A stretch of DNA of 64,000 nt. It comes from Trinickia dinghuensis. GTDB taxonomy: Bacteria; Pseudomonadota; Gammaproteobacteria; Burkholderiales; Burkholderiaceae. The stretch's first letter is position 1. Every line of letters starts with the position of its first letter. The notes under the pieces were generated by a model. The model was not told the origin of the DNA and did not search any database. It saw only the letters and a list, made by a program, of their open reading frames with translations. Positions 1 through 64,000 of this stretch are shown here, piece by piece. Location: assembly GCF_003367175.1 (NCBI RefSeq), contig NZ_QRGA01000001.1, positions 434,001 through 498,000 of the forward strand, read 5' to 3'. A program made the position numbers and the translations under genes.

Positions 1-219
1 TCGCTGGTCGCAGTCGCATGCCGATAGACGCAGCACCGCAGCCAGCCATCGTCCTGGCCTGCGGAACGACAGGCCGGCAGCCAGCCGCCCTCCGTCACTG
101 CGCGCGTCCCATAACAAGAAGTCATGCGAGCGTGAAAATAAGTGCATTGACGGTTCGAAGCGGCGTCACCGACACTCGATCGAACGCCCTTCTCCCGGCC
201 CCCAACACCTTTTCCCCGC
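1..219. other. Leading non-coding stretch
   Basis: No convincing gene is seen before the first carrier gene. The short open frames here are out of frame with it and have no family resemblance. No promoter with good -35/-10 spacing, hairpin or repeat stood out. The upstream gene lies outside the window. Confidence 0.4.
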
Positions 220-1161
220 TTGGATCGTCCCTTGAAACGGATCTATACCGCCTTCGTGCTTCTCGGTGTCTTCTGGGGATCGAATTTCATCTACATGAAA
301 TGGGCGTCGTCGCTCATCAGCCCGGCGCAGATATCGCTTCTACGAGTCTTTTTCGGCTTCGCGCCGTTGGCGGCGCTCGCGTGGCATAAGCGCGCGATCA
401 AGCTGCACCAAGTGCGTCATCTGCACCACTTCGCGCTGATGGCGGCACTCGCGACGGCCTTCTCCTACTTCGCCATGGCAAAGGGCACAGCGCTGCTTCC
501 GTCCAGTATCGCCGGCGTGCTGGGCGCATCGCCGCCTTTGTTCACCGCGATTGCATCGGGCCTTCTTCTGCGTGAAGAGAAAATGAACCGGCTGATGGTG
601 TACAGCGTCGCGCTGGGCATGGCCGGCATCGCACTCATTAGCCGCCCTTGGGCAAGCATGAGCGCCGGCGACGCAATCAATTTGACGGGCGTTGCATGGA
701 TCCTGTCCGGAACGATCGTCTTCGGGCTGTCGTACATCTACGTTCGACGCTTCATTGCCCCGCTCAACATCGCGCCGTTGGCGATCGTGACATGGCAGAA
801 CGGCTTGGCGTTTCTGATGCTGCTCGCCGTGACCGACCTCAGTGGAATCGGGCAGATACTGCAGAGTTTGCACGCTGCCGTGGGCCTCGCGGTCGGCCTC
901 GGATTGCTCGGTACCGGCGCGTCGTTCATCCTTTACTACTTCCTCTTGCAAGAGCTGGGCGCCGTGGCCGCCGCCGGGGCGATTTACATCACACCAATCG
1001 TCGCGCTTTCGATCGGCTGGGCCGTGGGCGAGCACGTCGGCCCGCTGGAGCTATTCGCCGTCGCCCTCATCTTCGGCAGCATTGCCATGCTGGAAGTGGG
1101 CCGCCAACGCATCGGCCGAAGCGAAGCCGCGCCGATTCGCGGCGCGGTCAGTTGTGACTGA
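220..1161 (+). CDS. EamA/DMT-family membrane transporter
   Basis: Inner-membrane exporter of the drug/metabolite transporter superfamily, which usually effluxes amino acids, metabolites or drugs. The 313-residue protein is a chain of about ten hydrophobic helices in two EamA halves (roughly residues 8-140 and 150-290). The first helix ends in the motif FWGSNFIYMKW and the second half contains GASFILYYFLL, both typical of the family. The start is TTG at 220; a second TTG lies at 232, and no strong Shine-Dalgarno precedes either, so the first few residues are uncertain. The substrate cannot be read from sequence. It is convergent with the MerR gene, whose stop lies 8 bp away. Confidence 0.85.
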   Translation: MDRPLKRIYTAFVLLGVFWGSNFIYMKWASSLISPAQISLLRVFFGFAPLAALAWHKRAIKLHQVRHLHHFALMAALATAFSYFAMAKGTALLPSSIAGVLGASPPLFTAIASGLLLREEKMNRLMVYSVALGMAGIALISRPWASMSAGDAINLTGVAWILSGTIVFGLSYIYVRRFIAPLNIAPLAIVTWQNGLAFLMLLAVTDLSGIGQILQSLHAAVGLAVGLGLLGTGASFILYYFLLQELGAVAAAGAIYITPIVALSIGWAVGEHVGPLELFAVALIFGSIAMLEVGRQRIGRSEAAPIRGAVSCD

Positions 1162-1168
1162 CTGACGG

Positions 1169-1609
1169 TCACATCTCGCTACGCGGCCGAGCCGCCTTCT
1201 CCGGCGCCCGAATCACCCCCGATGCGGCCGCGCGCAGGTACCGGCGAAACGTAGGGCATTCCATATGGCTCGGCGCGGAGCAAGCGGCGGCGTGCCGCAA
1301 GCCGTCGCGCATGGCGCTCAGTTGGCGGATCGTCTTGTCCAACTCATCCGCCTTCGCCGAGAGCATCGTCCGATCGATCCGCGGCCGCTTCTTGTCCAGC
1401 GTAAACATTTGCGCGATTTCATCGAGCGAAAAACCGGCGGCACGCCCCAGCGCGATCAGCGCAAGGCGATCCAACACGGCGGCGTCGAACACGCGGCGCA
1501 GGCCGCGCCTCCCGATCGACGCGATCAGCCCCTTTTCCTCGTAAAACCGCAGCGTCGAAGCGGGAACGCCGGTGGACCGCGCCACTTCGGTGATGTCCAG
1601 ATCTTCCAC
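1169..1609 (-). CDS. MerR-family transcriptional regulator
   Basis: DNA-binding regulator that probably twists and activates the adjacent promoter. The N-terminus carries the MerR winged helix-turn-helix (TEVARSTGVPASTLRFYEEKGL), followed by a dimerisation helix and a short C-terminal domain with two cysteines (CSAPSHMEC). I chose the GTG start at 1609 (146 residues): it puts the HTH at the usual distance from the N-terminus and has GAGG 8 bases upstream. A longer reading from ATG 1648 would run the coding region through the promoter and operator at 1614-1644. It is divergent from the methyltransferase gene, its likely target. The inducer is unknown; the paired cysteines are compatible with metal or redox sensing, but this is inference. 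Confidence 0.85.
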   Translation of the reverse strand: MEDLDITEVARSTGVPASTLRFYEEKGLIASIGRRGLRRVFDAAVLDRLALIALGRAAGFSLDEIAQMFTLDKKRPRIDRTMLSAKADELDKTIRQLSAMRDGLRHAAACSAPSHMECPTFRRYLRAAASGVIRAPEKAARPRSEM

Positions 1610-1613
1610 GTAC

Positions 1614-1644
1614 TTGACCTCAAGTCGACTTGAATTTGTATAGT
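1614..1644 (+). promoter_or_regulatory. MerR-type promoter with central palindrome
   Basis: A -35 box TTGACC (1614-1619) and a -10 box TATAGT (1639-1644) are separated by 19 bp, the over-long spacer typical of MerR/SoxR-controlled promoters. A perfect 14-bp palindrome, TCAAGTCGACTTGA (1620-1633), starts the spacer. The promoter reads into the methyltransferase gene at 1683 and overlaps the 5' side of the MerR gene, so it probably also serves autoregulation. Confidence 0.8.
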
Positions 1645-1682
1645 GCATCGTGTGTTTCGCAAAGACAATCAAGGAGAAGGTC

Positions 1683-2525
1683 ATGAATGCGATGTCACGG
1701 CTCGATGACGAACAGGCGAAGCGGTGGAACGGTCCCGCGGGACAAGCTTGGGTCGACCTGCAAGGGGTGCTGGACCGGCTGTTCGAGCCGTTTGAAGACT
1801 TGCTTGTCGAGGCCGTGTCGGCAAGCCGGGGCGAGCGGGTACTCGACGTCGGGTGTGGTACCGGCAGCACCACGCTCGCAGTCGCACGACAGCCCAATGC
1901 ACCGCGGCGCTGCGTCGGCATTGATGTTTCGGAGCCGATGATCGCGGCCGCTCGGGCGCGTGCCGAACGAGAAGGTTCATCGGCAACCTTCATTCACGGC
2001 AATGCGCAAAACCATGTGCTCGAACGGGCCGGCTTCGACGTGGTCATTTCGCGCTTCGGCGTCATGTTCTTCGCCGATGCCGTCGCGGCGTTCTCGAACC
2101 TTCGGCACGCCACGACCAGCGACGGCTGGCTTCACGTCATTGCATGGCGCAGCGCGGCCGAAAATCCGTTCATGACGACGGCGGAACGCGCAGCGGCGCC
2201 CCTACTGCCCAACTTGCCCGCGCGTCGATCGGACTCGCCCGGGCAATTCGCGTTTGCCGATCCGGCCCGCGTCAATGCCGTTCTCGCGGAAAGCGGCTGG
2301 TCGGAGATCGATCTTCGGCCGATCGATGTCCCCTGCGTCATGGCCAAGAAAGACTTGATCCCTTACCTAAGCAGGCTCGGGCCCGTCGGCGCAGCGCTTC
2401 AAGGAACGAAGGACCCAACCCGAGAGAACATCGTTGAAACAGTCGCCGCAGCCTTCGAGCCCTACGTCCACGGCGCCGAGGTGCGCTTTACCGCAGCCTG
2501 CTGGATGGTGCGAGCACGCGCGTAA
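1683..2525 (+). CDS. Class I SAM-dependent methyltransferase
   Basis: Cytoplasmic methyltransferase of 280 residues. Motif I is intact (VLDVGCGTGSTT, about residues 53-64), followed by the acidic residue that binds the SAM ribose (GIDVSEPM) and a UbiE/Methyltransf_11-like core with FDVVISRFGVMFF. The C-terminal third probably shapes the acceptor pocket. The ATG at 1683 follows AAGGAGAAGG, a strong ribosome-binding site. Transcription very probably comes from the MerR-type promoter at 1614-1644, so the enzyme is likely induced by a signal sensed by the divergent MerR protein. The methyl acceptor is unknown; a detoxification role is inference from the MerR link. Confidence 0.85.
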   Translation: MNAMSRLDDEQAKRWNGPAGQAWVDLQGVLDRLFEPFEDLLVEAVSASRGERVLDVGCGTGSTTLAVARQPNAPRRCVGIDVSEPMIAAARARAEREGSSATFIHGNAQNHVLERAGFDVVISRFGVMFFADAVAAFSNLRHATTSDGWLHVIAWRSAAENPFMTTAERAAAPLLPNLPARRSDSPGQFAFADPARVNAVLAESGWSEIDLRPIDVPCVMAKKDLIPYLSRLGPVGAALQGTKDPTRENIVETVAAAFEPYVHGAEVRFTAACWMVRARA

Positions 2526-2680
2526 TTCGCAAATGCCGGTTCGCAGGCAAGCCGATATATGAATCTCTGTCATTCCATATGAACGAACCCGCCATGATGC
2601 CAAACACATAGTGCGAATGCCCGCTCCGTTATGATCCCCGCGCGTCAAGGCTGACGCCGCGTGGCCGCATTTTTCCTGGA

Positions 2681-2710
2681 TTGACAGTTCGTTATATAGC
2701 CCCGTATACA
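2681..2710 (+). promoter_or_regulatory. Sigma70-like promoter for the LysR gene
   Basis: A consensus -35 TTGACA (2681-2686) and a -10 TATACA (2705-2710) are 18 bp apart, 32 bp before the ATG of the LysR-type gene at 2743. Found by eye; no transcription start is known. Confidence 0.6.
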
Positions 2711-2742
2711 GCAGTGAATGGATTCAAACAACGGCGGCTCGC

Positions 2743-3663
2743 ATGTCCAAGGAAGTCATCGACTCCTACCTCCTCAAGGTGCTTCACACCCTCATCATCG
2801 AAGCAAGCGTCTCGCGCACGGCCACGTTGCTCGGTCAGTCACAACCGGCGATCAGCGTCGCCCTGCGAAAACTGCGCGCGCTGACGGGCGATCAATTGCT
2901 CGTGCGCAGCGGCAGCCGCATGGTGCCGACGAGCCATGCGCTGACGCTGCTCGAGCCCGCCGCGCAAGCGCTCGCCGGCATCGCCGAGGTTCTGCATCCC
3001 ACGACCGCTTTCGATCCGGCCACCACGCGCCGTACGTTTCTGATCGGATCGCCCGACTACTTGGATGTGTTCTTCCTGCCGGCCGTGGTCGACGCGTTTC
3101 GCACCGAGGCCCCACGCGCGCGGATCGAATTCCAGCACTTGATGATGGTGGACGGCGGCTATCAGCACGGCCTGGAAAGCGGCACGCTCGACCTCGTGAT
3201 CGGCAACTGGCGCACGCCGCCCGAGCATCTGCATCTGCAGCCGCTGTGCAAGGACGATCTCGTTTGCCTCTTGCGCACGCAACATCCGATCAAGCCGGGC
3301 AAGCTGAGCCGTGACCTCTATCAGGATGCCGAGCATTTGGCCGTCACGACACACAACGCCACGGGGCTGGGGACAATCGATATCGAACTCGCGCGCAGTG
3401 GCCTGTCCAGAAACGTGACCGCCACGTTGCCGTACTTCGGCATGGCGCCTTACGTGCTGATGCGCTCGAACCTGCTTTTTACGACGACGCGCGCGCTGGC
3501 CGCGCACTACAGCAAACTGCTTCCCCTAAGGATGGAGCCGCTCCCCTCCGATCCGCAGGCGCTCACCTACTACCAGCTCTGGCATGACCGCACGCATCGG
3601 AGCCCCGCGGCGGTCTGGCTGCGCCGTCTCGTATCCGGCGTCGCAAAGGGGCTCGCAGGCTGA
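2743..3663 (+). CDS. LysR-family transcriptional regulator
   Basis: Regulator of 306 residues with an N-terminal winged HTH (SRTATLLGQSQPAISVALRKL, about residues 24-44) and a C-terminal periplasmic-binding-protein-like effector domain. The style (QSQPAISVALRKLR, PTSHALTLLEP) resembles the NodD/LeuO/NahR branch rather than the CysB branch. The ATG at 2743 is preceded by a weak ribosome-binding site but a good promoter. It converges on the rubredoxin/Rieske operon, so control of that operon would act at a distance and is not supported by the layout. Target and inducer are unknown. Confidence 0.88.
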   Translation: MSKEVIDSYLLKVLHTLIIEASVSRTATLLGQSQPAISVALRKLRALTGDQLLVRSGSRMVPTSHALTLLEPAAQALAGIAEVLHPTTAFDPATTRRTFLIGSPDYLDVFFLPAVVDAFRTEAPRARIEFQHLMMVDGGYQHGLESGTLDLVIGNWRTPPEHLHLQPLCKDDLVCLLRTQHPIKPGKLSRDLYQDAEHLAVTTHNATGLGTIDIELARSGLSRNVTATLPYFGMAPYVLMRSNLLFTTTRALAAHYSKLLPLRMEPLPSDPQALTYYQLWHDRTHRSPAAVWLRRLVSGVAKGLAG

Positions 3664-3752
3664 AGCTTGCGGCGAGAAGCGCGTGCATACGCGCCCACCG
3701 CCTCGACCGGGAGCCGCCGCGAGAGCAGCGTGTCGGCAGGATCGGTGCGCAT

Positions 3753-3780
3753 AAAAAAACCGCGAGGCTCGCTCGCGGTT
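3753..3780 (-). terminator. Rho-independent terminator of the Rieske/rubredoxin operon
   Basis: A perfect 9-bp stem (AACCGCGAG / CTCGCGGTT, 3758-3780) with a 5-base loop is flanked on the low-coordinate side by a run of A (3753-3759). On the minus strand this reads as a hairpin followed by a U tract, correctly placed downstream of the flavoprotein gene that ends at 3920. Confidence 0.85.
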
Positions 3781-3919
3781 CGAAAACGTCTGGCGTCGGG
3801 CTCCGATAGACAGGGAGACGGAGGCGGAACGCTAGTGCGCGACAGGGGTCGGTCAGCAAAAGCTGCCTGTCGCCGGGCGCGTGCAGGTTGCGCCCGGTTG
3901 TTGTGAATCCGGATTCCGA

Positions 3920-5110
3920 CTACCTCGGAATACCGGACGCCATCTGCTTCAACAGAGCAGCTTTTTCAGCGGTGGCAGCACCTACCAGCGCGAATCCCGT
4001 CATCGATTTGGTCGCGGTATCCTCGCACACGGCTCGCACCGCGTTCGGCGAATCCTGCGCGACCGTCTCGATCGACCATTGGCCGCCCGGTCCCGCCGGC
4101 GGTACCACGACGGCCGGAACCGCCGGCGTCTTGACGACGACCGGCATCACCGGGAAATCGACCCGCGTGAGCATCCCGGACAGCGTGCGGGCGAGGGCGC
4201 GCGCTGCATGCATGATAGGCAGCACGTACGGCTGAAAGCGGCCGTCGACGGCGGCGCAGTCGCCGAGCGCATAGACGTCCGGCGCACTCGTGCGGCACCA
4301 GGCATCCGTGCTGATGCCGCCTTCGATCTTCAGCCCGGCCTCGCTGGCGAGCGTCGTTCTCGGTACGAGACCGACCGCCGAAACCACGATATCGACATCG
4401 AGTGTCTTTCCGTCCGTCAGCGTCAAGCGGTAGCCGCGTTCGCGCCGCGATACCGACGCAACGCCGCGGCCCAGCCGCACGTCGATGCCGGCACGGAACA
4501 AGGCACGCGCATACGCAGCCCCCGCCTCCGCGGGAAGCAGTCGCGACAGCGGCGTGTCGGCCGGATCGACGAGGCATACCGAATGGCCCGCCGCGACCAG
4601 ATCGTTCGCGAACTCACAGCCGATCAACCCGGCACCGACTATCGCAACCGAATGGCCCGGTTCGAGTGCATCGCGAAAGCGTGCGTAATCGGCGAGGTCG
4701 TTGATCGACAGCACGCCGGCGGCACCGTCCCCTTCGAAGTGCACGCGCCGCGGATCGGCTCCCGTTGCGAGCACCAGCGAGCGATAACGCAGCCGCCATC
4801 CCGCGACGACGATCGCATGCTCGTCCGGCACGATGCGCTCGACGTGGCGATAGGTCCAGACGAACGCATTCAGTTGCGTGGCCATCGCTTGCGCAGCGAA
4901 GCTCGCTAGCTCGTGAGGCGCCTTCTTCATCGCCAGCGCGTTCGAGAGCGTGGGCTTCGAATAGAAGCTGCCGTCGTCGCGACTGACGATGACTAGCGGC
5001 GTCTTCGTATCGAGCTTGCGCAATTCGCGCGCTACCGTGTAACCGGCGAGCCCCGTGCCGACGATCACGATCGGGTCGGGCCGCACGCCTTCATGTAAGG
5101 GCTCGCTCAT
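3920..5110 (-). CDS. Rubredoxin reductase-like FAD/NAD(P) oxidoreductase
   Basis: Flavoprotein of 396 residues that passes electrons from NAD(P)H to rubredoxin. It has an N-terminal FAD-binding Rossmann fold (IVIVGTGLAGYTVA, about residues 13-26), a central NAD-binding fold (VAIVGAGLIGCEFA), and the C-terminal FAD motif DVYALGDCAA. The overall build matches AlkT/RubB-type reductases. The ATG at 5110 overlaps the rubredoxin stop by 4 bases (ATGA), so the two are translationally coupled; the longer open frame upstream is the rubredoxin gene read in another frame. With the rubredoxin it forms an electron chain, presumably for the Rieske oxygenase encoded first in the operon. Confidence 0.88.
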   Translation of the reverse strand: MSEPLHEGVRPDPIVIVGTGLAGYTVARELRKLDTKTPLVIVSRDDGSFYSKPTLSNALAMKKAPHELASFAAQAMATQLNAFVWTYRHVERIVPDEHAIVVAGWRLRYRSLVLATGADPRRVHFEGDGAAGVLSINDLADYARFRDALEPGHSVAIVGAGLIGCEFANDLVAAGHSVCLVDPADTPLSRLLPAEAGAAYARALFRAGIDVRLGRGVASVSRRERGYRLTLTDGKTLDVDIVVSAVGLVPRTTLASEAGLKIEGGISTDAWCRTSAPDVYALGDCAAVDGRFQPYVLPIMHAARALARTLSGMLTRVDFPVMPVVVKTPAVPAVVVPPAGPGGQWSIETVAQDSPNAVRAVCEDTATKSMTGFALVGAATAEKAALLKQMASGIPR

Positions 5111-5277
5111 GCCGCCACCACCTGCATCTCGAAGTCGTGCTTGCCCGTCGCGCAGTCCGGGCACATCCAGTTGTCGGGTACATCCTCCCAGCGCGTACCC
5201 GGCGCAATCCCCGCTTCGGGCAGGCCTTCGGTCTCGTCGTAGCGAAATCCGCAAATGACGCATTCCCAGATCTTCAT
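5107..5277 (-). CDS. Rubredoxin
   Basis: One-electron carrier of 56 residues that binds a single iron through four cysteines. Both knuckles are intact: CVIC (C6, C9) and CPDC (C39, C42), with the conserved DVPDNWMCP segment. It sits between the Rieske oxygenase gene and the reductase gene on the same strand, 22 bp after the former and overlapping the latter by 4 bases. Rubredoxins with such reductases usually serve AlkB-type alkane hydroxylases; serving a Rieske oxygenase here would be unusual. Function as electron carrier is well supported; the partner is inferred from the operon. Confidence 0.93.
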   Translation of the reverse strand: MKIWECVICGFRYDETEGLPEAGIAPGTRWEDVPDNWMCPDCATGKHDFEMQVVAA

Positions 5278-5299
5278 GATGTTTTCCTTCTCACACGCA

Positions 5300-6352
5300 T
5301 CAACGCACGTACGCTTTGCCGAGTCCGATCTCGGCGAGTGCGCGCCGGTATCCGCCGGAGGAGCGATCCGCGAGAATCGGCGCTTCCTGGGAGCGGTCGA
5401 TCGGTAGATCCTCCGGGCACTGCAACTCGACGATCGCGCGGTCCTCTTCGAATACCTGGCGGTTGAACTCATAGACGTCTTCGAGCGGCAAGTCCTGGTC
5501 GAAATTGCGGACGATGGGAACGAAAAGACGCGTGAGGCGCGCCGATACCGGGCTCGCGGCATTGAGAATCGCCAGACGCCCGCCCTCGGGGAAATGCACC
5601 GTCAGCCGCGCGAAGAACGGCGCATCCACCTCGAACACACGGCGCCACACAAAGCCCTCCGGCGCGCGATGCTGCATCGACTTCGGGAAGTTGCTCACGG
5701 TACTCACGTATTCCGCGCGCAAGCCGTTCGGGCGTCGTTCGACGGAGTATTGCGGCACCACGGGATTCCGGCGGTCGGCAAAGCTGTCGTGATGGATCCA
5801 CGCGAAATGCGCGACATCGATGAAGCCTTCGGTTTGACGCCCGGCCGACGCGCGAATGTCGATCGACGGCGGAAGGATTTGCTGAAAGCCCTCGGTGTTC
5901 CACGCGGGGAAGTCCGGCAACGGCAGCTCACCGCCGCCGAGCGAGACCCATACCAGCCCATACGCTTCCTGCGCTGCGTAGGTCGTCAGACACAGACGCT
6001 CGGGAATCGGGCCCTCCGGTTGCGAAGGAATGTAGTTGCATTTGCCGCTCGCTCCGTATTCCAGGCCGTGATAGGGGCACACGAGATTAGGGCCGTTGAC
6101 CCATCCTTGGCTCAGCGGCGCGCCGCGATGCGGGCAGACATCGCGTGCCGCAACGATCCGGCCTTCCGAACGAAACAGAACGAGCGGCTCGTCGAGTAGC
6201 GTGACGCCGAGCGGCTTGTCGGCGACATCGTGGGCGAAGGCAACGGGATGCCAATAGCGGCTCAGGATCTCCCAGTCGCTGGAGTCGAACGTACAGTTGC
6301 GGGGCATGGCGGACGCTGTGCGAGTCAGCGTAATCACCTGGGGTTGAGTCAT
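5300..6352 (-). CDS. Rieske [2Fe-2S] non-heme iron oxygenase
   Basis: Oxygenase subunit of 350 residues. The Rieske cluster ligands are C73-x-H75 (CPHRG) and C92-x2-H95 (CPYHG). The mononuclear iron site follows as D179-x2-H182 plus a downstream His (DVAHFAWIHH). This single-subunit build with a long C-terminal domain resembles the vanillate-demethylase/PaO-type (class IA-like) Rieske oxygenases, which hydroxylate or dealkylate aromatic and other ring substrates. No classical ferredoxin reductase is adjacent; a rubredoxin and a rubredoxin-reductase-like protein follow in the operon instead. Start ATG 6352. Substrate unknown. Confidence 0.88.
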   Translation of the reverse strand: MTQPQVITLTRTASAMPRNCTFDSSDWEILSRYWHPVAFAHDVADKPLGVTLLDEPLVLFRSEGRIVAARDVCPHRGAPLSQGWVNGPNLVCPYHGLEYGASGKCNYIPSQPEGPIPERLCLTTYAAQEAYGLVWVSLGGGELPLPDFPAWNTEGFQQILPPSIDIRASAGRQTEGFIDVAHFAWIHHDSFADRRNPVVPQYSVERRPNGLRAEYVSTVSNFPKSMQHRAPEGFVWRRVFEVDAPFFARLTVHFPEGGRLAILNAASPVSARLTRLFVPIVRNFDQDLPLEDVYEFNRQVFEEDRAIVELQCPEDLPIDRSQEAPILADRSSGGYRRALAEIGLGKAYVR

Positions 6353-6602
6353 GCGTGTCTCCTGAATCGTATGCGGTGGTCATGGCGTTGCTCGATGCGT
6401 GTTCGGTGCCGCCATGGACACAACGATATTCATGTGCGAGCGCACAACCCATCCCCGTTCGGTCATGTAGTCCATGTACCGATCGACATGGTGCGATCGT
6501 CGAACGCCGGCCTATCGGCGCGCGGTTCGGCAGAGGTAATGGCGAAGCTTCGCTATCATTTCGTATCGACGCCGATGCGTATTTGCCTTAAAAGGATGCG
6601 AC

Positions 6603-7331
6603 TTGAAAACACGAATGAAACTGCGAATCGCGATCGTCGTTTTGGGTGGGTCGATCTTCGCCGGATTGACGGGACTCGCGTGGGCGCTCCCCGCGGCGAC
6701 AGCATCCGTCTGTCCTTCTTGTTACGGCTTCGAACGAGCGGCGCCGCAGGTTTATGTCGAAAAGGGACTCGCTTCCGAGCAAGCGGAAGCGATCGTGAAA
6801 TTTGTCGATGAAGGCCGCCAACGCGTGCGGAAATTCTGGGGGCCTCGTCAAGCCTCGCCACGCATTTTGGTCTGCAGCGATAGTGCGTGCTTCGAACGTT
6901 TGGGAGGCGGTAGGCGACGCGGGATGTCCATTTTCGATTTCGTCGCCGTGCTGTCGCCTCGCGGCAGCGATCCGGTCATCGCCGCGCATGAATTGTCGAT
7001 GATCGAGTTGAACAAACGTGTCGGCTTGCTCGGCTTCGCTCGCGAGGCGATCCCCGTCTGGTTCAACGAAGGCATTGCGATGTATGCCTCGGATGACCTG
7101 CGCTATCTCGGCCCGGAAGGTGCGGGCGATCGGTGCCTCATCGCACCGTCTGCTCCGCTTCCCTCCGGTTTGTTCGACTGGGGACGGCATGCGCTGACCG
7201 ACCAGCATCTTTATGCGAAGGCCGCTTGTGCGACTAGCCGTTGGATCACGGCCCACGGGGGGCCGGGGTCGGCCGTCGAGGTTGTATCGAAGGTGGGGGC
7301 GGGGGTGCCGTTTGATGAGGCGGTGCGTTGA
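6603..7331 (+). CDS. Secreted protein with a degenerate zinc-metallopeptidase motif
   Basis: Protein of 242 residues with a signal peptide (hydrophobic core IAIVVLGGSIFAGLTGLAWA) and four cysteines, including CPSC at 37-40. The middle resembles gluzincin/peptidase-MA proteins: AAHELSMIEL followed by a second acidic motif, PVWFNEGIAMY. The normal HExxH would need His at 133, but Met is there (H129, E130, M133, E156). It may therefore be a pseudoenzyme or use an altered site. The start is TTG at 6603, with AGGA 6 bases upstream; the first ATG (6615) is too far from that site. Monocistronic, divergent from the Rieske operon. Function not assigned. Confidence 0.7.
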   Translation: MKTRMKLRIAIVVLGGSIFAGLTGLAWALPAATASVCPSCYGFERAAPQVYVEKGLASEQAEAIVKFVDEGRQRVRKFWGPRQASPRILVCSDSACFERLGGGRRRGMSIFDFVAVLSPRGSDPVIAAHELSMIELNKRVGLLGFAREAIPVWFNEGIAMYASDDLRYLGPEGAGDRCLIAPSAPLPSGLFDWGRHALTDQHLYAKAACATSRWITAHGGPGSAVEVVSKVGAGVPFDEAVR

Positions 7332-7399
7332 GGAAGCGTCCACTCGCGGGCAGTCAAACCCTTACCCCACTGCAGCGGAACGCGCGCTGCCCCGGTTGA

Positions 7400-7463
7400 T
7401 TGAAAATAAAATAATCACCACTATAATGACAGTTATCCTGAATTTTCAGCGTCAACTGTCATT
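7400..7463 (+). promoter_or_regulatory. hipBA promoter and HipB operator
   Basis: The -35 TTGAAA (7400-7405) and a perfect -10 TATAAT (7422-7427) are 16 bp apart. A perfect 10-bp inverted repeat, AATGACAGTT (7425-7434) and AACTGTCATT (7454-7463), overlaps the -10 box and runs almost to the hipB ATG, so a dimer pair of HipB bound here would block the promoter. The arms are 29 bp apart centre to centre (about three helical turns). The leader is A+T-rich compared with its surroundings. Confidence 0.8.
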
Positions 7464-7466
7464 TAA

Positions 7467-7775
7467 ATGCTTTTTAAGCTAGCTACCCCACAGGAGATTG
7501 CGGGCGAACTCGGCCAGCGCCTGCGAACTCGCCGCCTGTCCCTCAATCTATCGCAAGCGGAAACGGCTGCGCGGGCGGGCGTATCGCTCGGCGCGCTCCG
7601 TAACCTTGAGCGGACCGGCTTAGTAACAGTCGACGTCCTGTTGCGCGTGGCGGGCACGCTCGGACTGCTGCAACAACTTGAGCCCGTCTTCGTCACCCGC
7701 CCGGTCAGCATCGAACAGATGGAAGCGGCCAGTCGCTCGCGTCGCCGCGCTGGCTACAAGAAGGACGCAGTATGA
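7467..7775 (+). CDS. hipB: HipB-like XRE antitoxin/repressor
   Basis: Antitoxin of 102 residues built around one XRE-type HTH (about residues 14-68: LGQRLRTRRLSLNLSQAETA then GVSLGALRNLERTG). It is expected to dimerise, neutralise the HipA kinase and repress its own promoter through the inverted repeat just upstream. The ATG at 7467 has no clear Shine-Dalgarno; the predicted leader is only about 30 bases long. Its stop overlaps the hipA start by 4 bases (ATGA), which couples translation and fits the antitoxin-first order of hipBA. The basic C-terminal tail (SRSRRRAGYKK) may add DNA or toxin contacts. Confidence 0.88.
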   Translation: MLFKLATPQEIAGELGQRLRTRRLSLNLSQAETAARAGVSLGALRNLERTGLVTVDVLLRVAGTLGLLQQLEPVFVTRPVSIEQMEAASRSRRRAGYKKDAV

Positions 7776-9004
7776 AGAAACTGACTGTGATGTACGTTGG
7801 GTGGGGCGAGCGGTTTCCGCTGGCGCAACTGGCCGACGATGGTCGAAATCTGCTTTTCCAATACACGCCGGATGCACTGGCTCGCGGGCTCGACCTATCG
7901 CCCTATCACCTCGGACTGACGCGCGAGGCATTCGGTGATTTTCCGGAGCACCAGCAGCGTTTGCCCGGTCTGGTAAGCGACGCGCTTCCAGACGGCTGGG
8001 GCATGCTGGTAATGGACCGTCTCTTTCGCAAAAACGGCATCGATGTCGCGACCATCTCTCCGCTCGACCGGCTAGCCTTCATCGGTGAGGATGCAATGGG
8101 CGCGCTGGCATTCGAGCCACCGTCGGGCCCGCACCTCGAAAATCGCGACATCAATCTGCTTCAGATTGCTAATAGCGTGCGAAGTGTTTTATCGGGAGAC
8201 AGCGAAGACATGCTACGCGACTTGGCACTGATGGGGGGCTCCCCGCACGGTGCGCGTCCGAAGATTCGTGTGAACCTCGATTGGGCCGCGGGGGTTGCAT
8301 CGATGACAGAAGATGGCCCCGGAGTTCCGTGGCTCGTCAAATTCCCTGGGCAAAACGAGGCCTCGGAGGTCTGCGCAATCGAATATGTGTACGCGGACAT
8401 GGCTCGCAGAGCGGGAATTCTCATGCCCGCGACGCATTTCTTCGCGCTTGCCGATGACTTGACTGCTTTCGGCATTGAGCGGTTTGACCGCGTGGACGGA
8501 ATGCGTGTCCCGGTGCACACGGTTTCCGGACTGGCACACGCAGACTTCAGGCATCCGAGTCTCGACTATTTGTCAGTACTCAGACTCACTCGCCTACTCA
8601 CCGCAGACGAGCGTGAAGTTTTGGAGATGTACCGGCGCTGCGTGTTCAATGTAGTCTTTCACAACCGGGACGACCATTCGAAGAACCTATCGTTTCTGAT
8701 GCGACGCGATGGTTCGTGGCATGTTGCTCCGGGATACGACCTCACTTTCAACGAGGGCCCCGGCGGCTATCATCAGATGGATGTTTGCGGCGAGGCCATG
8801 CGAATCGAGCGCCCGCATCTGCTCGACCTAGCGTCGAAAGCAGGAATCAAAAAGGACGATGCCGCCGCTATCATCGATCAGGTATGCGAGGCCGCCGGAT
8901 ATTTCCCGGAATCCGCTCGAAACCTGCCAATAAACATCTCGACCTATACGCATATTTGCGCAAAGATCGCGCACTCTCGCAGAGTGGCCGGTGCGAGTAA
9001 GTAG
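7772..9004 (+). CDS. hipA: HipA-family Ser/Thr kinase toxin
   Basis: Type II toxin kinase of 410 residues. E. coli HipA phosphorylates glutamyl-tRNA synthetase and causes persistence; other HipA proteins use other targets. Seen here: the regulatory loop SPHGARPK (157-164), whose Ser157 lines up with the autophosphorylated Ser150 of E. coli HipA; the catalytic loop HNRDDHSKN (from His297); and the metal-binding Asp in PGYDL near residue 322. All kinase residues look intact, so the toxin should be active. It overlaps hipB by 4 bases. The pair sits alone between unrelated genes, as is usual for a mobile addiction module. Confidence 0.92.
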   Translation: MKKLTVMYVGWGERFPLAQLADDGRNLLFQYTPDALARGLDLSPYHLGLTREAFGDFPEHQQRLPGLVSDALPDGWGMLVMDRLFRKNGIDVATISPLDRLAFIGEDAMGALAFEPPSGPHLENRDINLLQIANSVRSVLSGDSEDMLRDLALMGGSPHGARPKIRVNLDWAAGVASMTEDGPGVPWLVKFPGQNEASEVCAIEYVYADMARRAGILMPATHFFALADDLTAFGIERFDRVDGMRVPVHTVSGLAHADFRHPSLDYLSVLRLTRLLTADEREVLEMYRRCVFNVVFHNRDDHSKNLSFLMRRDGSWHVAPGYDLTFNEGPGGYHQMDVCGEAMRIERPHLLDLASKAGIKKDDAAAIIDQVCEAAGYFPESARNLPINISTYTHICAKIAHSRRVAGASK

Positions 9005-9113
9005 GACGATCGGCACGAAGACGATTGACTCGGTAGCCCTCGTTCAACGGCGCAATCGTCCCGCACTATAACCACCCTAGACCTACTTCCGATATTCTTT
9101 CTCGATCGACGAA

Positions 9114-9136
9114 AGTTTCCACGTCGCACGGAAACT
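9114..9136. terminator. Stem-loop between convergent hipA and GGDEF genes
   Basis: A 7-bp perfect stem, AGTTTCC / GGAAACT, with a 9-base loop lies between two convergent genes. No proper U tract follows on either strand, so a terminator role is only plausible. Confidence 0.3.
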
Positions 9137-9194
9137 AGCCGCGCACTCGGTAGATGGTGGAATGAAAGTCGATATCCGACGCAACATAGCGCCC

Positions 9195-10616
9195 TCACCC
9201 CGCGATCGTTTCCACCGATGCCGTCCGTTCCACCCGCCCACGCCCTGCGGCCTTCGCGGCGTACAGCGCCGTGTCGGCCGCCCGCACGAGCGCGTGACTC
9301 GAATCGCCCGCATCATCGATGCAACTGGCCACGCCTACGCTGATCGTCACATGCAACGCGGCGGTCGATCCCGCATTGGGAATCGCCATCGCGGCAACCG
9401 CATCGCACATCCGCTGCGCGACGGACGCCGCCGCGGACGTATCCGTTTGCGGCAGCAGAACCGCAAATTCCTCCCCGCCATAGCGCGCCACCAAATCATG
9501 CCCATGGCGCGCAGCATCGTTCAGGGATTCAGCGACGCGAACTAGACAACGGTCACCTTCCAAGTGCCCATAACGATCGTTGAAGGCCTTGAAATGGTCG
9601 ATATCGATCATCAGCAGCGAAAGCGGCGAGCGGTCATGCTTGGCCCGCTGCAACCGTGCGGCAAGCGCCGCGTCGAATGCGCGGCGGTTCGCGGCACCAG
9701 TCAACGGATCGGTGGTGGCCAACCGTTTCAGTTCTTCGAGCGCCGCCGCCAGCCGTGATTGCAGAAAATAATTCTCGACGAGCAGGAGCAACAGCACGAA
9801 GCTCGCCGCAAGCAACCCGTAAATCCGCCCAGCATAGAACCCGAGATCGTAACGGCCGGCATTGAAGACGGCACTGAGCGCGATGTCGCATATCCAGACG
9901 CAAAGCACGACCATCAGCCATCGGTCGACCGTGGAATCGCGCCTTTTTCTCCACAGCACCGCAAGCGCGACCAGACACATTCCCCAAGTCATTCCGACCA
10001 CCGACATCATCTGCGGGGTATAGCCGTTGCCTCGCATGATCTGTGGCAGCAGGTGCTCGCCAGCCGTTGCAAGCAAGGCCAGACCGCCGGCGGCCGCAAG
10101 CACCGTCCCGATGCAGAACAGCAGCCAGCGAACTCGCACCGATTTCCCGGACATCCGATCGCGCTTGCCGTCCTTGAGCAACGCATAGGCGATGACGAAC
10201 AACGGAAAACCGGCATGCCAGAACATGTAGATCCATGCCGTGCTTTGCGGTCCCGCGCCCAACAATCCGGCCGCCGAAAACAACCCGGGAAAGCTCAGCA
10301 TGTGCAAGAGCGCAATCGCCGCCGTGTACAGGTAGCCGCTGGCCAATACACCGATAGCCCGGGATCGGGCGATCACGCACTGCCCGAATAAGAGCACAGC
10401 AGTGATCAAATCGTTGACCACAAGCGCGGCTTCATACACCGGGATGAATGCCGGAACGGGCGGCAGATGCCGCTTCGCAAAAGGAACAACGGCGAAGAGC
10501 ACCAACAACGAGAACACCGCGATGACGGCGGGCAGCGCGCGGGCATGCGGGCTCGTGGATTCCGTCTGAGGAAAGACGGTGGGCTGATCGGCCCGGCGGG
10601 CGGTCAAGCTTGGCAT
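9195..10616 (-). CDS. MASE4-GGDEF diguanylate cyclase
   Basis: Inner-membrane c-di-GMP synthase of 473 residues. Residues ~30-290 form about eight transmembrane helices resembling the MASE4 sensor domain (VYEAALVVNDLITAVLLFGQ). A helical linker leads to a GGDEF domain that begins TTDPLTGAANRRAF and has the active loop Y379-GGEEF (380-384), so catalysis should work. The inhibitory I-site, normally RxxD five residues before the loop, reads HGHD: the Arg is lost and product feedback is probably weak. Start ATG 10616. It stands alone, convergent with hipA, and its signal is unknown. Confidence 0.88.
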   Translation of the reverse strand: MPSLTARRADQPTVFPQTESTSPHARALPAVIAVFSLLVLFAVVPFAKRHLPPVPAFIPVYEAALVVNDLITAVLLFGQCVIARSRAIGVLASGYLYTAAIALLHMLSFPGLFSAAGLLGAGPQSTAWIYMFWHAGFPLFVIAYALLKDGKRDRMSGKSVRVRWLLFCIGTVLAAAGGLALLATAGEHLLPQIMRGNGYTPQMMSVVGMTWGMCLVALAVLWRKRRDSTVDRWLMVVLCVWICDIALSAVFNAGRYDLGFYAGRIYGLLAASFVLLLLLVENYFLQSRLAAALEELKRLATTDPLTGAANRRAFDAALAARLQRAKHDRSPLSLLMIDIDHFKAFNDRYGHLEGDRCLVRVAESLNDAARHGHDLVARYGGEEFAVLLPQTDTSAAASVAQRMCDAVAAMAIPNAGSTAALHVTISVGVASCIDDAGDSSHALVRAADTALYAAKAAGRGRVERTASVETIAG

Positions 10617-10697
10617 AAGTGACGATCGAGGTGGGCGCTATCCCGCTGAACGAAGACATCGCGGGTGCGCGATCTTACTACGCCCCCCCCCGCAGCG

Positions 10698-11960
10698 CTA
10701 AAAATAAAACGTCACGATCGCCTGCAGGATATTGCTTTGCGACGCGGCCCCGAATGCACTATGCGAGCCCCCATGATCCGCTTGCCACTGCACGGCGAAA
10801 TCGGCGCGAGGCCAATGATAGCGGGCCTCGATCCAGGCGAAAAAGCTGTTGTCGACCAGGTCGTATCGGCCCATCAGCGTCACATCGAGGTCCAGGACGA
10901 AAGCATCCTGCCATGTGACGTAGGAAAATACTGAATTTCGCGTAGTCAATTCCCGAGCCTGAGTCGCGGCCTCTCTGTATGCGCCATAACGAGCCGGATC
11001 CATGGCGAGTGCGTTCCACGTAGCGCGATTCGCACCGAGGCCGTCGTAGTCGTATTCGAGCGTGGCCGATACCTTGCCCGGAAACGTGCGGGTCGCCCCT
11101 GTCGCGAGACGCGAATGAAAGCTGTTGCCCGCGCTCGGGGCGTCCGCGAGCGCCTTGCCCCGCCCACCCGCGTATTCGACGAAGAACACCGTTGCGTCGT
11201 CGAGCAGCGCGGTCGCGTTCACACCGAATTGCGGCGGGATATCGGTGCCGCCGTACACGAGCCATTGCGGCGAGAACCTTCCAAAAAGACGCTGAGTGCC
11301 GCTGATCAAGTAGCGCCACTGCCGATTCGTCGCACCGAAGTCCGGGCTGAAGGTTCCATCGCTCGAACTCGCGGCGAGCCGCGGCGATACGAGCGCGCTC
11401 AATGACCCGCCCGCCCACAGCAGTTGGCCACGCAGCATCACGCTGCCAAGCCGGTTCTCGCGCAGGCTCGCCGGGTCGATCGAGACGATCGACCGAATCG
11501 CATCGGCCTTGAAGAAATCCGTGGGATTGAAGCCGGATGCCACGCCTTCGCGCAAATTGATTCGCCCGGCGTCGACGATTGTCGATTGCGTCGGTTGCCA
11601 ACTGATGTACGCCTGCTTCAGCGTATCGACCGCGTTGTACTTTCCGTTCGCGTCGCGCCAGCCGGTATCGAACCGATTCGACAACACCGCACGCCAACCG
11701 GGAAATAGAGCGCCGTCATACGACAGCGACGATGCCGCGCGCACGGTATCGTTCAACTCGACGCGCCCCGCTTGATTGGCCGCGTTGTAGTTCGCCGCCG
11801 CCAGTTCGAACGATCCGCGCCAGTTGCTCGGCACCGTCACCGTCGCGCTAGCCGTATCGGCCAGCCCGAGCGCATCGGCGTCGGCGTCCGCGGCCGCATG
11901 CGCCGCAGGTACAAACATCATCCCGGCCACGAGCAACGCGCTTTTCGACAAGCATCGCAT
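10698..11960 (-). CDS. Outer-membrane beta-barrel protein of the ABC/LolA-like cluster
   Basis: Protein of 420 residues with a signal peptide (LLVAGMMFVPAAHAA). It then has a long run of alternating polar/aromatic strands and ends in Phe (TFYF-type end), the signature of BAM-inserted outer-membrane barrels. It resembles the broad DUF1302/porin-like group. It is the last gene of a four-gene minus-strand operon with a LolA-like periplasmic protein 12 bp upstream and an ABC exporter before that. A role as the outer-membrane end of an envelope lipid/lipoprotein trafficking route is inference. A run of nine G (minus strand) lies just past its stop. Confidence 0.75.
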   Translation of the reverse strand: MRCLSKSALLVAGMMFVPAAHAAADADADALGLADTASATVTVPSNWRGSFELAAANYNAANQAGRVELNDTVRAASSLSYDGALFPGWRAVLSNRFDTGWRDANGKYNAVDTLKQAYISWQPTQSTIVDAGRINLREGVASGFNPTDFFKADAIRSIVSIDPASLRENRLGSVMLRGQLLWAGGSLSALVSPRLAASSSDGTFSPDFGATNRQWRYLISGTQRLFGRFSPQWLVYGGTDIPPQFGVNATALLDDATVFFVEYAGGRGKALADAPSAGNSFHSRLATGATRTFPGKVSATLEYDYDGLGANRATWNALAMDPARYGAYREAATQARELTTRNSVFSYVTWQDAFVLDLDVTLMGRYDLVDNSFFAWIEARYHWPRADFAVQWQADHGGSHSAFGAASQSNILQAIVTFYF

Positions 11961-11972
11961 CGTTCAGTTCGT

Positions 11973-12749
11973 TCAGTTCGGCTTGAAGCGCGCGAGATAT
12001 TCGCGCTGCATCCACGAATCGGGAATGTCGCGCCATGCGTAGTTCGAATAGCGCATGACGGTCACCCAGCCCGGATCGAGCCCATCGATGATGACGATTT
12101 CCGTCGGCCGCACCGCGCCGAGTTCCTCTTGGAAGCGCCGGAAATACGAGACCTTCAGCAACGTCCCGCTTTCCGCGTAAAAGCGCGCTTTGACGGGCCG
12201 CATCGTCGCGCTGTCGAGCCATAAGTCGATCGCGTGATAAGTCGCCTCCGGCGAACGCGCCACCAGCGCCAGCTTGTAGCAGTGTTTGGTTTGCCGGTCG
12301 CCGTCGGCGATGTCTTCCTCGCCCGCGAGCGACGGCGTGTAGTCATGTGCCCAATTGACCGTGACGACGTCGCCGTTGGCCGCCTGGCCCAGCAATCGCT
12401 GTTGCGGCGAGATGCGAACGCTCGCCTGACTCGACGGATCGTAGAACCAGAGGTCCAAGCCGTTTTTCAGCAGCAGCTTGTCGACGTCGCGCGCCGGCGC
12501 ATCGAAATGGACAAGGCTTCGATACTGCCCGTTGTCGGGGTCGATTTTCGAATAGACCGACAGGATGTTTTGATCGGTCTGCCGGCCCTGATGAAATTCG
12601 ATCAGTGTGGTCGTCAAACTGAAGGGCTTGCCCGGGTTGCGGATTGCGTCGCTGGCTTCGAGCAGTTGCTGCGCGCTCGGCGACGCGTTGGCCGCGACCG
12701 ATACGCAGAACGTGATGACGGCGAACCAGCGTGACAATGCGGATTTCAT
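11973..12749 (-). CDS. LolA-like outer-membrane lipoprotein-sorting family protein
   Basis: Periplasmic protein of 258 residues with a cleavable signal peptide (WFAVITFCVSVAANA-SP). The rest is the half-barrel fold of the outer membrane lipoprotein-sorting protein family (PF17131-like): repeated WFYDPSS, RISPQQRLLGQA and DLWLDSATMRPVKARFY strands, as seen in LolA/LolB-type hydrophobic carriers. ATG 12749 has GGAG 5 bases upstream; a GTG at 12755 is less likely. Its position between an FtsX-type ABC permease and an outer-membrane barrel suggests it shuttles a lipophilic cargo across the periplasm. It is not the housekeeping LolA. Confidence 0.8.
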   Translation of the reverse strand: MKSALSRWFAVITFCVSVAANASPSAQQLLEASDAIRNPGKPFSLTTTLIEFHQGRQTDQNILSVYSKIDPDNGQYRSLVHFDAPARDVDKLLLKNGLDLWFYDPSSQASVRISPQQRLLGQAANGDVVTVNWAHDYTPSLAGEEDIADGDRQTKHCYKLALVARSPEATYHAIDLWLDSATMRPVKARFYAESGTLLKVSYFRRFQEELGAVRPTEIVIIDGLDPGWVTVMRYSNYAWRDIPDSWMQREYLARFKPN

Positions 12750-12773
12750 GAGCACTCCGATAAGAATGATCGA

Positions 12774-14177
12774 TCAAGAGAAGCGCAGCGCTTCGACGAT
12801 AGGCATTCTCGACGCGCGCCGCGCCGGCAGCCAGGCCGAAGCAGTCGCCACGAGCAAGATGCCGAGCGCGTTGCGCGCGATCATTGCGGTTTCTCCCCAC
12901 ACGCGGACGGTCAATGCGACGCTGTCCGTCTGGCCCGGCGGCATCCAGCGCAATCCCGCGTGATTGACGAGAGCGGCGCCGGCAAGCGCGATCAACGTGC
13001 CGAGAACCGCACCGCAAAGACCGAGCAAGCACCCCTCGCAGACGAAGATTCGGCTGACGCCGCCATCTCGCAGCCCCATTGCGCGCAACGTGCCGATTTC
13101 ATGCGTGCGCTCCATCACGGCCATGTTCATCGTGTTGCCCACCGTGAACATCACGACGGTTGCCATCAGAATCGCGATGAAGCCGAACACCGCGTTGAAC
13201 ATCCCCGTGATCTGCCCGTATTGCGGGTTCAACGTCGCGAAATCGAGCACGTCGAGCGCATTGCCTCCCGGCGTCCGCTTCAGCAGCGCAACGAGTGCCG
13301 TCCGGGCACGGCCGATGTCCGCCGTATGGCGCAGCTGCACGACGATCGACGTCGCCCGCGGCTGACCGCCGCCGTAGACGAGACGCTGCGCCTGTGCCAA
13401 ATGCAACTGGACGTACATGTCGTCGATATCCTTGACGCCCTGCTTCTGCGCCGCCACGACGTCTAGCTGCGCGACATTCGGGGCGCCGTAGGCGTTCGAC
13501 GTCAGCAGTTGGATATGCGCGGTTCGCGACTCAGGTGAATCGCCATGCAGCGAACGCGACTCGGCCGCGGCGAGCTGAACGAGATCGTTAGGGGTCGCGG
13601 GCTGCGAGGACGCGTCCTGCGCCGGCTGCGGATCGCGGCAATTGGGCACCTTCAGCGAAGTACATAGGCGCAGCACCCGTGCGACACCCGTTCCGATCAC
13701 CACTGCATTGGGCAGCGTGGACGCGAGCGCAAGCGACCCGGACGCAATGGGGAAGCCGTAATCGTTCCACTCGCGCATGCGGCGTTGCTCGTCGACGACG
13801 ATGCCGTTGCCGAAGACCGTGCGCGACACGCCCGCGGCGAAGTTGCCGGCGATCCCATTGACGGCCAGCACGGGCGTGACGACGGTGACCATCGATCTCA
13901 GTTGCGGGTCACCGCGCACGGCATCGACGATGCGCGCGTAGTCGGCGATCCCATATGAAACCGGGTCGCCGCTACCGTAAAGAAAGTAGCCGCGGCGTTG
14001 AATCTGCAAATGGCCGCCGTACCGCACGAAGCTGGTCTGCAGGCCGTAGTTGATATTGCGCGTATATCCGCCGAACAACAGCACGGCCGTGAGGCCGATC
14101 ACCATGGCGAGCAGCGTGGTCGACGAGCGGCGCCGGTTGCGCTGCAGATTGCGAAAAGCGAGGATCCAGGTTTTCAC
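12774..14177 (-). CDS. FtsX/MacB-type ABC transporter permease
   Basis: Inner-membrane permease of 467 residues. One N-terminal helix (about residues 20-40) is followed by a large periplasmic MacB_PCD-type domain of about 260 residues, then three C-terminal helices of the FtsX domain (FGFIAILMATVVMFTVGNTMNM, with the typical ERTHEIGTLRAMGLRDG cytoplasmic segment). This is the topology of LolC/E and MacB, which work on lipoproteins or envelope substrates rather than move solutes through the membrane. It overlaps the ATPase gene by 4 bases. With one permease gene, the transporter is probably a homodimer with two ATPases. Confidence 0.88.
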   Translation of the reverse strand: MKTWILAFRNLQRNRRRSSTTLLAMVIGLTAVLLFGGYTRNINYGLQTSFVRYGGHLQIQRRGYFLYGSGDPVSYGIADYARIVDAVRGDPQLRSMVTVVTPVLAVNGIAGNFAAGVSRTVFGNGIVVDEQRRMREWNDYGFPIASGSLALASTLPNAVVIGTGVARVLRLCTSLKVPNCRDPQPAQDASSQPATPNDLVQLAAAESRSLHGDSPESRTAHIQLLTSNAYGAPNVAQLDVVAAQKQGVKDIDDMYVQLHLAQAQRLVYGGGQPRATSIVVQLRHTADIGRARTALVALLKRTPGGNALDVLDFATLNPQYGQITGMFNAVFGFIAILMATVVMFTVGNTMNMAVMERTHEIGTLRAMGLRDGGVSRIFVCEGCLLGLCGAVLGTLIALAGAALVNHAGLRWMPPGQTDSVALTVRVWGETAMIARNALGILLVATASAWLPARRASRMPIVEALRFS

Positions 14178-14878
14178 AGCGGCGCCTCCTCTTCGGCCAT
14201 CCGCTCGATCGAGACGATGTTCCCATCACGGATGTGGACGACGTCGTCGGCGGATGCGAGCAATTGCGGGTCGTGCGACGAAAACACGAACGACGTCGCC
14301 CGCTCGCGCTGCATCGTGCGCATGAGGCCTAGGATCGCCGCGCCGGTCGTGCTGTCGAGATTGGCGGTGGGTTCGTCGGCCAAGACGAGCGACGGACGCG
14401 TCGCCAAAGCGCGAGCGATTGCAACGCGCTGCTGTTGGCCGCCGGAGAGTTCGCCGGGTTTGCGATGCGCATGCGGCGCCACGCCGACGGCGTCGAGCAA
14501 CGCCATCACGTCCGCACGGCGGCGCGCTTTCGATACGCCGAGCAACGTCAGCGGATATTCCACGTTCTCATAAGCGCTCAGAACGGGAATCAAATTGAAA
14601 GACTGGAAGACGAAGCCGATATGGCGCGCACGGAAATCGGAAAGGGCATTGCTGCTCAATTGATCGAGCGCCTGGCCCGCAACGACGACGCTGCCGCTCG
14701 TCGCTCGGTCGATTCCGCCGAGCAGGTTCAGCAGGGTGGTCTTGCCGCTGCCCGAAGGCCCCGACAAGACGGTGAACCGGCTGGAGACGATTTCGACGGA
14801 TACGTCTTGCAACGCCGGCACAACCGTCGCCCCGGTGCCGTATGTCCTCGTCGCTTTATGTACGCTGGCCGCTATCAC
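14174..14878 (-). CDS. ABC transporter ATP-binding protein (LolD/MacB type)
   Basis: ATPase of 234 residues. Walker A GPSGSGKTT (40-48), signature LSGGQQQR (144-151), Walker B LVLADEPT and the H-loop SSHDPQ are all intact. It belongs to the LolD/FtsE/MacB-type o228 group, whose members pair with FtsX-fold permeases, as here. It is the first gene of a four-gene operon running to 10698. The 219 bases between it and the kdgD gene should contain the operon promoter, but no clear -35/-10 pair was seen. Confidence 0.9.
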   Translation of the reverse strand: MIAASVHKATRTYGTGATVVPALQDVSVEIVSSRFTVLSGPSGSGKTTLLNLLGGIDRATSGSVVVAGQALDQLSSNALSDFRARHIGFVFQSFNLIPVLSAYENVEYPLTLLGVSKARRRADVMALLDAVGVAPHAHRKPGELSGGQQQRVAIARALATRPSLVLADEPTANLDSTTGAAILGLMRTMQRERATSFVFSSHDPQLLASADDVVHIRDGNIVSIERMAEEEAPL

Positions 14879-15097
14879 GTGCGCCCCCTTGGTCGTTTAT
14901 CGATGGGGGGCACTTTGAGCGCTTCTCAGGCGTCCAGCGAACAGATGCGACGAACGGCGAAATGCGCCGATAGAATGCTTCGCAGCGCGACGAATCGATC
15001 CCGGCCGATTCGAACGCGCTGCAGTTACGACGGACTTACCGATAGGCCTTATTGCGCCCGGCGGGCCGCATACGGCCGATATTCGATGCGATGACGC

Positions 15098-16015
15098 TCA
15101 CTGCGCCCCAAGCCGCTTGATGAGCGCATCCAACTGCGCCATCTCCTCCTCGGTCAAATCGACCAGCGGCGCCCGCACCGGCCCCGCGTCGCGGCCCACG
15201 AGCTTCGCCCCCGCCTTCACGATACTGACCGCATAACCCGCGCGACGATTGCGAATCTTGAGGTAAGGCAGGAAGAATTCGTCGATCAAGCGCCCCACGG
15301 TGCCGTGATCGTCGGACGCGATCGCGCGATAAAACTCCATCGCCGTCTTCGGAATGAAATTGAACACGGCGGACGAATACACCGGCACGCCGAGCGCCTT
15401 ATACGCAGCCGCATACACCTCGGCGGTAGGCAAGCCGCCGAGATAGGCAAAGCGATCGCCGAGGCGGCGGCGAATCGTCACCATCGCCTCGATCTCGCCG
15501 ACACCGTCCTTGAAACCGATCAGGTTCTCGCAACGATCTGCCAATTGCTCGAGCATGTCGGCGCTGAGCTTGGAGTTCGCGCGGTTATAGACGATCACGC
15601 CCATCTTGGGCACGGCCTTGCAGACCTGCTCGACGTGCGCGGCAATGCCTTCCTGCGGCGCCTCCGTCAAGTAATGCGGCATCAAGAGAATGCCCTGAGC
15701 CCCCTTTCGCTCGGCTTCCTGCGCGTATTCGATCGCCACGCGCGTCGGGCCGCCGGCGCCGGCCAGGATCGGCACCTTGCCCTTGCACGTTTCGGTGGCC
15801 GTTTGAATGACGTTCGAGTACTCGCGCTTCGTCAGCGAAAAGAACTCGCCGGTGCCGCCCGCGGCGAACAGCGCACTCGCCCCGTAAGGCGCGAGCCATT
15901 CGAGGCGGGACGCATAGGTATCGGCCCGGAATTCGCCGTCGGCGTCGAAATCCGTAACGGGAAACGACAGAAGTCCTTCGGAAACGATAGTCTTCAGCTC
16001 TTGCGGTGTGGTCAT
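15098..16015 (-). CDS. kdgD: 5-dehydro-4-deoxyglucarate dehydratase
   Basis: Class I aldolase-fold enzyme of the DapA superfamily, 305 residues. It converts 5-keto-4-deoxy-D-glucarate to 2-oxoglutarate semialdehyde, water and CO2. Visible features: the GGTGEF substrate loop (53-58), the catalytic Tyr (VYNRANS, Y143) and the Schiff-base Lys ([10 protein letters not shown]169). The following DGVGEIEAM segment is characteristic of KdgD rather than DapA or NanA. Start ATG 16015. It follows glucarate dehydratase and the MFS carrier on the same strand, making a complete route from D-glucarate towards 2-oxoglutarate. Confidence 0.93.
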
Positions 16016-16082
16016 GATCGTGGTCCTGCTCGTAATGTTCGTGAATGTATCGGGGGTATCGTTGCGTCGGCGTCAGCGTCGT

Positions 16083-17423
16083 TCAGCGCACGAGGCACGG
16101 ACGCTTGTTGTCGAATTTCCAATTCGGAATCAGGTACTGCATGGCGACGGCATCGTCACGCGAGCCGAGACCGTGCTTCAGATAGAGCGCATGCGCCTTT
16201 TCCACTTCGTCCATGTCGATCTCGATGCCGAGGCCGGGCTTGCGCGGCACCTCGATCTTGCCGCCGGCGATTCGCAGCGGCTCGCGCGTCAAACGCTGGC
16301 CGTCCTGCCAAATCCAGTGCGTGTCGATCGCCGTCACCTTGCCCGGCGCGGCCGCGCCGACGTGCGTGAACATTGCGAGCGAGATGTCGAAGTGATTGTT
16401 CGAGTGCGACCCCCACGTGAGCCCGAACATCTGGCACAACTGCGCCACGCGCACCGAACCCTGCATCGTCCAGAAGTGCGGATCGGCAAGCGGAATATCG
16501 ACCGATTGCAACTGGATCGAATGCGCCATCTGGCGCCAGTCGGTCGCGATCATGTTCGTCGCCGTCGGCAAACCCGTGGCGCGACGGAATTCGGCCATCA
16601 CCTCGCGGCCCGAATAACCGCCTTCCGCGCCGCACGGATCCTCGGCGTAGGCGAGCACGCCATGCTTGTCGCGGCACAGCCGCACCGCCTCGGCGAGCGA
16701 CCAAGCACCGTTCGGATCGAGCGTGACGCGCGCATCGGGAAAGCGCTCATGGAGGGCAACGATCGCTTCCATTTCCGCGTCGCCGCTCAGCACGCCGCCC
16801 TTGAGCTTGAAGTCGTTGAAGCCGTAGCGCGCCTGCGTGGCTTCGGCGAGCCGAACCACGGCCTCGGGCGTGAGCGCCTCTTCGTTGCGCAAACGGAACC
16901 ATGCGTCGCCGTCGTCCGGCTCCGCGCGATAGTCGAGCGACGTCTTGCTTCGGTCGCCCACGTAGAACAGATACCCGAGCATGTCGACCGCGTCGCGCTG
17001 CTGCCCCGAACCGAGCAGCGCCGCGACCGGCACGTCGAGGAATTGGCCGAGCAGATCGAGCAGCGCGGATTCGATCGCGGTCACCGCATGGATCGTCGTG
17101 CGCAGATCGAATGTCTGCAGGCCGCGGCCGCCCGAGTCACGATCGGCGAACGCGGCTTGCATCGCGTTCAGCACCTCGTTGTAACGCCCGATGGACTGAC
17201 CCACGACGAGCGCACGCGCATCTTCCAGTGTCTTGCGGATCGCCTCGCCGCCGGGCACTTCGCCGAGGCCGACGCGGCCCGCGCTGTCCTGCACGACGAC
17301 GATGTTTCGCGTGAACCACGGACCGTGCGCGCCGCTGAGGTTCAACAACATGCTGTCCCGGCCTGCGACCGGAATGACCCGCAGATCGGTGACAACCGGC
17401 GTGCCGAGGAAAGTCGTATTCAT
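16083..17423 (-). CDS. gudD: Glucarate dehydratase
   Basis: Enolase-superfamily enzyme of 446 residues, the same length as E. coli GudD. It dehydrates D-glucarate (and L-idarate) to 5-keto-4-deoxyglucarate. Visible: the KxK base motif (FKLKGG), the metal ligands around [24 protein letters not shown] and [10 protein letters not shown], and the catalytic His in [13 protein letters not shown]. The ATG at 17423 is the true start; the reading frame stays open for another 970 bases through the next gene, which is coincidental. It lies between the carrier gene and kdgD in one operon. Confidence 0.95.
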
Positions 17424-17461
17424 CAAAAGCTCCGCTGAGTAGAAATGATCGGCGGCACGGC

Positions 17462-18820
17462 TTACCTCGCCAGCGATTTCACGAGGTGCACGCGCTTGAT
17501 CTCGCCGACGATGACGAGGTAGCTGACGATGGCCATCGCAGCATTCGCGCTGACGAACACCAACGCTCCTGCGAACGAGCCCGTCGCCTGCACGATGTAG
17601 CCGATCACGATCGGGGTCGTGATGCCTGCCGTATTGCCGAAGGTGTTGAAGAGCCCGCCCGACAGGCCTGCCGCTTCGCGCGGCGAGGTGTCGGACACGA
17701 CGGCCCATCCGAGTGCGCCGACGCCTTTCCCGAAGAACGCGAGCGACATCACGATGACGACGAGCGTGTTGTCGCTGATGTAGCTGCAGGCGATCATGCT
17801 CATCGACATCAGCATGCCGATGACGATCGGCGTCTTGCGCGACACAGAAAGCGAGCAGCCCGACGTCGACATCCTGTCCGAGATCCAGCCGCCGATGATT
17901 CCGCCGAGGAAGCCGCAGATCGCCGGCAGCGATGCGACGAAACCGGCCTTCAGGATCGTCATGCCGCGCTGCTGGACGAGATACACCGGAAACCATGTCA
18001 GGAAGAAGTAGGTCAGCGTCGTGATGCAATACTGGCCGATATAGACGCCGAGCAGCATGCGATTGCCGAGCAGCTCTTTGACGCAAGCCCAGGTCTCGAC
18101 CTGTTTGGGCTGCGCGGCACCGCGGCCGGCGTCGAGCGCCACGAGCGCGCCGCCTTCCTCGAGATATCGGAGTTCGCTTTCGCTGACGTTCGGATGTTCC
18201 TTCGGCCCATGGATGACTTTGAGCCAGACACCCGCGCAGACGATGCCCACCACGCCCATGAACGCGAATGCGCTCTGCCACCCGTAGGTATGCACGAGCC
18301 AGCCCATGATCGGCGCGAACAACACGGTCGCGAAGTACTGGGCCGAGTTGAAAATTGCCGCGGCCATGCCTCGCTCGTGCGACGGAAACCACGCCGCGGC
18401 GATGCGGCTATTGCCCGGAAACGACGGCGCTTCGGCCGCGCCGACGACAAGCCGCAGCAAGAACAGCGCGGCGACGGCCGCGCCGCCCGTTAGGAAACCG
18501 ACCGCGCCTTGAAACAGCGTGAAGATCGACCACAGCAGAATGCTGAAAAAGTAAGTAATGCGCGAGCCGAATCGGTCGAGCAGCCAGCCGCCGGGCAACT
18601 GCGCGATCACGTAGGACCACGCGAACGCCGAGAAGATATAGCCCATTTCGACGGGCGAGAGCCCCATCGCCTTGCGAATCGCCGCGCCTGCAATCGAGAT
18701 CGTCGCGCGGTCGGCGTAGTTGACCGTCGTGACGATGAAGAGCATCGCGAGGATGCCCCAGCGCGTGCGAGACGCGAGCTTCCCGGCGATCGGCGCACTC
18801 GACGCTTGTATCTGTTCCAT
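17462..18820 (-). CDS. MFS D-glucarate/galactarate transporter
   Basis: Twelve-helix carrier of 452 residues from the anion:cation symporter family, close in style to GudP/GarP. It opens with [23 protein letters not shown], and it has the typical [10 protein letters not shown] loop and [19 protein letters not shown] segment, which is nearly diagnostic of the glucarate/galactonate carriers. ATG 18820 is preceded by GGAGGAG at good distance; the frame is open 39 bases further up without a better start. It is the first structural gene of the glucarate operon and is expected to import D-glucarate (or galactarate) with protons. Confidence 0.9.
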
Positions 18821-18933
18821 CTTCGTCTCCTCCGATTCGAAGCGTTCGCCGCACGGCAACGAATAGCTCCGGAGTGGTTGTTCGTTGCATTCTCGGAGGA
18901 GGTCGATTCAAGATCAAATCAACAAGTGACTCG

Positions 18934-18956
18934 ATTGATTCAAATTTTGGATCAAT
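18934..18956. promoter_or_regulatory. Near-perfect 23-bp palindrome upstream of the glucarate operon
   Basis: The sequence begins ATTGATTC and ends GGATCAAT around an AAATTTT centre; ten of eleven base pairs match in the two arms. It lies 114 bp upstream of the carrier start and 76 bp after the LysR stop, with a second partial copy (GATCAAATC) about 20 bp nearer the gene. The position and the T-N11-A content fit a LysR recognition site for the regulator encoded just upstream. Confidence 0.6.
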
Positions 18957-19031
18957 GCGTCGAACGGGCGGCACGGACGAACTTCTAGGACGGATTTCTT
19001 CCACACGTGCGCCGATCCGCATCGTGGGCGT

Positions 19032-19925
19032 TTATCGATTCGCGAAGGTCGGCAGGATTTGGTTTTTGACGATCGCCAGGATTGGATTGTCGTTGCTGCG
19101 CCGGAATGCGCAGATCGTTTCGACCGGCCGCGGCGGATCCGTCTCGATCGGACGCAGGACGACGCCTTCGAAACGCAGCCGCGTCGCCGCTTCCGGAATG
19201 AGCGCCGCGCCGATGCCGGCGTGAACGAGCGCCAGCATCGTATGGATCTGCGCGACATGCTCGACGAAATCCGGCACCACGCCCGCCCGGTCGAAGATCG
19301 TCTGCATCAGCCGATAGAAGTAATCCGCCTCATAGGGCGAGTACATGAGAAGCGGGCGGCCATGCAAATCGGCGGCAACGGGGTGCTCGGGCCAATTCGC
19401 GGCCTGGCTCTCGGGAATCGCTAGCACGAGGCCTTCGTTGCCGAGCATTGCCGTTTCGAGTTCGCCGCTATCGACGTGCGGGCGCAAAACGCCGATGTCG
19501 AGCTGTCCCGAAGCGAGCGCTTTGAGTTGATCGCGGCTCACTAGCTCCTTGAGCGTCAGCGCGACACCGGGCGAGTGTTCATGCACGAGGCGCACGAGTT
19601 TCGGCAGCAGGCCGTACCCGGAGGCCGCCGTGAAGCCGATCGACAGAAATCCGGTCTCGCCCTTCGCGACGCGGCGAGCGGTGTACGCGGCTTCCTCCGC
19701 AAGGCGAAGGATCCGCGCCGCCTCTTGCAAGAACGAACGGCCCGCGGCGGTGAGCCGAACCGTGCGGCTCGTCCGATCCAACAGCGGCGTGCCGATCTGA
19801 TGCTCGAGCAGCCGGATTTGCCGGCTCAGCGGCGGCTGCGTCATGTTCAGACGCTCGGCCGCGCGGCTGAAGTGCAGTTCCTCGGCAACGGCGACGAAAC
19901 AACGGATTTGGCTGATCTCGAACAT
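19032..19925 (-). CDS. LysR-family regulator of the glucarate operon
   Basis: Regulator of 297 residues with an N-terminal HTH (HFSRAAERLNMTQPPLSRQI) and a BenM/CatM-like C-terminal effector domain. The motif IGFTAASGYGLLPKLVR is typical of regulators for aromatic or sugar-acid degradation. ATG 19925 gives the usual LysR N-terminus (MFEISQIRCF); a TTG 18 bases upstream is less likely. It lies upstream of and in the same direction as the gudP-gudD-kdgD genes, separated by 211 bp that contain a 23-bp palindrome. The likely inducer is D-glucarate or an intermediate; this is inferred from position. Confidence 0.88.
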   Translation of the reverse strand: MFEISQIRCFVAVAEELHFSRAAERLNMTQPPLSRQIRLLEHQIGTPLLDRTSRTVRLTAAGRSFLQEAARILRLAEEAAYTARRVAKGETGFLSIGFTAASGYGLLPKLVRLVHEHSPGVALTLKELVSRDQLKALASGQLDIGVLRPHVDSGELETAMLGNEGLVLAIPESQAANWPEHPVAADLHGRPLLMYSPYEADYFYRLMQTIFDRAGVVPDFVEHVAQIHTMLALVHAGIGAALIPEAATRLRFEGVVLRPIETDPPRPVETICAFRRSNDNPILAIVKNQILPTFANR

Positions 19926-19960
19926 GGTGGGCTGCGGCCTCAAGCGATCTCAAACGATCT

Positions 19961-20557
19961 TCAAAGCACCTCCGGCGAACGCCGAGGATCGACGTCGAGG
20001 CAGCACACGAGCACCTCCGCATCTTCATCGCCGATGCTGATGTACACGTGCCCCACGGCGCTGTCGAAATACAGGCTATCGCCGCGCGACAAGCTGTACG
20101 CCGCGCCGGTCTCGAAGCGCAGTTCCAGCTCGCCGTAGAGCACGAAGAGAAATTCCTCGCCGCTGTGACGGATGAAGTCCGGAAATTCTTCGAGCGAACG
20201 CGCACGGATGCGTCCGCGCATGGGGACCATGCGCTTGCCCGTGAGGTCGTTGGCGATCATCCCGTACTCGTAGAGCGGCGTGTTGTACGTCATCTGCTCG
20301 CCCGAGCGTGTCAGCGACGGCTCGATCGATCCCGTCGCCGCGCGTTCGTCTTTCCCGAACATCGTATCGAAGTCGACACCCAATGCATGCGCGAGCGCGG
20401 CGAACTTGTCGTAGGTCAATGCAATGTCGCCCCGTTCCGCCTTGGAAATCGTCGACAAGGCAATCCCCGACAGGTCCGACAACTGCATCAGCGTGAAGCC
20501 CCGCGACTTGCGAGCCTCGCGCAGGCGTGCACCGACGATCTTGTGGTCGATTTCCAT
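19961..20557 (-). CDS. XRE-cupin transcriptional regulator
   Basis: Repressor of 198 residues that joins an N-terminal XRE HTH (about residues 6-62: ARLREARKSRGFTLMQLSDL) to a C-terminal cupin barrel (FIRHSGEEFLFVLYGELELRF). Proteins of this build (PuuR-like) sense a small ligand in the cupin. ATG 20557 is the natural start. It is divergent from the carrier/amidase/dehydrogenase operon, and the 103 bp between them hold a paired-palindrome site, so it probably represses that operon until the substrate appears. The stop lies 35 bp from the LysR gene. Confidence 0.87.
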   Translation of the reverse strand: MEIDHKIVGARLREARKSRGFTLMQLSDLSGIALSTISKAERGDIALTYDKFAALAHALGVDFDTMFGKDERAATGSIEPSLTRSGEQMTYNTPLYEYGMIANDLTGKRMVPMRGRIRARSLEEFPDFIRHSGEEFLFVLYGELELRFETGAAYSLSRGDSLYFDSAVGHVYISIGDEDAEVLVCCLDVDPRRSPEVL

Positions 20558-20583
20558 GGAAGCAGCGGCTCTCCGTGCGGGTT

Positions 20584-20623
20584 TTATCGTATACGAGAAT
20601 TCTATTTTTCTCATATATGATAA
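20584..20623. promoter_or_regulatory. Paired-palindrome operator between the XRE-cupin gene and the carrier operon
   Basis: Two 14-bp boxes, TTATCGTATACGAG (20584-20597) and CTCATATATGATAA (20610-20623), form an inverted repeat matching at 12 of 14 positions. Each box contains its own perfect 10-bp palindrome (TCGTATACGA, TCATATATGA), 24 bp centre to centre. This fits two repressor dimers on one face of the helix. It lies 27 bp from the repressor gene and 37 bp from the carrier gene, in position to block both. Confidence 0.7.
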
Positions 20624-20660
20624 CGCTCACGCCGTCCTTTATCCCTAAGAGGAGTGAGCC

Positions 20661-21944
20661 GTGGCATCCATCGCGTTACAAAAAGCAGGGCTCTCGAAGC
20701 GTCAGATCATTACAGCGACGACGCTCGGCACGGCGCTCGAGTACTACGACTTCACGATCTACAGCTTTTTCGCGATCCCGATCGGCAAGCTCTTTTTTCC
20801 TTCCGCGTCGCCGGTCAATCAGTTCCTGCTGTCCATCGCGATCTTCGGCGTCGGGTTCGTCGTCCGACCGCTCGGCGGCATCGTCATCGGCGCATATGCC
20901 GATCGTGCCGGCCGCAAGAACGCGATGGTCCTGACGATCATGCTGATGGCGCTCAGTTGCGCACTGATCGCCTGCGCGCCCACGTACTCGGTCGTCGGCG
21001 TGGCCGCGCCGCTGATCGTGCTCGCGGCACGGCTCGTTCAGGGATTCGCGGCCGGCGGCGAGTTCGGCCCCGGCACCACGCTGCTGGTCGAATACGCGAG
21101 CGATCGAACGCGTGCGTATTTCGCTAGCTGGAACTTCGCGGCCACGGCGCTCGGGGTGGCGTTGGGAGCAGCCGTCGCATCGCTGATCAATTTCGCGCTG
21201 CCGAAGGAAGCTGTCGGCGAATGGGGATGGCGCTTGCCTTTCCTGCTCGGCATTTTCGTCGCGCCGGTCGGAGCGCTGATTCGCCGCAGGCTCGAAGAAA
21301 CGCTCAGCGTCGCCGATCAGCGCGCGCATCGCGGCAACGCACTGAAGGCAGCGCTCACCACGCATTGGCGGCTGACCGTCCTCGGAACGTTCGCCGAGCT
21401 GGGCGGGTCCGTATCGATCTACGTCATGACGTTTTATCTGCCCAACCATGCGGTACGCACGCTCCACCTGTCGCATACGACCGCCGTCTTATCGGCCGTG
21501 GTCAGCGCACTCGTGCTCTTCGTCGTCGCACCGCTCGCGGGCAAGCTCGCCGATCGCATCGGCCGCAAGCCTGTGTTGATCGCGTCGCGCGTGATCCTGT
21601 TGCTGACCGTCTATCCCGCGTTCGCATGGCTGACGGCGCAGCCGTCGGTCGGCTTGCTGTGCGCGTTGTCCGCGTTTCTCGCGATCTTCGTCGCTGGGCA
21701 GATCGTGCCGGTGCTCGTGATGATTCCCGAACTCTTCCCGCGCGAGGTGCGCGCCACCGGGATTGCGCTCACCTACGTGGTAAGCGCATCCTTCTTCGGC
21801 GGCTTTTCTCCGCTGATCGCCGGCTGGATCGTTGCGCGCACAGGCAATCCGCTCGCGCCGGCGTGGTATGTTGCCGCGGCCTGCGCGGTGTCGCTGATTC
21901 CGGTGTTCTGGCTGCGCGATCGCACCGGCGAAGCGATAGGTTGA
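20661..21944 (+). CDS. MHS-family MFS transporter
   Basis: Twelve-helix proton symporter of 427 residues from the metabolite:H+ symporter (ProP/ShiA/KgtP-like) branch: it has ALEYYDFTIYSFFA, GFVVRPLGGIVIGAYADRAGRK and the conserved GGEFGPG helix. The start is GTG 20661, with GAGG 8 bases upstream. It is first in an operon with an amidase and a D-amino-acid-dehydrogenase-like protein, so it probably imports the amide or amino-acid substrate of those enzymes. Expression is likely controlled by the divergent XRE-cupin repressor. Confidence 0.9.
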   Translation: MASIALQKAGLSKRQIITATTLGTALEYYDFTIYSFFAIPIGKLFFPSASPVNQFLLSIAIFGVGFVVRPLGGIVIGAYADRAGRKNAMVLTIMLMALSCALIACAPTYSVVGVAAPLIVLAARLVQGFAAGGEFGPGTTLLVEYASDRTRAYFASWNFAATALGVALGAAVASLINFALPKEAVGEWGWRLPFLLGIFVAPVGALIRRRLEETLSVADQRAHRGNALKAALTTHWRLTVLGTFAELGGSVSIYVMTFYLPNHAVRTLHLSHTTAVLSAVVSALVLFVVAPLAGKLADRIGRKPVLIASRVILLLTVYPAFAWLTAQPSVGLLCALSAFLAIFVAGQIVPVLVMIPELFPREVRATGIALTYVVSASFFGGFSPLIAGWIVARTGNPLAPAWYVAAACAVSLIPVFWLRDRTGEAIG

Positions 21945-21972
21945 TCCCCCATCTCTTCCATTGGAGCACCCA

Positions 21973-23502
21973 ATGACGCAAGACAACTCCGGAGTCACCA
22001 GTCTATCGGCCGTCGAATTGAGAAGGCTGATCGGGGCCAAGGCCATTTCTCCGGTCGAACTGCTCGATGCATGCATTGCCCGCATCGAAGCAGTCAATCC
22101 GGCCGTCAATGCCGTGACGGCAACCTGTTTCGATGCCGCGCGCGATGCCGCGAAAGCCGCCGAGCAAACCGTGATGGACGGCAAGCCCCTCGGCTTGCTG
22201 CACGGCCTTCCCTTGGGCGTCAAAGATCTCGAGGATACCGCGGGCCTGCTGACCACCTACGGTTCGCCGGCATCGCGTGGCCACGTTCCGTCCAGCGATG
22301 TGTTGGTCGTCGAGCGCCTTCGCGCGGCAGGCGCGATTCTCGCCGCGAAAACGAACGTGCCGGAACTGGGCGCGGGGGCGAATACGCGCAATCCGGTTTG
22401 GGGCGCGACGGGTAACCCGTTCAATCCGGCGCTCAACGCAGGCGGCTCGTCGGGCGGCTCGGCCGCGGCACTCGCCTGCGACATGCTGCCGATTTGTACC
22501 GGCTCGGATACGGGAGGCTCGCTGCGCATTCCCGCGTCGAAATGCGGTGTGGTCGGCTTTCGCCCATCCCCGGGGCTCGTGCCCAATTCGCGGCGCGTGC
22601 TCGGGTGGACGCCAATCTCCGTGGTGGGTCCCATGGGGCGCGACGTGGCCGAAACGGCGTTGCAGCTCGCGGCGACCGCGGGTGAATCGGCGCTCGATCC
22701 GCTCAGCTATGCGGTCGATCCGCTTGCATTCTCCCTACCCGCGGATCTCGATCCGTCGACGCTGCGGATCGGCTTTACCGAAGACTTCGGCTGCTGCGAC
22801 GTCGACAGCGATATTCGCGCCGTCTTCCGCGCAAGGATGGCCGAACTCGCGCGCATCGTCCACACCTGCGAGCCGGTCGATTTCGATTTCGGGGACGCGC
22901 ATCGCTGCTTCGACGTGATCCGTGCGGAGAGTTTCGTCGCGGGCCTGCACGCCCTCTACGAACGCGATCCGAGCGCGCTCGGGCCCAACACCCGCGCGAA
23001 CTACGAAATGGGCGCGAAGATGTCGCTCGCCGACGGCGCATGGGCGCATGCCGAGCAAACGCGCATTTTTCAGCGTTTCCAGCGGGCATTCTCGACGTTC
23101 GATGTGATCGTCTCGCCCGTCACGCCGGTTTCGCCGTTCCCGTGGACGGACCTGTATGCCACGACGGTCGAAGGCCGGCCGCAGGAGAACTATTACCGCT
23201 GGCTCGCGCTGACCTACGTCGTGACGTTGACCACGAATCCCGCGCTTGCACTGCCGTGCGGCGTCGACGCGGCCGGCATGCCGTTCGGCCTGCAGATCGT
23301 CGGGCCGTTTCGCGGCGATCTGCAAACGCTGCGCGTGTCGCAAGCGCTCGAGCGTGCGTTCGCGGCTTCGCCGACGCTGCGCCGTCCTCGCCCCGATCTC
23401 GCGCGTCTCACGGAGCCGAACCCGGCGCTGAAGTCGATCGTCACCGCACCGCCGGATCTCAATGCGAGCGAAGGCGGTGCGTCCGGCCCTTCGGCGGTAT
23501 GA
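21973..23502 (+). CDS. Amidase-signature family amidohydrolase
   Basis: Serine amidase of 509 residues. The amidase-signature core is intact: catalytic Lys in GVKDLEDTAG, the glycine/serine-rich GGSSGGSAAALA and the nucleophile region GSDTGGSLRIPA, giving the Ser-cisSer-Lys triad. It hydrolyses a carboxamide to acid and ammonia. ATG 21973 has GGAG 6 bases upstream; a TTG at 21961 lies inside that site. It sits 28 bp after the MHS carrier gene and before a FAD amino-acid dehydrogenase, suggesting sequential import, deamidation and oxidation of an amide-bearing compound. The exact substrate is unknown. Confidence 0.9.
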   Translation: MTQDNSGVTSLSAVELRRLIGAKAISPVELLDACIARIEAVNPAVNAVTATCFDAARDAAKAAEQTVMDGKPLGLLHGLPLGVKDLEDTAGLLTTYGSPASRGHVPSSDVLVVERLRAAGAILAAKTNVPELGAGANTRNPVWGATGNPFNPALNAGGSSGGSAAALACDMLPICTGSDTGGSLRIPASKCGVVGFRPSPGLVPNSRRVLGWTPISVVGPMGRDVAETALQLAATAGESALDPLSYAVDPLAFSLPADLDPSTLRIGFTEDFGCCDVDSDIRAVFRARMAELARIVHTCEPVDFDFGDAHRCFDVIRAESFVAGLHALYERDPSALGPNTRANYEMGAKMSLADGAWAHAEQTRIFQRFQRAFSTFDVIVSPVTPVSPFPWTDLYATTVEGRPQENYYRWLALTYVVTLTTNPALALPCGVDAAGMPFGLQIVGPFRGDLQTLRVSQALERAFAASPTLRRPRPDLARLTEPNPALKSIVTAPPDLNASEGGASGPSAV

Positions 23503-23634
23503 GTGCGATGTGCCAGAACGAAGATACGTTGACCGGGATGCTGTTGACCCATCGCGCGTCGTGGAGCTTGCTGCCGCAACAAGGGATTGGCGGTGCGACA
23601 TAGAAATAGCAACGCGGACTCGGGAAAGAAAACA

Positions 23635-24867
23635 ATGAAAGTCGATGCAATCGTGTTGGGCGCCGGCATCGTGGGCGTCTCGGTGGCGCTGCAACTGAAG
23701 CGGCGCGGCTTATCCGTCGCGCTCGTCGATCGCAAGGCGCCCGGCAACGAAACGTCGCTCGGCAACGCCGGGCTGATCCAGCGCGAAGGCGTTTATCCCT
23801 ACGCCTTTCCTCGGCAGTTCGCTTCGCTCGTCCACTATGCCGGCAACCGCGCGACGGATGTGCGCTACCACCCGGCGGCGATGCCGAAACTGCTGCCGTT
23901 TCTCTCCAAGTATTGGCACCATTCGCGTGCCGACCGCCATGCCGCGATTGCACGCGCCTACTCGACGCTGATCGAGCATTGCGTGACCGAGCATCGGACG
24001 CTCGTCGAAGAAGCCGGCGCTCAATCGCTCGTGCGCAGCGACGGGTGGATGAAGATCTTTCATTCGGCTCGCGCGATGGAGGCGACCATCGCGGATGCGC
24101 GGCGTTGGGAGGCGGAATACGGCGTACCGCATGAAGTCTTGGACAGCGTCGCGCTGCGCGCGGCCGAGCCCGCACTGAGCCATGCGCTCGTCGGCGCGGT
24201 GCGGTACCCGTCTTCCGATTCGACCAGCGATCCGAACGGCCTCGTGACGGCCTATGCGCGTCTTTTCGAGCGGCTCGGCGGACACATCCTGATCGGCGAC
24301 GCGAACACGCTCGAACCGTCGTGGCGCGTCGCGACGCAGGAAGGCCCTGTGGAAGCGCACTCGGCCGTGGTTGCGCTGGGCCCCTGGTCGAACGATATCG
24401 CGCAGGGGCTCGGCTACGAACTGCCGCTTGCCGTGAAGCGCGGCTATCACATGCATTACGCGGCACGGGACGGCGCTCGGTTGAATCACCCGGTACTGGA
24501 CGTGGAAAACGGCTACCTGATCACGCCGATGGCGCGCGGCATCCGGTTGACCACCGGGGTAGAACTCGGCTTTCGCGACACCCAAAAGACGCCCGTGCAA
24601 CTCGAGGCCGTCGAACCGCTCGCGCGCGACGTGTTCCCGCTCGGCGAACGCATCGACCCGGAACCATGGCTCGGAAGCCGGCCGTGCACGCCCGATATGC
24701 TCCCTATCATCGGGCCCGGGACGAAACATCGGGATCTCTGGTTTGCGTTCGGCCACGCGCATCATGGCCTGACGCTCGGGCCGATCACGGGCCGGCTGAT
24801 CGCCGAGATGATGACCGGCACGCCGACGGTCGTGGACCCTCGACCGTTTCGCGCCGATCGGTTTTGA
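23635..24867 (+). CDS. FAD-dependent D-amino-acid dehydrogenase-like oxidoreductase
   Basis: Flavoenzyme of 410 residues in the DadA/DAO family. It has the N-terminal FAD-binding fold IVLGAGIVGVSVALQL and the typical NAGLIQREGVYPYA segment, with the substrate half in the middle and LWFAFGHAHHGLTLGP at the C-terminus. It probably oxidises an amino acid or secondary amine to a keto or imino product, with electrons going to the respiratory chain. ATG 23635 follows a GGGAAAGAA-type site. The 132 bp from the amidase stop contain no terminator, so it is probably co-transcribed. Glycine-oxidase-like alternatives cannot be excluded. Confidence 0.85.
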   Translation: MKVDAIVLGAGIVGVSVALQLKRRGLSVALVDRKAPGNETSLGNAGLIQREGVYPYAFPRQFASLVHYAGNRATDVRYHPAAMPKLLPFLSKYWHHSRADRHAAIARAYSTLIEHCVTEHRTLVEEAGAQSLVRSDGWMKIFHSARAMEATIADARRWEAEYGVPHEVLDSVALRAAEPALSHALVGAVRYPSSDSTSDPNGLVTAYARLFERLGGHILIGDANTLEPSWRVATQEGPVEAHSAVVALGPWSNDIAQGLGYELPLAVKRGYHMHYAARDGARLNHPVLDVENGYLITPMARGIRLTTGVELGFRDTQKTPVQLEAVEPLARDVFPLGERIDPEPWLGSRPCTPDMLPIIGPGTKHRDLWFAFGHAHHGLTLGPITGRLIAEMMTGTPTVVDPRPFRADRF

Positions 24868-24889
24868 GCCGAATCCCGGCTTTCCGCGC

Positions 24890-25630
24890 TCAGACCTGGC
24901 CGATACCGCCGTCGGCCATCAAATCGGCGCCCGTGACGTACGAACTTTGCTCGGAGGCGAGGAAAAGCGCCGCACCGGCGATTTCCTCAGCGCGAGCGAC
25001 TCGGCCGATCGGCACCATGGCTTGATACATGCTCACGAGTTCCTCGCGTGTGGCAGATTGCGAGTCGAGGATCGGCGTATCGGTCACGCCGGGGCTGAGC
25101 ATGTTGACGCGAATGCCACGATCCTTGAATTCCGCCGCCCAGGTGCGTGCATAAGAACGCAGCGCCGCCTTGGTCGCAGCGTAAGCGGTGTGCCCGGGAA
25201 TGCCCATGAGGTGCATGGCCGACGACACCAGGATGATCGATCCACGCCCCGTCATCATCGGCAACAGCTTCTGCACCATGAAGACGGGGCCGCGCGCCAT
25301 GAGGTTGAACGCCTTGTCGAAATGCTCGGGCGTGATGGTCTCGATCGAAGCCTGCTCGGTATAGCCCGCGTTCGAAACGACGATGTCGACGGCACCCCGT
25401 TCTTCCCTGACCGCGGCGGCGACGCGATCTAGGTCGTCCAGGTTCGCCGCATCGGCTCGAATTGCGGTGACGTTGCGTCCGATCGACTCGGCGGCCTCGT
25501 CGAGCTGCGCTTGCCTCCGGCCGAAGATGACTACATGAGCGCCTTCGGCGACGAATCGCTGCGCGATCGCCAAACCGATACCGGTCGTGCCGCCGCTGAC
25601 GACGGCCGTCTTGCCTTGAAGAGTCGACAT
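24890..25630 (-). CDS. SDR-family oxidoreductase
   Basis: Classical short-chain dehydrogenase of 246 residues. It has the cofactor motif GGTTGIGLAIA (about 13-23), the conserved NAG (VSNAGYT), a catalytic Ser (VSSAMH) and the YxxxK pair (YAATK). FGRRQ after the second strand suggests NADP preference. It is divergent from a LysR gene, which probably controls it. Its leader RNA can fold a hairpin over the ribosome-binding site (25636-25664). Substrate unknown. Confidence 0.9.
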   Translation of the reverse strand: MSTLQGKTAVVSGGTTGIGLAIAQRFVAEGAHVVIFGRRQAQLDEAAESIGRNVTAIRADAANLDDLDRVAAAVREERGAVDIVVSNAGYTEQASIETITPEHFDKAFNLMARGPVFMVQKLLPMMTGRGSIILVSSAMHLMGIPGHTAYAATKAALRSYARTWAAEFKDRGIRVNMLSPGVTDTPILDSQSATREELVSMYQAMVPIGRVARAEEIAGAALFLASEQSSYVTGADLMADGGIGQV

Positions 25631-25635
25631 TGAAT

Positions 25636-25664
25636 CCCTCTGTCTTGTGGTGATGGACAGAGGG
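25636..25664 (-). promoter_or_regulatory. Leader hairpin masking the SDR ribosome-binding site
   Basis: A perfect 9-bp stem, CCCTCTGTC / GACAGAGGG with an 11-base loop, starts 5 bases before the SDR start codon. On the transcript the distal arm contains AGAGGG, the only good Shine-Dalgarno, so the stem would hide it. It could instead be a DNA operator for the divergent LysR protein. Confidence 0.5.
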
Positions 25665-25840
25665 GATCGTAATTGCCGCCCGTTCGCATGATAATCCGGC
25701 TATTTTTCATAAGTTCCATTCCCTGATAGAATAGATCGACGGCGTGGCGGCGGTTGATCGCTAAATCCAGATCGAGCCGGAGCCGCTGGGAAGCATGCGG
25801 CGCCGCATATCGCCAATGATTGATTCGGACGACTACGACA

Positions 25841-26731
25841 ATGGATCGATTTCACGAATTGAGCGCCTTCGTCGCCGTTGTCGAAGCAGGCGGCTTTTCC
25901 GCCGCGGCGCGCAGAACCGGCGATTCGCAGTCGGCTATCAGCAAAGCAGTCGGTGCGCTGGAGAAGCGTCTCGGCGTCATCCTGCTGAACCGAAGCACAC
26001 GCAGCGTGACGCTGACAGACCAGGGGCTGCACTACTACGACCGGATCAAGCCGCTCATCGACGAGATGGATGAAGCCGACGGCGAACTGGCCGATAGCAC
26101 CGTCAATGTCCCTGGGCTGATCAGGATCGCCGTAGCCGCCACGTTCGGCCGCCTTCACGTTCTGCCGCTCATCCCCGAACTGCTATCGCGCCATCCCGGC
26201 CTTCAGGTGGATCTCGTGCTTTCGGACTCCATGCGCGATATGGCCGAAGACAGGATCGACCTGGCGATCCGAGTGGGGCCGGTCGACGATCCCGATGCCG
26301 TCGTCAAGCGCATCGGCCGCACGCCGCTCGTGTGCGTGGGTTCCCGCCGCTACTTCGAGCAACATGGGATGCCCAAGACGCCGGCCGATCTCGTCGATCA
26401 CAACTGCCTCTTATACGGCGGGCTGATGGAGTCGACGAATTGGCCGTTCGTCGGGCCCGAAGGACGATACAGCGTGGCCGTTCGCGGGAATCTTTCGTCC
26501 AACAGCGTCGAGACGATCCGCGCGGGGGTGCTGGCCGGCGTCGGCATTGGGCTGTTCGCCAAGGTGTCTCTTGCGGATGAACTGCGGCATCCGGAGGTGA
26601 TCACGGTGCTCGACGAGTTCATCGGCGATGCCAGGGACGTCAGCATCGTCTGGCCAAGACGGCGGTTCGTACCCGCACGTGTGCGGCGCGCGACCGAGTT
26701 CTTTGCTTCGGCGCTGCCGGATCGGCTTTAG
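25841..26731 (+). CDS. LysR-family transcriptional regulator
   Basis: Regulator of 296 residues with an N-terminal HTH (GGFSAAARRTGDSQSAISKAV) and an effector domain of the group often labelled CrgA/AaeR-like (DLAIRVGPVDDPDAVVKRIGRT). This group commonly controls an adjacent divergent SDR or quinone reductase gene. ATG 25841 gives the standard N-terminus MDRFHEL. The 210-bp region shared with the SDR gene probably holds both promoters. The stop is 9 bp from the convergent membrane-protein gene. Confidence 0.88.
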   Translation: MDRFHELSAFVAVVEAGGFSAAARRTGDSQSAISKAVGALEKRLGVILLNRSTRSVTLTDQGLHYYDRIKPLIDEMDEADGELADSTVNVPGLIRIAVAATFGRLHVLPLIPELLSRHPGLQVDLVLSDSMRDMAEDRIDLAIRVGPVDDPDAVVKRIGRTPLVCVGSRRYFEQHGMPKTPADLVDHNCLLYGGLMESTNWPFVGPEGRYSVAVRGNLSSNSVETIRAGVLAGVGIGLFAKVSLADELRHPEVITVLDEFIGDARDVSIVWPRRRFVPARVRRATEFFASALPDRL

Positions 26732-26740
26732 CCGCCTGAT

Positions 26741-27340
26741 TTAGCGCTTACTCAGTCTCTTGCCCGCCTGCGTGAAAATCCCGCTCACGACGAGCGTGGA
26801 CGTCGTGCCGAGAATGACTTGCAAGAGCCGGGACAACGGTACGCCCCAGAGCGGGCCTTGCATCGGAACCAACAGCACGATCGTCGCCGTGATCGCGCCG
26901 AGGCGCGCCGCGCTACCCACGTTCACGCACCAACAGGCGAGGATCACGGCCGCTATTGTCGTCGCATAGCCGACGATCTCGTGCGCCCCGGCGCCGAGCC
27001 ATGCGCCGACGAAACCGAATAGCCCGCCGGCGAATGCGCCGATGAATTGATCGCGAGACAGATTGCGGGTGTCCGAATACCGATGCTGCGTGACGGCGAT
27101 GGCCGTAATCGCGGCCCAGAAGGGCTGCTTCGTGTCGAACGCACTCGCGATGCCATAGGCGAGGCACGCACCGCAGACGGCCTGCAACGCCATCAGGACG
27201 CCCTCCGAAATGCGATCCAGAAACGGCGAGCCCTTCACCAGATCGATCAACACGTTGGCAGCCTGCATGCGCGCCTCGTGGCGCTCTGCTTTCGTCTCTC
27301 CTTCCGTTTCCGTCGTCACTTCGCGCTCGTCGTCGGTCAT
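26741..27340 (-). CDS. FUSC-like membrane protein
   Basis: Membrane protein of 199 residues with a charged N-terminal tail (about 50 residues) and five to six helices. The motif AITAIAVTQHRYSDTRNLSRDQFIGAF-like region resembles the membrane half of FUSC/aromatic-acid-exporter proteins, which normally also have a large cytosolic domain; here it is absent. ATG 27340 is used because the longer frame before it is hydrophilic and lacks a start with a ribosome-binding site. It is divergent from the NRAMP gene across 144 bp. Function is a guess from fold. Confidence 0.6.
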   Translation of the reverse strand: MTDDEREVTTETEGETKAERHEARMQAANVLIDLVKGSPFLDRISEGVLMALQAVCGACLAYGIASAFDTKQPFWAAITAIAVTQHRYSDTRNLSRDQFIGAFAGGLFGFVGAWLGAGAHEIVGYATTIAAVILACWCVNVGSAARLGAITATIVLLVPMQGPLWGVPLSRLLQVILGTTSTLVVSGIFTQAGKRLSKR

Positions 27341-27484
27341 AGGCTGGTTTGGATTGTGAAGATTGTATAAGTCGGCAAATATCGTTCGAAGCCTTCGACG
27401 TCGGCGAACAAGATGGGTTCGCCGGACCCGCGTTGCCGACCAGGCCCGGTAATTGCAGACGGTTTGTCGTTCAAGGAGGGTCGC

Positions 27485-28777
27485 ATGGACGACGAGAAGC
27501 TCCAAGAACCGGAAAGTGCGGTCGAGGACGCGGTCGAACGATCATGGACCAAACGGCTCGGCCCGGGCTTGATCACGGGTGCGGCGGATGACGATCCCTC
27601 GGGAATCGGCACGTATTCGCAAGCGGGTGCGCAGTTCGGATACAACCTGTTGTGGACGCTGCTGCTGACCTACCCGCTCATGACGGCGATACAGCTCGTC
27701 AGCGCGTGCATCGGGCGTGTCACGGGCAAGGGCCTCGCATCCAACATGCGTGCTCACTACCCGAGGTGGCTGCTCTATGGCGCGGTGATCCTGTTGGTCA
27801 TCGCCAACGTCATCAACATCGCGGCGGATCTATCGGCGATGGGCGTATCGGCCCAATTACTGATAAGGACTCCTCAGCAGCTCAATGTCGTGGTGCTGGG
27901 CGGTTTGTCGGTCATCCTGCAGATCTTTATTCCCTATGATCGCTATGCGCGCCTGCTCAAGTGGATTGCGCTGGTACTCCTGGCTTACGTCGCCGTCGCC
28001 CTCGTCGTGCCGATCCACTGGGGCGACGTTGCTCATGCGATCGTGCTGCCGCGCTTCTCCCTCTCGTCCGACTACCTCACGACGGTCGTGGCCGTGCTCG
28101 GCACCACCATCAGCCCCTATCTGTTCTTCTGGCAGGCGTCGCAGGAGGTGGAGGAGATGCGATCGGAGCCCGGTCAAAAGCCATTGCGCCGCATGCCGCA
28201 TCAGGCGCCCGCGCAGTTGCGCCGCATCAACCTCGACACGTGGGTCGGCATGGGCGTGTCGAATGTCATCGCGTTCTTTATCGTATTGACCGCGGCAGCG
28301 ACGCTTCATCTGCATCACGTCGACGTTAAGACATCCGCCGACGCGGCGCGGGCGCTCGAACCGATCGGCGGCCGTTTCGCGTACGTGCTGTTTTCGTTGG
28401 GCATCATCGGGACGGGGTTGCTGGCGCTTCCCGTGCTTGCCGGATCGGCTGCCTACGCCGCCGCGGGCTGCTTTCGCTGGCGCAGCAGTCTCGCACTGCA
28501 TCTCACGCTCGCGCGCCAATTCTATGCGGTCATCGCCTTGTCGATCGTCGGCGGCGTAACGATCGCGTTCATGCATTTCGATCCGATCCGTGCGCTGTAC
28601 TGGAGCGCGGTGATCAATGGCGTCACCGCCGTGCCGATCATGGCGATCATCATGCACATGGCTCGAAGCAAGCGAATCATGGGCCAGTTCGCCGTCAAAG
28701 GCGCGATGGCCTGGGGCGGATGGCTTGCGACGATCGCGATGGCGATCGCGGCGGTGGGGGTGTTCGTGCCGGGGTAA
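27485..28777 (+). CDS. NRAMP-family divalent metal transporter, non-canonical
   Basis: Membrane transporter of 430 residues with about eleven helices of the LeuT fold. The family's helix-1 metal motif DPGN is replaced by D37-PSG, and the helix-6 motif with Met and His (MPH) by S210-PY (ISPYLFFWQASQE). Those residues coordinate Mn/Fe in MntH/DMT1, so this member may carry another ion or have changed selectivity. The family assignment is sound; the substrate is uncertain. ATG 27485 follows AAGGAGG. A 50-residue polar N-terminal part includes an acidic stretch. A GGTCGTCG stem-loop follows the stop directly. Confidence 0.85.
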   Translation: MDDEKLQEPESAVEDAVERSWTKRLGPGLITGAADDDPSGIGTYSQAGAQFGYNLLWTLLLTYPLMTAIQLVSACIGRVTGKGLASNMRAHYPRWLLYGAVILLVIANVINIAADLSAMGVSAQLLIRTPQQLNVVVLGGLSVILQIFIPYDRYARLLKWIALVLLAYVAVALVVPIHWGDVAHAIVLPRFSLSSDYLTTVVAVLGTTISPYLFFWQASQEVEEMRSEPGQKPLRRMPHQAPAQLRRINLDTWVGMGVSNVIAFFIVLTAAATLHLHHVDVKTSADAARALEPIGGRFAYVLFSLGIIGTGLLALPVLAGSAAYAAAGCFRWRSSLALHLTLARQFYAVIALSIVGGVTIAFMHFDPIRALYWSAVINGVTAVPIMAIIMHMARSKRIMGQFAVKGAMAWGGWLATIAMAIAAVGVFVPG

Positions 28778-28801
28778 GGTCGTCGTTTAGTTGCGACGAC
28801 C
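28778..28801 (+). terminator. Stem-loop directly after the NRAMP gene
   Basis: A perfect 8-bp stem, GGTCGTCG / CGACGACC, with an 8-base loop begins right after the stop codon. No U tract follows, so it could be a weak or Rho-assisted terminator, or an RNA-stabilising hairpin. Confidence 0.5.
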
Positions 28802-28839
28802 CTCCGGTTCTAGCTTGGTAGGATTTTTTATCGGGCCGA

Positions 28840-29040
28840 TCATCGGCACCCTTCTTCTTTTGTTTTCGGCCGCTGGGGCGGCTGCCGCGGGTCCGACCCG
28901 CGTCGTCCCGGCTCTCTGGCGCAGGCATCCGGCGGCGCGACGTAGGGCAAGTCGTCGCAGCAGCATGCGTAGATCGGGAATCCAAAGGCGTTCGTGCCGA
29001 CGATAGTGGTCGGTCCGTGCAGAGGACACACGGCGTTCAT
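28840..29040 (-). CDS. Small cysteine-rich hypothetical protein
   Basis: A 66-residue frame beginning MNAVCPLHGPTTIVG and containing YACCCDD, then a Pro/Arg/Lys-rich tail. The CPLHG...CCC pattern suggests a small metal-binding or zinc-ribbon-like knuckle. The ATG has GGGAGG 4 bases upstream, a strong ribosome-binding site that supports a real gene. It occupies the otherwise empty 348-bp space between the NRAMP and transaldolase genes, convergent with the former. No function recognised. Confidence 0.5.
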   Translation of the reverse strand: MNAVCPLHGPTTIVGTNAFGFPIYACCCDDLPYVAPPDACAREPGRRGSDPRQPPQRPKTKEEGCR

Positions 29041-29125
29041 GGTGCCTCCCGAAATTCAGTCGTCAAACCGAATATCGTACGCTTGGCGAGCCAGTTAGGC
29101 GAGGGTCGCTCGGAGCGGTTGCGAT

Positions 29126-30079
29126 TCAGCGCAACTCGTCTATCAATGTCTCGAGCTTGCGAGCATCCTGCGCAAAGACCCGGATCCCCTCGGCGAGCTT
29201 TTCGGTAGCCATCGCATCGTCGTTGAGTTGAAAACGAAATGCCGGCTCGTCGACGTCAATCCGTTCGATCGCCTCGTTCCTCGCAATCTGCGGAGTGAGT
29301 TTTCGTTCGACGAGGCCGGTGCTGTCGTGAAGCCTTTTCAGCAGATCCGGACTGATAGTCAGCAAGTCGCACCCCGCGAGCTCGGTGATTTGGCCAATCG
29401 TGCGAAAGCTCGCCCCCATTACCTCAGTGGCGTAACCGAATTTCCGGTAATACGCGTAGATCCGCCGTACGGACTGCACGCCGGGATCGTTCGCACCGCC
29501 GTTGCTAGCTTCGTCCCAATGGCCGCCGGCCCGGCTTTTGTACCAATCGTAGATGCGACCGACAAAAGGCGAGATCAGTTTGGCGCCCGCTTCGGCGCAG
29601 GCCGCCGCCTGGACGGGGGCAAACAGCAGCGTCATGTTGCAGTTGATGCCCTGCCTCTGGAGCGCTTCGGCTGCTCGGATACCCTCCCAGGTCGAAGCGA
29701 GCTTGATCAGCACCCGTTCGCGGGAAACGCCGGCTGCCTCATAGCGTTCGATCAGATCCACGCCCTTTTGAATCGAGCGCTCAGCGTCGAAGGAGAGTCG
29801 CGCATCGACCTCAGTCGATACGCGGCCCGGCACGGTCTTCAGAATCTCGCAGCCAAACGCAACGAGCAGGTGATCGATGACCGTGGCGGTCGCGCTGCCT
29901 TTGTTGTCGCGCACGCTTTTCTCCAGCAGCGGGCGATACGCGTCTTTTTGCACCGACTTCAGAATAAGCGATGGATTCGTGGTCGCGTCCTGCGGCTGGT
30001 ACTGCGCGAGTTCCTGAAAATCGCCGGTGTCCGCCACGACGGTCGTATATTGCTTCAATTGCTCGAGAGCATTGGTCAT
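29126..30079 (-). CDS. tal: Transaldolase
   Basis: Class I aldolase of 317 residues, the standard TalB length. It moves a dihydroxyacetone unit between sedoheptulose-7-phosphate/erythrose-4-phosphate and fructose-6-phosphate/glyceraldehyde-3-phosphate. The N-terminal signature DATTNPSL and the Schiff-base Lys in LIKLAST (K126) are intact. It is the last gene of the erythritol operon, 98 bp after transketolase, where it would consume the D-erythrose-4-phosphate made upstream. A housekeeping tal probably exists elsewhere; that is inference. Confidence 0.95.
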
Positions 30080-30177
30080 ATCAAGCTCCGGCGCGATGGC
30101 GCCATGGATGGAGAACGACTATTTGGGCTTTGGAATGCCGCTCACCTCCGGGGAGGCGGCGGCCTGCGGGTACGACG

Positions 30178-32205
30178 TCAGCGATCCGACTCGGCCGAGA
30201 TCGCCAGGGCTTGTTCGATCACACGCTCGACCGTCAGCCCGAAATGCTCGAACAGCACACCGGCCGGGGCCGACTCGCCGAACGTGTCGATGCCGACCAC
30301 ACCGCCTTCCAGGCCCACATACTTGCGCCAGAAGTCCGGATGCGCGGCTTCGACCGCGACGCGGCGCGTGCCCCTCGGAAGCACGCTCTCCCGGTATTGA
30401 GCGTCCTGCTTGTCGAACACGTTGGTCGACGGCATGGACACCACGCGAGCGCCTACTCCGTCGCGTTCCAGGGCTTGTGCGGCCTTCATCGCAAGTTCGA
30501 CTTCGGAACCCGTGGCGATCAGGACGAGTTTTCGGCCCGGGACGTTGTCTGGCCAATCTCTTAGAACGTAGCCGCCCCTTGCAATGTTCGCGATCTGCTC
30601 ATCCGTGCGAGGATTGAATGCTAGATTCTGACGGCTGAAGATCAGGCACGATGGGCCTTTGTGTTCGACGGCTTGCGTCCACGCAACGGCCGTCTCAACG
30701 GTATCGGCCGGACGCCACACCACCATGTGCGGTATGAGGCGCAGGCTCGCGACATGTTCGATCGACTGGTGCGTCGGACCATCTTCGCCCAGGCCGATAG
30801 AGTCGTGCGTGAATACGAAGATGGACGGCGACTTCATCAGCGCGGCGACGCGCAGCGCATTGCGGCTGTAGTCGGAGAACGTCAGAAACGTGCCGCCGAA
30901 CGCTTTGTGGCCGCCGTGCAGTGCGAGGCCGTTGATCACGGCGCTCATACCGAATTCGCGCACGCCGTAGTTGATGTAGTTGCCTGCCGCGCCTCCCTCG
31001 CCGACACGCACGTATGTCGCCGCACGCCAGTTCGTGAGGTTCGATCCAGTCAGGTCGGCCGAGCCGCCGCATAGTTCCGGTAGTACCGCGGAGATACCTT
31101 CGATGGCCTGCTGCGACGCCTTCCGGGTCGCGACGGTTTCAGCCCGGTCGTTCGCGACCGCAACGATGGCCCTTGCCTTCTCCTCCCAGTTCTCCGGGAG
31201 TTCGTTCGCCATGCGGCGCTCGAATTCGGCCGCCTCCCGCGGATACTTGGCACGATAGGCCGCGAACGCGATGTTCCATTCGGCTTCGACCGTCGCGCCT
31301 GCTTTCGTCGCGTCCCACGCCGCGTAGATTTCCTGCGGAATCGCGAAAGGTGCGTAATGCCAGCCGAGCTTCTCTCGGGTCGCGGCGACCTCCTTCTCGC
31401 CTAGCGCCGCACCGTGCGCGTCGTGCGTGCCGGCTTTGTTCGGCGAACCTTCCCCAATGACGGTCTTGCAGCAGATCAGCGTCGGCTTGTCCGATTCCTT
31501 TGCCCTGCGGATCGCCGCATCGACCGCTTCCACGTCGTGGCCGGACACGTCGGGAATCACACTCCAGCCATACGCTTCGAAACGCTTCGGCGTGTCGTCT
31601 CGAAACCAGTGAACGACTTCGCCATCGATCGAGATGCCGTTGTCGTCGTAGAAAGCGATCAGCTTGTTCAGCTTCAGAACGCCGGCGAGCGAACACGCCT
31701 CGTGCGAAATGCCTTCCATCAGGCAGCCGTCGCCGAGGAACACGTACGTATGGTGATCGACGATCTTCGCATCGGGCTTGTTGAACTCGTTCGCGAGTAG
31801 CGACTCGGCCAGTGCCATGCCGACCGCGTTCGCAAGCCCCTGCCCCAGTGGCCCCGTGGTCGTCTCGACGCCTGGCGTGATCCCGTATTCGGGGTGACCC
31901 GGCGTTTTCGAATGCAGTTGGCGAAAGTTCTTGAGCTCTTCGATCGGCAGCGCATAGCCCGTCAAATGCAGCAGCGCGTACAGCAGCATCGAGCCGTGGC
32001 CGTTCGACAGCACGAAGCGGTCGCGATCGGCCCAATGCGGGTTATTCGGGTTGTGACGCAGATGGCGCGACCACAACGCAACGCCGATTTCGGCCATGCC
32101 CATCGGCATGCCTGGATGGCCGGAATTCGCTTGTTGAACGGCGTCCATGGCGAGCGCGCGAATCGCGTTGGCCATTGCCGTGTTCGAGATGTCGGTGGTT
32201 TTCAT
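30178..32205 (-). CDS. tkt: Transketolase
   Basis: Thiamine-diphosphate enzyme of 675 residues that transfers two-carbon units between pentose-phosphate sugars, including erythrose-4-phosphate. It has the N-terminal GHPGMPMG motif, the TPP/Mg motif GDGCLMEG...N and the pyrimidine-domain Glu region ([14 protein letters not shown]). The ATG at 32205 is one base after the rpiB-like stop, so the genes are coupled; the frame is open upstream through that gene, which I treat as chance. It directly follows the erythrose-4-phosphate-producing steps of the operon. Confidence 0.95.
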
Positions 32206-32206
32206 G

Positions 32207-32662
32207 TTACCGGTGGTGATATTTCGAATCCACGCCGTTAATTGCCGCGACGTTGCTCGCACTCCGTCCGTTTTCATCGAACGAATTTTCCAGGAATGCA
32301 TCGGCAATGGCTTTGGCCACTTCAGGCCCGATCACACGCGAACCCATCGTGATGATCTGCGCATTGTTCGAGAGCGCCGCGCGCTCCGCGGAATAAGTGT
32401 CGTGGCACAACGCGGCTCGGATGCCCGGCACCTTGTTCGCCGATATGCAGACACCAATGCCGGTGCCGCAGACCAGAATCGCCCGGTCGTATTCGCCGCC
32501 GATCACGCCCGTTGCAACACGGTCTGAAAGATCGGCATAGAACTCGTTCGGATTCGATTCGTTGCTCGACACGTCAAAGACTTCGAAGCGATCCTTCAGA
32601 TAGTCGGCCAGCACGCGAGCCAATCCGACTCCGGCGCTGTCGCCTCCAATGGCCACTTTCAT
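32207..32662 (-). CDS. eryI: RpiB/LacAB-family tetrose-phosphate isomerase (EryI-like)
   Basis: Isomerase of 151 residues. The fold and the catalytic Cys region ([14 protein letters not shown]) match RpiB. The N-terminal signature reads GDSAG instead of the DHAG usual in ribose-5-phosphate isomerase B. In erythritol loci, a diverged RpiB (EryI/DerI) makes D-erythrose-4-phosphate from D-erythrulose-4-phosphate; the neighbours here make that the best reading. ATG 32662 has GGAG in front. The gene lies between the tpiA-like and transketolase genes. Plain ribose-5-phosphate isomerase activity is the alternative. Confidence 0.8.
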
Positions 32663-32705
32663 GGCGATCTCCTTGAAAATAAGGGTTTGCAAGCCGGCGT
32701 CGGGG

Positions 32706-33467
32706 TCAGAGAACGGCCCCGACGCGCTTCAATATGTCCAGATACCCACTCGCGCTCCACGCCGAACGGCCGATGAACAAACCGTCGATATTCGGGCCGG
32801 CGGTGAGTTCCGCGCAGTTGTCCGGGTTGACCGACCCACCGTACAAGCACGGTATGCGGCGACCGAGAATCGCCTGCGCTGCCTGAATGATTTCCGCCTG
32901 CCGCGCGTCGGCGTATTCGGGGCTGGCGGGAAGGCCGTGTTCCCCAATCGCCCACACCGGCTCGTACGCGAGCAAAATCGGCGCGGCACGCTGTTGCGGG
33001 GCGAGTTTCGCCAGTGCGCCACGAACTTGCGCAGCCAGAACCGCCGTGGCGCGGCCGCTGTGCTTGTCCTCGAGCGTCTCGCCGATACAGATCAACGGCG
33101 TGAGTCCGTGGCGCACGGCCGCCTCGACTTTGAGGCCCACGGTGTCGTCGGTTTCGCCAAAATGCTCGCGCCGCTCGGAATGGCCTAGCTCGACGAGGTC
33201 CATGCCGCAATCGACCAGCATCGGAGCAGAAATTTCGCCGGTCCACGCGCCACGCTCGGCCCAGTGCATGTTTTGCGCGCCAACCTTGACGCCGGTCTCG
33301 GCCAGAATCGATTTGACCTCTCGAATCGCGGTAAACGGCGGAATCACGAAGCGCTGGATTCGAGGATCGTCGGAGCTGGTGAGCATGCGCTCGGCAAACG
33401 CCATGGCGTCCGCCAGCGTCTTGTTCATTTTCCAGCTGGTACCGACCCAAAACAGGGAATCAGTCAT
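32706..33467 (-). CDS. eryH: Triosephosphate isomerase-family protein (EryH/TpiA2-like)
   Basis: TIM-barrel isomerase of 253 residues with all TpiA catalytic parts: Lys in GTSWKMN, His in ELGHSERR and Glu in [10 protein letters not shown]. In Brucella the paralogue TpiA2/EryH isomerises a tetrulose phosphate in erythritol catabolism, and the context here is the same. ATG 33467 has no good ribosome-binding site, and a TTG six codons upstream is no better, so the start is uncertain. It lies 110 bp after the binding-protein gene, with a hairpin in that gap. Confidence 0.82.
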
Positions 33468-33501
33468 GATGAACTTGTTGCGCAAGGGAGCTTACGTTTC
33501 G

Positions 33502-33518
33502 CGGCGCATACCGCGCCG
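33502..33518 (-). terminator. Intercistronic stem-loop after the binding-protein gene
   Basis: CGGCGC / GCGCCG with a 5-base loop lies 60 bases past the stop of the periplasmic-binding-protein gene. Such hairpins commonly protect binding-protein mRNA or attenuate downstream genes. There is no U tract. Confidence 0.35.
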
Positions 33519-33577
33519 GAACCGACGGAAATGCATCGAGCCGTCGGCACGGCGCCGAACGGCACGCGTCCGTCACA

Positions 33578-34531
33578 TCATTTCGACAGCACGAACGGCG
33601 AGGTGTACTTCGAAGCATTCGCCTTGGTGATCAGTACGCAGTCGAAAAGCTGCTTCTCGCTCGATGCGCCCGTCTTGCCGGTTTTCAGGAATTGATCCGC
33701 CTCCTGCACCGCTTTGGCGGAGAACACGGCAACCGGCTGCAGCACCGTGTACTGCAACTCGCCGGCCCTGACCGCCTCGACCGCGGCAGGCGAACCGTCA
33801 AAGCCGCCTACCTTCACGCTCTTGAGCTTGCCGGCCTGCTTGAGCGCCGCGATCGCGCCGAGTGCCATTTCGTCGTTGCCGCTGATGACGCCGGCGATGT
33901 CGGGATGCGCCTGCAGCAGGCTTTGCGTCGCATTGAAGCCTTGCGTGCGGTCCCAGTTCGCCACCTGCGAGCCCACCATCTTCAGATCCGGGTACTGGCT
34001 CAGCACGGATTTATAGCCGTTCGAGCGCGTCGCCGCGTTGTTGTCGGACGGCGCGCCGAGCAATTCGACATAGTTGCCCTTCGAGCCGACATCCTTGACC
34101 CATTGCTGAGCGCCCAGCGCGGCGCCTTGCGCGTTGTTCGAAACCAGTTGCGCCTTGGCGAGCCCCGGCTGGTTGATTTCCGCGTTGACGAGGAACACCG
34201 GAATGTGCGCGGCGACCGCCTTCTTCACCGCGCCAACGGAACCGCTGGCGTTCGCCGGATCGAGAATGATCGCGACCGACTTGTTGGTGATGGCAGTGTC
34301 GACCTGCTGACTCTCGGTATTCGTGTCGCCTTTCGACGCGGAGACGTTGACGGTGTAGCCGAGCTTCTTGGCCTCGGCCGAAGCGATATTGCCCTCGGCA
34401 AGCCAGTACGGATTCGCAGGATCGTTCACGATGATGCTGATGAGGCCGCCGGCGGCGTGAGCCTGGCCGGCGAACAAGGGCGCGGCCAAGGCAACGGCAG
34501 CAAGGATGGTGGTCTTTGTCTTCATAGTCAT
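33578..34531 (-). CDS. Sugar ABC transporter periplasmic binding protein
   Basis: RbsB-type (Peripla_BP_4) protein of 317 residues with a cleavable signal peptide ending AGQAHA. It captures the sugar alcohol, by context probably erythritol, and delivers it to the RbsC/RbsA-type permease and ATPase encoded just upstream. Typical features: the first strand ISIIVNDPANPYW, the hinge segments and the GNDEMALGAIAAL motif. ATG 34531 is used; a second ATG two codons on is equally possible. Third component of the importer. Confidence 0.9.
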   Translation of the reverse strand: MTMKTKTTILAAVALAAPLFAGQAHAAGGLISIIVNDPANPYWLAEGNIASAEAKKLGYTVNVSASKGDTNTESQQVDTAITNKSVAIILDPANASGSVGAVKKAVAAHIPVFLVNAEINQPGLAKAQLVSNNAQGAALGAQQWVKDVGSKGNYVELLGAPSDNNAATRSNGYKSVLSQYPDLKMVGSQVANWDRTQGFNATQSLLQAHPDIAGVISGNDEMALGAIAALKQAGKLKSVKVGGFDGSPAAVEAVRAGELQYTVLQPVAVFSAKAVQEADQFLKTGKTGASSEKQLFDCVLITKANASKYTSPFVLSK

Positions 34532-34600
34532 GTGAGGTCTCTTCTTGAATAGGTGATGACGTAGAGCTTCAATACACTTCCCACTTGCAGGTCGTACTGC

Positions 34601-35692
34601 TTATGCCTTGCCGCCTTGCGGAGAAGCCAGTTGTCCACCGGTCGGCGCGGGACGCTTGACACGGCGGCGATATTGAATGGCGTTCAGCAACACCGCGAGG
34701 ACGATGACCGCGCCGGTGAATACGGTTTGCCAGTAAGACGAAATGCCGATGATCACGAGACCGTCGGACAGAAAGCCGATCACGAATGCGCCGAGCAGCG
34801 TGCCGCGGATGTTGCCGGTGCCGCCCATCAGCGACGCGCCGCCGATCACCACGGCCGCGATGGCCGTCAGTTCGTAGGTCGTGCCCGCCGTCGGCCCGGC
34901 GGACGTGAGCTGCGAGGAGAGAATCAGCCCGGCGACCGCGGCACAGACGCCGGAAAGCATGTACACGCCGATTTGCACGTGCTTTACCGGCACGCCGGAG
35001 AGTTCCGCCGCGCGAGCATTGCCGCCCGAGGCGTAAAGCCAGCGGCCGAATGCCGAACGATTGAGCGCTATGCTGCACAGCACCGCGATGACGGCCAGAA
35101 TCAGCACGCCTACCGGCACGTCGAAAAGCCGGTCGAAGCCCAGCCAATCGAAACCGGTATTGCCCAGATCGGCCCTTCCGCCGAGGTTGTTGTACGTCAG
35201 GCCGTTGGTCATCAGCAGGGCGAATCCGCGCACGACGTACATCACGCCGAGCGTGGCGACGAACGCCGGCACCTTGAAGCGCGCGATAAGAATCCCGTTG
35301 ACGAGGCCGATGAAAGCACCGAGCGCGCAGCACAGCACCACGACCACCCAGACCGACGGATACAGCACGACGCCGAACATTTTCAGCGTCACGCCTTGCA
35401 TGAAGAAGCCCGCGACGACACCCGATAGCCCGAGCGTGGAACCGACCGACAAGTCGATCCCTCCGTTGATGATGACGAGCAGCATGCCGATCGCAAGGAT
35501 CCCGTAGATGGCCACGTGCGAGGCCATCGTCAGGAAGTTTTCCAGCGCGAAGTAATTGGGTGAAAGACAGGAAAAGATGATGATGATGGCAATCAGCGCG
35601 AAGAACGCACGTCCTTCGAGCAGAATCTTGCCAAGGTCAAACCCTTCCGCGCCGAAGCGGTGGGATCTCGATGTTTTGGCGGCATAGCTCAT
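34601..35692 (-). CDS. Sugar ABC transporter permease (RbsC type)
   Basis: Inner-membrane permease of 363 residues with about ten helices. It carries the family motif IINGGIDLSVGS and the ATPase-contact region SGGNARAAELSGVPV. It forms the channel of the erythritol importer with the tandem ATPase upstream and the binding protein downstream. The ATG at 35692 is preferred to a TTG two codons earlier, which would leave only 3 bases to the GGAG ribosome-binding site. Confidence 0.92.
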   Translation of the reverse strand: MSYAAKTSRSHRFGAEGFDLGKILLEGRAFFALIAIIIIFSCLSPNYFALENFLTMASHVAIYGILAIGMLLVIINGGIDLSVGSTLGLSGVVAGFFMQGVTLKMFGVVLYPSVWVVVVLCCALGAFIGLVNGILIARFKVPAFVATLGVMYVVRGFALLMTNGLTYNNLGGRADLGNTGFDWLGFDRLFDVPVGVLILAVIAVLCSIALNRSAFGRWLYASGGNARAAELSGVPVKHVQIGVYMLSGVCAAVAGLILSSQLTSAGPTAGTTYELTAIAAVVIGGASLMGGTGNIRGTLLGAFVIGFLSDGLVIIGISSYWQTVFTGAVIVLAVLLNAIQYRRRVKRPAPTGGQLASPQGGKA

Positions 35693-35719
35693 GTTCAATG
35701 TCTCCAGGCGTAGCTACTG

Positions 35720-37282
35720 TCAAACGGCAACGGCTTCGCCCGAGGCGGCCATGATGTCGTCTTTGTTGGCATCCGGGCCGAATTCGGCGGATATCTTCCC
35801 GCGCCGCATCACGACGATGCGATGCGCGACGCTCAGACACTCGCCCACTTCCGAAGTCGAATACACGACGGCCAGGCCTTTCTTCGCGTTCTCCGCGAGC
35901 AGTCGAAACACCTCTGCTTTCGCGCCGATGTCGATGCCGCGGCTCGGTTCGTCGAGCAAGATGACTTTCGGCTCGGTTGCGAGCATCTTGCCGATCACGA
36001 CCTTTTGCTGATTGCCGCCGGATAGCGAACGGATCGATGCCCCCGCTCCCGCGGTCTTGACGTGCACGTTGCGAATCGATTCGCCGACGAGCTCGCGCTC
36101 GGCGGCAGCCGACATCAAGAGCCCCCTCACGAAGGAGCGGATGCTCGCGAGCGACAAGTTCGAGCCAACGCTCATGGTCGGTACGAGGCCGTCGCGCTGA
36201 CGGTCCTCAGGCACCAGCACGAGGCCCCTCGCGATGCGTTGGGCGATGCTCAGGGACGCCATATCCTCGCCTTCGAGCAGCACACGGCCGCCCGTTACGG
36301 AAAGGTGCGTGCGGCCGGCCGCCGCTTCGAGCAGTTCCGTGCGGCCGGCGCCCATCAATCCATAGATGCAGACGATCTCGCCGGCGCGCACCTTGAGCGA
36401 TAGATGGTCGATCGCCGGGGCATCGGTGCTGGACTCGTCGGCAACGCTGAGATCGTCGATCTCGAGAGCGGCTTCGCCGAACGCGTAACCCGTGGGCGGC
36501 GAGCCGAGATCGAAATTCTCGCCGACCATGTTGCGCACGATCCATCCGAGATCGATGTCTTTCCTCTGCGCCGTGGCGGTGATCCTGCCGTCGCGCAACA
36601 CCACCGCATAGTCCGTCACCTGCAGCGCCTCCTCGAGGTGATGCGAGATGTACACGATCGACACGCCCCGGCTCGTCAGATCGCGAATCACCTTGAAGAG
36701 CACCTCGACCTCGGAGGCGCTCAGCGCGGAAGTCGGCTCGTCCATGATGAGAATGCGCGAATCGACCGAGAGCGCGCGCGCGATTTCCACCACCTGCTGC
36801 TGGCCGAGACGCAGGTCCTGGATCAGCGTCATCGGGTCGATCTCTTCCTCGAGATCGGTCATCAGCGCCCGGGTCTGGCGAGCCTCCTCGGCGAAGTCCA
36901 CGCCGGTCGGCGTACGCAGTTCCCGGCCCATGAAAATGTTGTCGCGCACGCTGAGATTGGGCGCGAGGCTCAACTCCTGGTGAATGATCGAGATGCCGTG
37001 ATCGCGCGCGTCGCTCGACGAAGTGAAGGCGACCCGCTCGCCGTCGAGTTCGATCTCGCCGCTCGTTGGCTTTTCCACGCCGGAGAGGATCTTCATCAAG
37101 GTCGACTTGCCCGCGCCGTTTTCGCCGAACAACGTCGTAACCTTGCCGCGATGGATCTCGAAGTTCACGCCCTTCAGGGCATGCACGCCGCCGTACGACT
37201 TGACGACGTTGCGCGCTGCCAGCAGTACGCTGCCCGTCGCTGGGGCTGGGGCCGGTGCCGTGAATGGGGTCGCGGTGCTCAT
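35720..37282 (-). CDS. Sugar ABC transporter ATPase (RbsA/XylG type, tandem domains)
   Basis: Fused double ATPase of 520 residues. The first domain has a canonical Walker A (GENGAGKST) and signature region (LRLGQQQVVEIARAL with DEPTSAL). The second has the degenerate P-loop GLMGAGRTE and signature SGGNQQKVVIGK with LDEPSRGID. This asymmetry is normal for RbsA/XylG/MglA proteins. Its ATG overlaps the stop of the DUF2291 gene (ATGA). Energises erythritol import. Confidence 0.93.
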   Translation of the reverse strand: MSTATPFTAPAPAPATGSVLLAARNVVKSYGGVHALKGVNFEIHRGKVTTLFGENGAGKSTLMKILSGVEKPTSGEIELDGERVAFTSSSDARDHGISIIHQELSLAPNLSVRDNIFMGRELRTPTGVDFAEEARQTRALMTDLEEEIDPMTLIQDLRLGQQQVVEIARALSVDSRILIMDEPTSALSASEVEVLFKVIRDLTSRGVSIVYISHHLEEALQVTDYAVVLRDGRITATAQRKDIDLGWIVRNMVGENFDLGSPPTGYAFGEAALEIDDLSVADESSTDAPAIDHLSLKVRAGEIVCIYGLMGAGRTELLEAAAGRTHLSVTGGRVLLEGEDMASLSIAQRIARGLVLVPEDRQRDGLVPTMSVGSNLSLASIRSFVRGLLMSAAAERELVGESIRNVHVKTAGAGASIRSLSGGNQQKVVIGKMLATEPKVILLDEPSRGIDIGAKAEVFRLLAENAKKGLAVVYSTSEVGECLSVAHRIVVMRRGKISAEFGPDANKDDIMAASGEAVAV

Positions 37283-37935
37283 TTGACGTCCAGTTTCACG
37301 GGGGTGACGAGCCAGCCGTTCGGATTGACCAGCTGAAATACGCCGACGACCGAGAGGGTCTTGCCGGTGAGCTTGGCCGTATCGATTTTCGACAGGACCT
37401 CTTTCTTCATTTCGGAATTGATCGCGTAGCCGGCGTTCTGATAGTCGATCTGGTTGGTGAATTGACCGAAGGTGATATCGCCGGTGTCATCGCGCAGATC
37501 GGTGCCGTTGATCGCCGGCCCTGTTTGCACGCGGACCACGAGCGAATCGGGCAACCCGGGCACTTTCACTTCGTACACGCCCGAGTCTTCCTTGCCCGCA
37601 ACGCCCGTGAACTTCACCGACATTTCGGGGCCGACGCCGCCTCCCGCCACGCCGTACTGCTTGCCCGCGGCATCCGGATCCTTCGCGATGGCCGCAGCCA
37701 GCGTGTCGGCCGCGATCGCGCGCTTTTCGATCGCGGCCCGCGTCTTCGGAAATTGCTTCTTTCCGTAGGCGGCCGGCTCGAATTGCGCGGTCTGCGAGTC
37801 CGCGCCGGATCCGATCTTCACGAGCTTCGTGCTCATCGCCATCGCAACCAGCAAGATCGCCAGCAACACGATCTCGATCACCATGCGAACGCCGCGCCCG
37901 GAGTGACCCTGCATCGATGGGACAACGGTACCCAT
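37279..37935 (-). CDS. DUF2291-family protein of sugar ABC operons
   Basis: Protein of 218 residues with a single N-terminal membrane anchor (MVIEIVLLAILLVAMAMS). The periplasmic domain has the motifs GPAINGTDLRDDTGDI and TFGQFTNQIDYQNAGYAIN, typical of the DUF2291 group found beside RbsA/RbsC-type importers. No biochemical role is established; a periplasmic helper for the importer is inference. ATG 37935 has GGGAGGTG 6 bases upstream. The stop overlaps the ATPase start. Confidence 0.78.
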   Translation of the reverse strand: MGTVVPSMQGHSGRGVRMVIEIVLLAILLVAMAMSTKLVKIGSGADSQTAQFEPAAYGKKQFPKTRAAIEKRAIAADTLAAAIAKDPDAAGKQYGVAGGGVGPEMSVKFTGVAGKEDSGVYEVKVPGLPDSLVVRVQTGPAINGTDLRDDTGDITFGQFTNQIDYQNAGYAINSEMKKEVLSKIDTAKLTGKTLSVVGVFQLVNPNGWLVTPVKLDVK

Positions 37936-38083
37936 TAGCGCACCTCCCTTGCATCGGAATGACGGCGTTGCATGCCGTCTGCCCATTCAATCCGCGTCAT
38001 GTCTCCTCCCGTTTACCGCAGTTACGTTGTGCACCATCGCCGATCGGCAGCCGTGTCGTCGCGCCCGGCATCGTCCGATCTCG

Positions 38084-39016
38084 TCAGATATTCAAATCGG
38101 CAACACCGGAATCGAAATGCGGAGCCCAGAACGCCACGGACTCGGCGATCTGTTCGACCACTTGCCGGTCGGTCGGCTCGCGCTCCTTGAACGACAGCTC
38201 GAGGCAAATCTCGTTGTCGCGTCCGCCGCCTTCGCGCAGCGCATCGATCAACGGTTCGGGCTGAATGCGGCCGCGCGCGTTGAACTCGGCGGTGAACGGA
38301 CGATGACCGCCCTTGTCCATCAGCGACTGCTTGATGTGAATGATCGGCGACACCCGCGGCACGGCGCGGGCCCACGCGTACGGGTCGAAGTCGTCGGGAT
38401 TGGCGCTGGTGACGTCGCCGTGATCGATGTCGGCCATCATCCACATGGGAATCGCCATGTTTGCCGCGCTCAGCCTGTCTTGCAGCGCCATGCAGGCGGC
38501 AATGGTCTCGCCGAACTCCCGGCCGATCGACATAGGCTCCCAGAACACGTACTTCAGGCCCGCCGCCTGCGCGTGCGCGGCAACTTCGGCCCAGGAATCG
38601 ATCGCGTTCCGAATCAGCGCGTCGCGACGCGCCGGGTCGTCGAAGTCCTTGTAGGTGAAGATGGCGAACTGCGTGCCGATGGCGTCGCCGCCCAGATCCG
38701 CCGTGATATCCGCGAAGGTCTTGAACCAGTCGACGTAGTAGCGGCGAACATCGGCGTCCGGGTGGCCGAAGTGATTCAACCGTCCGTAGGGTCCGGTCAT
38801 GCCCGACGTGATGCGCACGCCGGTTCGCGTCATCGCCGCGCGCATCTCGCGCGTGAGCCTGCGCGTGGTTGCCGCCGGCCATGACGGATTGATGAATTCG
38901 TGAGTCAATTGCACATCACGGATTTTCATGTCGTGCGCAATCGCATCGATGAGATCCCCCGGCTCGGCAAAGCGGTTCACCAGTGGATTCGTGTTGAGTG
39001 CAAGCGTGAATGCCAT
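38084..39016 (-). CDS. eryC: Tetrulose-phosphate epimerase/isomerase (EryC-like)
   Basis: AP_endonuc_2/sugar-phosphate isomerase TIM barrel of 310 residues, the same size as Brucella EryC. Metal-binding acidic residues appear in FWEPMSIGRE, MMADIDHGD and CLELSFKERE, and His in IIHIKQSL. In the erythritol pathway EryC epimerises the 3-tetrulose-4-phosphate made by EryB. It directly follows eryB on the minus strand (42 bp), which fixes the assignment better than sequence alone. An N-terminal asparagine-rich start (LALNTNPLVNRFAEP) is also EryC-like. Confidence 0.85.
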   Translation of the reverse strand: MAFTLALNTNPLVNRFAEPGDLIDAIAHDMKIRDVQLTHEFINPSWPAATTRRLTREMRAAMTRTGVRITSGMTGPYGRLNHFGHPDADVRRYYVDWFKTFADITADLGGDAIGTQFAIFTYKDFDDPARRDALIRNAIDSWAEVAAHAQAAGLKYVFWEPMSIGREFGETIAACMALQDRLSAANMAIPMWMMADIDHGDVTSANPDDFDPYAWARAVPRVSPIIHIKQSLMDKGGHRPFTAEFNARGRIQPEPLIDALREGGGRDNEICLELSFKEREPTDRQVVEQIAESVAFWAPHFDSGVADLNI

Positions 39017-39058
39017 GTTCGTCTCGTGTCGTAAGGATTGCGGCGTGGCCCGTCTCGC

Positions 39059-40567
39059 TCACGCGGATTTCCTGGCAAGGCCGTCGAACCAGGCCTCGAA
39101 AGCGGCCTTTTGCGCGGCGCTCATGTGCAAGCCGTGCTTGGTGCGCCGAGTGAGCATGTCGTCGGTCGACTCGGCCCATTCGTTAGCCATCAAATAACGC
39201 GCTTCCGCCTCGTAGAAGTTCGGCCCGAACTGCTGGCCCAGACCGGCAAGCGAGGTCGCGCCGCCGAGCACCTGCGCCGTGAGCGTGCCGTGAGTCTGTG
39301 CGTAATAGCGCAGCAGCGTGCGCGGCATCCATTCATGCTGCTTTTGCAGGTTCGCCATGAAACGCGGCACGTCGGCGCCTTCGATGTCGCCACCCGGCAG
39401 CGTCGCGGCTGCTGTCCAATCCGCACCCATCTTCGGGAAGGTCGGCTGCAGCCTTCGCAACGCGTGCTCGGCGAGCTTGCGGAAGGTCGTGATCTTGCCG
39501 CCGAAGACATTCAATAGCGGCGCGCCGCCGTTCTCGTCGAGGTCGAACACATAGTCGCGCGTGACCGCCGACGGATTGCCGTTGCCGTCGTCGTACAGCG
39601 GGCGCACGCCCGAGAACGTCTCCACGATGTCCTGCTTGCGCAGCGGATGCTTGAAATAGCGGTTCACCGCACTGAGCAAATAGTCGATCTCGTCATTGGA
39701 GATCGCCACGGTTTCCGGAGGGCCGTCCCAGGGAACGTCGGTCGTCCCGATGAGCGCCTTGTCGCCTTCGTAAGCGTTGATGAAGATCACGCGCTTGTCG
39801 TGGTTCTGAACGAGGTACGAATGCGGGCCGTCCCAGAACTTCGGCGTAACGAGGTGGCTGCCCTTGACGAGCCGCACCTTGCGCGTCGAATTCGCGCCCG
39901 CGCGGCCGATGACCTCCGACACCCAGGGCCCGGCCGCGTTGACCAGTGCCCGGGCATTCACCACGCGCGTCGAGCCGTTGCGTGCGTCGCGCAGTTCGAC
40001 GCGCCACGCGCCGCCTTCGCGCCGAGCCGCTACGCACGCGGTGCGCGTAAGGACTTCAGCGCCAAGCCGCGCAGCGTCCACGGCGTTGAGTACCACGAGA
40101 CGCGCGTCGTCGACCCAGCAGTCGGAATACTCGAAGCCTTTGCGGTACTCGTCCTTGATCGGCGCGCCTTCGGGATTGCGCCACAGGTCGAGCGATCGCG
40201 TGCCAGGCAGCTTCTTGCGTCCGCCGAGATGGTCGTACAAAAATAGACCGGTGCGCACGAGCCACGCGGGACGATCGCCAGGACTGTGCGGCAGCACGAA
40301 ACGCAGCGGCCAGATAATGTGCGGCGCGGCATTGAGCAGCACTTCGCGCTCGATCAGCGCCTCGCGCACGAGCCTGAATTCGTAGTACTCCAAATATCGC
40401 AGCCCGCCGTGCACCAGCTTTCCGGAACGCGACGACGTACCCTGCGCCAAATCGTCCTTTTCGCACAACACCACCGACAGCCCGCGGCCGGCCGCATCGC
40501 GCGCGATACCCGCGCCGTTGATGCCGCCACCGACGATACACAGGTCCACTATGTCCTTCTCGCTCAT
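39059..40567 (-). CDS. eryB: Erythritol-4-phosphate dehydrogenase (GlpD family, EryB-like)
   Basis: FAD enzyme of 502 residues, the exact length of Brucella EryB, in the GlpD family. The FAD motif IVGGGINGAGIARDAAGRG is near the N-terminus, followed by EKDDLAQGTSSRSGKLVHGGLRYLE, the family core. It oxidises L-erythritol-4-phosphate to a tetrulose phosphate and feeds electrons to quinone. Homology to aerobic glycerol-3-phosphate dehydrogenase is the alternative reading, but the surrounding ery genes settle it. Start ATG 40567, 26 bp after the kinase gene. Confidence 0.87.
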   Translation of the reverse strand: MSEKDIVDLCIVGGGINGAGIARDAAGRGLSVVLCEKDDLAQGTSSRSGKLVHGGLRYLEYYEFRLVREALIEREVLLNAAPHIIWPLRFVLPHSPGDRPAWLVRTGLFLYDHLGGRKKLPGTRSLDLWRNPEGAPIKDEYRKGFEYSDCWVDDARLVVLNAVDAARLGAEVLTRTACVAARREGGAWRVELRDARNGSTRVVNARALVNAAGPWVSEVIGRAGANSTRKVRLVKGSHLVTPKFWDGPHSYLVQNHDKRVIFINAYEGDKALIGTTDVPWDGPPETVAISNDEIDYLLSAVNRYFKHPLRKQDIVETFSGVRPLYDDGNGNPSAVTRDYVFDLDENGGAPLLNVFGGKITTFRKLAEHALRRLQPTFPKMGADWTAAATLPGGDIEGADVPRFMANLQKQHEWMPRTLLRYYAQTHGTLTAQVLGGATSLAGLGQQFGPNFYEAEARYLMANEWAESTDDMLTRRTKHGLHMSAAQKAAFEAWFDGLARKSA

Positions 40568-40593
40568 CTCAGCGTTCCATGTTCGACGTTAGT

Positions 40594-42195
40594 TCAGACT
40601 TGGGGAAGCGGGTCCGGCCGATTCCGCGACTTCAGCAATCGGGCGGTTTCGGCCCATGTCGGCACGAGTGCTTCGCGCGCCTTGCGATACGCCGGAAAAA
40701 GTTGCGCATACAACTGAATCAATTCCGGCTCGGGGTGCTCCGGTTGCCCAAGCAGCGGCGTCACCCACTCGGCGATGCATGCGTTCATGTCCGGGTACAC
40801 ACCGAGCGCGACCGCAGCCATCATGGCTGCTCCGGCCGCGCCCGCTTCCTCGCGCGTGGAAATCCGCGTCGGCGCGCCGACCACGGCGCCGAGCACGCCG
40901 CGCAATGCGCGCGAACGCGTCGCTCCTCCGGTCAGGCGCAGCTCGTCCGGCATCGGAATGCCCATCGAGGTATAGCAATCGCGTGCCGCCATCCCGAGCC
41001 CCTCGACCACAGCGCGGAACAGGTCGGGATAGCGGCTCTCGCTCGTCAATCCGATAAAGTCGGCGCGCGCGTTGGGCTCGACAAACGGTCCGCGCTCGCC
41101 TGCGTCCGAGATATACGGGTGATACAGCAGAGAACCAGGCCGGCCCGTTTGCAGCCATCTCTCGATGCATTGGATCCGGTCGCTATGAGACAGGCTCGTG
41201 CCGAACTGCGCGAGCAGGTCGCATGCGAGATTGAGCACCCAGTCGACGTTCAGCGTCGCGGCCATATTCGACTGAACCTGTGCCGACATGCCCGGCAACG
41301 GCAGCGCAATGACATAGCCCGTGCCTTCCGCGTTCAGATGCACGTTTTCGTTGCGCATCGCCCGCATGTGCATGCCCGTCGATCCGACGATCGAGCAGCT
41401 CGCGCCCGCCGCGCCTTCAGTGTGGATGCCCGCACCGAGCGCCGTCAGCACGATATCGACGAACCCGAGACATACGGGCGTGCCGGCCAGCAGGCCCGTC
41501 GCATCCGCTGCCTTGGCGGACAGCGGATGGGTGATCTCGGTCCCGTCGATGATCTCGGGCAGCAAGCCGCGCCACGCGCTCAGGCCGAGCGCTTCGATCA
41601 CCGCATCGTCGTAGCGGCGCGTGCGGAAGTTGCCGTAGGTGAAGCTGGCCTCCGACGGATCGGTCGCACGCACTCCGGTCAGGTTGAGGTAAAGCCAGTC
41701 CTTGCAATGCAGCGCAACTTCAGCGCGATTCAATACTTCCGGCGTCGTCGCGGCCATATGCGCGATCTGTGCGCTCTGGTTGCATGCGGCGAGTCCCGTC
41801 CCCGTTGCCTCGAAGCGCGTACGGCTCGCCGGCCCCTCCTGCAGCGCGCGCACCGTATTCGCTGCACGCGCGTCGAGCCATAGCCACGCGTCGGTGGCGG
41901 GCTCGTTTGCCGCGCCGACGAGCCAAGTACCGTCGCCCTGGCCCGTGACCGCCAATGCTTGCGTGCGTTGCGCCAGGCCATCGACCTTCGCACCGAGATC
42001 GCGCAAGGTCTGCGCGCAATCCGCCCAAGTCCGATCGAGCGACTGGGTTGCCGCACCATCGGCCCTCGTCGTGTAACGATTAGGCAGCGAGGCGACAGCA
42101 ACCTGTCGTCCTGACAAATCGAAGGCGACGGCCTTGATGACCGACGTGCCCGCGTCGATGCCGATCAGGAGATCGCGCGCCGCGTTGCCTGTCAC
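40594..42195 (-). CDS. eryA: Erythritol kinase (FGGY family)
   Basis: Sugar kinase of 533 residues in the FGGY family. It has the N-terminal phosphate-1 motif LLIGIDAGTSVIKAV and the C-terminal ATP-binding segment LRLTGGATRSRALRGVLGAVVGAP. It phosphorylates erythritol with ATP to give erythritol-4-phosphate. The start is GTG 42195, with GGAGG 4 bases upstream and a GTGA overlap with the eryD stop; the longer frame upstream is the eryD gene read out of frame. First enzyme of the pathway and second gene of the operon. Confidence 0.88.
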   Translation of the reverse strand: MTGNAARDLLIGIDAGTSVIKAVAFDLSGRQVAVASLPNRYTTRADGAATQSLDRTWADCAQTLRDLGAKVDGLAQRTQALAVTGQGDGTWLVGAANEPATDAWLWLDARAANTVRALQEGPASRTRFEATGTGLAACNQSAQIAHMAATTPEVLNRAEVALHCKDWLYLNLTGVRATDPSEASFTYGNFRTRRYDDAVIEALGLSAWRGLLPEIIDGTEITHPLSAKAADATGLLAGTPVCLGFVDIVLTALGAGIHTEGAAGASCSIVGSTGMHMRAMRNENVHLNAEGTGYVIALPLPGMSAQVQSNMAATLNVDWVLNLACDLLAQFGTSLSHSDRIQCIERWLQTGRPGSLLYHPYISDAGERGPFVEPNARADFIGLTSESRYPDLFRAVVEGLGMAARDCYTSMGIPMPDELRLTGGATRSRALRGVLGAVVGAPTRISTREEAGAAGAAMMAAVALGVYPDMNACIAEWVTPLLGQPEHPEPELIQLYAQLFPAYRKAREALVPTWAETARLLKSRNRPDPLPQV

Positions 42196-43169
42196 GATGC
42201 CTCCGTCGCGGCAGGTTCCTGCTTCAGCGCCAGCGCCGTGGCCTCGTCGGTAATCAAGCCGCTGAGCAAGCCGCTGTTCAGCACGGCGCGGATCGCCGGA
42301 ATCTTCGACGTTCCCCCGGCGATGGCAACGATGCGCCGGCTCGTCAGATCGTCCAGCGAGGGTGCCACCGTGCGCGCCGCCAATGAAGTCTCGATGCATT
42401 CGCCGGCATCGCTGAAGAAGTGCCCCAGCAATTCGCCCTGGCCGCCCTTGCCACGCACTTCCTCGATTTCCGCCGGCTCGATCATCTGCGACGCCACGAG
42501 TTGCGCGTCCGCGTCCACCGCTCCGATCCCGACGACCATCAAGTCCGAATGCGCCGCGAGATCGAACACTTCGCGCACGCCGCGCTGCGAGAGCAGCACT
42601 TCACGATCCTCGGCGGTATTCGCGAAAAACGGCAGCGGCAGCACGTACGACACCGCACCTGTCTGATCGGCGAGCTTGTGGATGACGTCATACGGGTTCG
42701 CGGTGTACTTGCGCGTCACGCCGCCGAGCAGCGAGACGAAGCGCACCGTGCCCGCATCCATGCGCGGAATATTCGCCACCACGGCGGCCAGCGTGCGCCC
42801 GTGCCCAATGCCGATGACGCCGTCTTGACGCGCGGCGATCTCGCGCTGCATGAAATAGGCCCCCGCGACGCCGAGCGCGCGCAACGGCAGTTCGCCTTCG
42901 TGCAGATCCGGCACCACTTCGCAATAGCTCAGGCCATAGCGCTGGGCCAATTCGGCTTCGAGCACGACGCACTCGGCAACGTCGCCGTCGATCGTGAACT
43001 TGATCGCACCGCTCTGGTTGGCGCGCGTAATCAGCCGATGCGCCTTGACGCTGCTTACGCCGAGACGCGAAGCGACATCGGCCTGGGTCTGCCCGGCCGC
43101 GTAGTGCAGCCACGCCGCTCGTATTGCAAGACTGTCCTCGGCATCCCGCTTTCCAGCGATCTTCGTCAT
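42192..43169 (-). CDS. eryD: SorC/DeoR-type regulator of the erythritol operon (EryD-like)
   Basis: Regulator of 325 residues with an N-terminal HTH (GQTQADVASRLGVSSVKAHRLI) and a SorC sugar-binding domain (VIGIGHGRTLAAVV, a phosphate-binding type loop; SLLGGVTRKYTANP). EryD in Brucella represses the ery operon and is relieved by erythritol. Here it is the first gene of the operon and is divergent from the CoA-transferase gene. ATG 43169 has GGAG 6 bases upstream. A short palindrome at 43213-43226 may be its operator. Confidence 0.87.
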   Translation of the reverse strand: MTKIAGKRDAEDSLAIRAAWLHYAAGQTQADVASRLGVSSVKAHRLITRANQSGAIKFTIDGDVAECVVLEAELAQRYGLSYCEVVPDLHEGELPLRALGVAGAYFMQREIAARQDGVIGIGHGRTLAAVVANIPRMDAGTVRFVSLLGGVTRKYTANPYDVIHKLADQTGAVSYVLPLPFFANTAEDREVLLSQRGVREVFDLAAHSDLMVVGIGAVDADAQLVASQMIEPAEIEEVRGKGGQGELLGHFFSDAGECIETSLAARTVAPSLDDLTSRRIVAIAGGTSKIPAIRAVLNSGLLSGLITDEATALALKQEPAATEAS

Positions 43170-43212
43170 GGTTTCTCCAAGTGCGCTCGAAAGTGATATT
43201 TTTTGCGAGTAC

Positions 43213-43226
43213 TGAAATTTATTTCA
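43213..43226. promoter_or_regulatory. Candidate EryD operator
   Basis: TGAAAT-TT-ATTTCA is an inverted repeat of two perfect 6-bp arms, 44 bp before the eryD start codon, inside the presumed erythritol-operon promoter. A second inverted repeat (ACCCTA-GA-TAGGGT, 43273-43286) lies further up. Neither has been matched to a known site. Confidence 0.45.
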
Positions 43227-43405
43227 TTGCGCCTAAGATAAACATCCGAGTCGTCGCTTGCCATCCGCTTTAACCCTAGATAGGGTCGGCGGCCCAAGGG
43301 AACCTGAAGTCAAATGTCTGACCGATCCCCGCATCGTCACACATCCGGGTAATCCCCAATTTCTAGCGCTCCAAACCAAGATCTAGCATTGCTCCGTGAT
43401 TTTTA

Positions 43406-43432
43406 TAGAACGTTGTTCTGTTAGATAGAACG
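43406..43432. promoter_or_regulatory. Candidate IclR-type operator before the CoA-transferase operon
   Basis: A perfect inverted repeat, AGAAC-GTT-GTTCT (43407-43419), is followed by a third AGAAC half-site (43427-43431). It lies just upstream of the CoA-transferase ATG at 43453. The layout, three short arms close together, fits IclR-family binding sites; an IclR gene closes the same gene cluster. Confidence 0.55.
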
Positions 43433-43452
43433 ACACGAGCGATGAGATTCCA

Positions 43453-44664
43453 ATGGCTTCACTTCCTCTTTCCGGCATTCGTGTCCTGGACTTGTCCAAC
43501 GTCTTGTCTGGACCGTTTTGCACGTACCAACTCGCGCTGCTCGGTGCCGACGTCCTCAAGATCGAGAACCCGGACGGCGGAGATCTCGCCCGCCGCTTGG
43601 GCGCCGACCCCCAAGCATCGGCGCGCAACATGGGGGCGTCGTTCGTCGCGGTGAACGCGGGCAAGGAATCGATGACGCTCAATCTCAAGCACGCAGCCGG
43701 CAAGGAGATACTGCGCAGGCTCGTGGCCGAGACGGATGTGCTCGTCGAAAACTTCCGCCCCGGCGTGATGGATCGCCTGGGGCTCAGCGCGCAGTCGCTG
43801 CTCGCCGTGAATCCACGCCTCGTCTACTGCGCGATCTCCGGGTTCGGCAACGATGGGCCGCTCGCACATAGGCCCGCCTACGACCAGATCATTCAAGGCA
43901 TGTCCGGGGCGATGAGCGTCACCGGCGGCCCCGATACCGCACCGCTGCGCGTCGGCTATCCCGTGGCCGATACCGTGGGCGGCATGAGCGCGGCGCTCGC
44001 CATCTGCGCGGCGGTGCTCGCCGCGCAACGCACCGGCGAAGGAAGGATCATCGACGTGTCGATGCTCGAAGCCACCATGTCGACGATGGGCTGGGTCGTA
44101 TCGAATTACCTGAACGCAGGCGTCGAGCCCACGCCCATGGGCAACGAGAATTTCACCGCGGCCCCCTCGGGCACTTTTGCTTGCGGCGAAGGCAAGTTGA
44201 ACATCGCTGCGAACGAAACGAAGCAATTCATCGCGCTATGCGAAGTCATCGGCCGCCCCGAGCTCGCCCAAGACGAACGATTCCGCGAGCGCGATACACG
44301 CAAGCGGCATCGCGCCGAACTCAAGCGTGAGATCGAGGCTGCGCTACGGACCGATAGCGCCGCCAATTGGGAAGCTCGCCTGATCGCAGTAGGCGTGCCG
44401 GTGGGGCTCGTCTTGAGCGTGCCCGATGCCGTGCGCCAACCGCAGATCGCCGGCCGTCAATTCATTCGCGAATTCGAAGACGGCGAGACAGTGCAGCGTG
44501 TCACACGCTCAGGCTTTCGCTTGATCGATGCGCAGGGCAAGCCGTCTTCAGGCGGACCCGCCAAGCGCGCACCACGTTTGTCCGAGCACACACAAGCGCG
44601 CCTGGAGCGGCTTGCATTCGATGCCGAGACGATCGCACGACTAAGAGACGAAGGCGCGATCTGA
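43453..44664 (+). CDS. CaiB/BaiF-family (type III) CoA-transferase
   Basis: CoA-transferase of 403 residues. It has the family N-terminus GIRVLDLSNVLSGPFCTYQLALLGADV, the segment NPRLVYCAISGFGNDGP, and the catalytic Asp at 173 in GYPVADTVGG. Such enzymes move CoA between carboxylic acids through an aspartyl-CoA anhydride. First gene of a five-gene plus-strand cluster with an MFS carrier, a citryl-CoA-lyase-like protein, an SMP-30 lactonase and an IclR regulator. It presumably activates the acid that the lyase then cleaves; substrate unknown. Confidence 0.9.
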   Translation: MASLPLSGIRVLDLSNVLSGPFCTYQLALLGADVLKIENPDGGDLARRLGADPQASARNMGASFVAVNAGKESMTLNLKHAAGKEILRRLVAETDVLVENFRPGVMDRLGLSAQSLLAVNPRLVYCAISGFGNDGPLAHRPAYDQIIQGMSGAMSVTGGPDTAPLRVGYPVADTVGGMSAALAICAAVLAAQRTGEGRIIDVSMLEATMSTMGWVVSNYLNAGVEPTPMGNENFTAAPSGTFACGEGKLNIAANETKQFIALCEVIGRPELAQDERFRERDTRKRHRAELKREIEAALRTDSAANWEARLIAVGVPVGLVLSVPDAVRQPQIAGRQFIREFEDGETVQRVTRSGFRLIDAQGKPSSGGPAKRAPRLSEHTQARLERLAFDAETIARLRDEGAI

Positions 44665-44719
44665 TTGATCCGACCTGACGCTTCGAGACACCGAACAGGA
44701 AAAGGAATAGGAGGAAGAC

Positions 44720-46180
44720 TTGAAACCGACCATTGCCGCGGGAGCGATCCCGCCGGTGCAGACCGCATCGACACGAACGAGAACCCTGGCAGCCGACCAC
44801 GAACCCGCCGCTCGCGCAATCGTGGCCCGACTGGATCGGCTGCCCGCCACGCGCCATATCTGGAGCATCGTATTGCTGCTGTCGCTGGGCGGCTGCTTCG
44901 AGTTCTATGACCTATTCATGACCGGCTATATCGCGCCGGGCCTGATCGCAAGCGGACTGTTCGCCAAGGCCTCCACGTCGATCTTCGCGCTGAACAGCAT
45001 CGCTTCGTTCGTGGCGGCAACGTTCACGGGACTCTTTATCGGAACGTTGGGGCTCGGCTTTCTAGCCGACCGCTTCGGGCGTCGGCGCATTTTCGTCGTC
45101 GCCTTGCTCGCCTATACCGCGGCCAGCGTGTTGATGGCGTTCCAGCAAAGTGCGCTCGGCGTGAACGTGTTCCGCTTGCTCGCCGGCATCGGGCTCGGCG
45201 TCGAAATGGTGACGATCAATACCTATGTCGCCGAATTGATGCCGAAGAACTTAAGGGGCCGCGCGTTCGCGATCACTCAAATCGTGCCTTACTGCGCCGT
45301 GCCGGCAGTCGCGCTGATGTCGTGGTGGCTCGTGCCGATGCACCCGCTCGGCATCGACGGCTGGCGCTGGGTCGTGCTCGCGAGTGCAGCGGGCGCGGCA
45401 CTGGTCTGGCTGATTCGGCTCGGCATCCCCGAAAGCCCGCGTTGGCTGGTGACGCAAGGACGGCTAGACGAGGCAGCGCGCGTAACGGAAAAAATCGAGC
45501 GTATCGTCGCGCGTCAGCATGGCGGAGCATTGCCGGAGCCCGCGCCTCAAGAACACGCCGCGCCGACGATCGAGCGGCGCTTCCGCGACGTGTTGAAAGC
45601 GCCGTATCTGAACCGCACGGTCATGTTGTCGTTATTCAATGCGATCCAAGTGATCGGCTTTTACGGCTTCAGCAACTGGATTCCGTCGCTGCTGGCGAGC
45701 AAGGGCTTTGGCCTCGTCCATAGCCTGCAGTATTCGTTCATGATGTCCATCGCGTTGCCGTTCGGCCCGGCCCTCTTCTTCTACTTTGCCGACAAGGTCG
45801 AACGCAAATGGAGTCTCGTCGGCGCGGCGGGGGCCGCCGCCGCGTTCGGCCTGCTGTTCGCGAATCAGACCGGAGCGGCCGGGCTCATCGCCTTCGGGCT
45901 GTTCATGAACCTCTCGCTCACGATCATGAGCTACTCGTTCCAAACGTATCAGTCGGAGTTGTATCCGACCGAAATCCGCGCACGTGCTATCGGCTTCGTC
46001 TATTCGTGGAGCCGGCTCAGCGCGATCTTTTCAGGCTTCGTCGTCGCGTTCTTTCTGCGCGACTTCGGTGCGTCGGGCGTGTTCTACATGATCACCGGCT
46101 GCATGGTGCTCGTGATGCTGCTGATCGGCATCATGGGACCGTCGACGAAAGGCCTTGCGCTCGAAGACATCAATCGCTGA
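44720..46180 (+). CDS. MFS sugar/organic-acid transporter
   Basis: Twelve-helix carrier of 486 residues with a roughly 45-residue cytosolic N-terminal tail. The first helix has the motif GGCFEFYDLFMTGYIAPGL, and the loop after helix 2 GFLADRFGRRRIFV. It belongs to the sugar-porter/aromatic-acid:H+ symporter area. TTG 44720 is the start: AGGAGGAAG lies right in front and no ATG fits the site. It sits between the CoA-transferase and lyase genes and probably imports the cluster's substrate. Confidence 0.87.
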   Translation: MKPTIAAGAIPPVQTASTRTRTLAADHEPAARAIVARLDRLPATRHIWSIVLLLSLGGCFEFYDLFMTGYIAPGLIASGLFAKASTSIFALNSIASFVAATFTGLFIGTLGLGFLADRFGRRRIFVVALLAYTAASVLMAFQQSALGVNVFRLLAGIGLGVEMVTINTYVAELMPKNLRGRAFAITQIVPYCAVPAVALMSWWLVPMHPLGIDGWRWVVLASAAGAALVWLIRLGIPESPRWLVTQGRLDEAARVTEKIERIVARQHGGALPEPAPQEHAAPTIERRFRDVLKAPYLNRTVMLSLFNAIQVIGFYGFSNWIPSLLASKGFGLVHSLQYSFMMSIALPFGPALFFYFADKVERKWSLVGAAGAAAAFGLLFANQTGAAGLIAFGLFMNLSLTIMSYSFQTYQSELYPTEIRARAIGFVYSWSRLSAIFSGFVVAFFLRDFGASGVFYMITGCMVLVMLLIGIMGPSTKGLALEDINR

Positions 46181-46199
46181 CTGCAATTAGGAATCCTCT

Positions 46200-47036
46200 A
46201 TGACTCATACCGATGATTTCGGATCGCTCGCCGCCGACTATTGGCGCACCTCGATCGTCGACATCCACCCGGGCTCGATTCGCGTGCGCGGCTATCCGAT
46301 TCAGGAGCTGATCGGCGCAATCAGCTTCCCGCAAATGATCTGGCTGATGCTGCGCGGCGAGTTGCCTTCGCCGGGACAGGCGCGCCTATTGGAGGCGGCG
46401 CTCGTCGCTTCCGTCGATCACGGCCCGCACGCGCCGTCGATCGCCATTTCCCGCATGGCCGTCAGTTGCGGCTTGCCGTTGAACGGCGCAATGGCTTCGG
46501 CACTCAATACGCTCGACGATGTCCATGGCGGCGCCGGACAGCAAGCGGTCGAACTCTTTCATGCGATCGAACGCGAGCAAGCGCAAGGGGCGACGCTCGA
46601 GGCCGCCGTCGAACAATCGATCGATGCGTTCATCGCCGAAAACGGCAAGTACCTGCCTGGTTTCGGACATCGATTCCATCCCGTCGATCCGCGCGCGGGC
46701 CGGCTGCTGGCGATGGTCGACGAAGCCGCGGCCGAGCGCGTCGTGCCCGGACACTATGCCGCGATCGCACGCGGCATCGAGGCCTTGTTGAAAACGCGCA
46801 AAGGCCGCTCGATTCCGATGAACATCGACGGCGCAACGGCGGTCATCTATGCCGAACTCGGCTTCGAGCCCGAACTCGCGCGCGGCGTATTCTGCCTTTC
46901 GCGCGCGGTCGGCATTCTGTCGCATGCGTGGGAGCAGAAAGGGCGAGCCGAACGCAACAAAGGCCCGATGCCGCGTCAAATGCCCTATCGATATACGGGC
47001 AAGGCCGAGCGTCATTACCCCGGAGACGATCAATGA
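46200..47036 (+). CDS. Citryl-CoA lyase-like protein (citrate synthase superfamily)
   Basis: Compact citrate-synthase-fold protein of 278 residues, far shorter than citrate synthase (about 430). It matches the lyase domain of ATP-citrate lyase in style. All catalytic residues are present: H74 (VDHGPHAP), H109 (DDVHGGAG), H157 (GFGHRFHPVDPRA) and D210 (MNIDGATA). It should cleave a citryl-CoA-like ester, such as citryl-CoA or citramalyl-CoA, to acetyl-CoA and a keto acid. Paired with the type III CoA-transferase it makes a stand-alone two-step cleavage route. Its stop overlaps the lactonase start by 4 bases. Confidence 0.85.
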   Translation: MTHTDDFGSLAADYWRTSIVDIHPGSIRVRGYPIQELIGAISFPQMIWLMLRGELPSPGQARLLEAALVASVDHGPHAPSIAISRMAVSCGLPLNGAMASALNTLDDVHGGAGQQAVELFHAIEREQAQGATLEAAVEQSIDAFIAENGKYLPGFGHRFHPVDPRAGRLLAMVDEAAAERVVPGHYAAIARGIEALLKTRKGRSIPMNIDGATAVIYAELGFEPELARGVFCLSRAVGILSHAWEQKGRAERNKGPMPRQMPYRYTGKAERHYPGDDQ

Positions 47037-47941
47037 GCTGGCACCCTACACCGCGGCTCATCGGAACGACCGTCCACACGGGGATGCCCGACGCATTGCG
47101 CAAGCACGGTGTCGTCACGGATTGGTCGCGCGCCAACAAGGGCGGCGAGGCGATCGACTGCTTCATCGAAGGACCGTGCTTCGATCCCGAGGGCAATCTC
47201 TATGTCGTGGATATTCCGCATGGGCGAATCTTTCAAATTTCGCCGTCGCTCGAATGGCGCGAGATCGTGAATTACGATGGCGAACCCAACGGTCTAGCCT
47301 GGCATCCGGAACATCGCCTCATCATCGCCGATTACAAGAACGGCGTGATGAAACTCGATCCGGCACGCGGCGAAGCGCAGCCATTGCTCACGCGGCGCAA
47401 CAGCGAGCGCTTCAAGGGCATCAACGATCTCATCGTGGCCCGCAACGGCGATATCTATTTCACGGATCAAGGGCAGACGGGTCTGCACGATCCGACGGGC
47501 CGGGTCTTTCGCTTGACGGCGGCAGGCCGCCTCGATTGCCTGATCGACAACGGCCCCAGTCCGAACGGTCTCGTGCTCGATGCGAAGGAAAAGGTGCTGT
47601 TCGTCGCGATGACGCGCGACAACTCGATATGGCGCATGCCGCTGCTGCCCGACGGCAGCACGAGCAAGGTCGGGCGCTTCGCTCAGTTTTACGGCACCAG
47701 CGGCCCGGACGGCTTGACGATGGACACCCAGGGCAACTTGTTCGTCGCTCATGCGTCCCTTGGCGCCGTCTTCGTGCTCAACGCGCACGGCGAAGGCATC
47801 GCGAAGATCGAATCGTGCGCGGGCCGCACGATCACCAACGTCACCTTCGGCGGCCCGCAAGGGCAAACGCTTTTCATCACCGATTCGAGTACCGGGGCGG
47901 TATTGCGCACCGATTGGAGCGAGCCGGGCATCGCGAAGTAA
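47033..47941 (+). CDS. SMP-30/gluconolactonase/LRE-family lactonase
   Basis: Six-bladed propeller hydrolase of 302 residues. Metal ligands are in place: E46 (IEGPCFDPEGN), Asn in EPNGLAW, Asn in SPNGLVLD, and Asp in SGPDGLTMD. The family opens sugar lactones and other cyclic esters. It is coupled to the lyase gene (ATGA overlap), so the pathway probably starts from, or passes through, a lactone of the hydroxy acid that is later converted to its CoA ester. No signal peptide; cytoplasmic. The frame is also open far upstream, through the lyase gene, by chance. Confidence 0.88.
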   Translation: MSWHPTPRLIGTTVHTGMPDALRKHGVVTDWSRANKGGEAIDCFIEGPCFDPEGNLYVVDIPHGRIFQISPSLEWREIVNYDGEPNGLAWHPEHRLIIADYKNGVMKLDPARGEAQPLLTRRNSERFKGINDLIVARNGDIYFTDQGQTGLHDPTGRVFRLTAAGRLDCLIDNGPSPNGLVLDAKEKVLFVAMTRDNSIWRMPLLPDGSTSKVGRFAQFYGTSGPDGLTMDTQGNLFVAHASLGAVFVLNAHGEGIAKIESCAGRTITNVTFGGPQGQTLFITDSSTGAVLRTDWSEPGIAK

Positions 47942-47946
47942 AATGA

Positions 47947-47974
47947 CGCTCCGTCAGGCATAACGCCCGGAGCG
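47947..47974 (+). terminator. Stem-loop after the lactonase gene
   Basis: CGCTCCG / CGGAGCG, a perfect 7-bp stem with a 14-base loop, lies just past the lactonase stop (tail of the catabolic operon). It lacks a U tract, so it may only attenuate transcription into the IclR gene. Confidence 0.35.
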
Positions 47975-48048
47975 CGAGGTAGGCAATGCGCGCCGCGCGG
48001 CCGGGTTCGCCCGGGTTGTGCCGCGCCATTTCCGACTTCCCGCTATCC

Positions 48049-48834
48049 ATGGCTGCTTCTTCGAATCGCCCCTCCGCCGATGCCGTTGCCGCGCCGTCGA
48101 CATCGCCCGATGGCGTTGCCGCGCTCGATCGCGCCTTCGCGATCCTGTTCGCGTTCCGCCCCGACGACAAGGGGCTGTCGCTCGCGGAGCTCGCGACACG
48201 CACGGGGCTCTATAAAAGCACGATCCTGCGGTTGATCGCGTCGCTCACCCATCATCGCATGCTGCTGCGCTCCGACGACGGCCGCTATTTCGTCGGCCCC
48301 GGCGCATTGCAACTCGGTGCGCTCTTTCAACGCGGCCTTCAACTGGGCGACGTGATCTTGCCGTTGATGCGCGGGTTGCGCGACGAAAGCGGCGAAAGCA
48401 TTTCGTTCTACGTCAGGCAGCAGAACCTGCGCGTGTGCCTGCATCGGGTGGATTCGACGCATGCGGTTCGCGACCATGTCCGCGAGGGCGACGTGCTGCC
48501 GATGGACAAAGGATCGGGTGGCCGCGTACTGACCGCATTCGGAGGCGCGCACGGCCAACTTTATGAAACGATCAGACGGGAAGGCTACTACCTCTCGATC
48601 GGCGAGCGCGATGCGGAAACGGCCGGGATTTCGACGCCGGTGTTTTCAGCAGGGCAACCGCTCGCTGGCGTGCTGACGCTCGCGGGACCGCGCTCGCGGG
48701 TCGACGAGGTGTTGTTGAGGCGGATGCGCCGGCCGATGGTCGAGACGTCGATTCGCGCGAGCGAATTGCTCGGGGGCGACGCGGCACCGCTACGTGCCGC
48801 GCTCGCCATACTCGATACGGGGAAAGGGCGCTAG
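48049..48834 (+). CDS. IclR-family transcriptional regulator
   Basis: Regulator of 261 residues: an N-terminal winged HTH (SLAELATRTGLYKSTILRLIASL, about residues 44-66) and a C-terminal IclR effector domain (SGESISFYVRQQNLRVCLHR; GSGGRVLTAF). ATG 48049 begins a Ala/Ser/Pro-rich tail; a longer frame from 47986 is possible. It ends the CoA-transferase/lyase/lactonase cluster and is the obvious candidate to bind the AGAAC repeats at 43406-43432. Inducer unknown. Confidence 0.87.
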   Translation: MAASSNRPSADAVAAPSTSPDGVAALDRAFAILFAFRPDDKGLSLAELATRTGLYKSTILRLIASLTHHRMLLRSDDGRYFVGPGALQLGALFQRGLQLGDVILPLMRGLRDESGESISFYVRQQNLRVCLHRVDSTHAVRDHVREGDVLPMDKGSGGRVLTAFGGAHGQLYETIRREGYYLSIGERDAETAGISTPVFSAGQPLAGVLTLAGPRSRVDEVLLRRMRRPMVETSIRASELLGGDAAPLRAALAILDTGKGR

Positions 48835-48898
48835 GTGGCAATAAAGGCGATATCGCCGATCCGCGCCCCCACACCCGCCTGCGGATAGAACTTCAGCG

Positions 48899-49990
48899 CT
48901 ATTTGATCGACTGAATCTGCGCCTGACTCAACTCCCAGATGTGCGGCGGCAGCGGAATGAAGTGCGCCGCCGTCAGCCAAGCCGCGTTATCTTCGGATGG
49001 CACGATCGTCCAGAGCAGGAAGCGGCGGATCGCAGCGGCCATTGCGGGATCGTGCTGTTTCGTCGACACCACCGCGTACTCGTAATTCACGAGCGGATAG
49101 GAGCCGCTCGCGGGCGCGAACACCAGCGTCAAGCGCTCGTCGGACGGCGTGCGGGCGCCAAGCGAAGCCGCACCCGCCATGATCGAATCGGTCGTAGGGA
49201 GAACGAATTCGCCTGCCCCGTTCTTCAAGGCCACCGTCCCGATCTTCGCTTGGGCGACGCTGTCGCGATAGCTGACCCCGACATAGCCGATCGAATACGC
49301 CGTCGACGCAATCGCCTTCACCATCCCCGCATTGCCTACTGCGGTCGTGCTGCCGGGCACGCTGGGCCACGAGATCGTCGTGCCGTATCCATGATCGCTT
49401 TCCCACGAAGGGGTCGAGAACGTCAGGAACTGTGTGAAGACGAAGGTATCGCCGGACCCTTCCGCGCGCCGGATCGGCACGATCGCGTGATGCGGCAGCG
49501 ACACGCCAGGATTGAGCGCCGCGATTTGCGGCGCATCCCAAGAGCGCACGGCCCCCGAATACATTCCGGCGAGCGTCGGACCATCGAGCTTCAGATGAAG
49601 CGCGTTCAAGCCCGGGACGTTGTAATTGATCGTTTGGGCGGCGATCGCCAACGGCACGTTGATGATCTGCGGATGTTGCCGAATGTCCGCATCCGACATA
49701 TAGGCATCCGAAGCACCGATATTCACGGCCCCCGCGATCACTTGCTGAATGCCCGCCTCGGAACCGGTGGCGCCGAGATTGACGTGCACCCCGGGATGCG
49801 ACTTCGTATATTGCGCAACCCACGTCGTGAACATCGGATACAAGAGCGTCGAGCCCGTCTCGTTGAGCGTCGTCTCTTGCGCGAAGCCGGACACACTAGT
49901 CAGCATGGCTAGCGCAGCCATGCCGAGCGTCGCCCCTGCGAACTTGCGCCAACGTAGCCGGGAAGCCCGGCTTTCGTGCGGGTAAGCCAT
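48899..49990 (-). CDS. Orphan PstS-like phosphate-binding protein
   Basis: Periplasmic protein of 363 residues with a signal peptide (ATLGMAALAMLTSVSGFAQ). Its ligand loops match PstS: GSTLLYPMF, TGSEAGIQQV, GASDAYMSD and RRAEGSGDTFVF. The normal GSG-T arrangement in the last loop has Glu and Asp changes. No pstC, pstA or pstB gene is nearby, so it may be a DING-like, signalling or scavenging protein rather than a transporter part. ATG 49990 has GGAG 6 bases upstream; ATG 50002 does not. It follows an MFS gene on the same strand. Confidence 0.85.
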   Translation of the reverse strand: MAYPHESRASRLRWRKFAGATLGMAALAMLTSVSGFAQETTLNETGSTLLYPMFTTWVAQYTKSHPGVHVNLGATGSEAGIQQVIAGAVNIGASDAYMSDADIRQHPQIINVPLAIAAQTINYNVPGLNALHLKLDGPTLAGMYSGAVRSWDAPQIAALNPGVSLPHHAIVPIRRAEGSGDTFVFTQFLTFSTPSWESDHGYGTTISWPSVPGSTTAVGNAGMVKAIASTAYSIGYVGVSYRDSVAQAKIGTVALKNGAGEFVLPTTDSIMAGAASLGARTPSDERLTLVFAPASGSYPLVNYEYAVVSTKQHDPAMAAAIRRFLLWTIVPSEDNAAWLTAAHFIPLPPHIWELSQAQIQSIK

Positions 49991-50080
49991 GCGAGTCTCC
50001 ATCCCCTTTGGGGAAACCGTTGCTTCGATTGCGTACCTGAGTGTCCACGCACCCGTGTACCTGACGGCGAGCGCCGACGC

Positions 50081-51568
50081 TCACCGGCCGATCTCGTCCA
50101 GGTTCACGCCATTGGTTTCGATACGGAACATCCAGGTCACGACCGCGCCGAGGATCGACGTGGCCGCGAGGATATAAAGCAGCGGGCCGGTACCGATGCT
50201 GACAAGCAGGATCGGGAATAAAAACGCGGTGGCGACCGCGCCGATCTTGCCCACCGCCGCCGCGAATCCGGCGCCCGCCCCGCGGATCGCGGTCGGGAAG
50301 ACCTCCCCGGCAATCAGGTAGGTCTGCGCGTTCGGCCCGAGGTTGGTCATGAAGTTGAAGAGCATGAAGCCCACGAAGATCACAGCGGTTTTCGCGGTGC
50401 CGTCCAGGCTGCCGGAGACCGACGCGATCAGCAGCCCGGCAGCACAGCCCACGAACCCGATCACCTGCAGCCAGATCCGCCCGAACTTATCCGCCAACGC
50501 GACCGCGAAGAGGATGCCGACGATCAGCAACGCCGTGATCAGCGCGGCGCCTTTCGCGGCCAGGATGTCGTTCAGAATCAGATCGGAGATGCTGCGCACG
50601 TGATCCGCCTTGGCGCCGAACGCCGTGGCGAGAATCGTCGGCGTGAAGATGCCGATCCCATACGTACCCAGATCCTGCAGGAACCAGGGGACCGAAGCGA
50701 AGATCGTCGCACGCAGGTTTTTCCGTTCGAACAGCGCGAGAAAGCCGCCCTTCTGGTGCTCGCCTTTGCCGACCACGACGAATTCGCGTGCCAGCACGAT
50801 CTCGGCCGGGTACTGCGGGGAACGAACCAGCAGCCGGCGCGCGGCCAGCTCCGCGCGGTCGGTCGCGCCGCGCACGTGCAGCCAGTTCGGGCTTTCCGTA
50901 ATGAAGAAGCGCCCGATGGTGACCAGCAATGCCGGGAAAATCGCCGTGCCGTACATCCAGCGCCACGCGTCGAGCGTCGGCACCGTCGACAGCACCAGAA
51001 AACCGACCCCGGTTCCCGCCAGCGCGCCCACGGCCTGAAACGCGAACGCCGCCAGCACCAGCTTGCCCCGGCTCGTGCTCGGAATGCTTTCGGAGATGAT
51101 CATGTGGGCGGTCGGATAGTCGCAGCCGAGCGCCACGCCCAAACCGAACAGGCACACCACGAGCGAGACGAAATTGGTGCAGAACACCAGCAGCACGAGA
51201 AACGCGACGAAGATGATCATCTCGACGATGAACATCCGTTTGCGCCCGAAGTGATCGGACATGCCGCCCAAGCCCACCGCGCCGACGAGAATGCCGCAAA
51301 GGCTCGCGGCGCTGATGAAACCGTTCTGTGCCGCCCCGATGCCGAACTCGCGCGAGATCAGCGGCAATGCCACCCCTGTCATGAAGACGACGAAGCCCTC
51401 GAAGAACTTACCGGCTGCCGCGAGCGACCAGATGCGCCACTGCATACCCGTCATCGGGATGGAGGGAAGCCGCGTACCGTCCGGCCACATCGGCCGCTCG
51501 TCGATGTAATCCTGAACCGACCTGAGCGCCGCTTTCTCCAAGTCGTCCGTCGCCGCCATTTCGTGCAT
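50081..51568 (-). CDS. MFS transporter (sugar/phosphate porter-like)
   Basis: Carrier of 495 residues with a roughly 45-residue cytosolic N-terminus, then twelve helices. Motifs: GKFFEGFVVFMTGVALPLI in helix 1, GGMSDHFGRKRMFIVEM after helix 2 and FITESPNWLHVRG before the central loop. It belongs to the sugar-porter-like group that also includes phosphate:H+ symporters. An adjacent PstS-like gene on the same strand (90 bp) makes phosphate a tempting substrate, but this is not shown by the sequence. ATG 51568 follows AGGAGG. Confidence 0.82.
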   Translation of the reverse strand: MHEMAATDDLEKAALRSVQDYIDERPMWPDGTRLPSIPMTGMQWRIWSLAAAGKFFEGFVVFMTGVALPLISREFGIGAAQNGFISAASLCGILVGAVGLGGMSDHFGRKRMFIVEMIIFVAFLVLLVFCTNFVSLVVCLFGLGVALGCDYPTAHMIISESIPSTSRGKLVLAAFAFQAVGALAGTGVGFLVLSTVPTLDAWRWMYGTAIFPALLVTIGRFFITESPNWLHVRGATDRAELAARRLLVRSPQYPAEIVLAREFVVVGKGEHQKGGFLALFERKNLRATIFASVPWFLQDLGTYGIGIFTPTILATAFGAKADHVRSISDLILNDILAAKGAALITALLIVGILFAVALADKFGRIWLQVIGFVGCAAGLLIASVSGSLDGTAKTAVIFVGFMLFNFMTNLGPNAQTYLIAGEVFPTAIRGAGAGFAAAVGKIGAVATAFLFPILLVSIGTGPLLYILAATSILGAVVTWMFRIETNGVNLDEIGR

Positions 51569-51699
51569 GCGAAACCTCCTCGTCAGGTGATGGCCGCTGC
51601 CCCGGCCCTCTTTGTGACGGGATGGTGTCGCTGGACGATGTCGCGCGGATGACAGGGCCTCAGGAAGTCGTTTCGTTCCTGCCAGCCCGGTCGCCTATC

Positions 51700-52317
51700 T
51701 CACGCGGCCCTGCGCGCCTCGGCGATCCGTTGCGGCGCCTCAGGCCGTGCATACAGGCGTTCGAGGTACGCCTTCAAACGCGGAAACGTGTCGACCAAGC
51801 CTTTCTCATTGGCCCAATCGATCAGATAGACCGTTACGCAGTCGGCGGCCGTCAGCTTGTCGCCTACGATGAACTGGCGCCCATCGAGATGTTCCTCGAG
51901 AATCGCCGCCATGCTGCGGAAATCGGCTTGCGCGAGTTCGATGTCGGCCGGAAGACGCTTGTCGGGCGGGTAGAGGAATGAGTGCCGGGTGATTCTCCAG
52001 AGCGGCTGTTCGAGTTCCGTCACCGCGAACATGATCCAGCGGTAGACCTGCGCACGCTCCTCGAGACCGGCGGGCATCAATGCCTTCTCCGGATATTTTT
52101 CCGCGAGGTACAGCACGATCGCCGCCGATTCCGGAATGACGCGGTCGCCGTCGATCAGCACGGGGACCTTTCCTGCCGGATTGATACGGAGGAATTCGGG
52201 CCGACTATGCTCGCCTTCGAGCAGGTTGACCGAGACAAATTCAAAATCGGCGTCGACTTCCTTCAGCCCCCAAAGCGCGCGCTGCGAACGGGTTCCAGCA
52301 AATCCGTATAGCTTCAT
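51700..52317 (-). CDS. Glutathione S-transferase
   Basis: GST of 205 residues: an N-terminal thioredoxin-like domain (MKLYGFAGTRSQRALWGL, with NPAGKVPVLI and the glutathione-binding ESAAIVLYLAEKYP) and an all-helical C-terminal domain (TAADCVTVYLIDWA). It conjugates or reduces electrophiles with glutathione. It is divergent from a MarR-type gene; the shared 174 bp contain overlapping promoters and a palindrome, so it is probably induced when a phenolic or electrophile releases MarR. Confidence 0.92.
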   Translation of the reverse strand: MKLYGFAGTRSQRALWGLKEVDADFEFVSVNLLEGEHSRPEFLRINPAGKVPVLIDGDRVIPESAAIVLYLAEKYPEKALMPAGLEERAQVYRWIMFAVTELEQPLWRITRHSFLYPPDKRLPADIELAQADFRSMAAILEEHLDGRQFIVGDKLTAADCVTVYLIDWANEKGLVDTFPRLKAYLERLYARPEAPQRIAEARRAA

Positions 52318-52456
52318 GACGATCCTCCGAGTACGTGATACGTGAATACGTAGAAGAAATCTCTCGCTTGTTCGACGGCTACCGCATCGGCGCCTCGTGG
52401 TACCCGCAGTCTCGTTCGTTCGAACCAAAGCGAGAACTAGAGTCAAGCGCCGGTCC

Positions 52457-52490
52457 TTGACAATATAGGTTGATACCAACATAATTGCAA
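52457..52490. promoter_or_regulatory. Overlapping divergent promoters with MarR operator
   Basis: Plus strand, to marR: -35 TTGACA (52457-52462), 17 bp, -10 CATAAT (52480-52485). Minus strand, to the GST gene: -35 TTGCAA (52485-52490), 17 bp, -10 TATATT (52462-52467). Between them lies the inverted repeat TAnGTTG-N4-CAACnTA (52466-52483), covering both core promoters. One bound dimer would shut both genes. Confidence 0.75.
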
Positions 52491-52491
52491 C

Positions 52492-52938
52492 ATGGCACGC
52501 GTGAAGAATCTCCCTTTCGAAACGACGTTGATGGTGCGCGATTGCTGCCTGTGTCTTCATATGCAACGGGCGGCACGAAACCTTGCGCGAATTTTCGACG
52601 ATGTCTTACGCCCGCTCGATCTCACGAACGGGCAGTTTTCGCTGCTGATGTCGCTGAACCGGCCGCATCCCCCGGCAATGAAGGACGTGTCGTCGCTGCT
52701 CGCGATGGATCGCACCACGCTGACGGCCGCCCTCAAACCGCTCGAGCGGCGAGGTTTGGTCTTGATCGAGCAGGATCCGAACGACAAGCGCAGCCGCTTG
52801 CTCAGCCTGACGCCCGCCGGTCATCGATTGCTGGCCGAAGCATTCCCGTTGTGGCAGCAGACACATGCGGAAATCGAAAAACCGTTCGCCCCGGGCGAGA
52901 TCGACCGGTTGCGCGATCAGTTGCGCGCGCTGTCGTAA
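52492..52938 (+). CDS. MarR-family transcriptional regulator
   Basis: Regulator of 148 residues with a central winged HTH (MKDVSSLLAMDRTTLTAALKPLERRGLV) and the DPNDKRSRLLSLTPAG wing. The N-terminal segment has two Cys (DCCLCLH), a possible redox sensor. It is divergent from a GST gene and its own promoter carries the likely operator, so autorepression plus control of GST is expected. The predicted transcript starts almost at the ATG (52492), giving a very short leader. Confidence 0.9.
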   Translation: MARVKNLPFETTLMVRDCCLCLHMQRAARNLARIFDDVLRPLDLTNGQFSLLMSLNRPHPPAMKDVSSLLAMDRTTLTAALKPLERRGLVLIEQDPNDKRSRLLSLTPAGHRLLAEAFPLWQQTHAEIEKPFAPGEIDRLRDQLRALS

Positions 52939-53179
52939 CCGGTAACCGCACGCGAGCGGCAAAGCCTAACCGCCCCCTACTTCAACTAGACACATATCCG
53001 AGTGCGCACCGAAAGGCCCGAGGCCCGAGGCTCGCGGCGCCGCCGGGCAAGGATGTTGCGGCAATCAAATGAATTTCGGCGTGTCGCCGCTTTCGCGTAA
53101 ACTGCCGCAGGTCCCCGTTCGCTGTTGCGTCTATCCGTGGCGACGGTCGAAGCTCCCATCATGGAAGGAGACGTCGCGC

Positions 53180-54295
53180 ATGCTCGCAGTGTCAGAGCCG
53201 GACAGCAACAGCAGCACCCTCGAACCACCCGCGACCGCACCCGTGCGCGATCTGCGCCGTGTACCGATCCATGCCGATCACTGGTATCCGCTGGCTTGGT
53301 CGAAGGAGGTCAAGCGGGGCAGGACCCTTGGGGTGCACTTCGCCGGCGACCCAATTGTCCTGGCACGTTCCGAATCGGGCACCGTATTCGCGCTGGAAGA
53401 TCGTTGCGCGCATCGCCAGGTGCCGCTGCATGCGGGCGTGGTGGACGGCGAGTCCATCCGGTGCGGGTATCACGGCTGGACTTACGACTGCACCGGCCGC
53501 TGCATCGATGTGCCCTACCTCGGGCGCGAACGCTTGCCCAACGGCGTGCGTTCCTATCCCTGCCGCGAGATGTACGGTTTGATCTTCGTTTTTCCCGGCG
53601 ACGCGGCACTTGCCGAAGAGCGGCCGCTGCCTGACCTGCCGTCCGTGGAGGACAAGGCGTACAAAACGCGCCGCTTCGGACGCGAGGTCAAGTGCCACTA
53701 CTCCTTCATGCACGAGAACCTGATGGACATGAACCATCAGTTCCTGCATCGGCGGCAGATGGGGCAAATGCGTGCGCGTTCGCTGGGCCGCCGGCGCGGT
53801 GAGGATTGGGTGGAAGTGGACTACACGTTCGCGCGCATGGAAGGCAAACAGCCTGTGGGCGAGGCGCTGGTGTTCGGCGCCAGCAAGAAGGACGGCGACC
53901 AGGACCACAAGGACGTGATGACGGTACGCACCGGCTATCCGTACCAAACCCTTCGGATCCTCTCGAGCGACGGCACGTTGGTGATGGATCTGTGGATCGT
54001 CTACGTGCCGCTGGATGCGGCACAGCGCACCAACCGCACGTTCGGCCTGCTTTCGATCCGCAGGCCCGGTATTCCGTTCGCGCTGGACTTGGCGTGGCCG
54101 CTGCTGGTCTGGTTCACCGAACGCATCTTCAAGGAAGACCGCTGGATCGTCGAGCAGGAGCAAGAGGCTCACGACAAACAGGGCGCCGACTGGAACCACG
54201 AAGTGTTTCCGGTCATCAATGAGTTGCGGGACCTGCTGCGCAACTGCGGCGGCCGCACCGTGATCCCGATCCACAAGGCGGGCGGTACGGCCTGA
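53180..54295 (+). CDS. Rieske [2Fe-2S] oxygenase, orphan
   Basis: Oxygenase of 371 residues. Rieske ligands are C76/H78 (CAHRQ) and C95/H98 (CGYHG); the mononuclear iron site is in ENLMDMNHQFLH (Asp and two His). It resembles the PaO/vanillate-demethylase-type single-component group. No reductase or ferredoxin gene is adjacent, so electrons must come from a partner elsewhere; the rubredoxin pair at 3.9-5.3 kb is one speculative candidate. ATG 53180 has AAGGAG upstream; the extra frame before it has no ribosome-binding site. Substrate unknown. Confidence 0.87.
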   Translation: MLAVSEPDSNSSTLEPPATAPVRDLRRVPIHADHWYPLAWSKEVKRGRTLGVHFAGDPIVLARSESGTVFALEDRCAHRQVPLHAGVVDGESIRCGYHGWTYDCTGRCIDVPYLGRERLPNGVRSYPCREMYGLIFVFPGDAALAEERPLPDLPSVEDKAYKTRRFGREVKCHYSFMHENLMDMNHQFLHRRQMGQMRARSLGRRRGEDWVEVDYTFARMEGKQPVGEALVFGASKKDGDQDHKDVMTVRTGYPYQTLRILSSDGTLVMDLWIVYVPLDAAQRTNRTFGLLSIRRPGIPFALDLAWPLLVWFTERIFKEDRWIVEQEQEAHDKQGADWNHEVFPVINELRDLLRNCGGRTVIPIHKAGGTA

Positions 54296-54304
54296 TGGCC
54301 CCGG

Positions 54305-55528
54305 CTATTTCCCGTTCAAGCCCTGGTCCGATCCCACGCCGGTCACGAAGTCCCAGCCTGGGCCCGCTCGGTTGCTGCCGGCCTTGCCGGACGTGATGTC
54401 CCGGAAGTCCAGCGCGTTGCCGAGGTTACCGTAGATCGTGGTGAGTTCGCTGGTGCTGCTCGGATGAAACTTCCCGGCGGAATTGACGATCCCGGCAAGC
54501 GAAGGTGAGGCGACACTGGTGCCGCCGAACACCATCCAGCCGCTGTAACCCTGGCACGACGTGGTGTCGTATACGGACACGCCGGAATTCGGATCGGCGT
54601 CGAACGAGAAATCCGGCGCACCGCGCCGAGTGCCGACGATCCTGGAGATAGCTTTTTGCCAAGCGGGGCGGGGCTCGTATTTGCTGGCGCCGCCGCCGCT
54701 GCCGCTCCAGCCCGTTTCGCTCAGGAATTGGCCCGTTGTGCTGCGGTTGATCGTGGTGCCGCCCGCCGATACGACGTCGGGCGAAACGCTCGGATAGATG
54801 TTCACGCCGCCGGTGTCGCCGGCGGAGGCGAAGAACACGACGGTCGCGCCCGTGGGGTTGAAGTGACTGTCGTAGAACGATTCGGATGCGAACTCGCTGC
54901 CACCCCAACTCATCGACACCTCGCCACCCGCGCCGCTCTGCTTGATCGTGTTGACCGCTACGTCGACAGCCGCGAACAGGTCGCTGAAGCTGCTGCTCGC
55001 GGCCTCGACCAGCACGATATTGGCGTGCGGCGCCATCGCGTGCGCCCATTCGATGTCCAGTGCAGCCTCTTGGCCCCAGCCGCAATTCAACTGCGGCTGG
55101 CTGCCGCTCGCGTAAATTCTCTGGAAGTTGAAGCACTGCGCGGCGCCCGAACTGCAGGTCTGAGGCAGGCCGAAAGTACTGGAGAACGTGTTCAGATCGC
55201 TTTCCGCCGTGGGGTAGTCATAGGCATCGACGAGAACGATCGTGCCGCTTCCCGTTCCTGACGTGGACGGATCCGGCAGGGCGTAGACCTGGGTTGTGAT
55301 GGAATGCGGCGTTTCGCCGGACGGCGCGGTGCCGACACTTTGCGCCTTGTCGTGCAGCAAGACGAGATGATTGGTGTGAGCTTTGCGGCCAACGTCGCCG
55401 GGATGCTCGACGGTCGAGTCGGGGATGAGGACCGTGCCGGAAGCGGGCGGATCCGCCCAGGCGGATGGGCCGCACAATGCTGCGGTCAAAAGCATTGGGG
55501 CACAGGCGTACGATACGGGTCGTTTCAT
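54305..55528 (-). CDS. S53 family (sedolisin-type) serine peptidase without a full pro-domain
   Basis: Secreted peptidase of 407 residues; signal peptide ends near AWA-26. The Ser-Glu-Asp triad is complete: E154 and D158 (QEAALDIEWAHAMAP), oxyanion Asp D238 (SAGDTGG) and nucleophile S338 (GGTSVASPS). Family members usually carry a pro-domain of about 170-190 residues; here at most some 60 residues separate the signal peptide from the catalytic domain. Cys124/132 and Cys149/325 could form disulfides. ATG 55528 has AAGGAG 8 bases upstream. It is flanked by a decayed toxin-antitoxin locus. Confidence 0.87.
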   Translation of the reverse strand: MKRPVSYACAPMLLTAALCGPSAWADPPASGTVLIPDSTVEHPGDVGRKAHTNHLVLLHDKAQSVGTAPSGETPHSITTQVYALPDPSTSGTGSGTIVLVDAYDYPTAESDLNTFSSTFGLPQTCSSGAAQCFNFQRIYASGSQPQLNCGWGQEAALDIEWAHAMAPHANIVLVEAASSSFSDLFAAVDVAVNTIKQSGAGGEVSMSWGGSEFASESFYDSHFNPTGATVVFFASAGDTGGVNIYPSVSPDVVSAGGTTINRSTTGQFLSETGWSGSGGGASKYEPRPAWQKAISRIVGTRRGAPDFSFDADPNSGVSVYDTTSCQGYSGWMVFGGTSVASPSLAGIVNSAGKFHPSSTSELTTIYGNLGNALDFRDITSGKAGSNRAGPGWDFVTGVGSDQGLNGK

Positions 55529-55566
55529 CACGGTCGCTCCTTCCTCGCAGGAATGTCGCGTACACG

Positions 55567-55782
55567 CTAGTCGAGGTATCGAACTCGTTCTGTTGGCTGG
55601 GAAACGCTCATGGGCGAGGAGGCAACCCTTTCTTGCCGGGGATTGAACTCCGGTGCTTTTTCGATGCATAGGTCGTCGTACTCACGCATCATCTTCTTGT
55701 CGATGATCTTCACACGATGCAAGCCAGAAGCTGCGTTGTACATCGCTTCCGATACATCGCTTCTGAAACGGGTCTTAGCCAT
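55567..55782 (-). pseudogene. Truncated HigA/XRE-type antitoxin remnant
   Basis: A 71-residue frame whose first 50 residues (MAKTRFRSDVSEAMYNAAS, IIDKKMMREYDDLC) look like the N-terminus of the XRE antitoxins that pair with PF06296 RelE-type toxins. After FNPRQ the expected helix-turn-helix is damaged: a scrap reading SVSQPT..RYLD remains, then the frame stops beside the S53 gene's leader. GGAG stands 7 bases before the ATG. It overlaps the toxin remnant by 8 bases. Without its DNA-binding half it should not work as a repressor. Confidence 0.6.
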
Positions 55783-55984
55783 CGCAAATCTCCATCAGTT
55801 CCCCCAGCGCCAGCATCCTTTCGATGTCGGGGTTCTTTGCCTTACCGAAATCACGAGCAAGCTCCTTGAAATCGCGTAGCACGCGATTCTGTACGCTGTG
55901 CGCAAGATCGTCGCAACAGGTAGTTCGTTTCAGGCATAGTATTGCGGCACTCGCGGCGAAGCCGCCTGCGATCGCATAGGCCAA
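55775..55984 (-). pseudogene. 5'-truncated RelE/HigB2-type toxin remnant
   Basis: Only the C-terminal part resembles the PF06296 RelE toxins (RDFKELARDFGKAKNPDIERM followed by LALGELMEICDG), where the same helices end the protein and the antitoxin gene follows. The first 25 residues of the frame (IAGGFAASAAILCLKRTTCC) have no such likeness and replace the toxin's RNase core. It overlaps the antitoxin remnant by 8 bases in the usual toxin-first order. Taken as debris of a decayed module. Confidence 0.55.
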
Positions 55985-56032
55985 AATTCATCGAAACCCA
56001 TCGAACCCATTGCTCGATAACTGGAGGTAAGC

Positions 56033-56326
56033 GTGGTACTGGAAATGGCTCACATCGAAGTGCTCCCCGGAACGAACGAAGCATTCGAATCGAAAGTGAA
56101 AGAAGCACTCCCCTTGTTCGCACGCGCGAAAGGGTGCGGCGGTGCCCAATTGCATCGGATCGTCGAACATGAGGCCCGCTACGTCCTGATCGTTCGGTGG
56201 GAGACCGTCGAAGATCACATGGTCCACTTCCGGGAATCGGACGATTTTCAAGTGTGGCGCGGCTTGGTTGGCTCGTTTTTCGCCAAGCCTCCCGAGGTCG
56301 TTCATACCGAAGTGCGGGTGGAGTAA
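56033..56326 (+). CDS. ABM-domain (antibiotic biosynthesis monooxygenase-like) protein
   Basis: Small ferredoxin-fold alpha/beta-barrel protein of 97 residues, read from the pattern IEVLPGTNEAFESKVKEALPLF then YVLIVRWETVEDHMVHFRESDDFQVW. Members act as cofactor-free monooxygenases, heme-degrading enzymes or unknown small-molecule binders. The start is GTG 56033 with GGAGG 5 bases upstream; ATG 56045 is possible. It stands alone between the toxin-antitoxin remnant and dctA. Confidence 0.85.
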   Translation: MVLEMAHIEVLPGTNEAFESKVKEALPLFARAKGCGGAQLHRIVEHEARYVLIVRWETVEDHMVHFRESDDFQVWRGLVGSFFAKPPEVVHTEVRVE

Positions 56327-56361
56327 GCGCCTCGCGCCTCGCCCGATGAAATGCGGGCATC

Positions 56362-57723
56362 TCACCGGGCGGGTACGTCCCGCCCGATCATATCGGATGC
56401 GATGCTCGGCACCGGTGAACTCTGCGATCGAACTCCCGCCCCTTCGTTCTCGCCTTCCCCGTCGATCCGATAGAGTGCCGAGCGCATTTTCATCGGATCG
56501 TAGGCGTGCTCCCACTTCGCCACGACGACCGCGGCAACCGCATTGCCGATGATCGACGTCACGGCGCGCGCTTCGCCCATGAACCGGTCGATGCCGACGA
56601 GCAGCGCAATGGCACTGAGCGGCAGCACATGAACGCTCGACAACGTGGCGGCGAGCGCGACGAATCCGCCGCCCGGCACGCCGCTCATGCCCTTGGACGT
56701 AAACAACCCCATCAGAAGAATCGTCAATTCTTGCCCCAGCGTCAGCGGCGTATTCGTCGCCTGGGAAATGAAGATGACGGCCATCGTCAGATAGATGCAT
56801 ACGCCGTCGAGATTGAATGCGTAGCCGGTCGGAACGACCAAACCGACGACAGACTTCTCGCATCCCATCCGCTCGAGTTTCTCGAGCAACCGAGGCAGCG
56901 CGGGCTCCGCGCTTGCGGTGCCAAGCGTAATCAGCAGCTCCGTCCTCAGGTAGCCGAGAAACCGGAACACGTTGATGCCGCAAAGCTTCAACACCGCTCC
57001 AAGTGCGACGAAGACGAACAGAATGCACGTGATGTAGAACGCGAGCATGAGATGGCCGAGCGCGAGCAGGCTGCCGAGTCCGTACTTCGCCACCGTAAAA
57101 GCAATCGCGCCGAACGCGCCCACCGGCGCGAACTTCATCACATACCCGATCACGCCGAACATCGTATGCAGAAATTGATCGACGATGCTCACGAGAAGCG
57201 ATGCGCGCTCGCCTGCATGAGCCAGTGCCAGACCGAACAACACGGCGATGAGCACGACCGGAAGAATATCGCCGTGCACGAATGCGCCGACAAAGCTCTC
57301 CGGGATAAGGTGCATGAAAAATTGACTGAGCGACTGCTCCTGCGCCACCTTGGCATAGCCCGCCACGGCCGATAGGTTCAGCGAATGCGGGTCGACGTTC
57401 ATCCCGCGCCCCGGATTGATGAGATGCGCGACGATCAGACCGATCGCGAGCGCCGCCGTCGTGACGACTTCGAAGTAGATCATGGCCTTGAGGCCGACCC
57501 GCCCAACGGCTTTGATATCGCCCATCTTGGCGATGCCGGTCACGACCGTTGCGAAAACGATCGGCGCGACGAGCATCTTCACGAGCTTGATGAAGGCATC
57601 GCCGAGTACCTTCATATCCGTTCCGTGCGAAGGCTGGAGCGCGCCGAACGCGATTCCGAGCAACATACCGATCAGAACTTGGACATAGAGCGGCTTAATG
57701 GCCTTTCGTATCGAGATCCGCAC
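56362..57723 (-). CDS. dctA: C4-dicarboxylate transporter DctA
   Basis: Proton/sodium-coupled dicarboxylate symporter of 453 residues from the DAACS family (succinate, fumarate, malate). It contains the re-entrant loop motifs LGTASAEPALPRLL and FTSKGMSGVPGGGF, and the substrate-binding PTGYAFNLDG and GIDRFMGEARA. The serine-rich LGTSSSES of typical DctA reads GTASAEP here, a slight variation. The C-terminus ends in a GGGCGGG-type hairpin (56366-56386). It is the first gene on the minus strand after the racemase gene (69 bp), so the two may be co-transcribed. Confidence 0.9.
   Translation of the reverse strand: MRISIRKAIKPLYVQVLIGMLLGIAFGALQPSHGTDMKVLGDAFIKLVKMLVAPIVFATVVTGIAKMGDIKAVGRVGLKAMIYFEVVTTAALAIGLIVAHLINPGRGMNVDPHSLNLSAVAGYAKVAQEQSLSQFFMHLIPESFVGAFVHGDILPVVLIAVLFGLALAHAGERASLLVSIVDQFLHTMFGVIGYVMKFAPVGAFGAIAFTVAKYGLGSLLALGHLMLAFYITCILFVFVALGAVLKLCGINVFRFLGYLRTELLITLGTASAEPALPRLLEKLERMGCEKSVVGLVVPTGYAFNLDGVCIYLTMAVIFISQATNTPLTLGQELTILLMGLFTSKGMSGVPGGGFVALAATLSSVHVLPLSAIALLVGIDRFMGEARAVTSIIGNAVAAVVVAKWEHAYDPMKMRSALYRIDGEGENEGAGVRSQSSPVPSIASDMIGRDVPAR
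56366..56386 (-). terminator. Stem-loop at the 3' end of dctA
   Basis: CGGGCGGG / CCCGCCCG, perfect 8-bp stem with a 5-base loop, covers the last codons of dctA. No U tract follows; it may simply reflect G+C-rich codons. Confidence 0.3.
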
Positions 57724-57792
57724 GACTGTCTCCTTCGTGTGCGTTGTATGGGTGTATTCGCGGCGTCGCCGCGCCCGCCGAGCGTCTCGTGC

Positions 57793-58455
57793 TCAGGCCG
57801 CGAGGCGCGACTTCAATTTTTGGACTGCGCTGTCGGGTGTCGTCAGAACGGGCTTGGCAACGCGCTTCTCGACCTCGGTGCGAGCGCTCGTCATCGAAAA
57901 CTGCGCGAAGCACAACACGTCGCCGCCGCGCTGCTTCGAACAGGCCTCCGCGACCAAGCGATCGTGAAGCGCTTCGTCCCCACGACGCAGTGCGTCTATC
58001 GCGCCAGGCACGAAACATCTGTCGACGACGATCGCGCGCTTCAACTGGTGGGCCCGTTCATGAAACTCTTGCTCGATCGGCGCAAGCGCCGGCTCGAACG
58101 TAGCGACCAGGCAGATCCTGTCGCCGAGCGCCAACGCTTCGTCGATCATCGCTTCGTTCGGCTTCAAGACCGGAACGCGGAATTGTTCCCGCGCGACTTC
58201 GATGGCGGGGCCGAACGCCGAGCAGGTGAACAACACACCGCCCGCGCCGGCATCGACGACGTAGCGTGCCAGGGACGCCACTCGCGGCGTCATTGCCTCG
58301 ATCCGACCGCCCGCCGCCGCGAGGTCGGCGGTCAGCGACTCGTCGAGCACGTGATGAAGCATCGCTTCGGGCCAAAGCCGCGCGAAGCTCTCCGCGATAG
58401 GCGCCATCGCAAGCGCGGTGGCATGGATAAGACCGATGCGAGGACGACCCGACAT
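57793..58455 (-). CDS. Asp/Glu/hydantoin racemase-family enzyme
   Basis: Protein of 220 residues with the two-domain racemase fold and both candidate catalytic cysteines: C78 in LFTCSAFGPA and C182 in DVLCFAQFSM. The family includes Asp/Glu and hydantoin racemases, maleate isomerase and arylmalonate decarboxylase; the pattern here does not choose between them. It lies next to dctA and divergent from a GntR gene, with a 25-bp operator (58474-58498) in its promoter. A role converting a dicarboxylic acid is inference. Confidence 0.8.
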   Translation of the reverse strand: MSGRPRIGLIHATALAMAPIAESFARLWPEAMLHHVLDESLTADLAAAGGRIEAMTPRVASLARYVVDAGAGGVLFTCSAFGPAIEVAREQFRVPVLKPNEAMIDEALALGDRICLVATFEPALAPIEQEFHERAHQLKRAIVVDRCFVPGAIDALRRGDEALHDRLVAEACSKQRGGDVLCFAQFSMTSARTEVEKRVAKPVLTTPDSAVQKLKSRLAA

Positions 58456-58473
58456 GAACGGCGCAACTCCAAA

Positions 58474-58498
58474 TTGTATTTAATCGCAATATAGTACA
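58474..58498. promoter_or_regulatory. GntR-regulon operator A
   Basis: 25-bp site beginning TTGTAT and ending TATAGTACA, one of four alike in the last 6 kb (arms TTGTA / GTACA, constant G at position 13). It lies 18 bp before the racemase start codon and 76 bp before the GntR gene, in position to control one or both. Confidence 0.65.
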
Positions 58499-58574
58499 TT
58501 TTTGCACGGAACAACGCCCGGGAAGACCCGAATCCGGGCGCTTCGCCGCAGCGCGCAGTCAGAGGAAGCGCGCC

Positions 58575-59585
58575 ATGTCGGGAGCGTCCTTCCTTCGGGC
58601 ACAGGACAATCCTTGGCACCAAGCTTCGGTTAGACTGTCGAGCATCATGAAAAGCGAGACAACAGGCGCGCTGGCCGACCAGGTCGCCGCCAAAATCATC
58701 GATATCGCGCGCACGCGTTCGCTGCCCGCCGGGGAGCATCTGCGCGAAGAGGCGCTGGCCGCCGAGCTTGGCCTGTCGCGCTCGCCGATTCGCCGGGGGC
58801 TGGCACTGCTCGCCCAGCACGGACTGGTCGTCAAAGAGCCGAACCGGGGCATTTTTCTCGCGGTCGATGCACATGGCATCGACATCGCGAAACTGCCGTT
58901 CGGCGTCGACCCGCACGAGGACCTCTATCTGCGTGTCTCGGACGAATGCCTCAGCGGCGAGATACCGGAGGAGTTCTACGAAGCCGAGCTGCTGCGGCGG
59001 CTGGACGTCCCGCGCGGGCAATTGCTGAAGGTGCTGACCCGGCTTGCCAATGAAGGCATGATCTCGCGCAAACCGGGACAGGGCTGGCGTATCAATCCGT
59101 TCCTGCACGATCGCGAGGCGCACATCCAAAGCTATCGCTTCCGGATGGCCATCGAACCCGCAGCACTGCTGGAGCCCACGTTCCGCATCGACAAGGCCGG
59201 CTTCGCGAAAGCCCGCAAAATCCAGACGGACATGCTCGAGGGCGACATCTTCAAGCTGCCGCGCTCGACGTTGTTCAAGAACGGGTCCGATTTCCACGAG
59301 ATGCTCGTGCGCTGTTCGGGCAACCGCTTTTTCATCGAAGCACTCGAGCGCCAGAATCAGCTGCGCAGATTCATGGAATACAAGGCCGCAACGGACCGGA
59401 CGCGCCTGATCCGGCAGTGCCAAGAACATCTCGAGATGCTCGATCTCATCGAGAGCGGAAGCCGCGATCACGCGGCCGCGTTCATGCGCAAGCACCTCGA
59501 CGTCGTCAGCAAGATCAAGGCGCGCGCCGAAGAAAAGGAAGCGCAGGAAGCCGCTGCGCGCACGGCCCCGGAAGCGCACCTCTAG
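58575..59585 (+). CDS. GntR-type regulator with two tandem winged helices
   Basis: Regulator of 336 residues. Residues about 30-92 form a normal GntR winged HTH (EEALAAELGLSRSPIRRGL ... GIFL). A second complete winged helix follows at about 115-176 (AELLRRLDVPRGQLLKVLTRL ... GWRINP). An all-helical FCD-like effector domain (RFRMAIEPAALLEP ... AAFMRKHLDVV) ends the protein. The double reader head is unusual and fits the long 25-bp site repeated at the neighbouring promoters. ATG 58575 has GAGGAAG 8 bases upstream; ATG 58647 lacks one. Confidence 0.87.
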   Translation: MSGASFLRAQDNPWHQASVRLSSIMKSETTGALADQVAAKIIDIARTRSLPAGEHLREEALAAELGLSRSPIRRGLALLAQHGLVVKEPNRGIFLAVDAHGIDIAKLPFGVDPHEDLYLRVSDECLSGEIPEEFYEAELLRRLDVPRGQLLKVLTRLANEGMISRKPGQGWRINPFLHDREAHIQSYRFRMAIEPAALLEPTFRIDKAGFAKARKIQTDMLEGDIFKLPRSTLFKNGSDFHEMLVRCSGNRFFIEALERQNQLRRFMEYKAATDRTRLIRQCQEHLEMLDLIESGSRDHAAAFMRKHLDVVSKIKARAEEKEAQEAAARTAPEAHL

Positions 59586-59753
59586 CCCGACTCTCAATAG
59601 CCTGACATCCTATCGTCAGGGGCCGGCCCGACAGCGGCTCTCTGACGATTTGCCCCCCCCGCGTCTTTCGCGCGCCCACAACCCACCCTATTTCGACGGC
59701 ATCCCGAAAGTCGGGTATACGCGGGTGCCAAGCACATACATCTTCGTCGTAAA

Positions 59754-59778
59754 TTGTATCTTGTTGATATAAAGTACA
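59754..59778 (+). promoter_or_regulatory. GntR-regulon operator B
   Basis: Second copy of the 25-bp motif (TTGTAT at one end, ATAAAGTACA at the other), 151 bp before the porin start codon. Confidence 0.65.
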
Positions 59779-59876
59779 TTATGAGATTGAGGCAAAGACG
59801 GCTACGTGCCGGCAGATGAAACTTCGATGAAGTCCCTGCCTGCACGTCGAATCAGCCTCTCTTTCGCGATCTTCAT

Positions 59877-59901
59877 TGTTTTTTATATCAACATAGTACA
59901 A
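59877..59901 (-). promoter_or_regulatory. GntR-regulon operator C
   Basis: Third copy of the 25-bp motif, inverted relative to B; on the minus strand it begins TTGTACTATG. It shares TTGATATAAA in its core with site B. It ends 27 bp before the porin start codon, where a bound repressor would block transcription. Its far arm is the weakest of the four (AAACA for GTACA). Confidence 0.6.
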
Positions 59902-59928
59902 ATCACAACGACAAACGGAGACGTTTAG

Positions 59929-61023
59929 ATGAAGCAGTTAGTGATGGGGTTGAGCGCCGCGGCCGGATGCTTGTTGGCGACGAGCGCCTTTGCCCAAAGC
60001 AGTGTGACGCTGTACGGAATCATCGATGTGGGGGTTCAGTACGCGAGCAACGCCGGTGGGCATGCCCAAACGCAAGAAACGAGCGGCATGTTCAACGGCA
60101 ACCGATTCGGCTTGCGCGGCGACGAAGACCTGGGCAGCAACTGGCACGCTCTGTTCCAACTCGAGAACGGGTTCAACGGCAACAACGGCACATTCGGGCA
60201 GGGAACGAGTGCTTCCGGCTCGACGGCAGCCGTCACTCGGCTGTTCGGCCGCATGGCGTGGGTCGGGCTCAAATCGCCGTGGGCCACGTTGAGCTTGGGC
60301 CGTCAGTACGACTTCATGTACGACTTCGCGCCGATCGCGGTATCGAACTACGTCGGCTCGTTCATGCATCGTCCCGGAACCGCGAATGCGCTGCTCGGCA
60401 ACAACGGCAGCACGGCCGACCTCGACCGCGTCGGCGGTGCGCGCGTCGACAATTCGGCCAAACTCACGAGCACAGCCGTCGGGGGCTTCACGCTCGGCGC
60501 ACTCTATGGCTTCGGAGGCCAAGCCGGCGCGTTCTCCAACGGCACCACGCAGAGCTTCGGGCTCAAGTACCAACACGGCGGCCTGCTCGCGAACGCCGTC
60601 TGGACGAACCTGAAGGAAAGCAACGCGCTGAGCAGCTATCGCACGTATGGAGCCGGCGCACGCTATCAGTTCGGCCCGATGCGCGTGTCGGCGCTCTACA
60701 CGAATTCCACCTGGACCGCGACGGGCGACCGCGTCGATACGATCGAGTTCGGCGCGCAGTACCTGATCACGCCGGCATTCTCGGTTGCGGCGGGGTACTT
60801 CTACTCCAAGCCGAACGACGAAAAGAAGAACGTGATCCTGCAAGGCACGCGCAATCAAGTCGGCTTCACGACGACCTACTCGCTGTCGAAGGCGACGAGC
60901 GTCTACGCGACGGTCGACTACCAGCGCGCCAAGCACGGCTACACCGCGCAGATCTACACCCTCTCGCCGGCGAACACCGACCATCAAACGATGGTCGGCG
61001 TGGGCTTGCAGCACTTCTTCTGA
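59929..61023 (+). CDS. Gram-negative porin (OmpC-like)
   Basis: Outer-membrane trimeric porin of 364 residues. It has a signal peptide cut after AFA, then the typical Burkholderia porin start SSVTLYGIIDVGVQY. The constriction-loop region (WVGLKSPWATLSLGRQYDF) and the C-terminal strand ending in Phe (VGVGLQHFF) are also present. ATG 59929 follows GGAGACG. It is first in an operon with the MFS carrier 14 bp downstream, so it probably admits the same solute through the outer membrane. Confidence 0.93.
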   Translation: MKQLVMGLSAAAGCLLATSAFAQSSVTLYGIIDVGVQYASNAGGHAQTQETSGMFNGNRFGLRGDEDLGSNWHALFQLENGFNGNNGTFGQGTSASGSTAAVTRLFGRMAWVGLKSPWATLSLGRQYDFMYDFAPIAVSNYVGSFMHRPGTANALLGNNGSTADLDRVGGARVDNSAKLTSTAVGGFTLGALYGFGGQAGAFSNGTTQSFGLKYQHGGLLANAVWTNLKESNALSSYRTYGAGARYQFGPMRVSALYTNSTWTATGDRVDTIEFGAQYLITPAFSVAAGYFYSKPNDEKKNVILQGTRNQVGFTTTYSLSKATSVYATVDYQRAKHGYTAQIYTLSPANTDHQTMVGVGLQHFF

Positions 61024-61037
61024 TTCCGGAGCGGCCA

Positions 61038-62378
61038 ATGAACATGAAACCCGACATTCACGTGCGGACGATGGGCAAGGTGTCGAGACGCTTGATTCCC
61101 TTCATGATCGCGATGTTCTTCGTCAACTTTCTCGATCGCGTCAACATCGGCTTTGCCGCGCTGCAAATGAACAAGGACCTGGGCCTCTCGCCCAGCGCCT
61201 ATGGATTCGCCGCAGGCATCCTGTTCATTGGCTACGTCGCATTCGAGGTTCCGAGCAATCTGGTTCTGCAGCGCGTCGGCGCGCGCGTCTGGCTCGCCCG
61301 CATCATGATTACCTGGGGCATCCTCGCGACGCTCATGGCATTCGTCTTCAACGCGTCGTCGTTATATACGGTGCGCGCGCTGATCGGGATCGCGGAAGCG
61401 GGATTCTTTCCCGGGCTGCTCTTTTACATGATGGGCTGGTTTCCCGCGGAGGAAAGGGCAAAGGCCATCACGGTCTTCATGCTCGGCAATCCGATCTCGA
61501 TCATCATCGGCGGCCCGCTCTCTACGGCGATCCTCCGGTATTCGCACCATTTCGGCGGCTTCGCGGGGTGGCAGTGGCTCTTCATCGCCGAAGGGGTGCC
61601 GGCCATCCTGCTCGGGATCCTCACGTTCGTCTGGCTGACCGAGCAACCGAAGGATGCCGGCTGGCTCGAACCGGAAGAGCGCGTGTGGCTAACCGAAAAG
61701 ATCGCCGAAGAGACGCGCGCAAAAAAAGCGCTCTCTCGGGCGCCTGTCAGCCTGCGCGACGTGTTCGTCCACGGGCCGACGCTTGCCTTCGCGCTCTCGA
61801 AGTTCTGCGTGCTCTTGTCGTTCTTCGGCATCACGCTGTGGCTCCCGCAGATCGTGAAAAGCTTCGGCAACCTCGACACGTTTCAGATCGGATTCGCCTC
61901 AGCCCTGCCGTATGTATTCGCGGCCTTGGCGAGCATCGTCATCGGCCGGCACTCGGATAAGACCGGCGAGCGGAAGTGGCATATCGCCCTGCCCGCGTTC
62001 ATCGGAGCAGCGGGCTTCGTGATCGCCAGCCTATCGGCGAACCCGTGGATCGCCATGGGCGCGCTCTGCGTTGCGGCAACCGGCCTGTGGGTGGCGAACA
62101 CCGTCTTCTGGACCTTGCCGGCGAGCATGCTGGCCGGCGCCACCGCGGCCGTCGGCATCGCCTTCATCAATGCGTTCGGCAACCTAGGCGGCTTCGTCGG
62201 CCCCTATGTGACGGGCTGGATTCGGCAGGCAACGCACTCGTATGTCTGGGCGCTGGCCATGCTCGGCGGCTTCCTCGCGCTGAGCGGCATCATCGTCCTA
62301 ATCGTCGGCCGATCGGACGCGGTGGGTAACGAACGGGCCGGGCAGCCCACCTCGCTGACCAAGCCACGGGCAAATTGA
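61038..62378 (+). CDS. MFS transporter, anion:cation symporter family
   Basis: Twelve-helix carrier of 446 residues. Helix 1 reads FFVNFLDRVNIGFAALQM and helix 2 has ILFIGYVAFEVPSNLVLQRVGAR, both near-diagnostic of the ACS family (tartrate, phthalate and other carboxylates). ATG 61038 has GGAG 6 bases upstream; the much longer open frame upstream runs through the porin gene by chance. It probably imports the carboxylate degraded by the enzymes that follow. Confidence 0.9.
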   Translation: MNMKPDIHVRTMGKVSRRLIPFMIAMFFVNFLDRVNIGFAALQMNKDLGLSPSAYGFAAGILFIGYVAFEVPSNLVLQRVGARVWLARIMITWGILATLMAFVFNASSLYTVRALIGIAEAGFFPGLLFYMMGWFPAEERAKAITVFMLGNPISIIIGGPLSTAILRYSHHFGGFAGWQWLFIAEGVPAILLGILTFVWLTEQPKDAGWLEPEERVWLTEKIAEETRAKKALSRAPVSLRDVFVHGPTLAFALSKFCVLLSFFGITLWLPQIVKSFGNLDTFQIGFASALPYVFAALASIVIGRHSDKTGERKWHIALPAFIGAAGFVIASLSANPWIAMGALCVAATGLWVANTVFWTLPASMLAGATAAVGIAFINAFGNLGGFVGPYVTGWIRQATHSYVWALAMLGGFLALSGIIVLIVGRSDAVGNERAGQPTSLTKPRAN

Positions 62379-62409
62379 GCCGCCTCTAACTCTAGAATAA
62401 ACCCCTAAA

Positions 62410-62434
62410 TTGTACTAACATGCGATAAAGTACA
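62410..62434 (+). promoter_or_regulatory. GntR-regulon operator D
   Basis: Fourth copy of the 25-bp motif and the most symmetrical: TTGTACT at one end and AGTACAA just past the other. It starts 32 bp after the MFS stop and ends 55 bp before the dehydrogenase start codon. Confidence 0.65.
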
Positions 62435-62489
62435 ATTTGATCGATGTTTTCCTCGGCGCGCGAGCTGCCGACTTTGTGGAGATTCTCTG

Positions 62490-63560
62490 ATGCGTATCCT
62501 AGTGTTGCCGTGCGACGGCATTGGCCCCGAGATCACGGCCGCCTCGATGGCCGTCCTGCAGGCGGCGGACAAAAAATTCGGCCTCGATTTGTCGTTCGAC
62601 TACGACGACGTCGGTTTCGTCAGTCTTGAAAAATACGGCACGACGCTGCGCGACGAAGTGCTGGAGAAGGCCAAAACCTACGACGGCGTCATTCTCGGCA
62701 CGCAGTCTCATGCCGACTATCCCGCTCCGGAAAAAGGCGGCCGCAACGTATCGGCGGGCTTTCGCATCGGCCTCGATCTCTACGCGAACGTTCGACCGGC
62801 ACGCACCCGCCCGTTCCTGACTTCGAACATGCGCGAAGGCAAGACGATGGACCTCGTGATCATGCGCGAGGCGACCGAAGGCTTCTACCCCGACCGCAAC
62901 ATGACCAAGGGCTGGGCGGAGCTGATGCCGAGCCCCGACATGGCCATCTCGATGCGCAAGATCACGCGCCATTGCAGCGAGCGGATCGCACGCCGCGCGT
63001 TCGAGCTCGCCATGAAGCGCAATAAGAAAGTCACGGCGATCCACAAGGCCAACAGCTTCCACATGACGGACGGGCTATTCCTCGAATGCGTTCGAGACGT
63101 TGCCAAGGATTTCCCGGAAGTGCAGGTGGACGATCTGCTCGTCGACGCATCGACCGCCCATTTGGTCCGTACGCCCGAGCGTTTCGACGTGCTCGTGGCG
63201 ACCAATTTCTACGGCGACATCATCAGCGATCTGGCCAGCGAGCTTTCGGGCAGCCTGGGATTGGCCGGCTCGATGATGGCGAGCGACACGCATTGCTGCG
63301 CTCAGGCCCAGCACGGCTCGGCACCCGATATCGCCGGCCAGGACAAGGCCAATCCGGTGTCGATGATTCTGTCGGTCGCCATGCTGATCCAGTGGATGGG
63401 CGAACACCACGGCAACCCGTCGTTCGTCGAAGCCGGCAAGGCGATGGAAGCGGCCGTCGACAAGGTTCTCGAGCATCCGGCCATGCGCACGCCGGATTTG
63501 GGCGGCCGGTTCGGCTGCAAGGCATTCGGCGACGAAGTCGCTCGCGTGCTGGCGGGCTGA
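62490..63560 (+). CDS. Isopropylmalate/tartrate/isocitrate-dehydrogenase-family enzyme
   Basis: Beta-decarboxylating hydroxyacid dehydrogenase of 356 residues. It contains the N-terminal LPCDGIGPEI motif, the substrate arginines (YANVRPARTRP, MREATEGFY), a catalytic Lys (IHKANSFH) and the metal-binding Asp (NFYGDIISDLASE). Family members oxidise and decarboxylate 2-hydroxy acids such as isopropylmalate, isocitrate, tartrate or methylmalate; the FYPDRN segment in place of the usual leuB loop suggests a non-leucine substrate. It has its own operator (site D) and belongs to the GntR-controlled set. Confidence 0.87.
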   Translation: MRILVLPCDGIGPEITAASMAVLQAADKKFGLDLSFDYDDVGFVSLEKYGTTLRDEVLEKAKTYDGVILGTQSHADYPAPEKGGRNVSAGFRIGLDLYANVRPARTRPFLTSNMREGKTMDLVIMREATEGFYPDRNMTKGWAELMPSPDMAISMRKITRHCSERIARRAFELAMKRNKKVTAIHKANSFHMTDGLFLECVRDVAKDFPEVQVDDLLVDASTAHLVRTPERFDVLVATNFYGDIISDLASELSGSLGLAGSMMASDTHCCAQAQHGSAPDIAGQDKANPVSMILSVAMLIQWMGEHHGNPSFVEAGKAMEAAVDKVLEHPAMRTPDLGGRFGCKAFGDEVARVLAG

Positions 63561-63570
63561 CACCCTTCTC

Positions 63571-63598
63571 GGCGCGGGCGCCGCGTGCGCCCCGCGCC
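63571..63598 (+). terminator. Intercistronic stem-loop
   Basis: GGCGCGGG / CCCGCGCC, a perfect 8-bp stem with a 12-base loop, lies between the dehydrogenase and amidohydrolase genes. No U tract; may lower expression of the downstream gene. Confidence 0.35.
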
Positions 63599-63640
63599 TT
63601 CATGCGGATCTACATCGATAAAAATCTAGGAGACAGCGAA

Positions 63641-64000
63641 ATGGTCAACCGCAGGCAGATGCTGATCATGACGGGGGCAGCACTGGGCGCGTCGCTTACC
63701 GGGTTTCAGGACGTCATGGCAAAGGAATTGGGACATATGTCTCCCATCGGCTTCAAGGTACCGATCGGGGTGGTCGATTCACACTGTCACATCTTCAATC
63801 CGGAGAAGTTTCCCTATTCTCCGAAGCGGAAATACACGCCGCCGTCCGCGACCGTGCAGGACTTGCAGCGCTTTCACGCCGCGATCCATGTGCACCGGAC
63901 CGTGTTCGTGCAACCGAGCGTCTACGGCACCGACAACGCGTGCCTGCTCGACGCGCTGCGCCAGGTCGGAAGCAACGCACGCGGGATCGCCGTGATCGAT
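63641..64000 (+). CDS. Tat-signal amidohydrolase (LigI-like), cut by the window end
   Basis: First 120 residues of an amidohydrolase-2 family enzyme. The N-terminus has a twin-arginine motif (NRRQML) and a hydrophobic stretch (IMTGAALGASLTG), so export in folded form is likely. The catalytic barrel begins VVDSHCHIFNP (His48, His50 as metal ligands), with a following segment (KFPYSPKRKY) like 2-pyrone-4,6-dicarboxylate lactonase LigI. ATG 63641 has AGGAGA 8 bases upstream. Last visible gene of the GntR-linked cluster; the rest lies beyond the window. Confidence 0.8.
   Translation, partial: MVNRRQMLIMTGAALGASLTGFQDVMAKELGHMSPIGFKVPIGVVDSHCHIFNPEKFPYSPKRKYTPPSATVQDLQRFHAAIHVHRTVFVQPSVYGTDNACLLDALRQVGSNARGIAVID

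What the first reader, a model, noticed from the sequence alone, without database searches (positions are those of the whole stretch)
43406..48834. Stand-alone CoA-transferase / citryl-CoA-lyase / SMP-30 lactonase pathway
The cluster joins a type III CoA-transferase, an MFS carrier, a 278-residue citryl-CoA-lyase-type protein with all citrate-synthase catalytic residues (H74, H109, H157, D210), a lactonase coupled to it by a 4-base overlap, and an IclR regulator with a candidate operator. Established chemistry of these families predicts: lactone opened to a hydroxy acid, acid converted to its CoA ester, ester cleaved to acetyl-CoA plus a keto acid. Citramalate, a hydroxycitrate lactone or a related acid would fit. 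I know no described pathway with exactly this set; that is from memory, not a search.
Basis: partly seen in the sequence, partly recalled or inferred. Interest (0 to 1): 0.75.

Follow-up and report, generated by a model that had tools for sequence, protein, structure and literature searches.

The report
Operon for breaking citrate-type lactones
A bacterium of the Burkholderia family carries five adjacent genes, with an upstream DNA site that recurs in dozens of relatives and is likely their switch; they are predicted to open a lactone of a citrate-like acid, load it onto coenzyme A and cut it into acetyl-CoA and a keto acid.

Summary
In detail: five intact same-strand genes, CoA-transferase, MFS carrier, citryl-CoA-lyase-family protein (CCL), SMP-30 with a 4-base overlap, and IclR. 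CCL scores 460 bits against a citryl-CoA lyase cut-off of 261; its catalytic residues are invariant in 141 of 141 distinct sequences, window included. CoA-transferase plus CCL is the core: 129 of 143 loci. Carrier and lactonase are exchangeable: in Bosea the slot after CCL holds an amidohydrolase instead of SMP-30, and a separate clade does the same, which supports a lactone substrate. A three-box IclR-type site (43407-43431) recurs exactly in 48 of 143 loci, one each, 10-133 bases before a cluster gene; the reversed pattern gives no exact match. It is missing in Bradyrhizobium and most Ralstonia loci. The scheme lactone, acid, CoA ester, acetyl-CoA plus keto acid is supported by context only; no activity is shown. 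Citrate and citramalate form no gamma-lactone; a homocitrate-type lactone fits best, hydroxycitrate second. My literature searches found no such gene set. New variant of a known kind, with a bolder possible link to quinate ring cleavage.

The parts
43407..43431 (+). three-box IclR-type operator AGAAC-N3-GTTCT-N7-AGAAC, 21 bases before the CoA-transferase start codon
   Evidence: only exact match in the window and in the own genome; exact in 48 of 143 distinct CCL loci, one each, 10-133 bases before the matched part of a cluster gene; reversed pattern 0 exact; three-box sites of IclR regulators are described in PMC8222616 (passages)
43453..44664 (+). family III CoA-transferase (403 aa), predicted to make the CoA ester
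   Evidence: PF02515 399.6 bits; best NCBIfam is succinate--glutarate CoA-transferase, 291 bits, under its cut-off of 750; Asp173 in VADTVGG lines up with an Asp of 10uh and 4hl6; that it is the catalytic Asp is recalled
44720..46180 (+). MFS carrier (486 aa, TTG start)
   Evidence: PF00083 and PF07690; below the cut-off of each of the 25 NCBIfam models shown
46200..47036 (+). citryl-CoA-lyase-family protein (278 aa), predicted to cleave the CoA ester to acetyl-CoA and a 2-oxo acid
   Evidence: NF004864 460.1 bits, cut-off 261; 6hxp best PDB relative, 132.6 bits; catalytic residues invariant in 141 of 141; only match over the cut-off in the own genome
47033..47941 (+). SMP-30/gluconolactonase-family protein (302 aa), predicted lactonase, ATGA overlap with CCL
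   Evidence: PF08450 137.6 bits; E46, N131, N178, D226 at least 98% conserved in 121 sequences; ortholog in 19 of 249 Burkholderiaceae genomes, beside CCL in 18, on another contig in one where CCL lies at a contig end
47986..48834 (+). IclR-family regulator (282 aa)
   Evidence: PF09339 and PF01614; BhcR and PcaR/PcaU/PobR models match below their cut-offs

Best explanation
The five genes likely form one IclR-controlled catabolic operon in which the SMP-30 protein would open the gamma-lactone of a citrate-type tricarboxylic acid (most likely a homocitrate-type acid), the CoA-transferase would put CoA on its CH2-COOH arm, and the citryl-CoA-lyase-family protein would cut the ester into acetyl-CoA and a 2-oxo-dicarboxylate. 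For homocitrate that second product would be 2-oxoglutarate, which enters the TCA cycle without further enzymes. Shown here: the genes, the families, the invariant active-site residues, the conserved upstream site and the exchangeable lactonase slot. Inferred: direction, substrates, order of steps, uptake by the MFS carrier, and that the IclR protein binds the site.
For: CCL is far over the citryl-CoA lyase cut-off and keeps the citrate-synthase active site. CoA-transferase within 4 kb of CCL in 129 of 143 distinct loci. SMP-30 orthologs (68% identity or more; the next matches are 58% or less) are in 19 of 249 Burkholderiaceae genomes, all among the 74 with a CCL over the cut-off; 18 lie directly beside CCL on the same strand, one on another contig. 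Bosea L076 keeps IclR-ABC-CoA-transferase-CCL but has an amidohydrolase in the SMP-30 slot, 63% identical to that of L064, which matches PF04909; a separate clade (L064, L066, L080, L186) has DASS carrier-CoA-transferase-CCL-amidohydrolase. The nearest solved relative of the L064 amidohydrolase is 4dlf (52 bits over half its length), recalled as an L-fuconolactonase. Citrate-type substrate: Azospirillum has ALDH-CCL-CoA-transferase-TcuA-like protein (357 bits, cut-off 369); Agrobacterium larrymoorei has ALDH-CCL-CoA-transferase-FAD oxidoreductase and, further on, AcnA (annotation); Ruegeria has TctCBA-CoA-transferase-CCL. SMP-30 paralogs of 52-57% identity lie, in 4 of 4 loci sampled, with relatives of a sulfomuconolactone-hydrolase-like protein, a 2-hydroxyacid dehydrogenase and a carboxy-hydroxy-oxoadipate-aldolase-like protein (families scanned in L231 only). 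Same upstream site in Burkholderiaceae forms with and without lactonase.
Against: No activity was measured. The CoA-transferase and the carrier are below the specific cut-offs shown. 55 of the 74 Burkholderiaceae genomes with CCL have no SMP-30 ortholog. In 6 Bradyrhizobium loci SMP-30 matches only as pieces and in a seventh as a partial match, with CCL whole, so the lactonase is dispensable there. The nearest SMP-30 relatives outside CCL loci (59-61%, three genomes, L227-L229) have no CCL and, where scanned (L227), nitrate-reductase-type neighbours. 69 of 143 loci have no site with up to two mismatches within 150 bases of a cluster gene, among them the Bradyrhizobium and Ralstonia SMP-30 loci. 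The SsuABC-like carrier of Ralstonia is not a typical tricarboxylate carrier. L132 has CoA-transferase-CCL behind a gentisate-type gene set, so substrates may differ between branches. Homocitrate rather than hydroxycitrate rests on chemistry, not on a test.
Confidence: 0.45

Rival explanations
1. Same scheme, but the substrate is hydroxycitric acid lactone (Garcinia or Hibiscus acid) from plants; products acetyl-CoA and a hydroxy-oxosuccinate.
For: Hydroxycitric acid and its lactone occur in plants (start of abstract of PMC6043575 in the listing; otherwise my knowledge); carriers of relatives and the active site fit a tricarboxylate.
Against: Its keto product would need extra enzymes and none is in the window operon; the TcuA-like, aconitase and quinate-type contexts of relatives do not need it.
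Confidence: 0.2
2. The CoA-transferase/CCL pair breaks down a plain acid (citrate, citramalate or another 2-substituted malate) and SMP-30 does an unrelated job.
For: 129 of 143 loci have the pair but only 26 of 143 an SMP-30 match, broken, cut and paralogous ones included; Paraburkholderia forms lack it but keep the upstream site; L132 links the pair to gentisate-type genes, where citramalate is a plausible product.
Against: SMP-30 orthologs in the 249 Burkholderiaceae are confined to CCL genomes; SMP-30 overlaps CCL by 4 bases here; another lactonase-type fold takes the same slot in Bosea.
Confidence: 0.2
3. The substrate is a fungal alkylcitrate or alkylhomocitrate lactone (for example spiculisporic acid), cut to a fatty acyl-CoA and oxaloacetate or 2-oxoglutarate.
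For: Such lactones exist and have the right skeleton (my knowledge).
Against: No beta-oxidation gene among the five; CCL relatives lie beside Tct, DASS and TRAP carriers, which usually serve small acids.
Confidence: 0.08
4. CCL runs in the synthetic direction (a small citrate-synthase-like condensing enzyme) and the operon makes a citrate-type acid.
For: Shares the citrate-synthase active site.
Against: Best Pfam stretch begins at position 162 of 357 of the citrate synthase profile, so the N-terminal part is mostly lacking; a CoA-transferase, a carrier and a lactonase-family gene beside it fit breakdown better.
Confidence: 0.05

Closest known systems
Citryl-CoA lyase of Hydrogenobacter thermophilus (PDB 6hxp), reductive TCA cycle
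   Same: same family, similar length, same catalytic residues
   Different: there the CoA ester comes from citryl-CoA synthetase (recalled); here a family III CoA-transferase sits beside it and a lactonase-family gene overlaps it
Itaconate and citramalate route (CoA-transferase, hydratase, CitE-type citramalyl-CoA lyase)
   Same: CoA transfer followed by cleavage to acetyl-CoA and a keto acid (recalled)
   Different: its lyase is a CitE/HpcH-type enzyme (recalled); the window lyase matches only the citrate-synthase family in Pfam
SMP-30/gluconolactonase and COG3618-type amidohydrolase lactonases (4-sulfomuconolactone hydrolase, L-fuconolactonase)
   Same: families, and conserved presumed metal-site residues of SMP-30
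   Different: coupling to a citryl-CoA lyase was not found in my searches
PcaU/PobR/HmgR three-box operators of IclR regulators
   Same: palindrome plus a further direct half-site, as described in PMC8222616 (passages)
   Different: half-site AGAAC and its spacing recur here before CoA-transferase/CCL operons

Membership tests
Citryl-CoA lyase (NF004864) | curated score cut-off 261 bits | tested here: met
   460.1 bits
Citryl-CoA lyase (NF004864) | citrate-synthase catalytic His, His, His, Asp and substrate Arg | tested here: met
   H74, H109, H157, D210, R165, R235 invariant in 141 of 141 distinct sequences; whether R252 is the second carboxylate Arg could not be settled from the gapped alignment
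Citryl-CoA lyase (NF004864) | cleaves citryl-CoA | not testable with these tools
   no assay
Citrate synthase | full-length enzyme over a citrate synthase cut-off | tested here: not met
   278 aa; best citrate synthase model 84.5 bits against 590
CitE-type citramalyl-CoA lyase | HpcH/HpaI-type domain | tested here: not met
   only PF00285 in Pfam
Family III CoA-transferase | PF02515 and catalytic Asp | tested here: met
   399.6 bits; Asp173, its catalytic role recalled
Succinyl-CoA:glutarate, oxalate or mesaconate CoA-transferase | equivalog cut-off | tested here: not met
   291/750, 275/522, 242/700 bits
SMP-30/gluconolactonase | PF08450 and conserved metal-site residues | tested here: met
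   137.6 bits; E46, N131, N178, D226 at least 98% conserved; that they are the metal ligands is recalled
IclR regulator with three-box operator | IclR domains and a conserved three-box site next to the operon | tested here: met
   binding itself not testable here
Reductive TCA citrate cleavage (citryl-CoA synthetase + lyase) | citryl-CoA synthetase in the genome | not tested
   none of the five genes is one; the genome was not searched for it

The most novel reading that the evidence does not exclude
The CoA-transferase/CCL module is the exit of an undescribed non-aromatic route for quinate-type rings: the ring is opened with inositol-like chemistry to a homocitrate-type acid, whose CoA ester is cut to acetyl-CoA and 2-oxoglutarate or a hydroxylated analogue; the window operon is the salvage arm for the gamma-lactone that this acid forms. 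Support: Azoarcus and Aromatoleum (4 of 143 loci) have CoA-transferase-CCL-ThDP enzyme-shikimate dehydrogenase-dehydroquinase; alphaproteobacteria without the CoA-transferase (for example L221) have an IolG-like dehydrogenase, a QuiC-like protein, CCL, a ThDP enzyme and an acylating-aldehyde-dehydrogenase-like protein that could make the CoA ester; chemists make homocitrate lactone by cleaving a quinate-type ring (PMC3556520, passages).
Probability: 0.2. Interest if true: 0.85.

Novelty: new variant of a known kind. Interest (0 to 1): 0.55.

Why it matters
If right, a lyase family named after a carbon-fixation enzyme would in many of its carriers be a breakdown enzyme for citrate-type acids, and the operon would give a testable pathway for acids (homocitrate, hydroxycitrate and their lactones) for which my searches of open-access papers listed no bacterial breakdown pathway. 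The conserved upstream site could serve as a biosensor for finding the true inducer. Homocitrate is essential for the nitrogenase cofactor (start of abstract of PMC6934396), so a route that destroys it in root-associated bacteria would be of wider interest.

Tried and rejected
Ordinary citrate synthase: rejected. Citramalate as the lactone substrate: set aside on chemistry; kept as a rival for branches such as L132. The ThDP enzyme of Aromatoleum as a cyclohexane-1,2-dione hydrolase: not supported, that enzyme (2pgn) is the 29th PDB row (180.8 bits against 277.8 for the best), and no IolD model is among the 25 NCBIfam rows shown of 51. Context of SMP-30 in L227 (nitrate-reductase-type neighbours) gave no substrate clue. 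Of six further plasmid hits one had a gene table over the stretch and five had none. A sigma-70 promoter scan found none and its four terminator-like sites are no more than the shuffles give. A first operator pattern with the wrong spacing found nothing and was corrected. I did not predict structures.

Literature: searches; only open-access papers are held. No listing showed this gene set, homocitrate breakdown by a CoA ester, or a CCL/quinate link. Passages seen: PMC12543098, PMC2864759, PMC6593406, PMC6934396 (86, one hit in its reference list), PMC3556520, PMC8222616; all others as listings with the start of the abstract.

Rows dropped: one search used 141 distinct sequences (window included) of 173 with more than 250 bits and more than 240 query positions spanned; searches left out loci under 7 kb, loci with identical CCL DNA and CCL matches of 220 bits or less; the tree holds 78 rows that I chose, 5 chosen loci (L001, L007, L018, L021, L050) being absent from the sequence set. 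The samples share some genomes. Distances run to the matched part of the nearest scanned gene, not to its start codon.
Full report
What is there. Between 43453 and 48834 five intact genes lie on the + strand: a family III CoA-transferase, an MFS carrier, a 278-residue citryl-CoA-lyase-family protein (CCL), an SMP-30 protein whose ATG overlaps the CCL stop by four bases, and an IclR regulator; gaps are 55, 19, -4 and 44 bases. Pfam and NCBIfam place them at family level. CCL scores 460 bits on NF004864 (cut-off 261) and is the only match over that cut-off in the own genome. The CoA-transferase and the carrier stay below the specific models shown, so their substrates are open.

Active site. Aligned with the genome's own citrate synthase and the H. 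thermophilus CCL (6hxp), H74, H109, H157, D210, R165 and R235 occupy catalytic and substrate-binding positions and are invariant in 141 of 141 distinct sequences, window included. The match of R252 to the second citrate-synthase arginine is unsettled. SMP-30 keeps E46, N131, N178 and D226 in at least 98% of 121 sequences; that these are the metal ligands of the family is recalled.

Conservation. Of 249 Burkholderiaceae genomes 74 have a CCL over the cut-off; in two wider, partly overlapping samples 16 of 299 and 25 of 385. A CoA-transferase lies within 4 kb of CCL in 129 of 143 distinct loci, and in 79 of the 79 of these that came from the genome collection. The five-gene order recurs in L001, L004, L005 and L006; L002 and L003 show no IclR within 7 kb; in L128 the MFS and in L130 the IclR gene is turned; an alphaproteobacterium (L209) has MFS-IclR-CoA-transferase-CCL-SMP-30. 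SMP-30 orthologs (68% identity or more; next matches 58% or less) are in 19 of the 249 genomes, all among the 74 CCL genomes, 18 directly beside CCL and one on another contig (the chance of 1.6e-11 printed ignores relatedness). Against exclusive coupling: 55 of the 74 CCL genomes have no such ortholog; three other genomes hold a 59-61% SMP-30 without CCL; in the sample of 385, one SMP-30 of 71% is beside CCL and one of 61% is in a genome without CCL over the cut-off; in six Bradyrhizobium loci SMP-30 matches only in pieces, in a seventh only partly.

Exchangeable lactonase. Bradyrhizobium loci such as L071 have IclR-SsuABC-like-CoA-transferase-CCL-SMP-30; Bosea L076 has the same order with an amidohydrolase in the last place. 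In the CCL tree the 43-row clade that holds 23 of 24 SMP-30 rows also holds Bosea, as sister to Bradyrhizobium, and 19 rows with neither, so replacement is the simplest reading but separate gains are possible. A second clade (L064, L066, L080, L186) has DASS carrier-CoA-transferase-CCL-amidohydrolase. The L064 amidohydrolase matches PF04909; that of Bosea is 63% identical to it. Its nearest solved relative is 4dlf (52 bits over part of the length), recalled as an L-fuconolactonase. Two unrelated lactonase-type folds in one slot argue for a lactone substrate. SMP-30 paralogs of 52-57% sit, in 4 of 4 loci sampled, with relatives of a 4-sulfomuconolactone-hydrolase-like protein, a 2-hydroxyacid dehydrogenase and a carboxy-hydroxy-oxoadipate-aldolase-like protein (scanned in L231): again genes that suit lactones of tertiary hydroxy acids. 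The 59-61% group does not show this.

Operator. Upstream of the CoA-transferase, the window and six close relatives share one block in otherwise diverged DNA. As AGAACRNYGTTCT-N7-RGAAC it occurs once in the window (43407-43431) and once exactly in the genome; with two mismatches the genome has 3 matches and the backward pattern 3, so only the exact match counts there. Of 143 distinct CCL loci 48 carry it exactly, one copy each, 10-133 bases before a cluster gene (38 times MFS, 9 CoA-transferase, 1 IclR); with up to two mismatches 74 have it within 150 bases. The reversed pattern gave 0 exact and 1 near match against 103 near matches. 69 loci lack it, among them the Bradyrhizobium loci and the Ralstonia loci (a few Ralstonia have near matches further off). 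PMC8222616 (passages) describes such three-box sites for IclR regulators. It stands before Burkholderiaceae forms with and without lactonase, so within that group one inducer class is likely.

Which acid. Relatives point to citrate-type tricarboxylates: TctCBA, a DASS carrier, a TcuA-like protein at 357 of 369 bits in Azospirillum, AcnA some way downstream in Agrobacterium larrymoorei and aconitase next to CCL in L131 and L175. Citrate and citramalate form no gamma-lactone; homocitrate and hydroxycitrate do (my knowledge; for homocitrate, PMC3556520 obtained only the lactone on purification). Of these two, homocitrate would give a central metabolite with no further enzyme. This is an inference. 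L132, with a gentisate-type set before CoA-transferase-CCL, shows that branches may differ.

Quinate link. Azoarcus and Aromatoleum loci (L063, L067, L068, L183) add a ThDP enzyme, a shikimate-dehydrogenase-type and a dehydroquinase-type protein, with QuiC-like halves upstream. Streptomyces and Nonomuraea records (L205, L206) have a related ThDP enzyme (52-53%) near CoA-transferase-CCL. Alphaproteobacterial loci, for example L221, have an IolG-like dehydrogenase (118 bits, cut-off 355), a QuiC-like protein, CCL, an acylating-aldehyde-dehydrogenase-like protein (447 bits, cut-off 600) and the ThDP enzyme but no CoA-transferase. All these scores are below the cut-offs, and the QuiC-like halves in Azoarcus would equally fit an ordinary route to protocatechuate. 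The set suggests ring opening to a homocitrate-type acid. It is the boldest reading, not the verdict.

Verdict.

Noticed in passing
L183, L063, L067, L068 (Azoarcus, Aromatoleum); L166, L170, L218, L221 (alphaproteobacteria): CCL lies with a ThDP enzyme and quinate/shikimate- or inositol-type genes; the alphaproteobacterial form has no CoA-transferase within 4 kb, and L221 has an acylating-aldehyde-dehydrogenase-like gene.
   Followed up: partly
L230, L231, L232, L234: A sister cluster of SMP-30 with a sulfomuconolactone-hydrolase-like protein, 2-hydroxyacid dehydrogenase and carboxy-hydroxy-oxoadipate-aldolase-like protein (families scanned in L231), IclR in 3 of 4; perhaps another route for lactones of tertiary hydroxy acids.
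   Followed up: partly
L069, L073, L077, L079, L191, L207 (and partial L070): SMP-30 of several Bradyrhizobium matches only in pieces while CCL is whole; L071 has an unbroken copy.
   Followed up: partly
window 43347-43357: A GGGTAATCCCC block about 50 bases upstream of the operator; GGGTAANCCC is present in 6 of the 7 aligned sequences (window included), perhaps a second regulator site.
   Followed up: no
[quoted passage not shown]
   Followed up: partly
L132, L184: CoA-transferase-CCL next to FAD monooxygenase, cupin and fumarylacetoacetate-hydrolase-type genes, suggesting a gentisate-type pathway that may end in a citramalate-like acid.
   Followed up: partly
window 48899-50002 (-): A PstS-type phosphate-binding protein (TIGR00975, 314 bits, cut-off 205) directly downstream on the other strand; whether Pst permease or ATPase genes are near was not examined.
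   Followed up: no
window 42192-43169 (-): A DeoR/LsrR-type regulator with a sugar-binding domain (PF04198) on the other strand just upstream of the operon.
   Followed up: no
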